A stretch of DNA of 49,221 nt from Oscillospiraceae bacterium. GTDB taxonomy: Bacteria; Bacillota; Clostridia; Oscillospirales; Oscillospiraceae. Location of the stretch: contig JAFTFT010000012.1 in NCBI GenBank assembly GCA_017458335.1, forward strand, positions 1 through 49,221, in the 5' to 3' direction. The notes under the pieces were generated by a model. The model was not told where the DNA came from and did no database searches. It saw nothing but the letters and a program-made list of their open reading frames with translations. Shown one piece after another: positions 1-49,221 of this stretch; the first letter of the stretch is position 1, and each line of letters opens with the position of its first letter. The translations under genes were made by a program, and so were the position numbers.

Positions 1-134
1 CCGTAGCTATCCCTATGTTCCAGAATACAGCACTTTGTTGGGTGTTTGATCCGGATTCTCACAAATTTGGATGATATGCCTTTGGCTTCGTGCGCGCTTT
101 TTTCAGCTTGTGACTTCAGGCAAACTTTTCACTC

Positions 135-653
135 TCAAGTAACAAAAATGGTTAGCGAAAACAGGATGATAGCGACCCAGACCCAGGAGGAAAAAGGCTG
201 CTCGATAAGAAATTTCCCGTACCTGGCAAAGGGAAAAGCGAGAAAGGACGTTGCCAGAATCGTAACGGCGAGCTGAGCGAGCGGAAGGGAGAGGGTGAAG
301 GTGCCGAGCCCGGAGGAGGGCGAAACGCTGGCGTCGTAACAGGCGGCATAGATGGTGAGAATCGACAGAAGCGCAACGACAGCGGCGTAAACGGTCAGCG
401 TTTTCACCAGGGGTGCGTTCAGACTGAAATGAAAACAGAGAAAGCAGAGCACCAGCAAAGGGATCAAAAGATCGTTTTCTTTTAATCCAAGCCGGTACGT
501 CAGGATGGTCGCCAGGATGATCAGCACCGACAGGAGCGCAAAAATAAAAACAAAACTTACCGTGCGCCTGCTTTTCAGAAGATCTCTCATCGGCAGGTAG
601 CACAGCGCCGCCGCCGGAAGGAGAATCAGATAGGACAACAGGATGCTCAGCAT
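135..653 (-). CDS. Membrane protein resembling the sensor half of a LytTR-partner histidine kinase; kinase domain absent
   Basis: The 172-residue product is almost entirely hydrophobic, with about five or six membrane segments and the last one (WVWVAIILFSLTIF) ending directly at the stop codon. It starts six bases after the response regulator gene stop, with GGTGAAAG before the ATG, so the two are co-transcribed. GHKL/AgrC-type kinases that pair with LytTR regulators have this kind of N-terminal membrane region followed by about 200 cytoplasmic residues with H and N boxes. None of that is present: a TGA closes the frame, a second in-frame TGA follows at 129-131, and none of the three frames down to position 1 reads as a kinase. 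It is either a truncated kinase or a stand-alone membrane partner. The 134 bases beyond the stop show no gene. Confidence 0.6.
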   Translation of the reverse strand: MLSILLSYLILLPAAALCYLPMRDLLKSRRTVSFVFIFALLSVLIILATILTYRLGLKENDLLIPLLVLCFLCFHFSLNAPLVKTLTVYAAVVALLSILTIYAACYDASVSPSSGLGTFTLSLPLAQLAVTILATSFLAFPFARYGKFLIEQPFSSWVWVAIILFSLTIFVT

Positions 654-659
654 GGTCTT

Positions 660-1400
660 TCACCTGTCTTCGGCCGCCCGGGTCGATTCCCGGATGGAGG
701 CAAACCTGTAGTTCAGCCACTGCTGCTTCAGCTCTTTGGCTTTTCTCATAAGCAGCGGGAAATATCGGCCGCTCCGCATCACACAAACGGAATCCCGCAT
801 CAGCTCAATGTACTCCATGTTCACCAGAATCCCTTTCATGAGAACCAGAAAGCGGGGATCCTGAACCTGCTGCAGCAAGTGGGAAAACGTCATGCGTGTC
901 CGATAGGTCTTTCCGCTCCGGTCCGTGATGAGGAGATAGTTTCCGTCTGATTCGATGGAAACGATCTCCTCATAGGGCAGGCTGTATTCCCGCCGTTCGG
1001 CGGTAAAGGAGAAGCGCTCGCTCGGTTCTGTGCTGAGCCGCATAATATGATCCAGTGTACGGAAAAGCCGCTTTTCTGTGACCGGCTTGGTAAGATAGGC
1101 GGTGGCGAATACGGAAAAGGCTTCCGGATGGTGTTCGTTGCTTGCGGTCAGAAACACAAGCGATGCATCCTCATCCGTGGAGCGGATCTTCTCCGCCGTT
1201 TCGATGCCGGACATGCCTTCCATAAAAATGTCCAGAAAAATCACGGTATAGCGAAAGGGCTGATAGTTGAGCAGCAGTGCCTCGCCGCTTGGAAAATGCT
1301 CCATGCTCAGATCAAGCTGGTTCATGATGCCGTATTGTCTGATCATCTGGGCCAGAAGAGACCGATCCTTTTCGCAGTCGTCCACGATGGCGATGTTCAT
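660..1400 (-). CDS. LytTR-family response regulator
   Basis: Cytoplasmic transcription regulator of 246 residues. The receiver domain (about 1-118) has the acidic pocket D7-D8, phosphoacceptor D57 in FLDIFM, T85 and K105. A LytTR DNA-binding domain follows (about 130-235; SIESDGNYLLI and the FLVLMKGILVNMEYIE region). The start at 1400 is chosen because GGGAGGAAA lies just upstream of the ATG and the receiver begins there; an upstream extension in the same frame has no support. LytTR regulators typically pair with membrane GHKL kinases, and the gene just downstream is a membrane protein without a kinase domain, so the phosphodonor is unclear. A promoter with a TATAAT -10 lies about 30 bases upstream. 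Confidence 0.9.
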   Translation of the reverse strand: MNIAIVDDCEKDRSLLAQMIRQYGIMNQLDLSMEHFPSGEALLLNYQPFRYTVIFLDIFMEGMSGIETAEKIRSTDEDASLVFLTASNEHHPEAFSVFATAYLTKPVTEKRLFRTLDHIMRLSTEPSERFSFTAERREYSLPYEEIVSIESDGNYLLITDRSGKTYRTRMTFSHLLQQVQDPRFLVLMKGILVNMEYIELMRDSVCVMRSGRYFPLLMRKAKELKQQWLNYRFASIRESTRAAEDR

Positions 1401-1430
1401 GGTATGTTTCCTCCCGGGCAGTTTCCCATC

Positions 1431-1461
1431 ATTATAGCACGAAGTGTCTCCGTCATTCCAA
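1431..1461 (-). promoter_or_regulatory. Promoter of the LytTR regulator gene
   Basis: On the minus strand a perfect TATAAT (1431-1436) is preceded by a TTGGAA-like -35 at a slightly long distance. It lies about 30 bases upstream of the regulator start. The -10 is clear and the -35 weak, which would fit a promoter needing an activator. Confidence 0.5.
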
Positions 1462-1565
1462 CAAATTATCCCAGGATCACCGTGAGTTATCCCAGAAATC
1501 CGGATACGGCATGCTCGGGAGCGGTATGAAAACAGAGTTTTTGGCTGAAATGCGACCGGACCGGA

Positions 1566-1601
1566 CAAAAAAAACCGCTCTCCACAGCTTGTGGAGAGCG
1601 G
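1566..1601 (-). terminator. Rho-independent terminator of the 5'-nucleotidase gene
   Basis: A perfect inverted repeat (CCGCTCTCCACA paired with TGTGGAGAGCGG, two-base loop) is followed on the minus strand by a run of eight T. It lies about 30 bases after the 5'-nucleotidase stop. Confidence 0.9.
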
Positions 1602-1632
1602 GAGCATTTTGGGAGCAGCTCTTTCGATATTC

Positions 1633-3363
1633 TTATTCGGCCCGAATCTGAACGGCGTCGGGGGAGGGCTCGGCATACTGCTGGCCGATGACACCGTCCA
1701 GCACGTCAGAGATATAGTCGATTACGGCGTCGTCCATGGGGATGCCGGTGTCAAAGCCGAAGCCCTCACGGTAGGCGCGGTTGAACACGTTGTAGGTATC
1801 GCCGCCCGCTGCGCAGAAGTTGTTGGTGACGACGGCATAGGTGGCGTTTTCATCGAAGGGCTCACCGTTGATGGCGGTGATGGTCACGCGCCGGATGGAG
1901 GCGGGGGCAAAGTAGCTGCTCTCCTTGCCGTCAAGGGTATAGACCTCACCCTGGTCATATTCTTTGGTGGTGTCCAGCGTCCATTCAATGCCGCTGGTCT
2001 GGGGGAAGCCGCCGATTGGATCGGGCGTGCAGAAGGTGGAGGCCTCCAGGGCTTCCAGCAGCTCGCTGCCCTTGACATAGATGACGGCGACGGTGTTTCC
2101 GAAGGGGAGGACGGTTTTGACGTCGTTTTTGGTCACACCGCCTGCGGGGATGGGAGCACGGACGCCGCCGCCGTTGGTCACGCCGACCACCGGCGCGTCA
2201 TAATAGGCTTCCATGGCGCCGCCGGAGACCACGCTCCAGACCATGGCGTCGGTGATGAGAGAGCCGAGGTTGGTCTGCTCGGTGCGGTTGCCGGGCGCGC
2301 GCTCCCCGTTCAGGTCGACCTCAGAGGTGGCAAAGACAGCGCCGTATTCCGCGTCGACCGCATCCATGATTTCCTTTGCCGCGGCATCGACATCGGCGTC
2401 CTTCGGGAGATTTGCGGCTTCAATCAGAAAATGGTCCTCGATGGTTTTGGTGGCGTTGTCAATCACGACGACGCCGACGTTGGCAAAGTAGCAGCCGGTG
2501 GACTGGATGGGCTCGCCGTTTTCACCGGCGGTCATGACGGTGTGGGAGTGACCGTCGATCAGAAAGTCGATATCGGTGACCTTGTCGTACAGATCGATGG
2601 AGCGGTAGCCGTTGGCGGCGGATTCCTTGGCCACGCCGAGATGGACCAGGCCGATGATCAGATCCGCATTCTGCTCCTTCAGGCTGTCGACAGCCAGCTG
2701 GGCGCTGGCATAGAGGTCGTCAAAGGTTGCAAAGGAGATCTCCTGGATGAGACCGGGATTGACCTTGGTGGCGGTCTCCGGGGTCTCCAGACCGAAGAAG
2801 CCGATCTTCAGGGTGTCAGGCTCGACCGGCGCTTCTTCGCCCTCGGCCGGCTGTTCGGCTTCCTCCGGCGCGGGCAGCTCGATTTCCACGACGGCGGTGG
2901 CGGGCAGGATGCTCTCACCGGTCTCGTCAAGGTAGACATTGGCGCAGATGGTTTCAAACTCCGCGTCCTTCAGGTTCTCCATCAGCTGGGCATAGCCGAA
3001 GTCAAATTCGTGGTTGCCGAGGGTGACGACGTCATAGCCGGCGGCATTCATCATCTTGACGGCGCTCAGGCCCTTTGAGTCGCTGACATAGGGGCTGCCC
3101 TGACTGAAGTCACCGGCGTCGACCATGAGAACCTTTTCGGCGCCGGCCGCTTCCATGAAGCTCTTCATGGCGGTCATATAGGCATAACCCCACAGCCTGC
3201 CGTGGACATCATTGGAGTGCAGAATGATGGTCTTGCCGGTGTAGTCGGTGGAAAACAGTTTTGCGTTGGCGGCATAGTCGTAGTCCGCATAGGACGTGAC
3301 GCCGAGCGCCAGAAGCATCACGAGGGAAAGAACAAGGGCAAGGATCTTACGCGCGTTTTTCAT
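1633..3363 (-). CDS. Secreted 5'-nucleotidase / 2',3'-cyclic phosphodiesterase (UshA/YfkN-type metallophosphatase)
   Basis: Predicted 576-residue exported enzyme that removes phosphate from extracellular nucleotides so the nucleoside can be imported. A signal peptide (about 1-27, ending SYA) is followed by the calcineurin-like metallophosphatase domain. Its metal-binding motifs are visible in order: SNDVHG, DAGDFSQG, TLGNHEFDFG, a GLVHLG segment and DGHSHT. The C-terminal 5'-nucleotidase domain follows (TNLGSLITDAM, GGGVRAPI, NTVAVIYVKGSEL). No LPxTG or lipobox anchor is seen. An acidic Pro/Glu-rich insert (EEAEQPAEGEEAPVEPD) sits in the phosphatase domain. The start at 3363 has GGAGG seven bases upstream. 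Neighbouring nucleoside transporter and phosphorylase genes support the role; the exact substrate is not shown. Confidence 0.9.
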   Translation of the reverse strand: MKNARKILALVLSLVMLLALGVTSYADYDYAANAKLFSTDYTGKTIILHSNDVHGRLWGYAYMTAMKSFMEAAGAEKVLMVDAGDFSQGSPYVSDSKGLSAVKMMNAAGYDVVTLGNHEFDFGYAQLMENLKDAEFETICANVYLDETGESILPATAVVEIELPAPEEAEQPAEGEEAPVEPDTLKIGFFGLETPETATKVNPGLIQEISFATFDDLYASAQLAVDSLKEQNADLIIGLVHLGVAKESAANGYRSIDLYDKVTDIDFLIDGHSHTVMTAGENGEPIQSTGCYFANVGVVVIDNATKTIEDHFLIEAANLPKDADVDAAAKEIMDAVDAEYGAVFATSEVDLNGERAPGNRTEQTNLGSLITDAMVWSVVSGGAMEAYYDAPVVGVTNGGGVRAPIPAGGVTKNDVKTVLPFGNTVAVIYVKGSELLEALEASTFCTPDPIGGFPQTSGIEWTLDTTKEYDQGEVYTLDGKESSYFAPASIRRVTITAINGEPFDENATYAVVTNNFCAAGGDTYNVFNRAYREGFGFDTGIPMDDAVIDYISDVLDGVIGQQYAEPSPDAVQIRAE

Positions 3364-3403
3364 AAGCTGACCTCCATATCTTATAATTTGATTGCCCATA
3401 GAC

Positions 3404-3432
3404 AGTATAACGGAAAACGGAAAAAAGAACAA
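3404..3432 (-). promoter_or_regulatory. Promoter of the 5'-nucleotidase gene
   Basis: Minus-strand -35 TTGTTC (3427-3432) and -10 TATACT (3404-3409) with a 17-base spacer, about 40 bases upstream of the start codon. Confidence 0.6.
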
Positions 3433-3515
3433 GACGATTATTTAACATTAAAATGATGCTGCCGCCGGCTGACCAGATGAAAACGGCAGCGGAATAAAAC
3501 CAAGGTAGGAGCATC

Positions 3516-3572
3516 TTGACAAAAAAGTACTATTTATGTACAATAACCGTACTGGAAAGAGTACGGTTATTG
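3516..3572 (+). promoter_or_regulatory. Promoter with overlapping palindromic operator for the orphan antitoxin
   Basis: A consensus promoter (TTGACA 3516-3521, 17-base spacer, TACAAT 3539-3544) is overlapped from its -10 onward by a perfect inverted repeat at 3541-3572. The arms are 13 bases (CAATAACCGTACT and AGTACGGTTATTG) around a six-base loop. Placement over the start of transcription fits autorepression, as is usual for Phd/YefM antitoxins. The same element would also form a strong hairpin at the mRNA 5' end. Confidence 0.75.
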
Positions 3573-3589
3573 TCGAAAGGAGTTAGGAT

Positions 3590-3844
3590 ATGACAGTAGC
3601 GAGACAGATGGAGATTCGAGCCAACATGAAGGACTATCTTGACCGTGCTTCCGCGGGAGAGCCGATCTTCGTCCCGCGCAAGGGAAACAGAAATGTTTAT
3701 ATCATTTCTCAGGCGGAATATGAAACCATGCAGAAAGCAAAAAGAAATGCAGAATATCTCATGATGCTTGATCAGAGCAGACAACAACTGGAAACCGGCG
3801 ATGTTGTTATGAAATCGCTGCGTGATCTGAGGACGATGGAGTGA
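3590..3844 (+). CDS. Phd/YefM-type antitoxin, no toxin partner visible
   Basis: Small 84-residue protein. The N-terminal half (RQMEIRANMKDYLDRASAGEPIFV then VYIISQAEYE) matches the Phd/YefM antitoxin fold that binds DNA as a dimer, and the charged C-terminal half would normally wrap a toxin. AAAGGAG precedes the ATG. No toxin gene lies within reach: after the stop there is a short ATG frame of seven codons, then the terminator and a gene on the opposite strand. It is therefore an orphan antitoxin, a relic that lost its RelE/YoeB-type toxin, or a regulator in its own right. The palindrome over its promoter suggests it still controls itself. Confidence 0.8.
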   Translation: MTVARQMEIRANMKDYLDRASAGEPIFVPRKGNRNVYIISQAEYETMQKAKRNAEYLMMLDQSRQQLETGDVVMKSLRDLRTME

Positions 3845-3873
3845 ATGAATTTATGTTATGAATATTGAGCAGC

Positions 3874-3900
3874 AAAACGCCCAGCCGTCAGGCTGGGCGT
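3874..3900 (-). terminator. Bidirectional terminator between the antitoxin and HD hydrolase genes
   Basis: Perfect inverted repeat ACGCCCAGCC / GGCTGGGCGT with a four-base loop. The minus strand has a TTTT run after the stem, which suits the HD hydrolase operon; the plus strand has a weaker T-rich tail for the antitoxin gene. Confidence 0.75.
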
Positions 3901-3929
3901 AAGTCTTTGCGAGAACAAATTGCGGCAGC

Positions 3930-4511
3930 TCACTGCAGTGACGCACCGGGTGATCCCGCCGCAATTTTGTCGAGGGTGTCCCTAAGAATCTCCTGTCTGA
4001 GCGCTGCCAACCAGGGAGAGAAAGCGACGGCATCAAAGGCATAGACCCTGTTGAGCGCGTACTCATTTTCAGACCAGGTAGAGAGATCGGATTCATTGTG
4101 CTGAACCAGGGCCTCCAGTTTGTCCAGGGCCTTGTAGAGCCTTGCCTCCGGTGTTTCCATGGCGCTCATCTCAGCGTACAGCCCCCGCATCTCTCCGGAG
4201 ACGCTCTCCGGCAGTGTATCGACCCAGCGATCAAGCAGACTGTCCTCCTTCTCACGGTCGGCATCCGTCTTTACAAAAGTGGGAATATCCCCGGTAAAGC
4301 ACTCGCCGAGGTCGTGGATCAGACACATACGAATGACCCGGTCCATATTCAGTTCCGGAAACTCACCCCTCAATAGAAGGGCCATCAGTGAAAGCCGCCA
4401 GCTGTGCTCGGCTACACTCTCCTGCCGACCGCCGGAAGTATAGCAGTGGCGCGTGGCATCCTTCAGTTTTTCCGCAGTGTGCAAAATCTCGAGATATGTT
4501 CTGGGGTTCAT
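3930..4511 (-). CDS. HD-domain phosphohydrolase (YfbR-like 5'-deoxynucleotidase family)
   Basis: A 193-residue cytosolic protein with the HD metal-binding residues: H36 in AEHSWR, H66-D67 in IHDLGE, and a late Asp in ALDKLEAL. The SVAEHSWR...HDLGECFTGDIP pattern is that of the HD_3/YfbR group, which dephosphorylates deoxynucleoside monophosphates. The ATG at 4511 is chosen because GGAGGAG lies six bases upstream; a TTG at 4529 in the same frame would place that site inside the gene. It follows the last transporter permease by about 20 bases and is probably the last gene of the nucleoside operon, which fits nucleotide turnover. The substrate is inferred. Confidence 0.8.
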   Translation of the reverse strand: MNPRTYLEILHTAEKLKDATRHCYTSGGRQESVAEHSWRLSLMALLLRGEFPELNMDRVIRMCLIHDLGECFTGDIPTFVKTDADREKEDSLLDRWVDTLPESVSGEMRGLYAEMSAMETPEARLYKALDKLEALVQHNESDLSTWSENEYALNRVYAFDAVAFSPWLAALRQEILRDTLDKIAAGSPGASLQ

Positions 4512-4532
4512 TTTAAGCTCCTCCGGCAAAGG

Positions 4533-5471
4533 TCAGCGTGACCCTTTGTCGTACGGAATACCCTCGGCCTTCGGTGCGCGGGAGTTCTTGGAAGTCAGGG
4601 CGAGTACGATCAGGGAAACGATATAGGGCATCATGTTGTATACATTGCCCGGGAGATTCAGAGCAGCCAGAGAGGGGAAGCCGACATAGGTGTTCGACAG
4701 AGCGCGGAACAGACCGAACAGCAGTGCCGCAAGCGCAATGCGTCCGGGTTTCCACTGGCCGAAGATCATGACCGCCAGGGCCAGGAAGCCGAAGCCGGCA
4801 ACGCCGTTTTCAAACTTCCAGATCGAGACGCCTGCCAGAATGTAGCAGATGCCGCCGAGACCGCCGAGAATACCGGAGAGCAGGACACCGGCCCAGCGCA
4901 TCTTGTAGACATTGATGCCGACGGAATCGGCTGCCTGGGGGTGCTCACCGCAGGCCATCAGGCGGAGACCGAACTTGGTGCGATAGAGCATCACGGCGAC
5001 CACAATCACGGCGATCACGGCGATCAGCATAAACCAGTTGAACTCAAAGCCGTTGATGTTTGTGATGAACATTTTGCGCGCGCGGACATATTCGATCTCT
5101 GAAGAGTGGTCATCCGGATTCATCGAGGTGTTGAGCGCCTTGACGAAAACGGTGGCTGCTGCGGTGCCCAGCAGGTTCAGCGCGGTGCCGACAAGGGTCT
5201 GGTCTGCCTTGAAATTGATGCAGGCAACCCCCAGGAGAGCGGAGTAGACCAGGCCGAAGAAAGCCGCAGCGAGGATAACGAGGAGTACCATGACGAAGGC
5301 GGACTCCGTCTGGCAGAACCGCATCATGAGCGCACCACCCAGGGCGCCGATGACCATGATGCCCTCAAGACCGAGGTTGATGACACCGGAGTGTTCCGAA
5401 ATGCAGCCGCCCAGAGCGACCAGAATCAGAACAGAGGAGAAAATCAGCGTATACTGAATCAGCAGCAACAT
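4533..5471 (-). CDS. nupQ: Nucleoside ABC transporter permease (NupQ/YufQ type)
   Basis: Integral membrane subunit, 312 residues and about eight to ten helices, of the branched-chain-amino-acid-type permease family (BPD_transp_2). Family segments visible include INLGLEGIMVIGALGGAL near the N-terminus, FGLRLMACGEHPQAADSVGIN in the cytoplasmic loop, and GFLALAVMIFGQWKPG near the C-terminus. Its start overlaps the end of the partner permease region (stop and ATG two bases apart), so translation is coupled. With NupP it should form the heterodimeric channel for nucleosides delivered by NupN and powered by NupO. Confidence 0.9.
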   Translation of the reverse strand: MLLLIQYTLIFSSVLILVALGGCISEHSGVINLGLEGIMVIGALGGALMMRFCQTESAFVMVLLVILAAAFFGLVYSALLGVACINFKADQTLVGTALNLLGTAAATVFVKALNTSMNPDDHSSEIEYVRARKMFITNINGFEFNWFMLIAVIAVIVVAVMLYRTKFGLRLMACGEHPQAADSVGINVYKMRWAGVLLSGILGGLGGICYILAGVSIWKFENGVAGFGFLALAVMIFGQWKPGRIALAALLFGLFRALSNTYVGFPSLAALNLPGNVYNMMPYIVSLIVLALTSKNSRAPKAEGIPYDKGSR

Positions 5472-5473
5472 GA

Positions 5474-6607
5474 TTAATCAGCCTCCTTTCCGGCAGTTTC
5501 CGCAGTTTTCTGTTTCTGAATCCTTCTGTCTTCGCTTTTCGCGATCATGTTGTTCATGGTAATCTTGATGAAGAGCACAAAACCGCAGAGATAGATGATG
5601 ACGGAGGAGATCAGATCAGAGATCTGCGAGCTGTAGAAGTTGGTGTTGACGTACTGGCCGCCGTCGGTGATATGCTGGATAAAGAAGGAGGAGAAGATCG
5701 CGCCGATGGGGCTGAGGCCGCCCAGGAAGGCCGCCGCAATCCCGTTGAAGCCCATGCCCGGGACGGAAGACTGGGTGCACTCCCAGCGCATATAGCCGGT
5801 CTGATACAGCATGGATGCGCCAAGGCCGGCCAGACCGCCCGCAATGACCAGGGTCAAGATGATGTTCTGATTCTCCTTCATGCCGGCATACCGGGCAGCG
5901 TTCTTGTTGCTGCCGGTGGCTTTCAGCTCATAACCGAGTTTTGTCTTGTTGAGGATGATGCTGATCACGATCGCAATCACCAGAGCCAGAGGAACCGCGA
6001 TGGTGACATACTTGTTGTTTCCGATCAGCTTATCCAGACCGGCATTCGGCAGAATCGCGGAGGGATTCACATCCGTGATATACATGGTATAAGGGCTTGC
6101 GACTTCTTTGACCTTTGCCAGAATGGTATTGGCGGAGTATAAAGAGATCCAGTTCAGCATGATGCCGGAGATTACCTCGTTGACATTGCAGTAGGCTTTC
6201 AGAATGCCGACGACAGCGCCGAGCACGGCGCCTGCACAGATCGCAAACAGCATGCACGGCAGCCAGCTCCAGCCCCAGGCGAGGGCGGCGTACAGGCAGG
6301 CGCAGGAGCCTGCCACGTACTGGCCGGCGGCGCCGATGTTGAACAGGCCGACCTTATAGGCAAACAGAATGCTGAGAGAGCACATCAGCAGCGGCATGGT
6401 CTTGGCCAGCGTATTGCCGAACTGCTTGAGCTGGGTTTTGGGCTTGCTCCAGGTGAAGAAGTTTTTGATGACGTTTGTGATCGATTCGGCAGCACCCTGG
6501 GGATTGATGAAGAGAAGAACGATATAGCCGATCAACAAACCGAGAATAATGCAGATGATCGAGGCGACAAAAGCCTGTACACCCGGATTCTTCAGTGCTT
6601 TTTTCAT
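5474..6607 (-). CDS. nupP: Nucleoside ABC transporter permease (NupP/YufP type)
   Basis: The 377-residue larger permease of the BMP-family transporter. It has a longer N-terminal segment than NupQ (first helix about 10-33) and then the BPD_transp_2 core: LLMCSLSILFAYKVGLFNIGAAGQY, NVNEVISGIMLNWIS, GYELKATGSNKNAARYAGM (cytoplasmic coupling loop), VPGMGFNGIAAAFLGGLSP. The ATG overlaps the stop of the ATPase gene in an ATGA arrangement. The order ATPase, large permease, small permease is the usual one for this transporter in Bacillota. Confidence 0.9.
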   Translation of the reverse strand: MKKALKNPGVQAFVASIICIILGLLIGYIVLLFINPQGAAESITNVIKNFFTWSKPKTQLKQFGNTLAKTMPLLMCSLSILFAYKVGLFNIGAAGQYVAGSCACLYAALAWGWSWLPCMLFAICAGAVLGAVVGILKAYCNVNEVISGIMLNWISLYSANTILAKVKEVASPYTMYITDVNPSAILPNAGLDKLIGNNKYVTIAVPLALVIAIVISIILNKTKLGYELKATGSNKNAARYAGMKENQNIILTLVIAGGLAGLGASMLYQTGYMRWECTQSSVPGMGFNGIAAAFLGGLSPIGAIFSSFFIQHITDGGQYVNTNFYSSQISDLISSVIIYLCGFVLFIKITMNNMIAKSEDRRIQKQKTAETAGKEAD

Positions 6608-8154
6608 GCTTTCACCTCATCTCGTTTCGCGCCGGCCATGTAAAGGCCGAGCTCTTCCTGGGTGGTCTTCTTCGGATCCAGCTCACCGACAATCTCGCCC
6701 TCATACATGACAAGAATCCGATCGGGGACATCCATGACTTCATCCAGCTCCAGCGAGACCAGAAGAACCGCCTTGCCGGCGTCGCGCTGAGCGACCAGCT
6801 GCTTGTGGATGAATTCGATGGCACCGACGTCGAGGCCGCGGGTGGGCTGGACAGCGATCAGAAGTTCCGGAGCCTTGTCGATCTCGCGGGCGATAATGGC
6901 TTTCTGCTGGTTGCCGCCGGACATGGAACGCGCCGTCGTGATCGGACCCTGGCCGGAACGGACGTCGTACTCATTGATCAGCTTATTGGCATATTCGCGG
7001 ATGTTCTTTCGCCTGAGGAAGCCTGCAGAAGAGGTAAACTCCGGCTCAAAGTAAGTCTGGAGAATCAGGTTGTCTTCCAGCGAATAATCCAGCACAAGGC
7101 CGTGTTTGTGCCGGTCTTCGGGGATATGGCTGATCCCCATCACGGCACTGCGTTCGCGGATGGAAGCCTTGGTCATGTCTTTGCCCATGATGGTAATTTT
7201 CCCGGAGACAAGCGGCTCCAGACCGGAGAGCCCGTAGACAAACTCCGACTGACCGTTTCCGTCGATGCCGGCGAGGCAGACAATCTCTCCGGCACGAACC
7301 TTCAGAGAGACATTTTTCACTGCGTTGTTTTTATGGACTTTGGAGGCAACGGTCATGTTCTCGATGTCGAGGATGACTTCGCCGGGATGCGCCGGTGTCT
7401 TTTCGACATGGAAGTTGACATTGCGTCCGACCATCATGGCGGAGAGCTGCTCCGGCGTAACGTCCTTTGTGTTGACAGTACCGATGTACTTGCCCTTCCG
7501 GAGAACCGTGCAGCGGTCTGCAACTTCCATGATCTCGTTCAGCTTGTGAGAAATGAAGAGAATGGACTTCCCTTCCCCTGCCAGATTTTTCATGATCTGC
7601 ATCAGCTCGGAGATCTCCTGCGGCGTGAGAACGGCGGTCGGCTCGTCAAAGATCAGGATCTCATTGTCACGGTAGAGCATCTTGAGAATCTCCGTTCTCT
7701 GCTGCATACCGACGGTGATGTCCTCGATCTTGGCGTCGGGATCGACCTTCAGACCGTACTTCTCAGAGAGGGCCAGGACTTTTTCGCGGGCTTCCTTCTT
7801 TTGCAGAAAACCCATCTTGTTCGGCTCGACGCCCAGGATGATGTTGTCGAGAACCGTGAAGCATTCCACCAGCTTGAAATGCTGGTGAACCATGCCGATC
7901 CCCAGATCATTGGCGTCATTGGGGTTGTTGATCTTGACTTCAACGCCGTCTTTCTTGATGGTGCCTTCTTCCGGCTGATAAAGGCCGAACAGCACGCTCA
8001 TGAGCGTGCTCTTTCCCGCTCCGTTTTCACCGAGCAGCGCGTGGATTTCTCCTTTCTTCAGCTGGAGCGTGATATCATCGTTGGCGATGATACCGGGGAA
8101 CTTCTTCGTGATGTGAAGCATCTCGATTGCATATTGCTCCTGTGCCAAATTCAC
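6604..8154 (-). CDS. nupO: Nucleoside ABC transporter ATP-binding protein (NupO/YufO type)
   Basis: A 516-residue ATPase made of two fused ABC domains. The first has Walker [10 protein letters not shown], a Q-loop (VHQHF), signature VGMQQRTE and Walker [11 protein letters not shown]. The second has the degenerate Walker A usual in this family (GIDGNGQSE), signature MSGGNQQK and [12 protein letters not shown] in place of a classical Walker B. The annotated start is GTG at 8154, but AGGAGG lies only two bases before it; a TTG at 8148, eight bases from that site, may be the real start. It energises uptake through NupP/NupQ. Confidence 0.92.
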
Positions 8155-8180
8155 ATCCTCCTTTTCTCAGCAATTGTTTC

Positions 8181-8210
8181 AAAAAAGAGGCAGGCCAAAA
8201 GACCTGCCTC
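8181..8210 (-). terminator. Hairpin between nupN and nupO (partial terminator)
   Basis: Stem GAGGCAGG / CCTGCCTC followed on the minus strand by six T, lying between the binding-protein and ATPase genes. As a leaky terminator it would keep binding-protein mRNA in excess over the membrane components. Confidence 0.8.
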
Positions 8211-8227
8211 CGGAAAGCCAGAAGAAA

Positions 8228-9322
8228 TTACTTGATGTTGCCCTGATAGTCAACCGTGACAACGGAGACTGCAGGCTCGGCAGTGATGTCGTTGGAGACG
8301 GTGACATCGCCGGCGTTCATGGCGGCGACCAGTGCAGCGTAGTCATCCTCGGTGAAGGTGTCGCTGAACTGAGTGGATCCGGCGATCTGAACAAAGTTCT
8401 CAGCCGGAACATCAGAGACGAGGCCGAGGTTGTCAACCTTGCCGCCCTCGAAGGTGCCGTCAAGAATGGCGGAGAGCTCTGCATTGACCGTGGCGGCCAG
8501 ACCCTTCATCGCGGAAGTGACCGTCATGCCTTCGCCATAGAGACCGTCGATGGTGCCGGCCTGGTCAACGTCAACACCGATGACCTTGCCGCCGACCTTG
8601 GCCGCTGCTTCACCGGCAGAGGTGAAGATACCGCCGCCGCAGGCAAAGACGACTTCGGTGCCGGCAGCATACCAGGTGTCCATGTAAGCGGTGATATCGG
8701 AATCGCCGTAGAACTGGTTGCCGTAAGCATACTTGATCTCGACATCGGTGAGGTTGAGTTCGGCGGCGGCAGCGTCAGCACCCTGCACAAAGCCGTATCC
8801 GTAACGGACAACGGCGGGAACCGCCATGCCGCCGAGGAAGCCGAGCTTGGTGTAGCCGAGCTTCACAGCCGCATAACCGGCCATGTAGCCGCAGAGCTCT
8901 TCCTGATAGACAGCGCAGTAGAGGTTGGCGGGAACATCCTTGGCGAGGTCGCCGATGTCGCCTTCGCTGACGTCAAGGGCGATGAAGGTGATGTCATCGT
9001 ACTCAGGAGCAACTTCCTGGATGGCAGGACCGAAGGCATAACCGGGCATCACGATGACGGTGTAGCCGTCGTCAATGGCCTTCTCGATGGAAGTGATACG
9101 GTCTTCGTCGGAGTCGGAAGCCGGCTTGTAGTACTGGAAGGTGAGGCCTTTTTCATCGGCGAACGCCTTGCAGGCTTCGTAGGTGGTCTGGTTGAAGGAC
9201 TGGTCGGTGATGTCGCCGTAGTCGGTGATCATGGCAACAGAGACATCGTCATCGGCAAAGGCGGTGCAGCCCAGCGCGAGGACCATGCAGAGAACCAGTG
9301 CGATAGAAAGGATCTTCTTCAT
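8228..9322 (-). CDS. nupN: BMP-family nucleoside-binding protein (NupN/BmpA type)
   Basis: A 364-residue exported substrate-binding protein of the basic membrane protein (PnrA/BmpA) family, which binds purine and pyrimidine nucleosides. The signal peptide ends near AFA at about residue 23; a Cys at 19 (LALGC) gives an imperfect lipobox, so lipid anchoring is possible but not certain. Family signatures are DYGDITDQSFNQTTYEA, VIVMPGYAFGPAIQEVA, FLGGMAVPAVVRYGYGFVQG and VFACGGGIF. GGAGGAAG precedes the ATG. First gene of the nupNOPQ operon; the adjacent deoD and 5'-nucleotidase genes support a nucleoside rather than a sugar ligand. Confidence 0.92.
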   Translation of the reverse strand: MKKILSIALVLCMVLALGCTAFADDDVSVAMITDYGDITDQSFNQTTYEACKAFADEKGLTFQYYKPASDSDEDRITSIEKAIDDGYTVIVMPGYAFGPAIQEVAPEYDDITFIALDVSEGDIGDLAKDVPANLYCAVYQEELCGYMAGYAAVKLGYTKLGFLGGMAVPAVVRYGYGFVQGADAAAAELNLTDVEIKYAYGNQFYGDSDITAYMDTWYAAGTEVVFACGGGIFTSAGEAAAKVGGKVIGVDVDQAGTIDGLYGEGMTVTSAMKGLAATVNAELSAILDGTFEGGKVDNLGLVSDVPAENFVQIAGSTQFSDTFTEDDYAALVAAMNAGDVTVSNDITAEPAVSVVTVDYQGNIK

Positions 9323-9351
9323 TATTCTTCCTCCATTATAAAAAATTGTTG

Positions 9352-9409
9352 TTCAGAGAAGTCTCTGAATCCATGCATGATTATACCATGCAGCGGTATG
9401 CAGAATCAA
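9352..9409 (-). promoter_or_regulatory. nupN promoter with two dyads
   Basis: Minus-strand -35 TTGATT (9404-9409), 18-base spacer, TATAAT (9380-9385) with TGG just before it. TGCATG and CATGCA exactly flank the -10 (9374-9392), and a second perfect dyad TTCAGAGA/TCTCTGAA lies at 9352-9369 in the transcribed leader. The first looks like a repressor site over the -10. No regulator gene for it is identified here. Confidence 0.7.
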
Positions 9410-9440
9410 GGGAAAACTTTATCAATTTAACAGAAGAGAT

Positions 9441-9461
9441 CTCCCCGCCGGAGACGGGGAG
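9441..9461 (-). terminator. Probable terminator after deoD
   Basis: Stem CTCCCCG / CGGGGAG with a seven-base loop, followed on the minus strand by a T-rich stretch (ATCTCTTCTGTT). The T tract is interrupted, so termination may be partial and deoD could feed into the nup operon. Confidence 0.5.
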
Positions 9462-9491
9462 ACAGGAGACGGACTGCCTTTTCAGGAGGGG

Positions 9492-10232
9492 TCAGGCGAG
9501 CCTGGCCATCTCGGCGGCGGTGTCCAGGGCGACCTCCATCATCTGGGTGAAGGAGCTCTGCCGCTCTTCCGCGGGAAGGTTGTCCTCCGGGCGATAGATA
9601 TGGTCGGAGATGGTGCAGATACAAAGCGCCCGTTTTCCGGCGTAGGCGGCGTTGGCATAGAGACCGGCGGCCTCCATCTCAACGGCGAGGACGCCCATCC
9701 GCTTCCATTGGTCGTTCTTCGAGCAGCCTTCGGCGGCATAGAAGGGATCGGAAGAGAGAATGTTTCCGACGCGCATGTCGATGCCGCGGGCCTTGGCGCA
9801 GGAGACGGCAGTGCTGAGGAGGGTGTAATCCGCAATGGGGGCGAAGGTGGCGGTTTCCCCGAGGCCGAAGCTTTTGACATAATTGGAATTGGTGCAGGCG
9901 GCCTGACCGGCCACCAGATCACGCAGCTTCAGGTCATCCTGCAGCGCACCGGCGGAGCCGATGCGGATGATGTTGTCAACATCATAGAAGTTGAAGAGTT
10001 CCCAGCTGTAGATGCCGATGGAGGGAATGCCCATGCCGGAGGCCATGACCGTGACAGGGACGCCCTTCCAGGTGCCGGTATGGCCCTGAACCCCGCGGAC
10101 GTTATTGACCAGGACGGGATCGGTGAGGAAGGTCTCGGCAATGAATTTGGCGCGCAGGGGATCGCCGGGCATCAGCACGGTTTTGGCAATCTGATCTTTC
10201 TGTGCATTGATGTGAGGGGTGGGAATCGGCAT
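9492..10232 (-). CDS. deoD: Purine nucleoside phosphorylase (DeoD type)
   Basis: Cytosolic 246-residue enzyme that splits purine (deoxy)nucleosides with phosphate into base and (deoxy)ribose-1-phosphate. Conserved segments are MPGDPLRAKFIAE (phosphate-binding Arg), HTGTWKG, GMGIPSIGIYSWEL, RIGSAGAL, LAVEMEAAGLY (nucleoside-binding Glu) and TISDHI. The length equals that of the hexameric bacterial DeoD family. The start at 10232 has ACGGAGGT upstream; a longer frame to 10289 lacks a site. It has its own promoter and lies upstream of the nup transporter on the same strand, so imported nucleosides can be processed at once. Confidence 0.95.
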   Translation of the reverse strand: MPIPTPHINAQKDQIAKTVLMPGDPLRAKFIAETFLTDPVLVNNVRGVQGHTGTWKGVPVTVMASGMGIPSIGIYSWELFNFYDVDNIIRIGSAGALQDDLKLRDLVAGQAACTNSNYVKSFGLGETATFAPIADYTLLSTAVSCAKARGIDMRVGNILSSDPFYAAEGCSKNDQWKRMGVLAVEMEAAGLYANAAYAGKRALCICTISDHIYRPEDNLPAEERQSSFTQMMEVALDTAAEMARLA

Positions 10233-10249
10233 AAAAGATACCTCCGTAA

Positions 10250-10326
10250 TGAATATGTGTTGAATATGTGTATCTTCTGAAATCAGCAACTGATGCCATT
10301 ATAAAGGAAAAACGGAATCCTGTAAA
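10250..10326 (-). promoter_or_regulatory. deoD promoter, dyad and tandem 11-base repeat
   Basis: Minus-strand -35 TTTACA (10321-10326), 17-base spacer, TATAAT (10298-10303). A dyad ATCAG-TTG-CTGAT (10282-10294) covers the expected start of transcription. Two perfect tandem copies of an 11-mer (TGAATATGTGT on the plus strand, 10250-10260 and 10261-10271) lie in the leader just before the ribosome binding site. Confidence 0.7.
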
Positions 10327-10340
10327 GACGGGGGACACGG

Positions 10341-11468
10341 TCAGGAGACGCCGCTGACAAAGTCGCGGACAAAGTAGAGCGCCGCGCCCAGCGGCGTGAT
10401 ATGATGCCGAAGCGTGCTCAGCTTGACGAAATCCGCGTCGGCGGTAAAGGGGTTTCCCGCCCGGACATAATCGCGGATTACCGGGAGATAGGGCTGGAGG
10501 TATTCGGAAAACAGGCCGCCCAGAATCACGTCGCAATCCAGAATCATATGAACACTGTTGACCGCAATCGCCAGATGCCGCAGCATGTCGTAAAGCAGCG
10601 CCTCGTACTCGGAATTATGCTGTTCTACGCCGTGGAAGAAGTCTTCCAGAGAGACGCCGAGGGTCTCCTCAATCCGCCTCGGAGAGCTGTACGCCTCGAG
10701 GCAGCCGTTTTTTCCGCAGCTGCAGCGCAGGCCGCCGGGTTCGATGCAGAGATGGCCGAATTCCCCGCTCTGGGCGTTGTCGCCGGGGTAGGGGTGTCCG
10801 TCGATGACAACCGCGCCGCCGATGCCGTATTCCAGAGAGAAATAGGCGAGATTGGAAGATGCGCCCCGGACGAAAAACTCCGCAAAGCCGCTGGCGGAAG
10901 CGTCGTTTTCCACATAGACGGGATAAGGGATGCCCTTGGTCAGAACTTCCAGAGGTATATCGTGGATGCCCAGCGTGGGGGCCACATGGATGCGCGAATG
11001 ATCCTGCGTGATCAGGGCGGGGATGGTGATTCCAATGCCGAGAAGCTTCGAGCGGTCGACCCGGTGGTCGTCCAGAAAGCGTTCCAGCAGTTCGGGAAGA
11101 GAAGAAGTTTCTTCCGAAAGAGAGGAGATAAAATCAAAGGGAATCGCCTGATAGGCAAGTTCGTGCAGGCGCAGATCGGTCAGAATAAAACGCAGGCGAT
11201 GTTCGCTCACCGAGATCCCGACGGCGAGCCTGGCGTCCGGAATGATATCCAGGCCCTGGGCTTTTCGCCCGCCGGTGGATTTCTCTTCCCCGGAATACTG
11301 CACCAGGCCTTCTTCCATCAGCTCGTTGAGATTCTGATACAGCGTGGGCATGCTGATGCCGCATTTCACGGCCAGCACCTGCTTGGAGCAGAATTCCTGC
11401 GCGTCGTACAGGGTGTGATAGATTTTGCTCCGGACCGAAACCGGAGCCTGTCTGGCAATCGGTGCCAT
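10341..11468 (-). CDS. ROK-family transcriptional regulator (XylR/NagC type), probable xylose repressor
   Basis: A 375-residue protein. A winged helix-turn-helix (about 12-70; CGISMPTLYQNLNELMEEGLV) is followed by an actin-like ROK domain with END at 187-189, GEFGH at 235-239 and the zinc motif CSCGKNGCLE at 249-258. Regulators of this family repress sugar genes and release DNA on binding the sugar. It is transcribed divergently from a ChvE-type transporter operon that ends in xylulokinase, so xylose is the likely signal; this is inferred from context. AAGGAGGG lies rather far (about 12 bases) from the ATG. Confidence 0.85.
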   Translation of the reverse strand: MAPIARQAPVSVRSKIYHTLYDAQEFCSKQVLAVKCGISMPTLYQNLNELMEEGLVQYSGEEKSTGGRKAQGLDIIPDARLAVGISVSEHRLRFILTDLRLHELAYQAIPFDFISSLSEETSSLPELLERFLDDHRVDRSKLLGIGITIPALITQDHSRIHVAPTLGIHDIPLEVLTKGIPYPVYVENDASASGFAEFFVRGASSNLAYFSLEYGIGGAVVIDGHPYPGDNAQSGEFGHLCIEPGGLRCSCGKNGCLEAYSSPRRIEETLGVSLEDFFHGVEQHNSEYEALLYDMLRHLAIAVNSVHMILDCDVILGGLFSEYLQPYLPVIRDYVRAGNPFTADADFVKLSTLRHHITPLGAALYFVRDFVSGVS

Positions 11469-11526
11469 CTGTCGTGTCGTCCCTCCTTTTCGACAAACAT
11501 AAGGAGCGTTCTTTCTTATTTATATT

Positions 11527-11554
11527 ATTTTAACACGCTTTTCAAAAGAGTCAA
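11527..11554 (-). promoter_or_regulatory. Promoter of the ROK regulator gene
   Basis: Minus-strand -35 TTGACT (11549-11554) and -10 TAAAAT (11527-11532), 16-base spacer. It lies in the 302-base AT-rich gap between the divergent regulator and transporter genes. The gap also contains a nine-base direct repeat TTAAGAAAG at 11569 and 11584, a possible operator pair. Confidence 0.65.
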
Positions 11555-11679
11555 TGGCCTTTGACAACTTAAGAAAGATGATTTTAAGAAAGCTGGATTA
11601 TGAATGCAGCATAATGCACAAAAATCGAGGATCGAATTTAAACATAATCAACAAATTAACGTCAAAGAGCAAAAAGGCC

Positions 11680-11733
11680 TTGACAGTCGCAAATGATATT
11701 TGTAAAATCACTATATGGAAGTCGGGCGACTTC
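11680..11733 (+). promoter_or_regulatory. Promoter and palindrome of the xylose transporter operon
   Basis: Plus-strand -35 TTGACA (11680-11685), 17-base spacer, TAAAAT (11703-11708). A perfect palindrome GAAGTCG-GG-CGACTTC (11718-11733) begins ten bases after the -10, so it spans the transcript start. It could be the ROK operator, a catabolite site or an mRNA-stabilising 5' hairpin. Confidence 0.7.
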
Positions 11734-11770
11734 TAATACAAAGAAAGAAATAGAAACAAGGAGGATCCAC

Positions 11771-12823
11771 ATGAAAAAGTTACTCGCATTGGCTCTCGCG
11801 CTTTGCATGATTTTTGCACTGTGTGCAACATCCGCTTTCGCAGAGGGCGAAACAGTCGGTGTCGCCATGCCGACCAAAGATCTTCAGCGTTGGAACCAGG
11901 ACGGCGAAAACATGAAGAATATGCTCGAAGAAGCAGGCTACAAAGTTGACCTTCAGTTTGCTTCCAACGATGTGCAGCAGCAGCTCAACCAGGTGACCAA
12001 CATGATCAACAGCGGTTGCAGCGTGATCGTGATCGCGGCCATTGAGGGTTCCTCTCTGGGTTCCGCTCTGGACCTCGCGAAGGAAAAGGGCATCCCCGTC
12101 ATCGCCTATGACCGTCTGCTGATGGAATCCGACGCTGTTTCCTACTATGCCACCTTCGATAACTACATGGTCGGCACCAAGCAGGGCACCTACGTGAAGG
12201 AAGCGCTGGATCTCGACAATGCCGAAGGCCCCTTCAATCTTGAAATCACCGCCGGTGACCCGGGCGACAACAACGCCAGATACTTCTATCAGGGCGCGAT
12301 TGACGTCCTGCAGCCCTACCTTGACGAGGGCAAGCTGGTTGTGAAGTCCGGCCAGATCGACTTCAACGACGTTGCCACCCCGACCTGGAAGACCGAAGTT
12401 GCCCAGCAGCGTGCCAGCAGCATTCTTTCTTCCTTCTATGCCGACGGCTCTGACATCGATGTATGGCTCTGCTCCAACGACTCCACCGCGCTGGGCGTGA
12501 CCAACGCTCTGGAAGACGCCTATGACGGCGAGTGGCCCATCATCACCGGTCAGGACTGCGACATCTCCAACGTGAAGAACATGATCGCCGGCAAGCAGAG
12601 CATGTCCGTCTTCAAAGACACCCGTACGCTCGCTGCCCAGGTTGTCAAGATGGTCGGCCAGATCCTCGCGGGTGAGGAAGTCGATGTCAACGACACCGAG
12701 ACCTATGACAACAACGTCATCGTTGTTCCCTCCTACCTGTGCGAGCCCGTGTTCGCGGATGTGAACAACTACGAAGAGCTGCTGCTCGACTCCGGCTATT
12801 ATACCGCCGATCAGCTGAAGTAA
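11771..12823 (+). CDS. chvE: ChvE-type multiple-monosaccharide ABC transporter, sugar-binding protein
   Basis: A 350-residue periplasmic-binding-type protein with an N-terminal signal peptide ending at about residue 24 (SAFA). The mature protein matches the Peripla_BP_4 group and specifically the ChvE/xylose-arabinose branch: VGVAMPTKDLQRWNQDG, VIVIAAIEGSSL, VIAYDRLL, ITAGDPGDNNA, WLCSNDSTALG, GQDCDISNVKNMIAGKQSMSVFKD. An aromatic or Arg next to the conserved Asp residues normally stacks and H-bonds the pyranose. AAGGAGG precedes the ATG at 11771. First gene of an operon with ATPase, two permeases and xylulokinase, so it probably delivers xylose. Confidence 0.9.
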   Translation: MKKLLALALALCMIFALCATSAFAEGETVGVAMPTKDLQRWNQDGENMKNMLEEAGYKVDLQFASNDVQQQLNQVTNMINSGCSVIVIAAIEGSSLGSALDLAKEKGIPVIAYDRLLMESDAVSYYATFDNYMVGTKQGTYVKEALDLDNAEGPFNLEITAGDPGDNNARYFYQGAIDVLQPYLDEGKLVVKSGQIDFNDVATPTWKTEVAQQRASSILSSFYADGSDIDVWLCSNDSTALGVTNALEDAYDGEWPIITGQDCDISNVKNMIAGKQSMSVFKDTRTLAAQVVKMVGQILAGEEVDVNDTETYDNNVIVVPSYLCEPVFADVNNYEELLLDSGYYTADQLK

Positions 12824-12859
12824 TTCCAGGTGCACCGGGACTTCCCGGGAAATGAAATG

Positions 12860-12892
12860 ACGATGCAGGTGGGCTGTGCTCGCCTGCATCGT
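12860..12892 (+). terminator. Hairpin between binding-protein and ATPase genes
   Basis: Ten-base stem ACGATGCAGG / CCTGCATCGT with a 13-base loop and only a short T tail. Probably a partial terminator or 3'-end stabiliser for the binding-protein message. Confidence 0.6.
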
Positions 12893-12914
12893 TTGTAGAG
12901 GGGAGAAGTACACA

Positions 12915-14459
12915 ATGGCTAAGATCCTGTTGGAAATGAAGAATATCACGAAGACCTTCCCAGGTGTAAAAGCCCTTGATAACGTGAATCTCCAGGTGGA
13001 AGAGGGCGAAATCCATGCGCTGGTCGGAGAAAACGGCGCGGGAAAATCGACCCTGATGAACGTTCTCAGCGGGATCTACCCCTACGGATCTTATGAAGGG
13101 GATATCATCTACGACGGCCAGATCTGCAAGTTTTCCAACATCAAGGATTCCGAAAAACGCGGCATTGTCATCATCCATCAGGAACTGGCCCTGGTTCCGG
13201 AGATGACGATCGGCGAAAATATGTATCTGGGAAATGAATGCGGACATAAATACGCAATTGACTGGAACAAAACCTATTCCGAAGCCGATAAATACCTGAA
13301 AATGGTCGGCTTGGAAGAGAGCTCCAAGGTTCAGGTAAAAACCATCGGAACCGGCAAGCAGCAGCTGGTGGAAATCGCCAAAGCGCTGGCGAAAAAAGCA
13401 AAACTGCTGATTCTGGATGAGCCGACGTCTTCTTTGAATGAAGAGGATTCCCGTGCGCTGCTGGACCTGATGCTGAGCTTCAAAAAGCAGGGCATGACGA
13501 TGATCATCATCACCCATAAGCTGAATGAGGTCGCCTATGTGGCAGACAAAATCACGGTTGTCCGTGACGGCTCGACGATTGACACGATTGACAATCACGG
13601 CAAGGAGCCGGTCAGTGAGGAACTGATCATCCGGTACATGGTGGGCCGCGAAATTACCAATCGCTTCCCGAAACGGGAAAACGTCAAAATCGGCGACGTC
13701 CGGATGGAGGTCAATCACTGGACGGTGCATCATCCGCTGTATCCCGAGCGAAAAGTGGTGGACGACGTGTCCATGTATGTGCGCCAGGGCGAGGTGGTCG
13801 GCATCTACGGCCTGATGGGCGCGGGACGGACGGAGCTCGCGATGAGCATCTTCGGCCAGAGCTACGGCGTGAACTTCTCCGGAGAGCTGAAGCTGGACGG
13901 GAAACACGTGAAGCTGCGCAAGAGCGAAGCGGATGCCATCAAACATAAGATCGCCTATGTGACGGAGGACCGGAAAGGCAACGGTCTGGTCCTTTCCCAG
14001 TCGATCAAGGTCAATACCTCGCTCGCCAATCTCGGCGCGATCTCCAAACATACGGTCATTGACGGCGACAGGGAATACGCGGTCGCGGAGGAATACCGCG
14101 AAAAACTGAAGATCAAGACGCCTTCCGTCGAGCAGCTGGTCGGAAACCTCTCCGGCGGCAACCAGCAGAAGGTGCTTCTGGCGAAATGGATGTTTGCCGA
14201 GCCGAACATCCTGATCCTGGACGAGCCGACCCGAGGGATCGACGTCGGCGCCAAGTATGAGATTTACTGCATCATCAACGATCTGGCCGCGGCGGGCAAA
14301 TGCGTCGTCCTGATCTCTTCCGAACTGCCGGAGGTACTGGGAATGAGCGACCGGATCTATATCATGAACGAAGCCAGAATTGTCGGGGAGATGAAGGCGG
14401 AAGACGCCACACAGGAGAACATCATGGCGACGATTCTTAAATCAGGAAGGGGTGCGTGA
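12915..14459 (+). CDS. mmsA: Multiple-monosaccharide ABC transporter ATP-binding protein (MmsA/GguA type)
   Basis: A 514-residue tandem ABC ATPase of the sugar-uptake type. Domain 1 has Walker [11 protein letters not shown]-loop IHQEL, Walker [12 protein letters not shown] and an H-switch THKL. Domain 2 has the degenerate Walker [10 protein letters not shown], the [10 protein letters not shown] segment, signature LSGGNQQK and Walker [14 protein letters not shown]. The start at 12915 has GGGGAGAAG upstream; a longer frame from 12876 runs through the hairpin loop region and lacks a site. The GTG of the first permease overlaps its stop. One ATPase gene serves two different permeases. Confidence 0.92.
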
Positions 14460-15757
14460 CCGTGAATGAGAATACAGGCGCTGCCACCGGGAAGAAAACG
14501 CTCCCGGATGAGCAGAAATTCAAGGTCGGGGCGTTTCTTCAGAAGTATATGATGATCATCGCCCTCATCGTCGTGACGGTTATTTTCGCTACCTGGAAAG
14601 GAAAGGAGGGACTGATCCTTCTGCCCTCCAACCTGACCGGACTGATTGCCGAGAACGCCTATGTTTTCGTGCTGGCGACAGGTATGCTGCTGTGCATCCT
14701 GACCGGCGGCAACATTGACCTTTCCGTCGGCTCGGTGGTCTGCTTTACCGCGGCGGTCGGCTGCGTCCTGATGGCGGGGGGAGCCAACCTGTGGGTGGCA
14801 GTGCTGGTCATGCTGCTGATCGGCCTGGGCATCGGGGTTTTTCAGGGCTTCTGGATCGCGAAAATCAATGTACCGGCCTTTATTGCCACACTGGCCGGGA
14901 TGTATGCCTTCCGAGGTTTTTCCAACGTGGTGCTCAAGGGCTACCGCGTGGACATCACCAATGAAAAGTTCCTGATGCTTTTCGGCAACGGCAAGACCAG
15001 TTATGTCCCCGACGTGATGCGGAACATGTTTCCGAATCTCAATGATGTGTTTACCACTGAGAACGCGGGACTGACCAGGCTGATCGGGGAGAACTTCATT
15101 ACGAAATTCAACGTGACCTGCATGACGATCGCGATCCTTGCTGCGATTGTACTGGTAATCGCGAGGGTCCGCAGGATGATTGTGCAGAAAAAGCTTGGGA
15201 TCCACCAATCGATTCCCGGGCAGATTCTCTCCACGGTCGTGATTGCCGTGCTGATTCTGTGGCTCGGCCTGAAGCTGAGCTGCTACCGCGGACTGCCTAT
15301 GGTCCTGATCTGGGTAGGCCTTGTGCTCGGCCTGTACGCCTATATCACAAATAAAACGGCAATCGGCCGTCACCTGTACGCGGTGGGCGGCAACGAAAAG
15401 GCCGCCGCTCTTTCCGGCGTCAAGACCAGAAACGTGTTCTGGTTTGCTTACGCGAACATCGGCCTGCTGGCAGGCCTCGCGGGAATTCTGACCGCCGGCC
15501 GCGCAAAAGGCATCGACCCGGTGTACGGCGAAGGCTATGAGATGGATGCGATCGCTTCCTGCTTTATCGGCGGCGCTTCCGCTTACGGCGGATCCGGCAA
15601 GGTGTCCGGCGTAATCATCGGCGCGACGCTGATGGGCGTCATCAACAAAGGAATGATCATCATCGGTGTGGACGCCAACTATCAGAAGGTGGTCAAGGGA
15701 ATTGTGCTGCTGATCGCCGTCATGTTTGATGTGCTGTCCAAGCGGCAGAAGCGATAA
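14456..15757 (+). CDS. mmsB: Multiple-monosaccharide ABC transporter permease 1 (MmsB/GguB type)
   Basis: A 433-residue membrane protein of the ribose/xylose permease family (BPD_transp_2). Family segments: [73 protein letters not shown] (coupling loop), [24 protein letters not shown] and [15 protein letters not shown]. It has a longer hydrophilic N-terminus and central loop than the second permease. Translation starts at GTG 14456 (overlapping the ATPase stop) or GTG 14462, both behind AGGAAGGGG. Confidence 0.88.
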
Positions 15758-15778
15758 TGCAGCGGGGAGGACAAACGT

Positions 15779-16948
15779 ATGAAGAATGAGTCATTTGCTG
15801 CCACGTTGAAGAAAAACTCCATGCTGATCATCCTGGTTCTGGTGTATCTGTTTTTCCTGGTCCTGACGAAGGGCGGCATTTTCCAATCCTCCAGCTTTAC
15901 CGAACTGATCAACCAGAACGCCTATGTCTATATCCTGGGCGTCGGCATGCTGATGTGCATGCTGACCGGCGGCAACATTGACCTGAGCTGCGGTGCTTTC
16001 GTCTGCCTGCTTGGCGCGATCGGCGGTATGTTCATGATTGTCAAGGGAATGGGCACGGGTGTTTCGATCCTGCTGCTGATCCTGATCGGCGTTCTTTACG
16101 GCGTGATCCTGGGCTTCCTGATCGCCTATGTCAACATCCCGCCCTGGATTGCAACCCTGGCCGGCTTCCTGGCGTTTCGCGGACTCGGGACGTCAATCCT
16201 GTCCAACAATTCTACGACAGGCTCTCTGGCACCCTTCCCCGTGTCTTTCCAGAATGTCTTCTACGGCCGGGTGTTCCCGACCAACAAAGGCGTCTTCAAC
16301 ATCCCCTGCTTCACCGCGGGAGTGCTTGCCGCGGCGGTCATCACGCTGGTTATTTTCCTGAACCGGAAAAACAGAATCAAAAAAGGCTATGAGGCCGACA
16401 CCTTCCGGGCGGCCTGCCTCAAAAGTGTGATCAGCGACGCGGCGGTCCTTCTCGTGATGTACAAACTGGCCTGGGACGGAGGCATCCCGACGACGCTCCT
16501 CTGGGTCGCGGGCATTGTCCTGATCTACAGCTTCATTACCAGCAAGACCACGATCGGACGCCATTTTTATGTCGTCGGCGGCAATATGGAAGCGGCCAGG
16601 CTTTCCGGCGTGAACACCCGCAGAATCATGTTCCTGGCGTATCTGAACATGGCTGTCCTGACCGCCATCGCGACCTTTACGGTGGTTGCCCGCTCCCAGT
16701 CCGCCTACGCGGATGTCGGAAAGAACTTTGAGATGGACGCCATTTCGGCCTGCGTCGTCGGCGGCGTATCCGCGACCGGCGGGGCCGGATCCGTCCTGGG
16801 GATGGTGATCGGCGCCACCCTGATCGGCATTATCAACCTGGGCATGAGCCTGATCAGCCTGGATGCCAACTATCAGCGTGTGGTCAAGGGCTTTGTGCTG
16901 CTGGCAGCCGTGGTGTTCGATATCCTCTCCAAGAAAAAGGAGCGGTAA
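15779..16948 (+). CDS. mmsB: Multiple-monosaccharide ABC transporter permease 2 (MmsB paralogue)
   Basis: A 389-residue permease clearly paralogous to its upstream neighbour: [110 protein letters not shown]. Most ChvE-type transporters have a single permease gene acting as a homodimer. Two adjacent diverged copies of similar length suggest a heterodimer here. GGGGAGGAC lies before the ATG, and the gap to the first permease is only 21 bases. Confidence 0.88.
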   Translation: MKNESFAATLKKNSMLIILVLVYLFFLVLTKGGIFQSSSFTELINQNAYVYILGVGMLMCMLTGGNIDLSCGAFVCLLGAIGGMFMIVKGMGTGVSILLLILIGVLYGVILGFLIAYVNIPPWIATLAGFLAFRGLGTSILSNNSTTGSLAPFPVSFQNVFYGRVFPTNKGVFNIPCFTAGVLAAAVITLVIFLNRKNRIKKGYEADTFRAACLKSVISDAAVLLVMYKLAWDGGIPTTLLWVAGIVLIYSFITSKTTIGRHFYVVGGNMEAARLSGVNTRRIMFLAYLNMAVLTAIATFTVVARSQSAYADVGKNFEMDAISACVVGGVSATGGAGSVLGMVIGATLIGIINLGMSLISLDANYQRVVKGFVLLAAVVFDILSKKKER

Positions 16949-16985
16949 GCGGCGAATATCACATTCTGCGCGGGAGAACGATCCG

Positions 16986-17312
16986 ATGCTGAATAACGAC
17001 AAAACAAGAAGTACCCTGTTTGGCGTCATAGCAGCGTATTTCCTCTACCTCTGCTACGGTCTGTTCCGGGACCGCCATGACACCGACACGAGCATGACGC
17101 CTGTGATGCGCTGGCTGTTTCTTGCCCTGTTCGCTTTGGCAGCCGTCTGGCTCGGCCTCTATGCCCTCCGCCTCTGGAAACAGAGCGAAAGCGAGTCTTT
17201 CGCGGAAGAAGACGCCCCGGAAGATCCACCCGAGGAAGAGGCGGAGAGGGAATCCGGGGAAGAGGTCGAGACAGAGCCGGAAGACGAACCGGAACAGGCA
17301 GGGAGATCATAA
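16986..17312 (+). CDS. Small two-helix membrane protein with acidic tail, unknown function
   Basis: A 108-residue protein with two predicted membrane helices (about 10-23 and 43-63, the second in WLFLALFALAAVWLGLYALR) and a C-terminal tail of about 35 residues that is mostly Glu, Asp and Pro. I do not recognise a family. GGGAGAA lies upstream of the ATG at 16986, and the gene is placed between the second permease and xylulokinase with small gaps, so it is in the transporter operon. The composition suggests a cytosolic acidic tail that might contact the transporter; this is speculation. Confidence 0.7.
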   Translation: MLNNDKTRSTLFGVIAAYFLYLCYGLFRDRHDTDTSMTPVMRWLFLALFALAAVWLGLYALRLWKQSESESFAEEDAPEDPPEEEAERESGEEVETEPEDEPEQAGRS

Positions 17313-17336
17313 AACGTACGAAAAAAGGAGAAACGG

Positions 17337-18815
17337 ATGTATTACATTGGTGTAGATCTTGGAACTTCTGCGGTCAAACTTCTGCTGATGAACGGCGAGG
17401 GGAAAATCCTGAACGTGGTCTCCCGGGAGTATCCGCTGTACTTCCCCCAGCCCGGCTGGTCCGAGCAGGATCCGCAGGACTGGATCCGGGAATCCTTTGA
17501 CGGAATCCGGGAACTGACGACGGGCATTGACAGAAGCCGGGTGGCCGGGATCGGCTGCGGCGGTCAGATGCACGGCCTTGTCGCGCTGGACGCGGAGGAC
17601 CGGGTCATCCGCCCCGCCATCCTCTGGAACGACGGACGTACGGAGGAGGAGACCGCCTGGCTCAACACGGAGATCGGGATGAAAAAGCTCTCGGAACTCA
17701 CGGCAAACATCGCATTCGCCGGATTTACCGCCCCGAAGCTTCTCTGGATGAAGAAGCACGAGCCGGAGAGCTTTGCCCGGATCCGGAAGATCATGCTTCC
17801 GAAGGACTATGTCAATTACTGCCTCACGGGCGTGCATTCCTGCGATTATTCCGACGCCTCCGGCATGCTGCTTTTGGATGTGCAGCACAAATGCTGGTCG
17901 AAGGAAATGCTGGAGATCTGCGGCGTGGAGGAGAGCTGGATGCCGCAGTTGTTTGAAAGCTATGACTGTGTCGGGACGCTGAAACCGGCGGTTGCGTCGG
18001 AGCTCGGCCTGCCGGAGACGGTCAAAGTCGTCGCCGGCGCCGGGGACAACGCCGCGGCGGCGGTCGGGACCGGCGTCGTCGGAGAGGGCGGCTGCAACAT
18101 CAGCCTCGGCACCTCGGGGACGATCTTCATCTCGTCGGAGAAGTTCGGCGTCGATCCGAACAACGCCCTGCACTCCTTCGCCCATGCCGACGGCGGCTAT
18201 CACCTGATGGGCTGCATGCTCTCCGCGGCCTCCTGCAACAAGTGGTTCTGCGAAGAGATTCTCAAGACGGCGGACTATGCCGCCGAGCAGAAGGACATCA
18301 CCGAAGAGAAGCTCGGCCGCAACCGGGTCTTCTTCCTGCCCTACCTGATGGGCGAGCGCTCCCCCATCAACGATGTCAACGCCCGCGGCACCTTCACGGG
18401 ACTCAGCATGGATTCCACCCGCTCGGACATGATGCAGGCCGTGCTGGAGGGGGTTGCCTTTGCCATCCGCGATTCCCTGGAGGTGGCGCGGTCCCTGGGC
18501 CTGGATCTGAAGAAGAGCCGGATCTGCGGCGGCGGCGCGAAGAGTCCGCTCTGGAGGACCATCGTGGCGAATGTCTGCAATCTCGAGCTGGAGCAGATCG
18601 AGTCCGAAGAGGGCCCCGGCTACGGCGGCGCGATGCTGGCGGCGGTCGCCTGCGGTGAGTTTTCCTCCGTAAAAGAAGCGGCAGAGAAGCTGGTCCATGT
18701 GACGGCGACGGTAAAGCCGGATCCCGAGATCAGCGCCCGCTATGAGGCACAGTATCAGAAGTTCCGTCGGATTTATCCCGCGATGAAAGAGATCTTCCCG
18801 GTTCTGAACACATGA
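17337..18815 (+). CDS. xylB: Xylulokinase
   Basis: A 492-residue FGGY-family sugar kinase that phosphorylates D-xylulose with ATP, feeding the pentose phosphate pathway. Visible motifs: ATP-site VDLGTSAVK at 6-14, GQMHG at 76-80 (characteristic of xylulokinases), WNDGRT at 97-102, catalytic Asp in GAGDNAA at 234-240 (D237), LGTSGT at 257-262 and the C-terminal adenosine motif GGGAKSPLWRTIVAN. AAAGGAG precedes the ATG. No xylose isomerase gene is seen in the window, so that step must be encoded elsewhere. It overlaps the following gene by an ATGA. Confidence 0.92.
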   Translation: MYYIGVDLGTSAVKLLLMNGEGKILNVVSREYPLYFPQPGWSEQDPQDWIRESFDGIRELTTGIDRSRVAGIGCGGQMHGLVALDAEDRVIRPAILWNDGRTEEETAWLNTEIGMKKLSELTANIAFAGFTAPKLLWMKKHEPESFARIRKIMLPKDYVNYCLTGVHSCDYSDASGMLLLDVQHKCWSKEMLEICGVEESWMPQLFESYDCVGTLKPAVASELGLPETVKVVAGAGDNAAAAVGTGVVGEGGCNISLGTSGTIFISSEKFGVDPNNALHSFAHADGGYHLMGCMLSAASCNKWFCEEILKTADYAAEQKDITEEKLGRNRVFFLPYLMGERSPINDVNARGTFTGLSMDSTRSDMMQAVLEGVAFAIRDSLEVARSLGLDLKKSRICGGGAKSPLWRTIVANVCNLELEQIESEEGPGYGGAMLAAVACGEFSSVKEAAEKLVHVTATVKPDPEISARYEAQYQKFRRIYPAMKEIFPVLNT

Positions 18816-19264
18816 GAGAGCAGGCGGAACACGGCATGCAGCAGCTTACCACGCTGTATGAAAACTATCTCGACGAAGCGCTGAAGGTCGAACTCGCGCG
18901 CAAGCCCGGGGAAGGGATCTTCGGAATAGGGAAAAGGCCCTCGGATGATCCCTGCCATGATCGTTTTGCCGCAAATCTGAAGGAGTGGCTGGAGGCGTTC
19001 GGTGAAGAAAAACCGGACAGCGCCACAATTCGGGAAGTCTTATCCCTGGTTTATGAGGCGCCCAAAAAGTACCCGGATCCGAAGAGCTCCTTCTGGATGC
19101 TGATCGCGGTCCAGAGCCTGACTCTTGGCCTGATCCCCAGACTGTCCGCATCAGACGCCAGAGCGCTTGTCGGAGAATTTGGCGGACTCTATAAACGCTG
19201 GGAGAGACTGCCGGTGCAGAAACAGATTCTGGATGCACTGGTCAAGGCGGAAAAGCAGAAATAA
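18812..19264 (+). CDS. Conserved-looking protein of unknown function after xylB
   Basis: A 150-residue soluble, helical protein translationally coupled to xylB through an ATGA overlap. Segments include YENYLDEALKVELARKPGEGIFGIG, DDPCHDRFAANLKEWLE and a C-terminal AVQSLTLGLIPRLSASDARALV helix pair. I do not recognise the family and see no catalytic motif, signal peptide or membrane segment. It is the last gene before a strong hairpin, so it belongs to the xylose operon; a role in sugar metabolism is only positional inference. Confidence 0.75.
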   Translation: MREQAEHGMQQLTTLYENYLDEALKVELARKPGEGIFGIGKRPSDDPCHDRFAANLKEWLEAFGEEKPDSATIREVLSLVYEAPKKYPDPKSSFWMLIAVQSLTLGLIPRLSASDARALVGEFGGLYKRWERLPVQKQILDALVKAEKQK

Positions 19265-19302
19265 GAAAGGACCGGTCTCAAGAACCGGCCCGGGAAGAAA
19301 TG

Positions 19303-19339
19303 AATTCAAGACCTCCGGCTCAGCCGGAGGTCTTGAATT
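19303..19339. terminator. Bidirectional terminator hairpin between convergent genes
   Basis: Perfect 17-base inverted repeat (arms begin AATTCAAGACC and end GGTCTTGAATT) with a three-base loop, centred between the xylose operon and the convergent NUDIX gene. T tracts are weak on both sides, but stem stability and position support termination. Confidence 0.75.
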
Positions 19340-19351
19340 ATACGGAAAAAG

Positions 19352-19981
19352 TCAGTCAAACTGCGTTTTCCAGTGATCATCTCCATGTGCCCGGAAACAC
19401 ATCTCGATCTGTGCCCGGGTACACTTCTCTTCTGCGAGAGGCGGCAGTTCTCCAAGCGCGAAAAAAGCGCTCCCGGATGTCTCGGAGTTCCGCATAAACA
19501 TGCCTCCGATTACTTCACATTCATAGAACATTTTCACGACCCCATAGGCGTAGGGCGGCAAATTATGTCTGTCCCGGTCCTGAATGGCAATTACCGATTT
19601 CACGATGACATCCAGACCGGCTTCTTCTTTGGTTTCCTTGATCGTGTTTTCCTTCGGCGAGAGGTTATATTCACACCATCCGCCCGGCATGCTCCATCTT
19701 CCCTTTTCGCATACCAGGAGGATCTTGTCTCTCTGAAAGACGGCAGCTCTTGTGTCAATTTTAGGCGTCTGATACCCCACATCTCCGCAGAACAGGTCGG
19801 CGATCTTTTCTGCGGGGATCCCGGTTCTGGCCGCCATCATCTCCCCTGAAATATCCCGGATCCGTTGATAGCGTTCCCTGTCGAAGACATCTTTTCCGTA
19901 GAAGAGTCCCGCCTGCGCCAGACTCTGGAGTTCTTTCGCCCATTCAACGATCTGATCAGACCTTTCCGTCGCTGTATCCAT
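19352..19981 (-). CDS. NUDIX hydrolase with N-terminal helical domain
   Basis: A 209-residue protein. Residues 1-65 form the helical N-terminal extension typical of one NUDIX subgroup (IVEWAKELQSLAQAGLFYGKDVFDRERYQRI). The NUDIX domain follows, with the box GGWCEYNLSPKENTIKETKEEAGL in the form usual for this subgroup, where an LSP..EN..KE..EEAG pattern replaces the canonical spacing. Such enzymes cleave nucleoside diphosphates linked to another group; the substrate (possibly ADP-ribose or NDP-sugars) cannot be told from sequence. Start at 19981 is chosen for the GAGGAAG site upstream. Confidence 0.88.
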   Translation of the reverse strand: MDTATERSDQIVEWAKELQSLAQAGLFYGKDVFDRERYQRIRDISGEMMAARTGIPAEKIADLFCGDVGYQTPKIDTRAAVFQRDKILLVCEKGRWSMPGGWCEYNLSPKENTIKETKEEAGLDVIVKSVIAIQDRDRHNLPPYAYGVVKMFYECEVIGGMFMRNSETSGSAFFALGELPPLAEEKCTRAQIEMCFRAHGDDHWKTQFD

Positions 19982-20005
19982 GATTCTCTTCCTCACGTTA
20001 AGACC

Positions 20006-20032
20006 GGGGCGCTTTCGGCTGGAAAGCGCCCC
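20006..20032 (-). terminator. Hairpin after the mgl operon
   Basis: Ten-base stem GGGGCGCTTT / AAAGCGCCCC with a seven-base loop between mglC and the NUDIX gene. No U run follows, so it may end transcription weakly or protect the 3' end. Confidence 0.5.
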
Positions 20033-20062
20033 GAAAAGGATTTCCCACAAATGGTCTTCGAT

Positions 20063-21718
20063 TTACTTCTTCTGGACGTACTTCAGGCAGTCGATGGTGA
20101 CGGCTGCGAGAATGATCAGTCCGGAGAATACAAACTGCAGATTGGTATCCACACCGAGAACGGTGAGGGAATAGGTCAGCGCCGTGAAGATCAGGACACC
20201 GACGACAATGCCCTGGATCTTGCCGATGCCGCCGCTAAAGGAGATGCCGCCGACCACGCAGGCCGCGATGGCGTCGGTCTCCCAGCCCTGACCGTAGGAG
20301 GCCGAGCCGGAACCCACCATGCGGATGCATTCCAGCCATGCGCCGAAGCCGTAGAGAACACCGGCGATGGCGAAGGCGGTCAGCGTCACCTTGAAGACGT
20401 TGATGCCGGAGGCCGCTGCTGCTTCCGGGTTGCCGCCGACGGCGTACATGTTTTTGCCCAGGGTGGTCTTGTTCCAGACAAAATACATGATGGCGATGGC
20501 CGCCACGGCCCAGAGAATAATGGTCGGGAATTTTCCGATCTTCGGAATGATCATCTTTGGAATGGAAATCTCGATTGCGCCGAAGGACACGCCCTTGGTG
20601 GCAAAGGTCATGAGACCGAACATGATCAGCATGTTCGCCATGGTGGAGATAAAGGGGTGGATCTTGAACCGGGCCGTGAAGAAGCCGGCAATGCAGGTGA
20701 AGGTTGTCGTGACAATGCAGCAGACCAGCAGCGCCAGAAACACACGTGCCAGAATGGGAATATTGGTAAAGTCAAAGATATGTCCGAAGAGCGCGCCGGT
20801 ATTGACGCCCTTGTGCATGATCATGGTTGCGAGCACCATGCTGGTGCCCACCATACGTCCCACGGACAGATCTGTACCGGCAAGGAGAATCAGTCCGCCG
20901 ACGCCCAGGGCCAGGAACATGCGCGGGGATGCCGCCTGCAGAATGTTCAGAATATTGTTCATCGTCAGCAGCTGAGTATGCTTCACGACCGGAGCCAGGA
21001 TGCAGAGCAGGATAAAGACGCAGACGATGACGATGTACAGACCGTTGGTCAGGAAAAACTGCTTCACGTTGAAGGTATATTTGTAGTTTTCCCAGCTCTG
21101 CTTCCGCTTTTCTCCGCGGGTGAAATGCGAGAGCCGCAGCAGGTCGATCAGGTGATAGCGATAGGCAAACGCGTCGTGCCTGCGGTCCTTGATCTCCTGC
21201 AGCGTGGCGTCGTGCTTGAGTTTCGCATCGAACTGGCGGTTTTTGTAGACGTATTTTTCGTCCTTGATCTCGCCCGGGTCCTTCAGCTTCGCAAGCTCCG
21301 CCTCGTGCTCGCTTTTCAGCTCGGCGAGCTCCGCCTCATAGCGTTTGTTCTCTGCCTCTTTTTCCGCCGCACAGGAAGCGGCGACCTTGTCGTAATACTC
21401 CCGGTCATAGTTCGCGTCCAGGTAGCGGATCGCATCGTCGATCAGCGATTTGATCTCGGCACGGTTTGCCTCCTCGACGGCTTTGGCTTTTTCCAGCGCT
21501 TTCCGATCCTCAGCGATGACGGCAGACTTTTCCGCTTTGGTATAGTTGGCGTTCTCCTTGACAATCGCCATATGGTTGGTCAGAGAGACGACCCTGTCGG
21601 TGCCCTCCACCCGGAGGGCATTGATTTTCTCCTGGATTCCGCCGACATACTGGTCAATGGGGGCCAGAAGGCTCCGTTCTTCCTCGGCGGAGAGGATCGC
21701 TTCGTTTTTCGTATCCAT
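20063..21718 (-). CDS. mglC: Galactose/methyl-galactoside ABC transporter permease MglC with long N-terminal coiled-coil extension
   Basis: A 551-residue protein, against about 330-340 in the classical family. Residues about 221-551 are a normal MglC/RbsC-type permease: first helix NGLYIVIVCVFILLCIL, then LALGVGGLILLAGTDLSVGRMVG, TTLGKNMYAVGGNPEAAAASGIN (coupling loop), ETDAIAACVVGGISFSGGIGKIQG, GVDTNLQFVFSGLIILAAV. Residues 1-220 are hydrophilic and rich in Glu, Lys and Ala (for example KAEKSAVIAEDRKALEKAK and ENKRYEAELAELKSEHEAEL), predicting cytoplasmic coiled coil. The extension is in frame, with no stop or good internal site, so it is part of the protein. Its role is unknown; it could contact MglA or a regulator. 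Confidence 0.9.
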   Translation of the reverse strand: MDTKNEAILSAEEERSLLAPIDQYVGGIQEKINALRVEGTDRVVSLTNHMAIVKENANYTKAEKSAVIAEDRKALEKAKAVEEANRAEIKSLIDDAIRYLDANYDREYYDKVAASCAAEKEAENKRYEAELAELKSEHEAELAKLKDPGEIKDEKYVYKNRQFDAKLKHDATLQEIKDRRHDAFAYRYHLIDLLRLSHFTRGEKRKQSWENYKYTFNVKQFFLTNGLYIVIVCVFILLCILAPVVKHTQLLTMNNILNILQAASPRMFLALGVGGLILLAGTDLSVGRMVGTSMVLATMIMHKGVNTGALFGHIFDFTNIPILARVFLALLVCCIVTTTFTCIAGFFTARFKIHPFISTMANMLIMFGLMTFATKGVSFGAIEISIPKMIIPKIGKFPTIILWAVAAIAIMYFVWNKTTLGKNMYAVGGNPEAAAASGINVFKVTLTAFAIAGVLYGFGAWLECIRMVGSGSASYGQGWETDAIAACVVGGISFSGGIGKIQGIVVGVLIFTALTYSLTVLGVDTNLQFVFSGLIILAAVTIDCLKYVQKK

Positions 21719-21737
21719 GCTTCTGTCTTGCCTCCGA

Positions 21738-23246
21738 TTATAGATATTTCGCGCTGAGTCTCAGCAGCTCCTGCTGGTTCGTTTCTCTGGTGTTGACGAT
21801 CCCGGACAGCCGCCCGTTTGACATGACGCCGATCCGGTTCGTGATTCCGAGAATCTCCGGCATCTCGGACGAGACAACGATGATGGCCTTGCCGAGCTTT
21901 GCCATTTTGATGATCAGCTCATAGATTTCATATTTGGCACCCACGTCGATGCCGCGGGTGGGTTCGTCCATCATAAATACCGCCGGGTCGCGCTCCAGCC
22001 ACTTGCCGAAAATCACCTTCTGCTGGTTTCCGCCGGAAAGAGCCGTGATCGGGTCTGCCGGTCCCATACACTTGGTGTGCATGACATTGATCTCATTGGC
22101 CGTCGCTTTGACCATCTTGTCTTTCGAGAGGGCGATGCCCGTTTTATAATGACTCAGATTCGTAATGGTCGTGTTGAAGGTCAGATCCCCTTCGAGGAAG
22201 AGGCCGGTGGATTTCCGCTCCTCGGTGATCATCGCGAAGCCGTGCGCCATGGCGTCCTTCGCACTCTCAAAGTTCATCAGACGTCCTTTATAGTAAACGC
22301 GGCCCGCCGCACGGGTTCGGACGCCGAACATGGTCTCCAGCAGCTCGGTCCGGCCGGCGCCGACCAGACCGTAGAGACCGAAAATTTCGCCCTCGCGTAC
22401 GTCAAAGGAAATATCTTTGAGGTTGGGAGCAAACTTTGTGGAAAGATGCTGTACGGACAGCACGACATCCCCCGGGGTGTTGTCCACGGCGGGAAAACGG
22501 TTTGCCAGCGAGCGGCCCACCATGTAGGCAATCAGCTGGTTCATATCCGTTTTTTTGGTCTCGGTGGTGACCACCATTTTACCGTCTCGCAGGACAGAAA
22601 CCTCGTCGCAGATTTCAAAGATCTCATCCATCTTATGCGAGATGTAGATCAGGGAAATGCCCTGCGCCTTGAGATTGCGCATCATTTCAAAGAGTTTCTC
22701 CACCTCTCTGACGGTGAGGGAAGAGGTGGGCTCATCCAGTACGATCAGCTTCGCGTTATAGGAAATCGCCTTGGCGATCTCCACCATCTGACGCGCCGAA
22801 ACCGACATGGTCTTCATCGGCGCGGTCAGATTGACGGTCATATTCAGTTTTCGAAAAAGCTCTGTCGCCTCATTTTTCATGCGGGCTTCGTCGACCATTC
22901 CGAGAGAGGTTTTCGGGTAGCGCCCCAGAAACAGGTTGTCCAGCACATTGCGTTCCAGGCACTGGTTCAGTTCCTGATGGACCATGGCGACTCCGTTTTC
23001 CAGCGCGTCCTTCGGGCCGGAAAAGTTGACCTCTTTTCCATTCAGACGGATGGTTCCTTCATCCTTCTGATAGGTGCCGAAGAGGCATTTCATCATGGTT
23101 GATTTTCCGGCGCCGTTCTCGCCCATCAGTCCCATGATAGTGCCTTCTTTCACATCCAGGTCGATGTGGTCGAGAACGCGGTTGCGTCCGAAGGACTTGC
23201 ACATGTCCCGAATCGATAAGACTGTTTTGGTATTCGAATCAGCCAT
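21738..23246 (-). CDS. mglA: Galactose/methyl-galactoside ABC transporter ATP-binding protein
   Basis: A 502-residue tandem ABC ATPase. Domain 1 has Walker [11 protein letters not shown]-loop VHQELNQ, signature-region MSVSARQMVEI, Walker [12 protein letters not shown] and SHKMDE. Domain 2 has Walker A-like GLVGAGRTE, ITEERKSTG, signature LSGGNQQK and Walker [14 protein letters not shown]. Length and motif order match MglA/RbsA. It lies 19 bases upstream of mglC and is separated from mglB by a perfect hairpin. Confidence 0.93.
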   Translation of the reverse strand: MADSNTKTVLSIRDMCKSFGRNRVLDHIDLDVKEGTIMGLMGENGAGKSTMMKCLFGTYQKDEGTIRLNGKEVNFSGPKDALENGVAMVHQELNQCLERNVLDNLFLGRYPKTSLGMVDEARMKNEATELFRKLNMTVNLTAPMKTMSVSARQMVEIAKAISYNAKLIVLDEPTSSLTVREVEKLFEMMRNLKAQGISLIYISHKMDEIFEICDEVSVLRDGKMVVTTETKKTDMNQLIAYMVGRSLANRFPAVDNTPGDVVLSVQHLSTKFAPNLKDISFDVREGEIFGLYGLVGAGRTELLETMFGVRTRAAGRVYYKGRLMNFESAKDAMAHGFAMITEERKSTGLFLEGDLTFNTTITNLSHYKTGIALSKDKMVKATANEINVMHTKCMGPADPITALSGGNQQKVIFGKWLERDPAVFMMDEPTRGIDVGAKYEIYELIIKMAKLGKAIIVVSSEMPEILGITNRIGVMSNGRLSGIVNTRETNQQELLRLSAKYL

Positions 23247-23281
23247 CGTTGTATTCCTGCCTTTTTCTATGCATGATTAAA

Positions 23282-23311
23282 ACGGGGATGTGGTGAATGC
23301 CACATCCCCGT
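23282..23311 (-). terminator. Hairpin between mglB and mglA (partial terminator)
   Basis: Perfect 12-base stem ACGGGGATGTGG / CCACATCCCCGT with a six-base loop, followed on the minus strand by TTTT. Likely a leaky terminator that boosts binding-protein mRNA over the ATPase and permease. Confidence 0.8.
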
Positions 23312-23363
23312 CCGCCGATTTGTGATCGGGGCTTTCGATGTTATGAATCCGGGATCTCGGAAA

Positions 23364-24626
23364 TCAGCTGAGCTTTGCCATGTAGGAGGCGGCGTTGTCC
23401 GTCTTCACCATGTTGATGCAGAAGCCTTCATAGGCGTCGGGGTTGGCAAGACGGTCGATGATGTTGCCCTCGGTCTGGCCGTCGCCCTTGACATACTCGA
23501 CGTTCAGGTTCAGAACCTTGTCATAATTCTGCAGCTGCGGCAGATAGGTGGCATTGAGGAAGTTATCCGTGGAGTTGAAGATGTCGAGCCAGACATTCTT
23601 CACGGCCGCGTCTTCTTCGCTCAGCTGGTTGGAGAAGGCCGGGTTGGGAGCGGTGGCATCCAGGAACGCCTCATAGTTTGCCGCCGTGACAGCGCCGTTC
23701 AGGGCGTAGAAGCAGCGGGTCGCTTCATCGTAGAAGTAGAGGTCCTCGGACAGGACATTGCCGGCCGCGTCGGGGATGCTGATACCGGTCATGATGTCGA
23801 TGCCGTCCAGCGCGTTGCGCAGGGTGCGGAGGGTCAGGTAAGCCTGAACATCGGCGTTCTGGGAGATGGTACCGCAGTAGCCGTCGGCGATGGCGGCGAC
23901 AGCGTCGCTGTTGGCGTCATAGCCGAAGGTGGGAACGCCGATCTCCTTGGACCATGCGTTGAAGATCGCCATGCCCATGCCGTCGTTGTTGGAGACGACG
24001 ACGTCGATCTGATCGCCGAACGCGGCGCTCCAGGTGTTGATGGCGTTGCCGGCGGTGGGGGCATCCCAGGTGGCGCCGGAGTTGTTCTTCATCTCCTGAG
24101 AGGCGAGCTCACGCACAACGAATTCCTGTCCGCCGATGGTGATGGCGCCGTCCTTCACGCTGGAGGCGGAACCGTCCAGGTTGGTGCCGATGGGTGTGGG
24201 ATCGACGTCGTTGATGTCTCCGACCTCGGTCTTGCCCTGGGCGCTGTCGGGAACAGCGGTGCCGAGAGCCAGACGTGCGCCGCGGGTACGGGCAATGGAG
24301 TCATTGTGACCGACGTCGCCGATGCACAGGACGTAGCCGATGATGCCGTCGCCGTTGCGGTCAATTTCAGCACCCTGGGCCTGCAAATAATCCACGATCA
24401 TCTGGCCCTGCAGAACAGCACCCTGAATGGCGTCGAAGCCGACATAGTAGGTGTTCTCATTCCAGGTGAGAGCGTCCATATCCAGCTCGCCGGTCTGGCT
24501 GTTGGACGGCTGACGGTTGAACCAGATGACCGGTTTCTCTGCGTTGGGAACGCCGGCCGCGAAGGCCGTGCAGCCCAGAGAGAACACCAGCATCAGTGCC
24601 AGGACAACTGCAAGGATTTTCTTCAT
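23364..24626 (-). CDS. mglB: Galactose/glucose-binding protein MglB
   Basis: A 420-residue exported substrate-binding protein with signal peptide 1-about 23 (ending TAFA; Cys 19 gives a weak lipobox). The calcium-binding loop typical of MglB is visible at 89-96 (DRNGDGII, EF-hand-like), followed by VLCIGDVGHNDS, equivalent to the galactose-contact segment. Further ligand-site segments are VVSNNDGMGMAIFNAW and FGYDANSDAVAAI. It is longer than the E. coli protein (about 330) because of inserts, including one after residue 140 and a long C-terminal part. GGAGG lies eight bases before the ATG at 24626. The sensor cluster upstream on the same strand probably controls it. Confidence 0.9.
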   Translation of the reverse strand: MKKILAVVLALMLVFSLGCTAFAAGVPNAEKPVIWFNRQPSNSQTGELDMDALTWNENTYYVGFDAIQGAVLQGQMIVDYLQAQGAEIDRNGDGIIGYVLCIGDVGHNDSIARTRGARLALGTAVPDSAQGKTEVGDINDVDPTPIGTNLDGSASSVKDGAITIGGQEFVVRELASQEMKNNSGATWDAPTAGNAINTWSAAFGDQIDVVVSNNDGMGMAIFNAWSKEIGVPTFGYDANSDAVAAIADGYCGTISQNADVQAYLTLRTLRNALDGIDIMTGISIPDAAGNVLSEDLYFYDEATRCFYALNGAVTAANYEAFLDATAPNPAFSNQLSEEDAAVKNVWLDIFNSTDNFLNATYLPQLQNYDKVLNLNVEYVKGDGQTEGNIIDRLANPDAYEGFCINMVKTDNAASYMAKLS

Positions 24627-24677
24627 GGTATTTTCCTCCATTTCTGATTCAGGGATAAATCCCCGTTTTCCTATACT

Positions 24678-24705
24678 ATCTTAGCAGACAGAGGAGGAAA
24701 ATCAA
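24678..24705 (-). promoter_or_regulatory. mglB promoter
   Basis: Minus-strand -35 TTGATT (24700-24705) and -10 TAAGAT (24678-24683), 16-base spacer. A non-consensus -10 and short spacer fit a promoter that needs an activator such as the YesN-type regulator encoded upstream. Confidence 0.55.
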
Positions 24706-24774
24706 TGGGTTTTCTTTATGAAAAAAGTTAAGATTCTTCATTTCTCTCGTTGAAAGCGTCAAAAATGAACGCCA

Positions 24775-24799
24775 ATAATTGTGCAGAATGCATAATTAT
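24775..24799. promoter_or_regulatory. 25-base near-perfect palindrome upstream of mglB, candidate activator site
   Basis: ATAATT-g-TGCA-GAA-TGCA-t-AATTAT reads as an almost perfect dyad; it covers the stop codon of the sugar-sensor lipoprotein gene and sits about 70 bases upstream of the mglB -35. Position suits an AraC-type response regulator dimer. It could also act as a weak terminator, but there is no T run. Confidence 0.5.
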
Positions 24800-25758
24800 C
24801 CAAATGAAAACAAGGTTCTCTGCCCCTCCATCGTAAACATGTTTTCCCGTGTGATAATAGAGGTAGCGGTGTCAATCAGCCGGTCGGGGCTGAAGCTCTG
24901 TCCTTCCAGAACTTTCCACGCGGTCTCGACCCCGAGATAACCCATCGCGTAAGGATTCTGTACAATCAGGGCGGAAACGGCGCCTCTTCGGAGCAGGTCG
25001 ATACAGCGGATATTTGAGTCGAAGGAAACCACACGGACCCGGCCGCCCAGATCAAGCTCTTCAGAAGCCTCTGCGACACCGACGCCGAGCGGTTCGTTCA
25101 GCCCGATCAGAATGTTGATTTCCGGGTGCTCCTCCAGCAGAGAGATAGCGCTCATCCGAGCCGCGTCATGATCGGTGAGAGAATTGACGGTATAGATCCG
25201 CTCGACCCGGGAGTCCTTTTCGAGCTCCTCCCGGAGACCGATTTCCCGTTCTTCTCCGTTTCTGCTGACAAGCGCAAAATTCACAATGCCGACGGACAGA
25301 TGTGCAGCATCCGTGTCAAGCGCGGCTGCCGCGGTGATCCTTCCGGCCTGAATGTTGTCCGTCCCGATGCGGGCACTGACGCGGGAGGAATTGACGTCAC
25401 TGTCGATCACGACAATTTTGATGCCGGCCTCCGCGGCAGCATCAATTGCAGGCGCGTTTTCCGTATAACTGATGGCAGAAAAAACAATGGCATCGGCATG
25501 ATTCTCAATGGCTTCTTCAATGTAGCGGTTCTGACCGAGATAGTCCTCTTCCGTCTCCGGACCGCAGATGGTAAGTTCCACGTTGTATTCCGCCCTGGCG
25601 GCGTTTGCCCCGGCGAAAACGGAACGCCAGAATTCGGTGGAAGTGGATTTGGAGATCAGATAAATCCTGTACGGTGACGAGCGCTCCTGCGCCTGTCCGC
25701 AGGCGCTGAGCAGAAATGAGGCCAGAAGGAAAAGGAGAAGAAGCTTATTTTTTCTCAT
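24796..25758 (-). CDS. Sugar-binding lipoprotein of a three-component sensing system
   Basis: A 320-residue LacI/ribose-binding-fold protein (Peripla_BP_4) with a clear lipobox LSAC (C20), so it is anchored to the outer face of the membrane. Segments YLISKSTSTEFWRSVFAGANAARAEYN, ADAIVFSAIS, IKIVVIDSDVNSSRVSARIGTDN and ILIGLNEPLGVGVAEA are typical of the fold. Its gene overlaps the end of the sensor kinase gene by 14 bases and there is no transporter ATPase with it. In Clostridium a comparable arrangement (XylFII-LytS) uses the binding protein to present sugar to the kinase. The ligand here is probably galactose or a related sugar, inferred from the mgl genes next to it. Confidence 0.85.
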   Translation of the reverse strand: MRKNKLLLLFLLASFLLSACGQAQERSSPYRIYLISKSTSTEFWRSVFAGANAARAEYNVELTICGPETEEDYLGQNRYIEEAIENHADAIVFSAISYTENAPAIDAAAEAGIKIVVIDSDVNSSRVSARIGTDNIQAGRITAAAALDTDAAHLSVGIVNFALVSRNGEEREIGLREELEKDSRVERIYTVNSLTDHDAARMSAISLLEEHPEINILIGLNEPLGVGVAEASEELDLGGRVRVVSFDSNIRCIDLLRRGAVSALIVQNPYAMGYLGVETAWKVLEGQSFSPDRLIDTATSIITRENMFTMEGQRTLFSFG

Positions 25759-27463
25759 AGTCTGCCTCCTCTGTCACCTTGGGCATACGGATCAGGACGC
25801 TGGTGCCGCAATCCGGCTCACTGTCAATCTGAATCCCGTATGCGGGACCGAAATAGATGGCCAGCCGGTCGTTCACGTTTTTGATTCCGATTCCGGCCCG
25901 GTCGCTGCGGTCTTTCTGCATGATGGCGGAGATCTGTTCCTCTGTCATGCCAGAACCGTTGTCGGTCACGGTGAAGAGAATATCCTCTCCGTCTTCCCGG
26001 ATGGAAACCAGAATCTCTCCGTCGTCGACAAGCCCGTTTAAACCGTGATAAATCGCGTTTTCAATAATCGGCTGAAGCGTGATCTTGTGGCAGAGATAGT
26101 CCAGGCAGCTCTCTTCGGCATCGATCGACCAGGTGAACTGGTTTTTATAGCGGTGCGCCTGTATTTCCAGATAGCTCTCCGCGTGCTGCAGTTCGTTTCG
26201 AATGGGGATCAGCTCATGCCCGCGGCTGATGCTGATGCGGAACAGGCGGGCAAGCGCATTGACCATCTCGACAGCCTCGGCGTTTTTACCCTGTTCGCAC
26301 ATCCAGGAGATCGAGTCCAGGGTGTTGTACAGAAAATGCGGATTGATCTGGGCCTGCAGGGCACGCAGCTCCGTTTTCCGCAGATTGATTTCTTCCTCGC
26401 GAACCGTTTTCATCAGCTGCTGCACTTTGAGCACGAGGTCACGGAAAGAGACGGAGAGATGGCGGATTTCCCTTACGGCGATCTTCGGAGGATCATAGTT
26501 AAACCGGTCGGCGTCCTCTTCAAACTGCGCCATGGCGTGTTCCAGATCCCGAAGAGGATGGGAGAGCACGGCACTCATGACCGCGCTGATCAGGAGGGCC
26601 GCCAGCAGTACCAGAGCAGCGAGAATCAGGAGAATCGTTCCGAGCTGCCGCAGACTTTCGGTCAGAAATTCCTGCAGAAAACTGACACCGACCAGCCTCC
26701 ATTGACCATTGTTCAGGGTCTTGACGGCATAGATCACCATCCCCTCCACATAGCTTCCGTCTTCCAGGGAGGCGATCAGGGCGGAGTCCTCTGCTTTGAG
26801 ATCGGAATAGATCAGCTGCTGCTGAGGATGATAAACGATGTTCCCGTCCGTGTCCATCAGATAGCAATATCCACGGCGGCCGACGCCGCTGTCGCTGATG
26901 TAGGAGGAAATATCGCTGCAGCTGATGTCCAGAGCGATCCAGTGCTCGCCGCTTTCTTTCTCCAGCGGGGAAACTACCGTGATGACCCAGGGATATACAT
27001 CCTGGAAAAAGGTCACAACGTGCGGCGCGGAGACGTATCCGTCCGGTTCGGAAAGAAGGCGCTGCAGATCCAGAGAGAGATTGATTCCGTCCGACCGGGT
27101 TCCCGTCGGCGGACCGAGGTTGCTGTAGCAGTGGGAAAGATTTCCCGTCGGATCATAAGTAGACACTGCAACGACATCCGGACGGGTGCGAAGAAAGACG
27201 TCAAAAAAGTCTGTCCGCTGTTTTTCGGCATCGGTCATTTCCTCCTCCAGGGTGCGCATCACGGCGTTGATTTCCGCGAGATAGTCGTTGACGGTGCTGC
27301 TGACCTGCGTCACGGTACGGAGGCTGTTTGTCCGCGCAGTTCCTATGAGCTGCTGCTGGTATGTCCGCGCAAAGAGAAAAACCGCGCCGGACAGAATAAG
27401 GAGGACAATGGCCAGATTCGAGAGCGTGAGAAGACTGCTCATGCGAATACCGCGATTCTTCAT
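25745..27463 (-). CDS. LytS/YesM-type sensor histidine kinase with dCACHE-like sensor
   Basis: A 572-residue membrane kinase. TM1 is about 11-33, an extracellular region of about 240 residues resembles a dCACHE sensor (YLMDTDGNIVYHP), TM2 is about 275-300, then comes a HAMP linker. The His_kinase domain has the phosphoacceptor H376 in AQINPHFLYNTLDSISW, and a HATPase_c domain has the N box QPIIENAIYHGL and G box DNGSGM. This is the YesM/LytS class that pairs with AraC-type regulators. It overlaps the regulator gene by ATGA and the binding-lipoprotein gene by 14 bases, so the three proteins are made together. Confidence 0.93.
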   Translation of the reverse strand: MKNRGIRMSSLLTLSNLAIVLLILSGAVFLFARTYQQQLIGTARTNSLRTVTQVSSTVNDYLAEINAVMRTLEEEMTDAEKQRTDFFDVFLRTRPDVVAVSTYDPTGNLSHCYSNLGPPTGTRSDGINLSLDLQRLLSEPDGYVSAPHVVTFFQDVYPWVITVVSPLEKESGEHWIALDISCSDISSYISDSGVGRRGYCYLMDTDGNIVYHPQQQLIYSDLKAEDSALIASLEDGSYVEGMVIYAVKTLNNGQWRLVGVSFLQEFLTESLRQLGTILLILAALVLLAALLISAVMSAVLSHPLRDLEHAMAQFEEDADRFNYDPPKIAVREIRHLSVSFRDLVLKVQQLMKTVREEEINLRKTELRALQAQINPHFLYNTLDSISWMCEQGKNAEAVEMVNALARLFRISISRGHELIPIRNELQHAESYLEIQAHRYKNQFTWSIDAEESCLDYLCHKITLQPIIENAIYHGLNGLVDDGEILVSIREDGEDILFTVTDNGSGMTEEQISAIMQKDRSDRAGIGIKNVNDRLAIYFGPAYGIQIDSEPDCGTSVLIRMPKVTEEADYEKK

Positions 27464-28713
27464 ACAGATTCCTCCGAGCGGCGCATCCTGGCCGGACTGG
27501 TCCCATGGTATTTCTTGAAGCAGTAACTGAAATAATGTTGGTCACTGTAACCGCATGCAGCGGCGATTTCAGCAATTTTCATCCCGCCGGGCTGCTGGAG
27601 AAGTCGGAGTGCCTGCTCCATCCGTTCCCTGATCAGCAAATTGATGAAGGTATCACCGGCATATTTTTTCATATTGGCGCTCAGGTAATTCGGATTAACA
27701 TGGAGCCGTTCGCTGACAGAGCTCAGGCTCAGGGCTTCGTCCCAGTATTCGGCTGCGATGATTTTCATTGCCTGCTGACACAGAGAACGAACGCCTTCCC
27801 CTGAAGCGCTGACGGAGGAATTTGATGCGGCGGCTTCGGAATGGACAATCAGGTCCTCATAACGGAAAATCCCTGGTTCTGTGGCTTTCTGCTGCACTTC
27901 GACAGCCTCACGGCAAGCCTCTGTACAGTACCGCAGATCCGGAAAGAAGCGGCTGATGCCGAGGATGCAGTTCTCATCCAGCATGCGCCGGCAAGCGTAA
28001 TAAAGCTCATCCAGCGCTGCTCCTATGTGAGTGAATCCGTTTTCCGAAATAACCAGGCTCAGAATCCTGCCGCCTGAAGCAAAGCTGCAGCAGCTGAAAT
28101 ACTTGCGCAGAATGCGGTCGATCATATGCGCAGAGCGCTGATCCGCATGACAGACGCGGACAGAAAAGACGGCAATGTCATAGGGTCTGGTGAAAACCAT
28201 GCCGCTCTCCAGAAGCAGGCGCTCTGCATCCTCCCCGGAGTATTCCGCATAGGGATCCAGCAGGAGAGAGGCAGTGGTCAAGTGCTTGCTGACATGCACA
28301 TCAACCGGACGGAGCTCCTGGAAATGCCGCTCCATTTTTTCATGGATTTCACGCAAAGCGGCGGTGAGCTCCGCTACACTGATCGGTTTCAGAAGATAAG
28401 AGATGACGCGATTCTCGATTGCGCGCTGCGCGTATTCAAAATCATCATAGCCGGACAAAAATGCGATGGAAATGAGCGGTTGAAGTTCCCGAACACTCTT
28501 TGCCAGCTCTGTTCCGGTGATAAAGGGCATCTGAATATCGGTCAGAAGCAGATCCGGCTGCAGCTGTTCCACCAGCTGCAGCGCATCCAGTCCGTTTCCG
28601 GCGCTTCCGACCAGGCGAAAACCAATCTCCTCCCAGCGAATCATGCTGCAGACTGCTTCCCTCAGCTCCTGTTCATCGTCGGCCACGACAACGGTATAGT
28701 ACTCCTCTGCCAC
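27460..28713 (-). CDS. YesN-type response regulator with AraC DNA-binding domain
   Basis: A 417-residue cytosolic regulator. The receiver domain (1-about 120) has acidic residues D12-D13, phosphoacceptor D59 in LLLTDIQMP and LKPIS. A middle region of about 170 residues without recognised motifs follows. The C-terminal AraC domain carries two helix-turn-helix motifs (SLSSVSERLHVNPNYLSANMKKYAG and IAEIAAACGYSDQHYFSYCFKKYHG). The start is GTG at 28713 behind AGAGGTGG. Together with the kinase and lipoprotein it should activate sugar transport genes, most simply the mglB operon downstream. Confidence 0.92.
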   Translation of the reverse strand: MAEEYYTVVVADDEQELREAVCSMIRWEEIGFRLVGSAGNGLDALQLVEQLQPDLLLTDIQMPFITGTELAKSVRELQPLISIAFLSGYDDFEYAQRAIENRVISYLLKPISVAELTAALREIHEKMERHFQELRPVDVHVSKHLTTASLLLDPYAEYSGEDAERLLLESGMVFTRPYDIAVFSVRVCHADQRSAHMIDRILRKYFSCCSFASGGRILSLVISENGFTHIGAALDELYYACRRMLDENCILGISRFFPDLRYCTEACREAVEVQQKATEPGIFRYEDLIVHSEAAASNSSVSASGEGVRSLCQQAMKIIAAEYWDEALSLSSVSERLHVNPNYLSANMKKYAGDTFINLLIRERMEQALRLLQQPGGMKIAEIAAACGYSDQHYFSYCFKKYHGTSPARMRRSEESV

Positions 28714-28752
28714 GCTGATGCCACCTCTTTTCCGGACTTGGCTTCGGGTTCG

Positions 28753-28781
28753 ATTATACAGACGACGTGCAGATTTGTAAA
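28753..28781 (-). promoter_or_regulatory. Promoter of the three-component sensing operon
   Basis: Minus-strand -35 TTTACA (28776-28781), 17-base spacer, TATAAT (28753-28758): close to consensus, as expected for basal sensor expression. Confidence 0.75.
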
Positions 28782-28854
28782 GTAATTATCAGGCAGAAGG
28801 CTGCTTCTGACGGAAAGAATGGTAATACAAGCGGCAGCTTTCGGGAACGGCTTG

Positions 28855-28884
28855 TTGACAAGGACCCGGACGCGGGGGTAGAAT
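28855..28884 (+). promoter_or_regulatory. Promoter of the aldo/keto reductase gene
   Basis: Plus-strand -35 TTGACA (28855-28860), 18-base GC-rich spacer, TAGAAT (28879-28884), about 40 bases before the start codon. Confidence 0.65.
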
Positions 28885-28923
28885 CAGCACAGTGTTATAT
28901 CATCAGACCTGGAGGGGATCGGA

Positions 28924-29928
28924 ATGCAGTTATATGAATCCTATACCGCGAGTGAGTCGCGCTATGAACGGAGCGATTTTTACAGAAGGTGCGGAAACAG
29001 CGGTCTGCTGCTGCCGCGGCTCTCCTTCGGCCTGTGGCATAATTTCGGAAACATCACGCCCCTCGGCGTACAGCAGCAGATCCTGCGCACGGCTTTTGAC
29101 GAGGGGATCACCCACTTTGATCTTGCCAACAATTATGGACCCCCGTACGGCGAGGCCGAGACCAACTTCGGCATCCTGATGGACCGCGACTGGCGCCCTT
29201 ATCGGGATGAGCTCATCATCTCGACCAAGGCGGGCTATGATATGTGGCCCGGCCCCTACGGCAACTTCGGCAGCAGAAAGTACCTGATCGCGAGCGCGGA
29301 TCAAAGCCTGAAGCGGATGCATCTGGACTATGTCGACATCTTCTACCACCACCGCCCGGATCCGGAAACCCCGCTGGAGGAGACCATGGGCGCGCTGAAG
29401 ACCATCGTGGACAGCGGAAGAGCCCTGTATGTCGGAATCTCGAACTACCCGGCGAACCGTGCCGGACAGGCGGCCGAAATCATGAAGGCCTGGGGTGTCC
29501 CCCTTCTGATCTGCCAGTCGCGCTACAACATGTTCACCCGCAATATCGAAGATGAGCTGCTGGGAACCCTGGCAAGCGAGGGCATGGGCTGCATCGTGTT
29601 TCAGCCCCTTGCCGGTGGCCTGCTTACCGACAAGTATATCCACGGCATCCCGGCGGATTCCAGAGCCGCCCATGATCCCCGCTATCTGAAGCCCGACATG
29701 ATCACGGAAGAGAAAATCGCCCGGGTGGTAAAGCTCAACGAGCTGGCGGCAGGGCGCGGGGAAAGCCTGGCCCAGATGGCCCTGCAGTGGGTGCTGCGGG
29801 ACGAAAGAGTGACTTCGGCGCTGATCGGCGCGAGCCGGCCGGAGCAGATCCGCGAGAATATCAAAGCGCTGCAGTTCCCGGACTTTTCCGCGGAGGAACT
29901 GCAGGCGATCGACGCCATCCTCGCATGA
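28924..29928 (+). CDS. Aldo/keto reductase (YghZ/glyceraldehyde-3-phosphate reductase-like)
   Basis: A 334-residue TIM-barrel NADPH-dependent oxidoreductase. The catalytic tetrad is visible: D66 (FDLANNYG), Y71, K102 (STKAGY) and H142 or H143 (DIFYHHRPD). The GPPYGEAETNFG insert after Y71 and the IFQPLAGGLLTDKY segment are typical of the AKR14/YghZ group, which reduces aldehydes such as methylglyoxal and L-glyceraldehyde 3-phosphate. The C-terminal SALIGASRPEQIRENI binds the cofactor phosphate. GGAGGGGA lies before the ATG. Possible operon with the truncated gene that follows. Confidence 0.92.
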   Translation: MQLYESYTASESRYERSDFYRRCGNSGLLLPRLSFGLWHNFGNITPLGVQQQILRTAFDEGITHFDLANNYGPPYGEAETNFGILMDRDWRPYRDELIISTKAGYDMWPGPYGNFGSRKYLIASADQSLKRMHLDYVDIFYHHRPDPETPLEETMGALKTIVDSGRALYVGISNYPANRAGQAAEIMKAWGVPLLICQSRYNMFTRNIEDELLGTLASEGMGCIVFQPLAGGLLTDKYIHGIPADSRAAHDPRYLKPDMITEEKIARVVKLNELAAGRGESLAQMALQWVLRDERVTSALIGASRPEQIRENIKALQFPDFSAEELQAIDAILA

Positions 29929-29947
29929 ACCGGGCAGGAGCGATTCT

Positions 29948-30211
29948 ATGGATTTTGTTGAGCTGATATCCTCGGCCCAGGCCTATCTGGACCGGTTTGA
30001 CTATGACCACTATCCGGACTGCTTCGCGGAGTTTGAAGAAAACCTTGATCAGTGGTTTGCGGAGCACGAAGCTTTTCTACCTCATCAGATGATTAAGCCT
30101 GCAATCCGGGATTTCGTTGTTCATTACCCGTTCGATATTTCTTACAAAAAATTCATAGCGCTTTCTGTGATACTTCACTCCATCAGGGAGACCTGCAGTA
30201 TGCGGCGTTAA
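29948..30211 (+). pseudogene. Truncated gene (N-terminal ~43 codons), chimeric with antisense of the next gene
   Basis: GGCAGGAG precedes an ATG 17 bases after the reductase stop, and the first 43 codons (MDFVELISSAQAYLDRFDYD..., then EEFLDQW-like acidic helix) look like a real protein start. From about 30075 onward the frame only reads the opposite strand of the 2-hydroxyacid dehydrogenase gene, and base composition shifts to lower GC. The simplest reading is that the original gene was cut by arrival of the dehydrogenase segment. I do not recognise the family of the remaining N-terminus. Confidence 0.55.
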
Positions 30212-31018
30212 GATCACATTTTCGAGACTGCGGAACGGGTGATCGGGGCGTAATGGTTCATCCTCAAAAACGTCCAGGCAGGCGCCTCCGATCAGGCCCT
30301 TCTCCAATGCATGAAGGAGCTGCGGCTCATCAATGACGCCGCCTCTTGAGGTGTTGATCAGGACAGCGTCGGATTTCATTTTGGTAAGCATATCAGCATT
30401 TATCATGTGCCGTGTACTTTCATTGAGAGGAACATGCAGGCTGACAATATCACTGTCACGAACCAGACTGTCCAGGTCTCTCTGCTCAATTCCCGCGGCT
30501 TCAATTGGCTTGCGGCTGTATGCCAGCACGTTCATATGAAAAGCATTACAGTATTCTGCCACTTTTTTGCCGACATGCCCAAATCCGACAAGGCCGATTG
30601 TTTTTTCCGCAAGTTCGGCTCCGCAATAGCTTAACCCGCCTTCATCGGAATCCATCTTTAAAAACCGGTCAAGTTTTACAATGTTCTTGTACCAGCAAAG
30701 AATAAACGCCATGACATGTTCGGCTACGGCATTGGCATTTACACCAGCCGCGTTGCATACCTGAACACCATGCATGGTACAGGCGCACAAATCAACGTTG
30801 TCATATCCCGCGCCTGTCTGTACCAGCTTCAGCTTCGGCGCTTTTTGAAGGAGGTCATCGTCAATCCGGATGTGCTCAGGAATCAATACGTCTGCATCTG
30901 TTAATTCCTGTTCTACTTTATCCGGCGAAACGATCCTGATATCCCAGGCGCAAGGAAAACTTCCAAGGATTCTGTCTTTTGCTGCCTCCGGGAAAAAGCC
31001 TGTGATGACGACCTTCAT
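30077..31018 (-). CDS. D-2-hydroxyacid dehydrogenase (phosphoglycerate dehydrogenase-like)
   Basis: A 313-residue NAD-dependent oxidoreductase. The nucleotide-binding motif GLVGFGHVGKKVAEY is at 142-156, and the catalytic residues are R225 (NTSRGG), E254 (FEDEP) and H273 (TPHTAG). It lacks the ACT domain of full-length SerA, so it is more likely a glyoxylate/hydroxypyruvate, 4-phosphoerythronate or other 2-ketoacid reductase. Start at 31018 has AGGAGG ten bases upstream. Base composition is visibly lower in GC than neighbours, it stands alone on this strand, and its 3' end abuts a truncated gene, all hinting at acquisition. The substrate is unknown. Confidence 0.88.
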   Translation of the reverse strand: MKVVITGFFPEAAKDRILGSFPCAWDIRIVSPDKVEQELTDADVLIPEHIRIDDDLLQKAPKLKLVQTGAGYDNVDLCACTMHGVQVCNAAGVNANAVAEHVMAFILCWYKNIVKLDRFLKMDSDEGGLSYCGAELAEKTIGLVGFGHVGKKVAEYCNAFHMNVLAYSRKPIEAAGIEQRDLDSLVRDSDIVSLHVPLNESTRHMINADMLTKMKSDAVLINTSRGGVIDEPQLLHALEKGLIGGACLDVFEDEPLRPDHPFRSLENVILTPHTAGLPDGVKYHRKRYEFFVRNIERVMNNEIPDCRLNHLMR

Positions 31019-31155
31019 GGAACACATGCCTCCTCGTTGAATATTAGCTTTGCAGAAAGATCTCGCCGCTTTATCAAGCATCGTAAATGCAGTATAAACA
31101 AAATAACATATTACGTCAATGGGTTATAAGAGGAATGTGATCACTGTTTTTCCTC

Positions 31156-31202
31156 TTGACATATCATGCTGAACGTGATATAAACATACTTACCCGATAG
31201 GG
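31156..31202 (+). promoter_or_regulatory. Promoter of the Cys-leader/cystine symporter operon, with operator-like dyads
   Basis: Plus-strand TTGACA (31156-31161), 17-base spacer, TATAAA (31179-31184). The spacer is a dyad, ATATCA...TGATAT (31161-31181), and a second dyad CCC-GATA-GGG (31193-31202) lies at the expected transcript start. Both could bind a repressor of sulfur genes; no regulator gene is adjacent. Confidence 0.75.
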
Positions 31203-31227
31203 AAATGAGAAATTTGAGGAGACATCC

Positions 31228-31308
31228 ATGAAACGCACCGGATCCAAATCCATCCTGTGTTGTGCCACACGCTGTGAAATGCGTGTGCGATTTGGCATGC
31301 CCAGGTGA
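31228..31308 (+). CDS. Leader peptide 1 with three Cys codons (putative cysteine attenuator)
   Basis: A 26-codon frame with GAGGAG eight bases before its ATG. Codons 11, 12 and 16 are all TGT (SILCCATRC), and the C-terminus is basic (MRVRFGMPR). The Cys codons lie at and inside a hairpin (CACACGC 31266-31272 with GCGTGTG 31281-31287). The stop at 31306-31308 is immediately followed by the antiterminator arm and then a strong terminator, with a cystine-type transporter downstream. This is the layout of amino-acid attenuators such as trp or his: ribosomes stalling at Cys codons when charged tRNA-Cys is scarce would allow read-through. The model is inferred; the frame, site and hairpins are seen. 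Confidence 0.7.
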   Translation: MKRTGSKSILCCATRCEMRVRFGMPR

Positions 31309-31310
31309 TG

Positions 31311-31335
31311 TTTCCTTCTGCTGTTCAGACGGGGA
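31311..31335 (+). promoter_or_regulatory. Candidate antiterminator hairpin
   Basis: TTTCCTTCTG (31311-31320) can pair with CAGACGGGGA (31326-31335) around a five-base loop, with one T/C mismatch and two G-U pairs. The right arm takes bases 31329-31335 of the terminator left arm, so the two hairpins exclude each other. A ribosome finishing leader 1 would cover 31311-31320 and block this hairpin. Confidence 0.5.
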
Positions 31336-31359
31336 GCTCGATGGGCTCCCCGTTTTTTT
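31329..31359 (+). terminator. Strong terminator between leader 1 and the symporter gene
   Basis: Nine-base stem ACGGGGAGC / GCTCCCCGT, seven-base loop, then seven T. It sits inside the 5' leader of the operon, about 140 bases before the symporter start, so it acts as an attenuator rather than a gene end. Confidence 0.9.
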
Positions 31360-31391
31360 ATGAGACGATCCTGCACATGGAGGTTTAAGCA

Positions 31392-31469
31392 ATGATATTT
31401 CTGATTCGACGCTGGAAAACGGACCGATGTCGTCCGGTTCTCCTTTTTTCCGCACAGACTTCATTCTGA
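31392..31469 (+). CDS. Leader peptide 2 with one Cys codon
   Basis: A 25-codon frame with a strong GGAGG nine bases before its ATG. Its single Cys codon (codon 13, TGT at 31428-31430, in TDRCRP) lies in the loop of a terminator-like hairpin that is part of this same frame. Ribosomes held at that codon would melt the stem. It may be a second attenuation step in series with leader 1. It is shorter and less certain than leader 1. Confidence 0.45.
   Translation: MIFLIRRWKTDRCRPVLLFSAQTSF
31420..31449 (+). terminator. Second terminator-like hairpin in the symporter leader
   Basis: CGGAC (31420-31424) pairs with GTCCG (31432-31436), extendable with AA/TT beyond one bulge, followed by TTCTCC and six T (31444-31449). 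The stem is short, so activity may be modest. It is contained within leader frame 2. Confidence 0.5.
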
Positions 31470-31502
31470 CTACAGGTCAATCAAAAGAAAGAAGAATTTG
31501 TC

Positions 31503-32891
31503 ATGCAAATACTGCTGTCCGTACGCTGGATGCCGTTTCTGGCCCTGGACGTCGTCCTGCTCGCGTTTGTTCTGCTTCGGGTTCTGGAAGACCGGATCAA
31601 TTGGTCCCTTGTCATTCTCCTAGCCCTGGTGCTGGGGGCAGGAATCGGAGTCCTGTTTGCCTCGGAAGGAAACGCATGGCTTCTATGGGTCGATTTCCTC
31701 GGAGATCTTTACATCAGGCTCCTGAAGCTTCTGGTATCTCCGGTTATTTTCCTCTCCATCGTGTCAGGCATCATCAGTCTGAGAGGGCGTGCCAATGCCG
31801 GAAGTCTCGGACTTCGGTCGGTTTTCTGGCTGCTGCTTCAGGCCGCGCTTGCAATTCTGCTGAGTCTGCTGGCCGGTCAGTTCCTGAACATCGGCAGCGA
31901 CGCGACAGCCCTCTTCCGTGAGCTTGATACGCTGGATGAGAGTACCGTCAGTGCCTATGCCGGATTGACGCAGCCTTTTCACCAGGTACTGGAAAATCTC
32001 TTTCCCGAGAACGTCGTCGGAGATTTTGCAAACAACAATGTCCCGGCCCTGATTATAACCGGCGTGGCGGTTGCGGCGGCTTATCTCGCGGTCGCGGAGA
32101 AGGAAGGCGAGGAGGCCGTTCGGCCTTTCTCCCTGCTGATTGACGCGGCACGAAAAATCGTCTTCAAAATCCTTGAAGTCGTCATTGATCTCACCCCCTA
32201 TGCAGTGCTGTGCCTCATCGCCGGGGCCGCCAGCAGACTTCTGGAGAGCAGAGAGTCCATGCTTCAGCTTCTGCTGCTGACGGTGGTGATCTATGCCGTC
32301 TGCCTGGTGCATACATATGTTCTGGGCGGGCTTATCATTTGGGGTGCGGCAAAGCTTTCCCCGCTGCGCTTCTTCCGCAAGATCTTCCCGGCGCAGGTGA
32401 CCGCTTTCAGCACCCAGTCCAGTGTGGGGACGCTCCCGGTTACGGTGCGCTGCCTGAAGGACGAGGTGGGTGTTTCCGAAGAAGTGGCGGATTTCACCGC
32501 TTCTCTCGGTACCACCATCGGAATGCCGGGCTGCACTTGCGTGTGGCCGGTTCTGCTGGCCCTGTTCTATGTCCATGCAGCCGGGCTTCCCTGGAGCGCC
32601 GTGGATTATCTTACCCTGGCGGTTACGGCGTTCTTCCTTTCCATCGGCAGCGCGGGGGTTCCCGGGATTGCGGTGGTCTCGGCAATTGCGCTCTTCAGCG
32701 CCATCGGGCTTCCGGTAGGGGCGGTGGTTCTGATGATTCCCATCAACACCATCTCGGATATGATCCGCACGCTGGATAACGTCTCGAGCGCCTCCATCGC
32801 CGCTACGGCTGTGGCGAGAAAGACCGAACTGCTGGACGACAGGGTTTTTGCCGCCGAAACTGGCAGAACAGGAAAGGAGCGGATCGCATGA
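31503..32891 (+). CDS. Dicarboxylate/amino acid:cation symporter, probable L-cystine transporter (TcyP-like)
   Basis: A 462-residue SLC1/DAACS-family membrane transporter with about eight helices and two re-entrant loops. Characteristic stretches are YIRLLKLLVSPVIFLSIVSGI (TM3 region), TAFSTQSSVGTLPVTVRCLKDEVGVSEEVADFTASLGTTIGMPG (HP1 serine-rich loop to TM7) and GVPGIAVVSAIALFSAIGLPVG (HP2/TM8 region). The length matches TcyP-type cystine carriers (about 463) rather than glutamate carriers (about 420). The Cys-codon leader upstream supports cystine or another cysteine source as substrate; this is inference. The ribosome site is weak (AGAAAGAAGAA). The stop overlaps the next start. Confidence 0.85.
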   Translation: MQILLSVRWMPFLALDVVLLAFVLLRVLEDRINWSLVILLALVLGAGIGVLFASEGNAWLLWVDFLGDLYIRLLKLLVSPVIFLSIVSGIISLRGRANAGSLGLRSVFWLLLQAALAILLSLLAGQFLNIGSDATALFRELDTLDESTVSAYAGLTQPFHQVLENLFPENVVGDFANNNVPALIITGVAVAAAYLAVAEKEGEEAVRPFSLLIDAARKIVFKILEVVIDLTPYAVLCLIAGAASRLLESRESMLQLLLLTVVIYAVCLVHTYVLGGLIIWGAAKLSPLRFFRKIFPAQVTAFSTQSSVGTLPVTVRCLKDEVGVSEEVADFTASLGTTIGMPGCTCVWPVLLALFYVHAAGLPWSAVDYLTLAVTAFFLSIGSAGVPGIAVVSAIALFSAIGLPVGAVVLMIPINTISDMIRTLDNVSSASIAATAVARKTELLDDRVFAAETGRTGKERIA

Positions 32892-33397
32892 AAAAAACAG
32901 CCCTTTTTCTGATCCTGCTGGTATTGGGCGGGGTTCTCGGGGGACTCTCCCTCGCGTCTGCCCATTATGCCGAGGAGCAGATCACACAGGCCATCGACGC
33001 GCTGCGTGAAGTCCGCTATGACGAAGAGACCCGCAGGCTGCTCGAGGCTGCGGATGCGGCTTTGGCCGCCGCGGATCCGGACTTCCATCTGGAAAGGAAG
33101 ATCCCGAATCTTCAGTCTCTCAAGGAGGCAAAACTCGAGTATGTCAAACTTGCCATCCGGGACATGTACATCTCAATCCGGGACAAAGCGCCGGAAGAAC
33201 TCATCCGGGAAAAGCTTCAAAGCGCCGAGGAGGCTTTCGACACATTCCTGACGGAAGAGGATATCCCTCTTCTGAAAAACTATTCCGATCTTGAGGCGGC
33301 CCGTGCAAAGTACGGCCCGGATGTAGAGAGGCAGGCTCAGGAGCCGGCCGCGCCACAGCCGGCGGCTGCCGCTGTGCCGGAGCTCTGCCCCGCCTGA
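32888..33397 (+). CDS. Small membrane-anchored or secreted helical protein in the cystine operon
   Basis: A 169-residue protein, translationally coupled to the symporter (ATGA overlap). Residues 5-25 are a hydrophobic signal or anchor (LFLILLVLGGVLGGLSLAS). The rest is charged and helical with a repeated pattern (EEQITQAIDALREVRYDEETRRLLEAADAAL, then EELIREKLQSAEEAFDTFL), ending in a Pro/Ala-rich tail with a single Cys four residues from the end (ELCPA). I do not recognise the family. The helical repeats resemble extracellular spacer domains. Location suggests it works at the cell surface with the transporter and the thioredoxin-like protein. Confidence 0.75.
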   Translation: MKKTALFLILLVLGGVLGGLSLASAHYAEEQITQAIDALREVRYDEETRRLLEAADAALAAADPDFHLERKIPNLQSLKEAKLEYVKLAIRDMYISIRDKAPEELIREKLQSAEEAFDTFLTEEDIPLLKNYSDLEAARAKYGPDVERQAQEPAAPQPAAAAVPELCPA

Positions 33398-33445
33398 TCG
33401 GCCGGTTTATCCAACAATCTGATTACCTTAAAGGAGTTAACTATT

Positions 33446-34864
33446 ATGAAACGTTTATTGTCTGTTCTCACTATTCTTGTGCTTCTGCTCTCGCTGGCAC
33501 TGCCCGCCTGGGCCGATACGGCGCTGACATCCTCCGCAGAAACCCAGAATCTCCAGAAGGCCTATTACAACAGCGATTATGCCTATCTCGAGGATCCGGA
33601 TTCCGTTTTCAGCTCTCTGACGCTGGAAGAAGCGATTTACCTCTTCCGGCAGGAGGGAAACTACCTTCTGCTTCTGGGCGGCAGCTGGTGCGGCAACACC
33701 ACGCCGGTCATCGGCTACATCGACCAGGTTGCAAAGGAATACGGCATTGATACCATCTATAATCTGGACTTCCGTCTCGACGGGACAAACCGCGCCTCCC
33801 ACATTCGCGAGACCAACGGCGCAAGCTCCGGGGATGCCGTGCTTCCCGGCAGTCTCTACAATTATCTGTATGGTGAGCTGGTGACAAATTATCTTGTAAA
33901 CCTCAACGACTTTGTGGAGTATCAGGTGGATACCGAGTCCGCACTCACCTATACCGACGCTGACGGCAAAGAGGTCACAGTCCCCAAGGTTCAGGTCCCC
34001 TTCCTCTTCCTGTACAACCGGGACAATACCGATGCCGACGGCAATCCCGCTCCCATTGTGGCGGGCCTTGAACTCATGAAGGTGCGGGACGACTTTGTCA
34101 CGGACAATGTTGAAAACACGGAGGCCGTTGACGAATACAAGGCCATTCTCCGGGAGAGCGTATTTGACGCAGCTTCCGAAACGGAGCTCGACAGCTTCAG
34201 CGGTGCGGATTACATCCGGCTGGCTTATAATGAGAAAGCGGAACAGGAGATCTTCACCCCGGACGAGCAGATTAACATCCAGCCCATCACCTATAAGCAG
34301 CTGACGTGGCTGCTGGAGCAGGACGGCTCCTATCTGATCCTCCTGGGCGGAAGCTGGTGCGGCAATACCCGGGCGGTAATCAAGCTCATCAACGACTATG
34401 CCGTCAGAAATCATGTCACCGTCTATAACTTTGATACCAAGCTGGACGGCGGCTACGCCCGCAAGTTCTGGGGATATGAGAAGGATCTGCACATCCGGGA
34501 CAACAGCAGTGAATTTGTCGGCCTCTATGTGGATCTGGTCTCCGAGTACTTCCCCAACATCGAAACCGAATATGCCATTGACAGTGAGAACAATATCTTC
34601 ACCGTGAACGCTGAAGGAGAGACCGTCACGGTCAACAAGCTGCAGGTGCCCTATTTCCTGGCATACACCAGGGGCCTGGAAGATGACATCGGTCATTTTG
34701 TCCCCATTACTGCTTATCACGAGCAGATGCTCACGCTGGACGCGGACGCGGAGGATTACGTCTACAGCGAGGAAAACTATGCCGCCTATACAGCCGGAAT
34801 CTATGCCGTGATTCAGTCTTACGCCGATCAGCTTGGCATCGAGGCGTTTGATCTCACCGATTGA
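33446..34864 (+). CDS. Secreted tandem thioredoxin-like protein, one Cys per domain (WCGNT)
   Basis: A 472-residue protein with a signal peptide cleaved after about residue 23 (AWA). Two homologous domains follow. Domain 1 has LLLLGGSWCGNTTPVIGYI at 74-92 and a cis-Pro-like loop VQVPFLFLY at 183-190. Domain 2 has LILLGGSWCGNTRAVIKLI at 297-315 and LQVPYFLAY at 399-407. Both fit the thioredoxin fold, but the usual CxxC is CGNT, keeping only the first Cys (C82 and C305). These are the only two Cys residues in the mature protein. Such sites can form mixed disulfides but cannot do full dithiol exchange alone. AAAGGAG precedes the ATG. Last gene of the Cys-leader operon, ending at a strong terminator. 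Confidence 0.85.
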   Translation: MKRLLSVLTILVLLLSLALPAWADTALTSSAETQNLQKAYYNSDYAYLEDPDSVFSSLTLEEAIYLFRQEGNYLLLLGGSWCGNTTPVIGYIDQVAKEYGIDTIYNLDFRLDGTNRASHIRETNGASSGDAVLPGSLYNYLYGELVTNYLVNLNDFVEYQVDTESALTYTDADGKEVTVPKVQVPFLFLYNRDNTDADGNPAPIVAGLELMKVRDDFVTDNVENTEAVDEYKAILRESVFDAASETELDSFSGADYIRLAYNEKAEQEIFTPDEQINIQPITYKQLTWLLEQDGSYLILLGGSWCGNTRAVIKLINDYAVRNHVTVYNFDTKLDGGYARKFWGYEKDLHIRDNSSEFVGLYVDLVSEYFPNIETEYAIDSENNIFTVNAEGETVTVNKLQVPYFLAYTRGLEDDIGHFVPITAYHEQMLTLDADAEDYVYSEENYAAYTAGIYAVIQSYADQLGIEAFDLTD

Positions 34865-34887
34865 CGGGAACGCATCCCGTTAGAATA

Positions 34888-34931
34888 AAAAAGACGGAGT
34901 TTCCTGTGTGGTTCAGGAGACTCCGTTTTTT
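34888..34931. terminator. Bidirectional terminator between the cystine operon and frlD
   Basis: Thirteen-base stem (ACGGAGTTTCCTG / CAGGAGACTCCGT, one mismatch) with an A run on its left and six T on its right, so it serves both converging operons. Confidence 0.9.
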
Positions 34932-34967
34932 GATCCGGCGAGTAATTCCGGCATTCTCATGCGTCTG

Positions 34968-35753
34968 TTACCAGGCGCCTTTGTGGCCGATGGTGACGGC
35001 GGCTTTTTCCGCGCCTGCCTGCATACATTCCGGCAAAGCGTTCCCGGAGAGCCAGCTGACCAGGAAGCCGGCAATAAAGCTGTCGCCTGCTCCCATGGTG
35101 TCGATCAGGGCGCAGGGAGCGGGGGCGCAGGAAACGAAGCACCGTCCGTCATAGGCCAGACTCCCCTGTGCACCGCGCGTGGCGATTACCAGCTTCGGCC
35201 CGGCAGCGGACACAGCCAGGATCTTTTCTTTCAGCGCGTTATCTGGCAGCAGGTCATCGGAAAAAAATGCAATATCCGTCTGTGGTAGAGCGATCCGACC
35301 CGCGGGGTCGAACGGGCGCTCTGCGCCGTCAAAGGCGACGGGAACCCCCATAGCGCGGATGGCTTCCAGACTGTGTTCCGCATGTCCCCAGAGGCCAGTC
35401 ACGGCCAGGTCATACTCCTCAAGAAAGCGAAGATCGTCCGGACGAAGTAAAAAACCTGCCATGACGCCTTCATCGTAGTCACCGAGAACCCGGTCTCCGT
35501 TCACATGAGAGACATGGCAGAGCGCGGTAGCACCGGGCAGCCGCTGCACATGCGAGACGTCGACACCCTCTTCCGAGAGCCTGCGGAGCAGCAGGTCTCC
35601 ATAAGGGTCTGTTCCGACCGCGCCGAGATAAGCTGTCTGTGCGCCCAGACTGCGGGCATAGACGGCGACATTTACCGGGTTCCCGCCCGGAAATGCCAGG
35701 CCGCTTTCCTCATAGTAGTCGATGCAGTTGTCACCGATACAGGCGATTTTCAT
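34968..35753 (-). CDS. frlD: Fructoselysine 6-kinase (PfkB family)
   Basis: A 261-residue ribokinase-type enzyme that phosphorylates fructoselysine at O6. The substrate-side motif FPGGNPVNVAVYARSLG (21-37) and the ATP/anion-hole motif DTMGAGDSFIAGF (218-230, catalytic D224) are clear, and the length equals E. coli FrlD. The start at 35753 overlaps the frlC stop (ATGA), so translation is coupled. Last gene of the fructoselysine operon. Confidence 0.9.
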   Translation of the reverse strand: MKIACIGDNCIDYYEESGLAFPGGNPVNVAVYARSLGAQTAYLGAVGTDPYGDLLLRRLSEEGVDVSHVQRLPGATALCHVSHVNGDRVLGDYDEGVMAGFLLRPDDLRFLEEYDLAVTGLWGHAEHSLEAIRAMGVPVAFDGAERPFDPAGRIALPQTDIAFFSDDLLPDNALKEKILAVSAAGPKLVIATRGAQGSLAYDGRCFVSCAPAPCALIDTMGAGDSFIAGFLVSWLSGNALPECMQAGAEKAAVTIGHKGAW

Positions 35754-36568
35754 GATTCTGTCATCTCCCTGATCCTCCGAATGGCGGCTGCCGCGGCTTC
35801 GGAAGGCGTGTCTATGTAATGGGTCACGAGTTCGAGGGTGGCCCGCCCATCGTAGCCGCAGGCGCTCAGCTCTTCCAGAAGCCCGTGAAGATCCATGCAC
35901 CCGTCACCGGGAAGAAGATGGTTTTCTGTGATGCCGTCGCTGTCTGTCAGGTGGAGATGGGCCATTCTCTGTCCGAGCAGACGCACTTCGGCTGCGGGAC
36001 TGCGGCCCTGCACAAACGGAACAACCACATCGCACATCCCCCGCACTGCGGGAGAATTGACCAGATCCAGAAGCTCTGACAGTTCTTCGGAACTGTTGCA
36101 GAAGTCTGACTCCATCGGGGTCAAGGGCTCGACGACAATGCGGTGATCCAGGTGTTCAGCCTCACGGGAAATCCGGGTCAGACTTTTCAGCAGTCGGAAC
36201 CGTTTTTCCTCCGGGGACGCGAAACCGCTGTGCCCGACGGAGATCAGGGTGTATTCCGCACCGAGGGCCTTGCCGCAGCGCAAAGCAGCCGACAGATAGT
36301 CCATCGCATCTTCCCACTGGCGCTCGGACCCGATCATATAGTTGAAAGGATAGGCGTTGTGCTCCGGTGTATAAATCTCCACCGGCATCTCAAAGCGGTC
36401 GATCAGCCACAGGACGGCATCCAGATCCCCGGCGAGGAGATCCGGCGCATAGGCGTGCGGTCTGCCGCCCCATAGTTCGATGTAATCATAACCCAGAGCG
36501 CTGGCATCTGAAAAGGCCCTTTCCAGCGAAAGCCGCTGATAGGGGCAGGTAAATAGTCCGTATTTCAT
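35750..36568 (-). CDS. frlC: Fructoselysine 3-epimerase
   Basis: A 272-residue TIM-barrel isomerase (AP_endonuc_2 family) that interconverts fructoselysine and psicoselysine. It resembles E. coli FrlC segment by segment: LFTCPYQRLSLERAFSDASALGYDYIELWGGRPHAYAPDL, YTPEHNAYPFNYMIGSE, EYTLISVGHSGF, VEPLTPMESD (metal-ligand Glu), MAHLHLTDSDG, GYDGRATLELV. The start at 36568 matches the family N-terminus, though the ribosome site is weak. Presence of the epimerase argues for fructoselysine over glucoselysine. Confidence 0.92.
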   Translation of the reverse strand: MKYGLFTCPYQRLSLERAFSDASALGYDYIELWGGRPHAYAPDLLAGDLDAVLWLIDRFEMPVEIYTPEHNAYPFNYMIGSERQWEDAMDYLSAALRCGKALGAEYTLISVGHSGFASPEEKRFRLLKSLTRISREAEHLDHRIVVEPLTPMESDFCNSSEELSELLDLVNSPAVRGMCDVVVPFVQGRSPAAEVRLLGQRMAHLHLTDSDGITENHLLPGDGCMDLHGLLEELSACGYDGRATLELVTHYIDTPSEAAAAAIRRIREMTES

Positions 36569-36590
36569 AACATTCCGTTGTTTGATGAAA

Positions 36591-36615
36591 CAGGGAAGGC
36601 CTCGGACCTTCCCTG
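36591..36615 (-). terminator. Hairpin between frlB and frlC
   Basis: Nine-base perfect stem CAGGGAAGG / CCTTCCCTG with a seven-base loop inside the operon, followed on the minus strand only by TTT. More likely an mRNA-processing or stabilising hairpin, or a weak attenuator, than a full stop. Confidence 0.5.
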
Positions 36616-36624
36616 CGTTTGTTT

Positions 36625-37620
36625 TCAATAGTCCATCTTCCGGTAATACCGGCGGAGCTTCATGTCGTGGCCGGAGAGCGCCTCCAGGTGGGCGTCGATG
36701 CGATTGGTTACGGCGTGCATGACCAGGTGGCATACCACAGGCCGAAACGCATCGTCAATACCGGGAAGTGCATACTCCTGCGTGTCGATGACGGTGTAGT
36801 TCTGACAGACTTTCGGCAGAAAACGGGCGACTCGCTCCCCCAGACTGCGCTGAGCATCTTCCCCGATGAACAGGGTAACGGGCGTATCCTCCTCGACAAT
36901 CTCCAGCATGCCATGGAAAAACTCCGCGGAGTGGATCGATTTGGTGCGGATCCAGTGCATCTCCTCCCAGTAGCACATGGCGTAGGAATACGTTGCACCG
37001 TAGAGGCTCCCGGCACCGACAAAGTAATGGAGTGCGTCGTCTTTGTGCCGCCGGGCGAAATCTTCACCGAACGTGTCCGCGGCTTTTTCCACTTCAACCA
37101 GCGCCTCGGGAAGGGCCGCGTCAAATTGCTTATACATGGCTTCATACTCCGGCATAACACCCTCATGCCAGAGAATGCGGTCGGCCGCCATGAAAAACTT
37201 CAGCTGTTCATTTGCCGGATAGCTGATACAGAAGTCCACAGATGAAGCCAGAGGGACTTCCGGCTTGTCAATAAACCCGAGCACGCGGGCGCCGGCTTCC
37301 CGAACCTTCTTCACAGCCTCTACGATTTCCACAGTGGTGCCGGTGACGGAAGAGATGATGACCAGCGTCCCGGGGCCGATCCTGCGGTCGCCTGCAGCGC
37401 AGTATTCCGCAGCGTTGCTGACAAAGATGTCGAGGGCGCTGCGCTCTTTCATGTGGCAGTGCGCCTGCAGGCAGCTTGCCCAGGTACCGCCGATGCCGAG
37501 CCAGCAGAGATTGGTAATCCCGTCATGCCAGACCGTGTCGATGATCTGTTCAATCTGTGTGCGCAGGGCAAGAGCCCCGCGCACACTGTCTATTTGCTTC
37601 TGTTCGTCGAACTTAAGCAA
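36625..37620 (-). CDS. frlB: Fructoselysine-6-phosphate deglycase
   Basis: A 331-residue double-SIS-domain enzyme that splits fructoselysine 6-phosphate into glucose 6-phosphate and lysine. SIS motifs include LGIGGTWASCLQAH, VIISSVTGTTVEIVEAVKK (phosphosugar Ser/Thr loop) and the catalytic-region SIHSAEFFHGMLEIVE, with the family C-terminus RRYYRKMDY. E. coli FrlB has 340 residues and the same C-terminal signature. It lies 22 bases after potD in one operon. Confidence 0.92.
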   Translation of the reverse strand: MLKFDEQKQIDSVRGALALRTQIEQIIDTVWHDGITNLCWLGIGGTWASCLQAHCHMKERSALDIFVSNAAEYCAAGDRRIGPGTLVIISSVTGTTVEIVEAVKKVREAGARVLGFIDKPEVPLASSVDFCISYPANEQLKFFMAADRILWHEGVMPEYEAMYKQFDAALPEALVEVEKAADTFGEDFARRHKDDALHYFVGAGSLYGATYSYAMCYWEEMHWIRTKSIHSAEFFHGMLEIVEEDTPVTLFIGEDAQRSLGERVARFLPKVCQNYTVIDTQEYALPGIDDAFRPVVCHLVMHAVTNRIDAHLEALSGHDMKLRRYYRKMDY

Positions 37621-37642
37621 GTGTTTTCCTCCTCCGGTCTGA

Positions 37643-38674
37643 TCAGCCGACCTTCAGCATCTGATAGTACTGGTCGTAGATGGTGATGGCATCGCCGACA
37701 TCTTCCTGGAAGAAGATGTTGGTCTTGTAGTCAAAGTCGAAAGCCGGACCGTTGCGGTACTCCTCGGAGGCAGCGGCAACCGCGGCATCGTTCGGGCAGG
37801 AGTAGGGATTGTCAACCAGGTTTGCGGCCATGACTTCGGGGTCGCAGATGTAGTTGAGGAACTGATAGGCCAGATCCATGTGCTGGGCACCCTTCGGGAT
37901 GACATACAGGTCAAAGCCGAGCTGTACCGGATCACTGGTGAAGGGAGCCACGACCAGAGTGTTGTCCTCGCCCAGCTGCGCCATGGCTTCGGCGGTGTTG
38001 CCGTCATAGGTGAACATGCAGGAGATGGCGCCGCTGACGATGTTGGTCTCGGTGGAGCCGTAGGCGACCACGTTCTCGTTGTACTTCACGAGCCACTCGT
38101 AGGCTTCCTTGATTTCGTTTTCATCACGGGAGTTGGGGTCATAGCCGAGGGCGATCAGAGCAATGGGGAAGAGGTTGCGGGCCCCGTCCACGGAGCCGAT
38201 CTGGCCCTTCATCTCCGGGCGGATCAGGTCGTTGTAGCATGTGATCTCGATGGGGCAGCGCTCGGTGTCATAGACCACATAGATGTAGTTCATCAGATAA
38301 GGCACGCAGTACTTCTGGTTCTGCTCGGACCAGTAGGCCTTGTTGATGTTTTCGGAATTGGGGATCTGGCTGAGATCGAGCTCCTCCAGATAGCCGTCGG
38401 CAATCAGAGACTCCATGTACGCGTCGCAGGTCATGATCAGGTCATACTCGCTGCCGGCGCCGGCGGTGAGCTTCGTGATGGAATCTGCGTTGTCGTTCAT
38501 GTAGCTCAGGTTGACTCTGACACCGAACTCGTCTTCAAAGTTCGCGATCAGATCGTCGGAAATGTAGTCGCTCCACATGAAGATGTTGAGCTCCTTGCGC
38601 TCTGCAGCATTGGCAGTGATGCCCAGACTGAAGAGCATGATGAACGCGATGAGAAGGGACAGCGCTTTTTTCAT
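37643..38674 (-). CDS. PotD-type ABC transporter binding protein, probably for fructoselysine
   Basis: A 343-residue exported binding protein of the spermidine/putrescine-binding (PotD) family, with signal peptide ending NANA at about residue 23. Family segments are ELNIFMWSDYISDDLIANFEDEFG, GSEYDLIMTCDAYMESLI, KYCVPYLMNYIYVVYDT and AYQFLNYICDPEVMAANL. By family alone the ligand would be a polyamine, but the gene sits in an operon with frlB, frlC and frlD and no polyamine enzymes. Fructoselysine, which also carries a free aminoalkyl chain, is therefore the likelier substrate. The ligand assignment is inference. Confidence 0.85.
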   Translation of the reverse strand: MKKALSLLIAFIMLFSLGITANAAERKELNIFMWSDYISDDLIANFEDEFGVRVNLSYMNDNADSITKLTAGAGSEYDLIMTCDAYMESLIADGYLEELDLSQIPNSENINKAYWSEQNQKYCVPYLMNYIYVVYDTERCPIEITCYNDLIRPEMKGQIGSVDGARNLFPIALIALGYDPNSRDENEIKEAYEWLVKYNENVVAYGSTETNIVSGAISCMFTYDGNTAEAMAQLGEDNTLVVAPFTSDPVQLGFDLYVIPKGAQHMDLAYQFLNYICDPEVMAANLVDNPYSCPNDAAVAAASEEYRNGPAFDFDYKTNIFFQEDVGDAITIYDQYYQMLKVG

Positions 38675-38701
38675 TTTGATTTCCTCCTTGTTTTATATCT
38701 T

Positions 38702-39580
38702 TCAGCCATGACTGGACATGGCGGAAATACGTTTTTCAGATTCAGCAATTTCTCTGGCCTGCTTTGCGGCAATGCGGCGCTGGATGAAATTCATGACCAG
38801 CATGCCGAACACCATGACCAGAACCATCAGCGTGGTCAGCGCATTGATGTCCGGGGTGATGCCGGTGCGGTTTACGGAGAGAATCAGAACCGGCAGGGTC
38901 GACTGCCGTGCACTTGCCAGCATGTTGGACATGATGACATCGTCGATGGAAAGCGTGAAGCTCAGAAAAGCCGCAGACATGATGCCCGGCATGATGCTGG
39001 GAATCGTGATGCGCCAGAAGGTCTGCACCCGGTTTGCCCCCAGATCCATCGAAGCCTCCTGCAGGGTGTCGTTATCGCCGCTGATGCGGCCCTTGATGGT
39101 GACGACCGCGTAAGGAATGCAGAAGGTACAGTGGCCGATGACAATGGTCCCCATTCCGAGCTTGATTCCGATGGTCATGAAGATGATCAGCATGGAGACA
39201 GCGAGGACGATCTCAGGAACAACAATCGGGACATAGAGCATGAGATTAATAAACTTTTTCCCGCGGAACTGGAACTTCTTCAGTCCTATGCCGCCCAGAA
39301 CCCCGATCACCACACTGATTACCGTGGCGACAACGGCAATGATGAGCGAGTAGACCAGCGCTTCCCAGAGATCGTGGTTGCGAAAGGAAAAGAGCTTCCC
39401 ATACCAGGCTGTGGTGAACCCCTCCCAGGAGTAGTTGCGCTTGGCGTCGTTGAAGGAGAACTGGATCATAACCAGCACGGGAATGTAAAACAGAGCATAG
39501 ATGATCGCCGCATAGAAGCTGCTCCAGAAACGGCTGCGCTTTTCCCGCAGGATTTTTCGATTCGGATTTTCCTGCCGCAT
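38702..39580 (-). CDS. PotC-type ABC transporter permease
   Basis: A 292-residue inner-membrane subunit with six helices of the BPD_transp_1 family. The EAA coupling motif EASMDLGANRVQTFWRITIPSIMPGI is typical of PotC. It starts one base after the PotB stop region and forms the channel with that protein. Confidence 0.88.
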   Translation of the reverse strand: MRQENPNRKILREKRSRFWSSFYAAIIYALFYIPVLVMIQFSFNDAKRNYSWEGFTTAWYGKLFSFRNHDLWEALVYSLIIAVVATVISVVIGVLGGIGLKKFQFRGKKFINLMLYVPIVVPEIVLAVSMLIIFMTIGIKLGMGTIVIGHCTFCIPYAVVTIKGRISGDNDTLQEASMDLGANRVQTFWRITIPSIMPGIMSAAFLSFTLSIDDVIMSNMLASARQSTLPVLILSVNRTGITPDINALTTLMVLVMVFGMLVMNFIQRRIAAKQAREIAESEKRISAMSSHG

Positions 39581-39581
39581 C

Positions 39582-40454
39582 TCACATCACCTCCATGTCT
39601 TCGATACTGGCGAAGCGGGAGTAAATGAAAATCAGCAATGCCGTAATCAGCAGAAGCAGCACGCTCAGTGCCGCGCCGAGGGGCCAGTTGCGAATGGTGC
39701 CGAACTGGTTTTTGATGATGTTTCCGATGTACAGCACTTTTCCCCCGCCCAGCATATCCGTGATGGTATAGGTGCCCAGCGCGGGAATAAAAGTCAGAAT
39801 AACGGCGGAGAAAATCCCCGGACAGGTCAGGGGCAGCGTGACCCGCAGGAAGGTTGTCGAGGGCTTTGCCCCAAGATCTGCGGAAGCCTCCAGCATGGCG
39901 TTCTGCAGTTTCTCAATGGACGAGTACATGGGCAGAACGGCAAAGGGGAGAAAATTCGTGATCAGCCCGAGGAGAACCAGCCCGTCCGTATAGAGAAACA
40001 TGACCGGCTTTTCCACCAGACCGAGTGCCAGCAGTGCCTTGTTTACCGGACCGTTGGTCTGGAAGAGCAGCATCCAGGCATTGAGACGCATCAGGGAATT
40101 GGTCCAGAGAGGAATCATCAGCAGCATGATGAGCCTTGAGGCGACATCGGCGGGCTTTCTCGCAATGTAGTAGGCAAAGGGATAGCCCAGGAGCAGGCAC
40201 ACAGCCGTTGTGACGACGGCAACCCGCAGACTTTTGAGGATGACATTGAGGTAGATCACATCCGCCAGCGTCTTATAAGACGTGAGCGTCGGCGTATACT
40301 CCACACCGCCGAAGGTCCCGCGTGTCATAAAGCTGATGAAGATGATGAACAGCATGGGAATGGTCACAAACAGGATCATCCAGAGAGAGACCGGGCCGGC
40401 CTGTGCGATCATCGGCAGACGGCTGTGGGGCTTTTTCTTCGTGCCCGGATTCAT
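39582..40454 (-). CDS. PotB-type ABC transporter permease
   Basis: A 290-residue membrane subunit of the BPD_transp_1 family, with EAA motif EASADLGAKPSTTFLRVTLPLTCPGI and about six helices. Its ATG overlaps the ATPase stop (ATGA), and its stop is one base from the PotC start, so the three are tightly coupled. Confidence 0.88.
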   Translation of the reverse strand: MNPGTKKKPHSRLPMIAQAGPVSLWMILFVTIPMLFIIFISFMTRGTFGGVEYTPTLTSYKTLADVIYLNVILKSLRVAVVTTAVCLLLGYPFAYYIARKPADVASRLIMLLMIPLWTNSLMRLNAWMLLFQTNGPVNKALLALGLVEKPVMFLYTDGLVLLGLITNFLPFAVLPMYSSIEKLQNAMLEASADLGAKPSTTFLRVTLPLTCPGIFSAVILTFIPALGTYTITDMLGGGKVLYIGNIIKNQFGTIRNWPLGAALSVLLLLITALLIFIYSRFASIEDMEVM

Positions 40455-41554
40455 GCCCGCACCTCCGTCGCCTCCAGGTGGATCGGAACGGATTTTGCAG
40501 GATCCCAGTACAGATAGCGTTCATCGCCTTCATGAAGATCGGGATCGGTTTCAAACCGGGAGAACTTCAGCTCCTGCCCGCTGTCAAGATCCAGGCTGGT
40601 CTTGATGACCGTGCCCATATAAATAAAGTCCTTCACTCTGGCCCGGACGGTAAAGCCGTCTTTCGGCTCATGAGTCACAGAGAGGTATTCCGGCCGGATG
40701 GAGACACAGATTATTTCGCCGACGGTGAAGTCCTCGCCGCAGGTCTTGATGATACCGCATGGCGTTTCCACCTGCATGAGGTTTCCGGAAATGGAATGAA
40801 CCTTGCCGTCAAGAATGTTGGACTCGCCGATGAAGTCGGCGACAAAACGGCAATTGGGGTGATCGTAGATTTCCAGCGGGCTGTCAATCTGAAGAATAAT
40901 CCCGTCCCGCATGACGGCAATGCGGTCCGACATGGTCATGGCCTCTTCCTGGTCGTGCGTGACATAGACGAACGTGATCCCCAGTTTCTTCTGCAGCCGT
41001 TTCAGCTCGATCTGCATCTGTTTGCGAAGCTTCAGATCCAGCGCACCGAGGGGCTCGTCCAGAAGAAGGACGCGGGGGTTGTTGATCAGGGCACGGGCAA
41101 TGGCGACGCGCTGCTTCTGGCCGCCTGAGAGAGCATCGGGCTTGCGCTTCTCATAGCCTGACATCTGGACCAGGGCAAGCATCTCTTCCACCCGCCTGCG
41201 GATTTCATCCTTCGGGACTTTCTTGATGGAGGGACCGTAGGCGACATTGTCATAGACGCTCATGTGCGGAAAGAGAGAATAGTTCTGAAAAACCGTGTTG
41301 ACATCCCGCTGATAGGGCTCTTTCTCTTCCACCCGCTCGCCCTGCACCTCAATGATACCGCTGCTTGCGTCCTCGAAGCCGGCAATCATGCGCAGTGTGG
41401 TTGTTTTGCCGCAGCCGGAGGGACCCAGCAGGGTCAAAAACTCTCCCTCACGAATTTCAAGGTTCATGTCTTTGACGACATGGTTGTTTCCATACCATTT
41501 GTCCACATGCTGAATCGAAACAATGGAATCTGACAAAACAGCCTCACTCCTCAT
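40451..41554 (-). CDS. PotA-type ABC transporter ATP-binding protein
   Basis: A 367-residue ATPase with Walker [11 protein letters not shown]-loop [11 protein letters not shown], signature LSGGQKQR, Walker [14 protein letters not shown]-loop THDQEEA and a C-terminal TOBE region of about 120 residues, as in PotA. The ATG at 41554 has only a weak site upstream, while AGGAGTGAGG lies just inside the frame five bases before a TTG at 41536. Starting there would give the usual short N-terminus ([15 protein letters not shown]), so the true start may be 41536. First gene of the seven-gene fructoselysine operon. Confidence 0.9.
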
Positions 41555-41578
41555 GAAGAACTCTCAATGATATATACA

Positions 41579-41607
41579 AGTATATTATAAACTCATACCA
41601 ATTACAA
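41579..41607 (-). promoter_or_regulatory. Fructoselysine operon promoter with GntR-type motif in the spacer
   Basis: Minus-strand -35 TTGTAA (41602-41607), 17-base spacer, TATACT (41579-41584). The spacer carries TAATTGGTAT (41595-41604), a motif repeated in the promoter of the two GntR genes upstream, so it is a likely operator for one or both. Confidence 0.65.
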
Positions 41608-41683
41608 TAGAAAAATCGGCAAAAAGTAAAAAAACAAACGGGAAAGAGCGAATTAAAATTCATGTAATTCATAACAGAAAAAG

Positions 41684-41715
41684 AATCTGCCTCCGATTTC
41701 GAGCGGAGGCAGATT
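41684..41715 (-). terminator. Terminator after the GntR gene pair
   Basis: Perfect 12-base stem AATCTGCCTCCG / CGGAGGCAGATT with an eight-base loop, followed on the minus strand by TTCTTTTTC. It separates the regulator operon from the fructoselysine operon promoter. Confidence 0.85.
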
Positions 41716-41742
41716 TAAAAAACAGATGAATAACTTGATAAA

Positions 41743-42477
41743 TTATACCAATTGAGAATTTGAATAGTGAACGTAGAACTCGGTTTTATCGCCTCGGATG
41801 TAGCTGCGGGAGAATTCAACCGTCCGGCCCAGTGTGTCCTGAACAGAATAGCTGAATTCCATGACAGCCTGCTGGGGAGAGAGATCGATCAGTCTGGCCA
41901 TTGCCGGCTCCAGCCTGGTGATGCGCAGCGTCTGCTGACCGACACTGAGGTGAATACCGCTCCACTGCAGAGCATCGTAAAGAGAAAAAAGGCCGATGTC
42001 GATGTCCTCCAGTCCGGGGCACAGGGCATGGGGAATATAAATCTCCTCCAGCGCGACCGGCTCTCCTTCACTGGAATCGATACGGCGGATGAACCAGACA
42101 GGGTCCTCCGGAGAAATCTGAAGCAGGCGTGCATACAGAGGACCGGCAGGCCGGACGGCTTTGATCAGAACTTTGGTTGAGGCATCTCTCCCGCGCTCCT
42201 GCATGGTATGGCGGTATCCACCGAGGGTTTCCAGATCCCGCTGCGTCTTCGAACCCTGAACAAAGACGCCTTTTCCCTGAACACTTTTCAGCAGACCTTC
42301 ATTTTCCAGCGCTTCCACAGCACTTCGGACCGACAGGCGGTTCAGTCCATATGCCTCTGCAAGCTGGTTCTCAGACGGAATGGCGGTTCCGGGCTGATAT
42401 TCGCCGTCTTCGATCTTGCTGCGGATGACTTCCCGCAGCTGGATATAGAGCGGGGAACGATAGTTGAGTTCACTCAT
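41743..42477 (-). CDS. GntR/HutC-family regulator 1 (UTRA domain)
   Basis: A 244-residue repressor-type protein. The winged helix-turn-helix (about 8-75; IPSENQLAEAYGLNRLSVRSAVEALENEGLL) is followed by a UTRA ligand-binding domain (about 95-238; VWFIRRIDSSEGEPVALEEIYIP, EFSRSYIRGDKTEFYV). HutC-group proteins usually bind a phosphorylated sugar or similar effector. It overlaps the second GntR gene by ATGA and lies just upstream of the fructoselysine operon on the same strand, matching the role of FrlR. A copy of the AATTGGTAT motif covers its stop codon (41741-41753). Confidence 0.88.
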   Translation of the reverse strand: MSELNYRSPLYIQLREVIRSKIEDGEYQPGTAIPSENQLAEAYGLNRLSVRSAVEALENEGLLKSVQGKGVFVQGSKTQRDLETLGGYRHTMQERGRDASTKVLIKAVRPAGPLYARLLQISPEDPVWFIRRIDSSEGEPVALEEIYIPHALCPGLEDIDIGLFSLYDALQWSGIHLSVGQQTLRITRLEPAMARLIDLSPQQAVMEFSYSVQDTLGRTVEFSRSYIRGDKTEFYVHYSNSQLV

Positions 42478-43214
42478 ATCCGGGTCTCCTTTGGAGCGGA
42501 CCAGCAGAGCGTACTGACCATCTCAATGCGGTCAGCGCGCCCAACGGTGCGGCAGTATTCGATGACAGTGCCGTCCGGGGCTTCCGTTCTGCTCTCAATC
42601 CAGAAGGCGGCATCGCCCGCTGAAAGCTGCAGGTATCTTGCCTCTTCTTCTGAGACGAGGGTGATTCCGGCCTTTTCGACTCCATGATCAAGCCGGAGAC
42701 CATAATTGGTTTTCAGAATGCGGAAGAGAGAATCCGTCACCAGATCCTGTTCTTCAAGTCCGGGGGCAAGCGCATGCGGAATATACGCGGTTTCTATCAT
42801 GAGCGGCATCTGCTCCAGCATGCGCAGCCGGGAGATTCGGTATAGTTTGTCGCCCAGCAACCTGTGAAAACGCCTGGAAAGCGTCTTGTCACATTCAACG
42901 CTTGAAAAAGAGAGCAGACGGGTTTCCGCCCGGAACCTGTTTTCGGCGGCATATTCGGTGAAGCTCTGCAGATCCTGAAGGGTACGGCGAAAACGAGGAG
43001 CCACGCGGGTACCGCTCCCTTGAACGGCATATAATCGTCCGGAAACCTCCAGGGCGGCGATGGCGCTGCGAAGGGTGCAGCGATTCAGATTCCACATCCG
43101 ACACATCTCTCTCTCCGGCGGGAGAAGGTCATCTGCCGTGAGGCCGTGCTCCAGAATGTAGGCCTCGATCTGTTCCTGAGCCCATTCCCGAGGGCGGGGA
43201 GTATACGTCTTCAT
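42474..43214 (-). CDS. GntR/HutC-family regulator 2 (UTRA domain)
   Basis: A 246-residue protein with the same architecture as its downstream neighbour: winged helix-turn-helix (about 14-78; LLPPEREMCRMWNLNRCTLRSAIAALEVSGRL) and a UTRA domain (LYRISRLRMLEQMPLMIETAYIPHAL). The two share family motifs but differ widely, so they are not a recent duplication. The start at 43214 has AGGATGG upstream. Two regulators of one family made from one mRNA suggest either a heterodimer or two effectors, for example fructoselysine phosphate and another Amadori compound. Confidence 0.88.
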   Translation of the reverse strand: MKTYTPRPREWAQEQIEAYILEHGLTADDLLPPEREMCRMWNLNRCTLRSAIAALEVSGRLYAVQGSGTRVAPRFRRTLQDLQSFTEYAAENRFRAETRLLSFSSVECDKTLSRRFHRLLGDKLYRISRLRMLEQMPLMIETAYIPHALAPGLEEQDLVTDSLFRILKTNYGLRLDHGVEKAGITLVSEEEARYLQLSAGDAAFWIESRTEAPDGTVIEYCRTVGRADRIEMVSTLCWSAPKETRI

Positions 43215-43227
43215 ATAGACCATCCTG

Positions 43228-43282
43228 AAATTGGTATAATATTGATGCTGACAATTATACACACTTCTGTGATGTCATACAA
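43228..43282 (-). promoter_or_regulatory. Promoter and operator of the GntR pair
   Basis: Minus-strand -35 TTGTAT (43277-43282), 17-base spacer, TATAAT (43254-43259). GTATAATTG at the -10 faces CAATATTATAC about seven bases downstream, and the latter is part of AAATTGGTATAATATTG (plus strand 43228-43244), the same motif as in the fructoselysine promoter. This fits autoregulation. Confidence 0.7.
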
Positions 43283-43315
43283 GAGGATTCTCCGGTCCGA
43301 GTAACTGAATTACGA

Positions 43316-43344
43316 TTGAAAGCAACGGCGTTCTATGGTATGAT
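43316..43344 (+). promoter_or_regulatory. Promoter of the uridine kinase operon
   Basis: Plus-strand TTGAAA (43316-43321), 17-base spacer, TATGAT (43339-43344) with TGG just before it (extended -10). Confidence 0.65.
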
Positions 43345-43374
43345 AGGGCGAAAAAAGAGTACGGAGGGTACGTG

Positions 43375-43992
43375 ATGCATAAAGTCATGGTCATCGGCAT
43401 CGCCGGCGGCACCGGCAGCGGAAAGACGACAATCACCCGTCGCCTGATGCAGCGCTTCGGCAAGGATGTCTGCATGATTTCTTACGACAACTACTATAAG
43501 GCACGGCACAATATCCCCTTTGAAGAGCGCGCGAAGATCAACTACGACCATCCGGATGCCTTCGATACGGAGCTGTTTCTGAAGGATTTGCGGACCCTGA
43601 AGGCCGGAAAGCCCATTCAGATGCCTCTCTATGATTATGCCATCCATGACCGCTTGGAGCAGACGAAGCAGATCTACCCGGCCAAGGTGATCCTGGTGGA
43701 GGGAATCCTGATCTTTGCAAGCCAGGAGCTCTGCGACGAGATGGACATCAAGCTCTTCGTGGACGCGGATGCGGACGTGCGGATTCTGCGGCGTATCGTC
43801 CGGGACGTCCGGGACCGCGGCCGCAGCCTCGACAGCGTGGTGAACCAGTATCTCACCACGGTGAAGCCCATGCATGAGCAGTTTGTGGAACCGTCGAAAC
43901 GCCGGGCGGACATCATCATCCCGGAGGGCGGCCACAATCTTGTGGCGCTGGACATGATCATGGAGCGGGTCCGCGCACACCTGGAGCAGTGA
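43375..43992 (+). CDS. udk: Uridine kinase
   Basis: A 205-residue P-loop kinase that phosphorylates uridine and cytidine with ATP or GTP. Motifs: Walker A GIAGGTGSGKTT near the N-terminus, ISYDNYYK (substrate Asp/Tyr), YDHPDAFD, PLYDYAIHDR, VEGILIF (Walker B region), RRIVRDVRDRGRS and PSKRRADIIIPEGG. All are characteristic of bacterial Udk. GGAGGG lies six bases before ATG 43375; a GTG three bases upstream is possible. Together with thymidine kinase it forms a pyrimidine salvage pair. Confidence 0.93.
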   Translation: MHKVMVIGIAGGTGSGKTTITRRLMQRFGKDVCMISYDNYYKARHNIPFEERAKINYDHPDAFDTELFLKDLRTLKAGKPIQMPLYDYAIHDRLEQTKQIYPAKVILVEGILIFASQELCDEMDIKLFVDADADVRILRRIVRDVRDRGRSLDSVVNQYLTTVKPMHEQFVEPSKRRADIIIPEGGHNLVALDMIMERVRAHLEQ

Positions 43993-44010
43993 GAGGAGAA
44001 GCACACGGCG

Positions 44011-44592
44011 ATGGCAAAGCTTTATTTCAAATACGGCGCCATGGGCTCCTCCAAATCCGCCCAGGCCCTGATCACCAAGTTCAACTATGAAGAGCTGGGC
44101 ATGAGTGTCTGGCTCATCAAGCCCAGCATCGACACCCGGGACGGCGCGGACCTGATCCGAAGCCGGATCGGCCTGGAAGCACACGCCCGGATCATCACGC
44201 CGGAGCAGAGCATCGTCGATGCCTATCATGAGGCCGGGCGGCACGACGTCATCATCGCGGATGAGGCACAGTTTTTCACCCCGGCGCAGATCGACGATCT
44301 GCGCACGCTGGTGGATGAGGAGGATCTGCCGGTCCTCTGCTTCGGCCTCCGGACCGACTTCCTGACCCACTTCTTCCCCGGTGCGCAGCGCCTGATGGAA
44401 CTGGCCGACTCGCTGACCGAGATCAAGACCATCTGTGCCTGTGGACGGAAGGCGACGGTGAATGCCCGCATTGACGCAAACGGACGCATCATCACCGAGG
44501 GCGACCAGGTCTTCCTCGGCGGAAACGACAGTTATGTGGCCATGTGCCACCAGTGCTGGAAGCGGAAAATCCGGGAACAGAACGCGATATAA
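44011..44592 (+). CDS. tdk: Thymidine kinase
   Basis: A 193-residue type II (TK1-like) thymidine kinase. P-loop GAMGSSKS is at 9-16, Walker B-like IIADEAQFF carries the catalytic Glu, and FGLRTDF follows. A zinc ribbon is formed by CACG and CHQC pairs, and the thymidine-binding lasso contains GGNDSYVAMC. It lies 18 bases after udk; AGGAG is somewhat far (about 12 bases) from the ATG. Confidence 0.94.
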   Translation: MAKLYFKYGAMGSSKSAQALITKFNYEELGMSVWLIKPSIDTRDGADLIRSRIGLEAHARIITPEQSIVDAYHEAGRHDVIIADEAQFFTPAQIDDLRTLVDEEDLPVLCFGLRTDFLTHFFPGAQRLMELADSLTEIKTICACGRKATVNARIDANGRIITEGDQVFLGGNDSYVAMCHQCWKRKIREQNAI

Positions 44593-44623
44593 TAAGACAG
44601 ACAGGAGTAAAAAACCAGAAATT

Positions 44624-45343
44624 ATGCTTGAGATCAAAAACCTGAGCTTTGCCGTCGAGGAGGACGGCAGACAGAAAGAGATTCTGCGGAATCTGAATCT
44701 CACCATCGACAACGGAAAGTTCGTCGTCATCACCGGCCCCAACGGCAGCGGCAAGTCGACCCTGGCCCGCCTGATCATGGGCATCGAAAAACCGACAGAG
44801 GGCAGCATCCTGTTCGACGGCAAAGACGTCACGGAGCTGGACATCACCGAGCGGGCCAAGCTCGGCATCAGCTTCGCCTTCCAGCAGCCGGTCCGTTTTA
44901 AGGGTATCCGCGTCAAGGACCTGCTGCGCCTGGCCTCCGGGAAAAATCTCTCCGTCTCGGCGGCCTGCGACTATCTCTCTGAGGTGGGGCTCTGCGCGAG
45001 GGACTACATTGACCGCGAGATCAACTCCTCTCTCTCCGGCGGAGAGCTGAAGCGGATTGAAATCGCGACCCTGCTTGCAAGACATACGCGGCTTTCGGTG
45101 TTTGACGAACCGGAAGCGGGTATCGACCTCTGGAGCTTCCAGAACCTCATCCGTATCTTTGAAAAGATGCGCAAGGAGATCGAAGACAGCTCCATCGTCA
45201 TCATCTCCCACCAGGAGCGGATCCTGAACATTGCCGATGAAATTCTGCTCCTCTCGGGCGGGACAATCCAGGATCGCGGAACACCGGACGAGATCATGCC
45301 GAAGCTCGTCCGCCAGAGCGGCACCTGTGTCAGGCTGCAGTGA
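44624..45343 (+). CDS. sufC: SufC-like ATPase of a minimal SUF (SMS) Fe-S system
   Basis: A 239-residue ABC ATPase: Walker A GPNGSGKST, Q-loop FAFQQPVRF, signature SLSGGELKR, Walker B LSVFDEPEAGID. The EPEAGIDLW segment and FQQPxxFxGI are hallmarks of SufC rather than transport ATPases. It is paired with one SufB/D-like gene and with no SufS, SufU, separate SufB or SufD nearby. This is the SmsC-SmsB arrangement recently described as a minimal Fe-S assembly system in anaerobes. The start at 44624 follows CAGGAG at a long distance. Confidence 0.9.
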   Translation: MLEIKNLSFAVEEDGRQKEILRNLNLTIDNGKFVVITGPNGSGKSTLARLIMGIEKPTEGSILFDGKDVTELDITERAKLGISFAFQQPVRFKGIRVKDLLRLASGKNLSVSAACDYLSEVGLCARDYIDREINSSLSGGELKRIEIATLLARHTRLSVFDEPEAGIDLWSFQNLIRIFEKMRKEIEDSSIVIISHQERILNIADEILLLSGGTIQDRGTPDEIMPKLVRQSGTCVRLQ

Positions 45344-45358
45344 GGGGAGGAAGAAACC

Positions 45359-46285
45359 ATGGTCAAACTTGATGCGATTCAGAAACGACTCATTGAGGAG
45401 ATCGCGGATCTCCATTCCATCCCCGAAGGGGCGTATAATTTCCGCGCCAACAGCCAGCTTGCCGGGCGAAACACCACCGCGAACATCGACATCGTCTCCA
45501 AAGAAGACGGCAGCGGCATCGACATCCACATCAAGCCCGGAACCAAAAACGAGAGCGTCCATATCCCCGTGGTTCTGTCCCAGAGCGGGATCAAGGAGAC
45601 GGTCTACAACGACTTCTACGTGGGCGAAGACAGCGACGTCGTTATCGTCGCCGGCTGCGGGATCGATAACTGCGGCTCTCAGGACTCCGAGCACGACGGC
45701 ATCCACCGCTTCTACGTGGGCCGGAACGCCAGGGTCAAGTACGTGGAGAAGCACTACGGCTCCGGCGACGGGAAGGGACAGCGGATCCTGAACCCCGTGA
45801 CCGAGGTCTACATGGAAGAGGGAAGCTCCATGGAGATGGAGATGGAGCAGATCAAGGGTGTCGACTCCACCGACCGTGAGACCCGGGCCGAGCTCAAGGG
45901 CGACGCACGCCTGGTGGTGAAGGAACGCCTCATGACCCATGGAACCCAGACCGCGGTCAGCGGGTATCAGGTGAACCTCAACGGGGCCAATGCCACGGCG
46001 GATGTGGTGTCCCGTTCCGTGGCCCGGGACGATTCCAGCCAGACCTTCAACGCCCGCATCACGGGCAACGCCCCCTGCAGCGGCCACACGGAATGCGACT
46101 CCATCATCATGGACAACGGGCGCATCCTCGCGATCCCATCCCTGGAGGCGAACAACGTCGACGCGATGCTGGTCCATGAAGCCGCCATCGGCAAGATTGC
46201 GGGCGATCAGCTCATTAAGCTCATGACCCTCGGCCTCACCGAACAGCAGGCGGAGGAGCAGATCATCAACGGATTCTTACGGTAA
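45359..46285 (+). CDS. sufB: SufB/SufD-like scaffold protein of a minimal SUF (SMS) system
   Basis: A 308-residue beta-helix protein of the SufBD family, much shorter than classical SufB (about 465) or SufD (about 420). Recognisable segments are the central beta-helix (VYMEEGSSMEMEMEQIKGVDSTDRETRAEL), HGTQTAVSGYQVNLNGANATADVVSRSVARDDSSQTFNARI and the C-terminal HEAAIGKIAGDQLIKLMTLGLTEQQAEEQIINGFL that docks SufC. GGGGAGGAAG precedes the ATG, 15 bases after sufC. It should form an SmsC2B2-type complex for Fe-S cluster assembly. Confidence 0.9.
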   Translation: MVKLDAIQKRLIEEIADLHSIPEGAYNFRANSQLAGRNTTANIDIVSKEDGSGIDIHIKPGTKNESVHIPVVLSQSGIKETVYNDFYVGEDSDVVIVAGCGIDNCGSQDSEHDGIHRFYVGRNARVKYVEKHYGSGDGKGQRILNPVTEVYMEEGSSMEMEMEQIKGVDSTDRETRAELKGDARLVVKERLMTHGTQTAVSGYQVNLNGANATADVVSRSVARDDSSQTFNARITGNAPCSGHTECDSIIMDNGRILAIPSLEANNVDAMLVHEAAIGKIAGDQLIKLMTLGLTEQQAEEQIINGFLR

Positions 46286-46313
46286 GGATATCAGAAAATC
46301 AATAACCATCGAG

Positions 46314-46458
46314 CAGGACGGGGTGAGTAAGCCCCGTCCTGTCACGCCGCCGAGCATTCCATCGTGCATACCGTTTGGTATACAGCGGTTCAACCGCATA
46401 TGTGCAAAGACTCGCACCGGTCAAGGATACTGTAATATCCGGCCGGTGCGAGTCTTTT
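46314..46458. terminator. Cluster of intergenic hairpins, including a bidirectional terminator
   Basis: Three dyads lie in 145 bases. CAGGACGGGG/CCCCGTCCTG (46314-46341) follows the sufB-like gene. GTATAC/GTATAC and GCGGTT-CA-ACCGC lie around 46367-46397. A perfect 15-base stem AAAGACTCGCACCGG/CCGGTGCGAGTCTTT (46406-46457), whose loop itself contains GGATA/TATCC, has T runs on both strands. The last is a good bidirectional terminator between convergent genes. Confidence 0.7.
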
Positions 46459-46478
46459 CTGAAGACAACCGCGCTGAT

Positions 46479-46886
46479 TCAGATGCTCTCTTCTGTTTTC
46501 CCGTTCTCAGCGCGCCACTGGGCATAGGCGCTGAGCTCGGGCTCGTCAATCAGGAAGGCCGCGGCAAACACCGCGAGGTCATCGGCATACCCCACAACGG
46601 GGATGTCATCGGGAATGAGATCCTTGCCCTTGAGTAGGTAGATGATGGCCGCGACGAGCGTGACGATCACTTTCGGAGAGACTGCCGTGTACTCCCGGGT
46701 GATATAGCTGCGGATCATGGAGATCATCAGCGGTACTCTGGAGAGGGCGTCTCCCGCAACGGGGAGCTCCTTGATTTTTGCTTCAAACTGCCGGAGCAGT
46801 TCTTCCAGCTTGCCGGGGTCCCGGATCAGCTGTTCGGCCTGCCCGGTAAAAGCTTCAAGCGCTTCTTTTGCTTTCTCAAGATCCAT
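46479..46886 (-). CDS. DUF1232 (YkvA-like) membrane protein
   Basis: A 135-residue protein. The C-terminal half carries the DUF1232 core, IVTLVAAIIYLLKGKDLIPDDIPVVGYADDLAVFAAAFLI, with its conserved D-IPD and GYxDD pattern and a hydrophobic stretch. The N-terminal half is a charged helix. The start at 46886 is chosen for the GGAAAGGA site. The function of the family is not established. It stands alone on the minus strand. Confidence 0.85.
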   Translation of the reverse strand: MDLEKAKEALEAFTGQAEQLIRDPGKLEELLRQFEAKIKELPVAGDALSRVPLMISMIRSYITREYTAVSPKVIVTLVAAIIYLLKGKDLIPDDIPVVGYADDLAVFAAAFLIDEPELSAYAQWRAENGKTEESI

Positions 46887-47047
46887 TTTGCATGTTCCTT
46901 TCCTAATGTAAATTCTGTTCATGATCAGGACAGTAATTGAATTATATCAGAAAGAGCTCGCAGCTCCAAGTGCTTTCATGAAAACATACGAAATCCTTCT
47001 GAGGAGTTTTTTTCAACAGGTGAAATCCGCGTCTTTCGTGTCGGCAA

Positions 47048-47794
47048 TCAGTCCGCAGACCGGAAGTCCCGGATCAGCGCCTGATAGGCATTGATCAGGA
47101 CGCCGGCGTCCAGGCTGTAGGCCACGCTGTCAAAGCCCTTTGCCGCCCACTTTTTGGCGTCCTTCATGTTCCCGGCAAAGATCAGGGCTTCGATGCTGTT
47201 GGCCCTGCAGGCGGCCAGAATGCGCTCACAGGCTTCCAGCAGCATCGGATGATCGAACTGAAGAGGAATACCGAGCGCGATGGAGAGATCGCAGGGACCG
47301 ACAAAGATTCCGTCAACGCCCGGAAGCGCGGCGATTTCCTCGATCTGCTCCAGGGCTTCTCTGGTCTCGCATTGGGGGATGACCTTGCAGCGTTCGTTAC
47401 AGGCGGCCATGTAGGAGAAGGCGTCTCTGGCCCACTCATCCGCGCCCCAGCCGCTGGTGCGGGTGGGACAATAGCCGCGGTTGCCGAGAGGCGGGAACTT
47501 GGCGGCGTCAACCAGCTGACGCACCTCTTCGACGCTGCGGATGTTCGGGACGATCAGGCCGCGGGCGCCGACATCCAGCATCCTCAGCACGTAAGGCCGG
47601 CGGGTGTCGCCGATGCGGACATAGGGCAGAAGGCCGCCGTTTTCCGCCGCAAGGATCATATCCGCGGTCGTCTCGACCGAGAGACAGCCGTGCTCGGTGT
47701 CGATGATCACATAGTCCAGCCCGGTCCGGGTCAGGGCCTCCATGGCACCGCGCCCGCCGAGCTCAAAAAAGGTTCCGAAGCTTGTCTTTTTCAT
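47048..47794 (-). CDS. HpcH/HpaI-family aldolase (2-keto-3-deoxy acid aldolase type)
   Basis: A 248-residue class II aldolase of the HpcH/HpaI (GarL) family, which cleaves 2-keto-3-deoxy or 4-hydroxy-2-oxo acids to pyruvate and an aldehyde. Visible: LDYVIIDTEHG (27-36, substrate His/Glu), GARGLIVPNI, PQCETREALEQIEEIAALPGVDGIFVGPCDLSIALG with the metal-ligand Glu and Asp. The start at 47794 follows AGAGGTG. A TTGACA (minus strand 47843-47848) upstream has only a weak -10. No sugar acid pathway genes are adjacent, so the substrate is unknown. Confidence 0.88.
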   Translation of the reverse strand: MKKTSFGTFFELGGRGAMEALTRTGLDYVIIDTEHGCLSVETTADMILAAENGGLLPYVRIGDTRRPYVLRMLDVGARGLIVPNIRSVEEVRQLVDAAKFPPLGNRGYCPTRTSGWGADEWARDAFSYMAACNERCKVIPQCETREALEQIEEIAALPGVDGIFVGPCDLSIALGIPLQFDHPMLLEACERILAACRANSIEALIFAGNMKDAKKWAAKGFDSVAYSLDAGVLINAYQALIRDFRSAD

Positions 47795-47920
47795 TGAAGT
47801 CACCTCTGTCTTTTTTCTGAGTTTGCGCCGAAGGAAGGGATTTGTCAAGGGGATTTTTTGAGGGGCAGTGACCTGGAAATGAAGCAGATTGGTTTCCGGA
47901 CGGAACAAAAGCGGTTTCTG

Positions 47921-47950
47921 TTGACAAACAGAGCGCAGAAAGCGTATGAT
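47921..47950 (+). promoter_or_regulatory. Promoter of the 64-residue protein gene
   Basis: Plus-strand TTGACA (47921-47926), 18-base spacer, TATGAT (47945-47950), about 38 bases before the ATG. Confidence 0.65.
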
Positions 47951-47987
47951 AATCACAAATCATACTGAGAAACAGGAGCACAGGACC

Positions 47988-48182
47988 ATGGACAAAGCAC
48001 TTTCAGAAATGAATACCAAAGAGCTCTTCTGCGCCCTGACCGGGGAATACGGCCCCATCCGGCAGGCTTATGTGCAGACCGCGTTCCGGAAATACAAGGA
48101 GCAGCACGGCGAGTACGCCGACCTGACCGAGATGATCCGGGCCGCCGTCAGCGGCGAGCTCGGAGATCTGGACGAGATGTAA
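47988..48182 (+). CDS. Small protein of 64 residues, unknown function
   Basis: A charged, probably helical protein (NTKELFCALTGEYGPIRQAYVQ, then AFRKYKEQHGEYADLTEMIRAAV) without signal or membrane segment. A good promoter and CAGGAG site support expression. I do not recognise the family. The stop is followed directly by a broken DUF6809-like gene, which may once have been in the same operon. Confidence 0.65.
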   Translation: MDKALSEMNTKELFCALTGEYGPIRQAYVQTAFRKYKEQHGEYADLTEMIRAAVSGELGDLDEM

Positions 48183-48210
48183 GACACTTGAAAGTGATCA
48201 GCTCTTAAAA

Positions 48211-48400
48211 ATGGCAAAGCTGGAAGACGTAACTGAAGCGCTCAAAGCCTCTGATCAGAAAGGAATTGTTCGAGGATTACATGACCGCCCAGCGGGAGGT
48301 CAACGTGCTGACCGATTGTGAGACCTTCATCTACGCATTTCGCCTGGCAGGCAAGATCATGATTGACGTACTGACGGACGGAGCAATGAGAGAAATATAA
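48211..48400 (+). pseudogene. Frameshifted DUF6809-like remnant
   Basis: From 48263 to the TAA at 48398-48400 one frame reads ELFEDYMTAQREVNVLTDC, then ETFIYAFRLAGKIMIDVL, a pattern I associate with the C-terminal half of DUF6809 proteins (about 100 residues, common in Clostridia). Just upstream, another frame starting at ATG 48211 reads MAKLEDVTEALKASDQK, which joins naturally to ELFEDY if the single G at about 48262 is removed. So a one-base insertion has split the gene. More N-terminal homology may continue upstream in yet another frame. Family assignment is from memory of the motif. Confidence 0.55.
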
Positions 48401-48484
48401 ACAGATGACGACAGGCAGGGGCATTGAAAGCTCCTGCCTGTTTCTTCGCTTGTGGTGAGACGGGATGTGATTTAGCTTGTCTGT

Positions 48485-48820
48485 TTATTCTCCCGCCACC
48501 TGTGCTTTGTAGTCGTTGCCCCAGTTTTCCATGGCCTTGATGATGGGGCGCATGGACTCGCCAAGCTCTGTCAGTGAGTATTCCACCCGGGGCGGGACTT
48601 CCGGATAGGCGGTGCGGCGGACAATGCCGTCTGCCTCCATGGAGCGCAGCGCTTCGGTCAGCGCTTTCTGGCTGATGCCGGCAATGCTTTTCTGCAGCTC
48701 GTTGAAGCGCCAGGGACGTCCAAGGAGATTTCGCATAATGAGCAGCTTCCACTTGCTGCCGATCAGAGAGACGGTAGTGGCCACCGGGCATTCGGGCAGG
48801 ATGTCTTCCTTTGATCTCAT
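48485..48820 (-). CDS. HxlR-family transcriptional regulator
   Basis: A 111-residue winged helix-turn-helix protein of the HxlR/YodB family: ECPVATTVSLIGSKWKLLIMRNLL (with Cys 11), RFNELQKSIAGISQKALTEALRSMEADGIV and VEYSLTELGESMRPI. In YodB and HypR an N-terminal Cys at this place senses quinones or oxidants; here it is the only Cys. The start at 48820 has GGAGGTG seven bases upstream. A perfect palindrome over its own promoter suggests autorepression. No clear target gene is adjacent, apart from whatever begins at the right edge of the window. Confidence 0.9.
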   Translation of the reverse strand: MRSKEDILPECPVATTVSLIGSKWKLLIMRNLLGRPWRFNELQKSIAGISQKALTEALRSMEADGIVRRTAYPEVPPRVEYSLTELGESMRPIIKAMENWGNDYKAQVAGE

Positions 48821-48848
48821 TTCCAGCACCTCCATTACTTTCCAAATG

Positions 48849-48891
48849 ATTGTTATATAACAATAATACTGCAATATGGCAGCATGTGCAA
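48849..48891 (-). promoter_or_regulatory. HxlR promoter with perfect 16-base palindrome
   Basis: Minus-strand -35 TTGCAC (48886-48891), 17-base spacer, TATTAT (48863-48868). The palindrome ATTGTTATATAACAAT (48849-48864) overlaps the -10 end and the transcript start, an ideal position for autorepression by an HxlR dimer. Confidence 0.75.
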
Positions 48892-48921
48892 GAGGGATTT
48901 ATACATCATTTATCTTATCCA

Positions 48922-49026
48922 CAATCAAAGCCCAGCAAAGCGGCTTTGATTGGGAAAGGAAGAACAAGGTCATCGGTCAATGCGGTGGCGCGGTGGCGCT
49001 GCCGCATGACCTTATGGCCTTGTTCT
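48922..49026. repeat. Two large adjacent inverted repeats, possible MITE or structured RNA
   Basis: The first is an 11-base perfect stem CAATCAAAGCC / GGCTTTGATTG (48922-48952). The second spans 48961-49026: outer arms AGAACAAGG / CCTTGTTCT, inner GGTCAT / ATGACC, and a GC-rich apical stem (GCGGTGGCGC with GCGCTGCCGC, two mismatches). The region is not coding on either strand as far as I can see. The nested symmetry resembles a short non-autonomous mobile repeat. Confidence 0.55.
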
Positions 49027-49110
49027 GACGTAGGTTACAAAAAGGTGCGTACTTGTGGAGGCAATGTCATTAAGATAGTAGCATAAACTGAAAGCGGGAT
49101 CCCCGACGAA

Positions 49111-49141
49111 ATGAGCACATCGGAGACGGTGTGCTCATTTT
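49111..49141 (+). terminator. Terminator-like hairpin in the leader of the right-edge gene
   Basis: Nine-base stem ATGAGCACA / TGTGCTCAT, ten-base loop, then TTTTC. It lies about 75 bases before the start codon at the window edge and could end a transcript from the left or attenuate the edge gene. Confidence 0.6.
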
Positions 49142-49164
49142 CACTCAAAAGTGCATGACAAAGG

Positions 49165-49182
49165 GGCAGACGGAAGTCTGCC
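49165..49182 (+). other. Perfect stem with GGAA tetraloop before the right-edge gene
   Basis: GGCAGAC-GGAA-GTCTGCC followed by GAAAAAAA. A seven-base stem capped by a GNRA-type tetraloop, 30 bases before the start codon, suggests a structured 5' leader. Confidence 0.5.
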
Positions 49183-49212
49183 GAAAAAAACACTATTCAA
49201 ACGGAGAAGATT

Positions 49213-49221
49213 ATGCTACTC
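49213..49221 (+). CDS. Start of a gene cut by the window edge
   Basis: ACGGAG six bases before an ATG (then CTA CTC) at the very end of the window. Only three codons are visible, so nothing can be said about the product. The structured leader upstream supports a real gene start. Confidence 0.4.

Follow-up and report, generated by a model that had tools for sequence, protein, structure and literature searches.

The closest described counterpart of the locus studied here is, according to the accessible part of its source, the uORFC-8-2 motif found before cysS in Rhodobacterales, in which a short frame with Cys codons is followed by a terminator and attenuation by Cys-tRNA has been proposed (PMC8632094). 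In mycobacteria and other actinobacteria, runs of Cys codons lie upstream of sulfur genes, with no conserved terminator in the portion of that report at hand (PMC1262725), while the available text of another paper assigns actinobacterial Cys leaders to translation attenuation and cites Canestrari 2020, cysteine-responsive by its title (PMC13236596); an earlier note on this DNA likewise states that Cys-rich leader frames have been reported in actinobacteria. For Bacillota, the accessible parts of two reports describe a His leader before hisS/hisZ (PMC2965389) and a Leu leader before ilvD in Staphylococcus aureus (PMC5794164). Leader peptides are rarely described in the clostridial group, and the known Cys attenuators come from elsewhere. 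The literature searched, in which subscription journals were mostly uncovered and which is weak evidence of absence, yielded no Cys leader in Clostridia; the earlier note had called a Cys attenuator in this group not well described.

The window, i.e. the whole stretch of 49,221 nucleotides from an Oscillospiraceae bacterium, carries a symporter operon preceded by a region that we read, with a probability of roughly 0.75, as a ribosome-mediated transcription attenuator responding to Cys shortage. Its features are the following:

31156..31184, + strand: sigma-70-type promoter, TTGACA-17-TATAAA, read from the sequence
31216..31221, + strand: leader Shine-Dalgarno site GAGGAG, from the sequence and the minimum-energy fold
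31228..31308, + strand: leader frame of 26 codons and a TGA stop, with TGT as the Cys codon at positions 11, 12 and 16, from the sequence
31299..31321, + strand: region 2, the candidate antiterminator arm, spanning the leader stop and the bases behind it, from pairing energy and the cognate test
31329..31353, + strand: intrinsic terminator hairpin, followed by a T run
31503..32891, + strand: SDF-family (PF00375) symporter, 462 aa
32888..33397, + strand: small protein, 169 aa, with an N-terminus hydrophobic by eye
33446..34864, + strand: 472-aa protein with an N-terminus signal-like by eye and two SWCGNT repeats

The -35 box TTGACA (31156-31161) and the -10 box TATAAA (31179-31184) are separated by a 17-nt spacer, and the consensus promoter scan does not list this promoter because it demands T at the last base. 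The leader frame starts with ATG at 31228, stops with TGA at 31306-31308 and is presumably translated into the peptide MKRTGSKSILCCATRCEMRVRFGMPR. The promoter, the ribosome site and the frame with its three Cys codons are all where the earlier note had placed them. Of the terminator it had claimed at 31329-31359, the hairpin and the T run are present, but the hairpin itself spans 31329-31353, and its alternative hairpin at 31311-31335 is contained in the pairing of 31299-31321 with 31326-31345 (-19.4 kcal/mol), the best partner of the terminator left arm. The earlier observation is confirmed as real, with coordinates right to within a few bases.

With ample Cys-tRNA, the ribosome would reach the leader stop and cover region 2, the terminator would form, and transcription would stop upstream of the symporter. 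With scarce Cys-tRNA, the ribosome would stall on the clustered Cys codons and leave region 2 free to capture the terminator left arm, allowing RNA polymerase to read into the symporter operon. In the absence of a ribosome, the leader Shine-Dalgarno region may hold region 2 of the window and favour termination. Promoter, leader frame, terminator and the conserved competing pairing come from sequence and comparison; from these we infer ribosome stalling, a response to cysteine and the uptake of a cysteine-derived substrate.

As far as the accessible part of its description goes, the uORFC-8-2 motif shares with the window the short Cys-codon frame, the terminator and the proposed ribosome-mediated attenuation, but it belongs to Alphaproteobacteria and usually has its tandem Cys at codons 14-15, whereas the leaders described here are from Clostridia and have Met-Cys pairs in 20 of 21 cases (PMC8632094). 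A position before cysS is not found here either, the genes concerned being the SDF symporter operon, metY, SBP_bac_3 proteins and an azlC-like fragment. The actinobacterial leaders, judged from the same partial sources, resemble this one in having runs of Cys codons in a short frame before sulfur genes, but act by translation attenuation and have no conserved terminator, in contrast to the intrinsic terminator with a competing arm in the window (PMC1262725, PMC13236596). The His and Leu leaders of Bacillota are, as far as can be taken from the available text, also cases of classical leader-peptide attenuation, with a different amino acid, different genes and different sequences (PMC2965389, PMC5794164). 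The Met-Cys codon arrangement of the relatives may be a new variant.

Another comparison is offered by the genome itself, which has seven T-box (RF00230) matches at E <=0.001, two of them over the cut-off score, followed by genes that by eye include valS, trpD, a trpB-like gene, thrS and pheS. Bacillota mostly sense tRNA charging through T-boxes. There as here, tRNA charging would control a terminator, but in the leader it would be sensed through a translated frame. No T-box was matched at the gathering score in the window or in 14 relatives, and no Rfam family was matched in this set.

Taken alone, the window gives an uneven picture. In positions 30900-31700, six terminator-like sites, several of them overlapping, stand against a shuffle mean of 0.8, and the fold has a z of -4.4. 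On the other hand, its three Cys codons are ordinary (shuffle mean 2.2, p 0.39), frame +1 of the leader contains four TGY, and the antiterminator pairing is borderline (shuffle p 0.06). In the window alone, the terminator is beyond chance while the Cys codons and the antiterminator could be chance, and significance comes from the relatives. Of what would mark an attenuator, the window has the Shine-Dalgarno-led frame after a promoter and the terminator before the first structural gene; clustered, conserved Cys codons and a mutually exclusive antiterminator are properties found in its family. The minimum-energy fold without a ribosome contains the terminator together with a helix of 31216-31226 with 31307-31318, absent from the earlier note, in which the Shine-Dalgarno region occupies the same stretch, 31307-31318, that the antiterminator needs. 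Another short frame, led by a good Shine-Dalgarno site, lies between the terminator and the symporter (31392-31469, MIFLIRRWKTDRCRPVLLFSAQTSF); the short frame of L018 has TDRCR in common with it, and L011 and L012 have Cys-containing ones.

Relatives were collected in one scan of genome contigs, which gave 38 loci with symporter relatives, and L084 was added from whole-genome searches. The counted set consists of the window and the loci whose symporter is at least 50% identical, in total 21 operons. Left uncounted were extra copies of counted loci (L001, L046, L047, L049, L050, L053, L066-L073, L081-L083, L115, L117, L118, and L116, which equals L005a), relatives below 50% identity (L003, L022, L024-L041), L052 (a weak match of covariance model R1 on another contig of the L018 genome) and a decayed second leader of L006 (also L048). 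The leader filter required a short Shine-Dalgarno-led frame with at least two Cys codons, then a terminator. The earlier note had named relatives that conserve the terminator and lose the Cys codons as the pattern that would speak against it; we found both kept in 13 of the 21 operons (window, L004-L009, L011, L012, L017, L018, L023, L084), with two to seven Cys codons per leader, two being the minimum set by the filter. In L018, the leader precedes a small-protein gene and the symporter comes after. A different leader is present in six operons (L010, L013, L015, L016, L020, L021), and two (L014, L019) have no visible leader before the symporter.

The comparison with other genes of the same 21 loci supports the Cys-stalling reading put forward earlier. 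A fixed rule (Shine-Dalgarno-like site, 18-40 codons, at least two Cys codons, terminator within 75 nt of the stop) is satisfied before 12 of 20 symporters and before one of 122 other genes, and with at least three Cys codons before 9/20 and 1/122, respectively. L018 was left out of the 20 because its leader precedes the small gene, and the known leader-bearing genes of L005 and L018 were set aside from the control. The single control match, in L019 before the gene at 705, consists of a Met/Cys-rich frame (MTRNYNLNSNMMMFCMQMCCMLFCRDNIVSHNK) and a terminator, followed by a gene for a 1051-aa protein, parts of which resemble the thioredoxin-like protein of the operon; it may be a true family member and was left out of the counts. 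Loci of the relatives also served as background for the Cys-codon counts.

The composition of the leaders raises the question of which codons would be sensed. Over 13 leaders, frames 0, +1 and +2 contain 53, 52 and 16 TGY triplets, respectively, and by themselves these counts give no support for the Cys codons; by arithmetic, 24 of the 52 in frame +1 accompany an in-frame ATGTGY. This Met-Cys pair is always in the leader frame, 24/24 in 12 leaders and 22/22 in eight leaders found later, in total 46/46, the frame of the later ones being partly inherited because the model or pattern that found them contains the ATGTGY motif. The leader in the window is the exception without such a pair. In all 21 leaders together, Met accounts for 82 and Cys for 87 of 544 residues, so that Met codons, omitted from the earlier note, are as frequent as Cys codons in the family. 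In 12 leaders, the enrichment of Met over shuffles (43 vs a mean of 12.5, maximum 23) is larger than that of Cys (51 vs 32).

The attenuator perhaps answers Met shortage as well. A dual sulfur amino acid attenuator, stalling at Met or Cys codons and sensing either shortage, would account for the abundance of Met, for the invariable frame of ATGTGY and for one leader standing before metY, and we regard it as a tenable, if tentative, alternative. The leader in the window is its outlier, with only two inner Met codons and with Cys-Cys as its only neighbouring pair of sensor codons, and base pairing of the AUGUGU stretch in the RNA could also be the reason why the Met codons of the relatives persist.

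A leader of this kind requires a competing arm as well. For the terminator left arm together with its loop, the strongest pairing partner was determined within the interval from the first Cys codon to the terminator; as such a partner always turns up, shuffles and arm swaps served as the tests. In the first 12 leaders, pairing energies range from -12.1 to -23.3 kcal/mol and single shuffle p values from 0.002 to 0.48, above 0.05 in eight of them; jointly, the terminator left arm beats the shuffles with a Fisher p of 2.6e-5 for these 12 leaders, which are related loci and not independent. L084, found afterwards, has p 0.024, and the eight later leaders beat shuffles jointly (Fisher p 1.7e-4), with single p above 0.05 in 6/8. 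In 12 of 13 leaders, the end of the partner is no more than 15 nt away from the leader stop codon; in L018, it lies 35 nt before that codon. Cognate arms pair better than swapped ones (sum -236.5 vs a permuted mean of -188.6, sd 10.7, p 5e-5, 13 leaders), which also holds with one leader per group (8 groups, 18 choices, median p 0.0003, maximum 0.0029), despite L005, whose own-arm pairing is slightly worse than expected. As arm sequences differ between groups, the cognate preference amounts to covariation. A fixed spacing of 16-20 nt from the last Cys codon to region 2, seen in 8/13, was discarded, since this band had been picked after the data were seen and was not repeated in the eight later leaders.

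The earlier note had asked for folds of both states. In folds that treat the ribosome as a block and stop the transcript short of the terminator right arm, upstream pairing of the left arm is higher for a ribosome placed at a Cys codon than for one placed at the stop in 12/12 leaders, a result that is partly trivial because the latter position conceals more of the RNA. For the window, left-arm pairing is 0.86 in the stalled state, drops no lower than 0.59 with the ribosome at the stop and is 0.56 with no ribosome. When the full-length transcript is folded, the terminator is preferred in all states, at 0.96-0.98 even if the ribosome is stalled. The completed terminator thus prevails at equilibrium, and control in the window must be kinetic.

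The peculiarities of the window leader, without Met-Cys pairs and with an ordinary Cys count, could also mean that it is a decayed or constitutive remnant of a real family, all the more as relatives show decay (the second leader of L006 has lost its ATG and several Cys codons) or absence (L014, L019). We hold this to be unlikely, as the start, the Shine-Dalgarno site, the three Cys codons, the terminator and the competing arm are all intact, and the cognate pairing of the window is 4.3 kcal/mol better than the row/column-mean expectation. That decayed second leader (L006:3833-3985) lies after the first terminator and resembles the pre-symporter leader of L005, where metY sits between two leaders.

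Two further explanations do without tRNA sensing at the leader codons. In the first, a riboswitch or protein site in the RNA is conserved and the short frame is incidental, as AUGUGU-rich RNA and hairpins kept within subgroups and the equal frequency of TGY in frames 0 and +1 would allow, but ATGTGY keeps to the leader frame throughout, a Shine-Dalgarno site and a start are present in the leaders, most of which are unalignable across groups, and aligned Cys codons change at the third base in one group, leaving this explanation very improbable. In that group (L005, L008, L009), 14 aligned Cys-Cys pairs include five differing only at the third base, against six changes from Cys to another residue; in L004, L006 and L007, three Cys-Cys pairs vs 10 Cys-other pairs indicate that positions are not kept, and L011 and L012 have three vs two. 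In the second, equally improbable one, a Met/Cys-rich nascent peptide binds metal or senses redox and arrests the ribosome, which runs like LCMCMCMCMC in L018 and the thioredoxin-like protein of the operon would suit, but residues outside Met and Cys are unconserved between groups, Cys spacing varies, and the identified downstream genes are for amino-acid uptake and metY, not metal genes. NCBIfam leader models, presumably the Ms-type Cys-rich leader peptides, gave no match at E 10 for six very short queries, five of them Cys leaders and the sixth a leader of the other type.

In the operon behind the putative Cys attenuator, the symporter passes no NCBIfam model cut-off and is distant from Escherichia coli TcyP, with long branches. 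Its TM7 motif TIGxxGCxG is common to TcyP and absent in GltP, DctA and SstT, making a cystine-like substrate possible; solved relatives include aspartate, glutamate and neutral amino acid transporters. The small protein belongs to no Pfam or NCBIfam family and has homologues in 17 of 19 relatives (L004-L021, L023, symporter at least 50% identical). The 472-aa protein has no Pfam family at the cut-off and no solved structure matched by sequence; at E 0.1, 19 of its homologues give weak Pfam matches to Thioredoxin (seven), Thioredoxin_9 (three) and Kelch_6 (five). Its structure model is confident (mean pLDDT 90.6), and it is probably thioredoxin-like. Homologues occur in 16 of the 19 relatives, the three others (L008, L018, L023) being short or differently ordered contigs, and in 13 of 14 actinobacterial loci, the SWCGNT-repeat protein accompanying the symporter from Clostridia to Nocardioides and Solirubrobacter. 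In none of the 14 actinobacterial relatives was a Shine-Dalgarno-led frame with at least two Cys codons found within 400 nt upstream, and one match in L038, a distant Bacillota relative, was not accepted as a leader.

In the symporter tree, built without L014, L018 and L020, the five rows carrying the other leader cluster as one clade (100/97); its sister group, weakly supported (80/76), contains the Cys-leader rows together with L019. The operon is sparsely distributed. In the family of the window, 2/200 genomes match the symporter at 1e-60, namely its own and one at 39% identity; 8/308 genomes in the family of L009 match at 1e-90, with 2/396 in its order, and two other families have 2/3 and 1/74. 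A search of plasmids with the symporter gave no match at 1e-40.

The other leader type has RSNFRFGRC or a near variant at its end, located roughly 23-73 nt upstream of the symporter, with Cys as the last codon except in L013, which has seven further codons. Of its 16 codons, nine vary only synonymously and four with amino-acid change, third bases vary in 11/16, and by eye no terminator was noticed. At the promoters, a palindrome CCTAYT-N5-AGTAGG (up to two mismatches) lies at the -35 box in L007, L011, L012, L017 and L019 and after the -10 box in L084, and a GTCTAT...ATAGAC variant occurs in L004, L005 (upstream leader) and L119-L121. We take these palindromes to recall Rrf2-type operators; Rrf2-type genes are near in L005 and L130.

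Leaders of the Cys type are also found before other genes. A pattern search of both strands in 13 genomes and 30 loci returned the known leaders and a new one in L005, with its own terminator, before metY, whose product passes the O-acetylhomoserine sulfhydrylase model TIGR01326 (608 bits vs a cut-off of 495); the remaining matches were rejected because the frames lack a terminator or lie within a rubredoxin-like gene. Three of the weak R1 matches beyond the known leaders were inspected (L051, L054, L056) and are unlike leaders, L051 by eye lying inside an AraC-type gene. A second covariance model (A6, R2), run over the 308 genomes of the L009 family, matched 11 genomes, seven of which lack a symporter match at 1e-90; all seven have a Cys-codon leader and a terminator-like hairpin, in some cases with a weak T run by a lenient rule. 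The targets of the eight later leaders are metY in L005, SBP_bac_3 proteins, which point to amino-acid ABC importers, in six cases (L119, L120, L121, L123, L124, L125) and an azlC-like fragment in one. Four of the six SBP_bac_3 proteins are followed by permease- and ATPase-like genes; NCBIfam names were obtained only for L126, where nothing except a permease domain model exceeded its specific cut-off. In L122/L130, the target is only putative because the first recognised gene, which matches only the C-terminal half of AzlC, is about 600 nt away; AzlD-like (by eye) and Rrf2-type genes follow. Among the neighbours of 13 symporter loci, ten were picked by eye, with no control, as sulfur-related, among them PLP enzymes of Cys/Met metabolism in L005, L010 and L012, NifS- and NifU-like genes in L007, ThiF, JAB and thioredoxin-reductase-like genes in L013 and an Rrf2 gene in L005.

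These leaders could form a family of Met-Cys attenuators across rumen and gut Clostridia and relatives, sensing both sulfur amino acids at once and associated with an Rrf2-type operator at the promoter, with the leader in the window as a divergent member, an extension that we advance with reserve and put below even odds. Just as tentatively, such a family would be sited before several unrelated uptake systems and metY, with the fixed Met-Cys codon pairs as the sensor.

The attenuator reading would mean that an uptake operon is placed under a translated leader in a genome that also has T-boxes. Should it hold, it would define a regulon of cysteine (or of sulfur amino acids) open to testing in uncultured Clostridia, suggest cysteine-linked substrates for the operon of an uncharacterised symporter and a thioredoxin-like protein, and make such leaders findable by their Met-Cys codon pairs.
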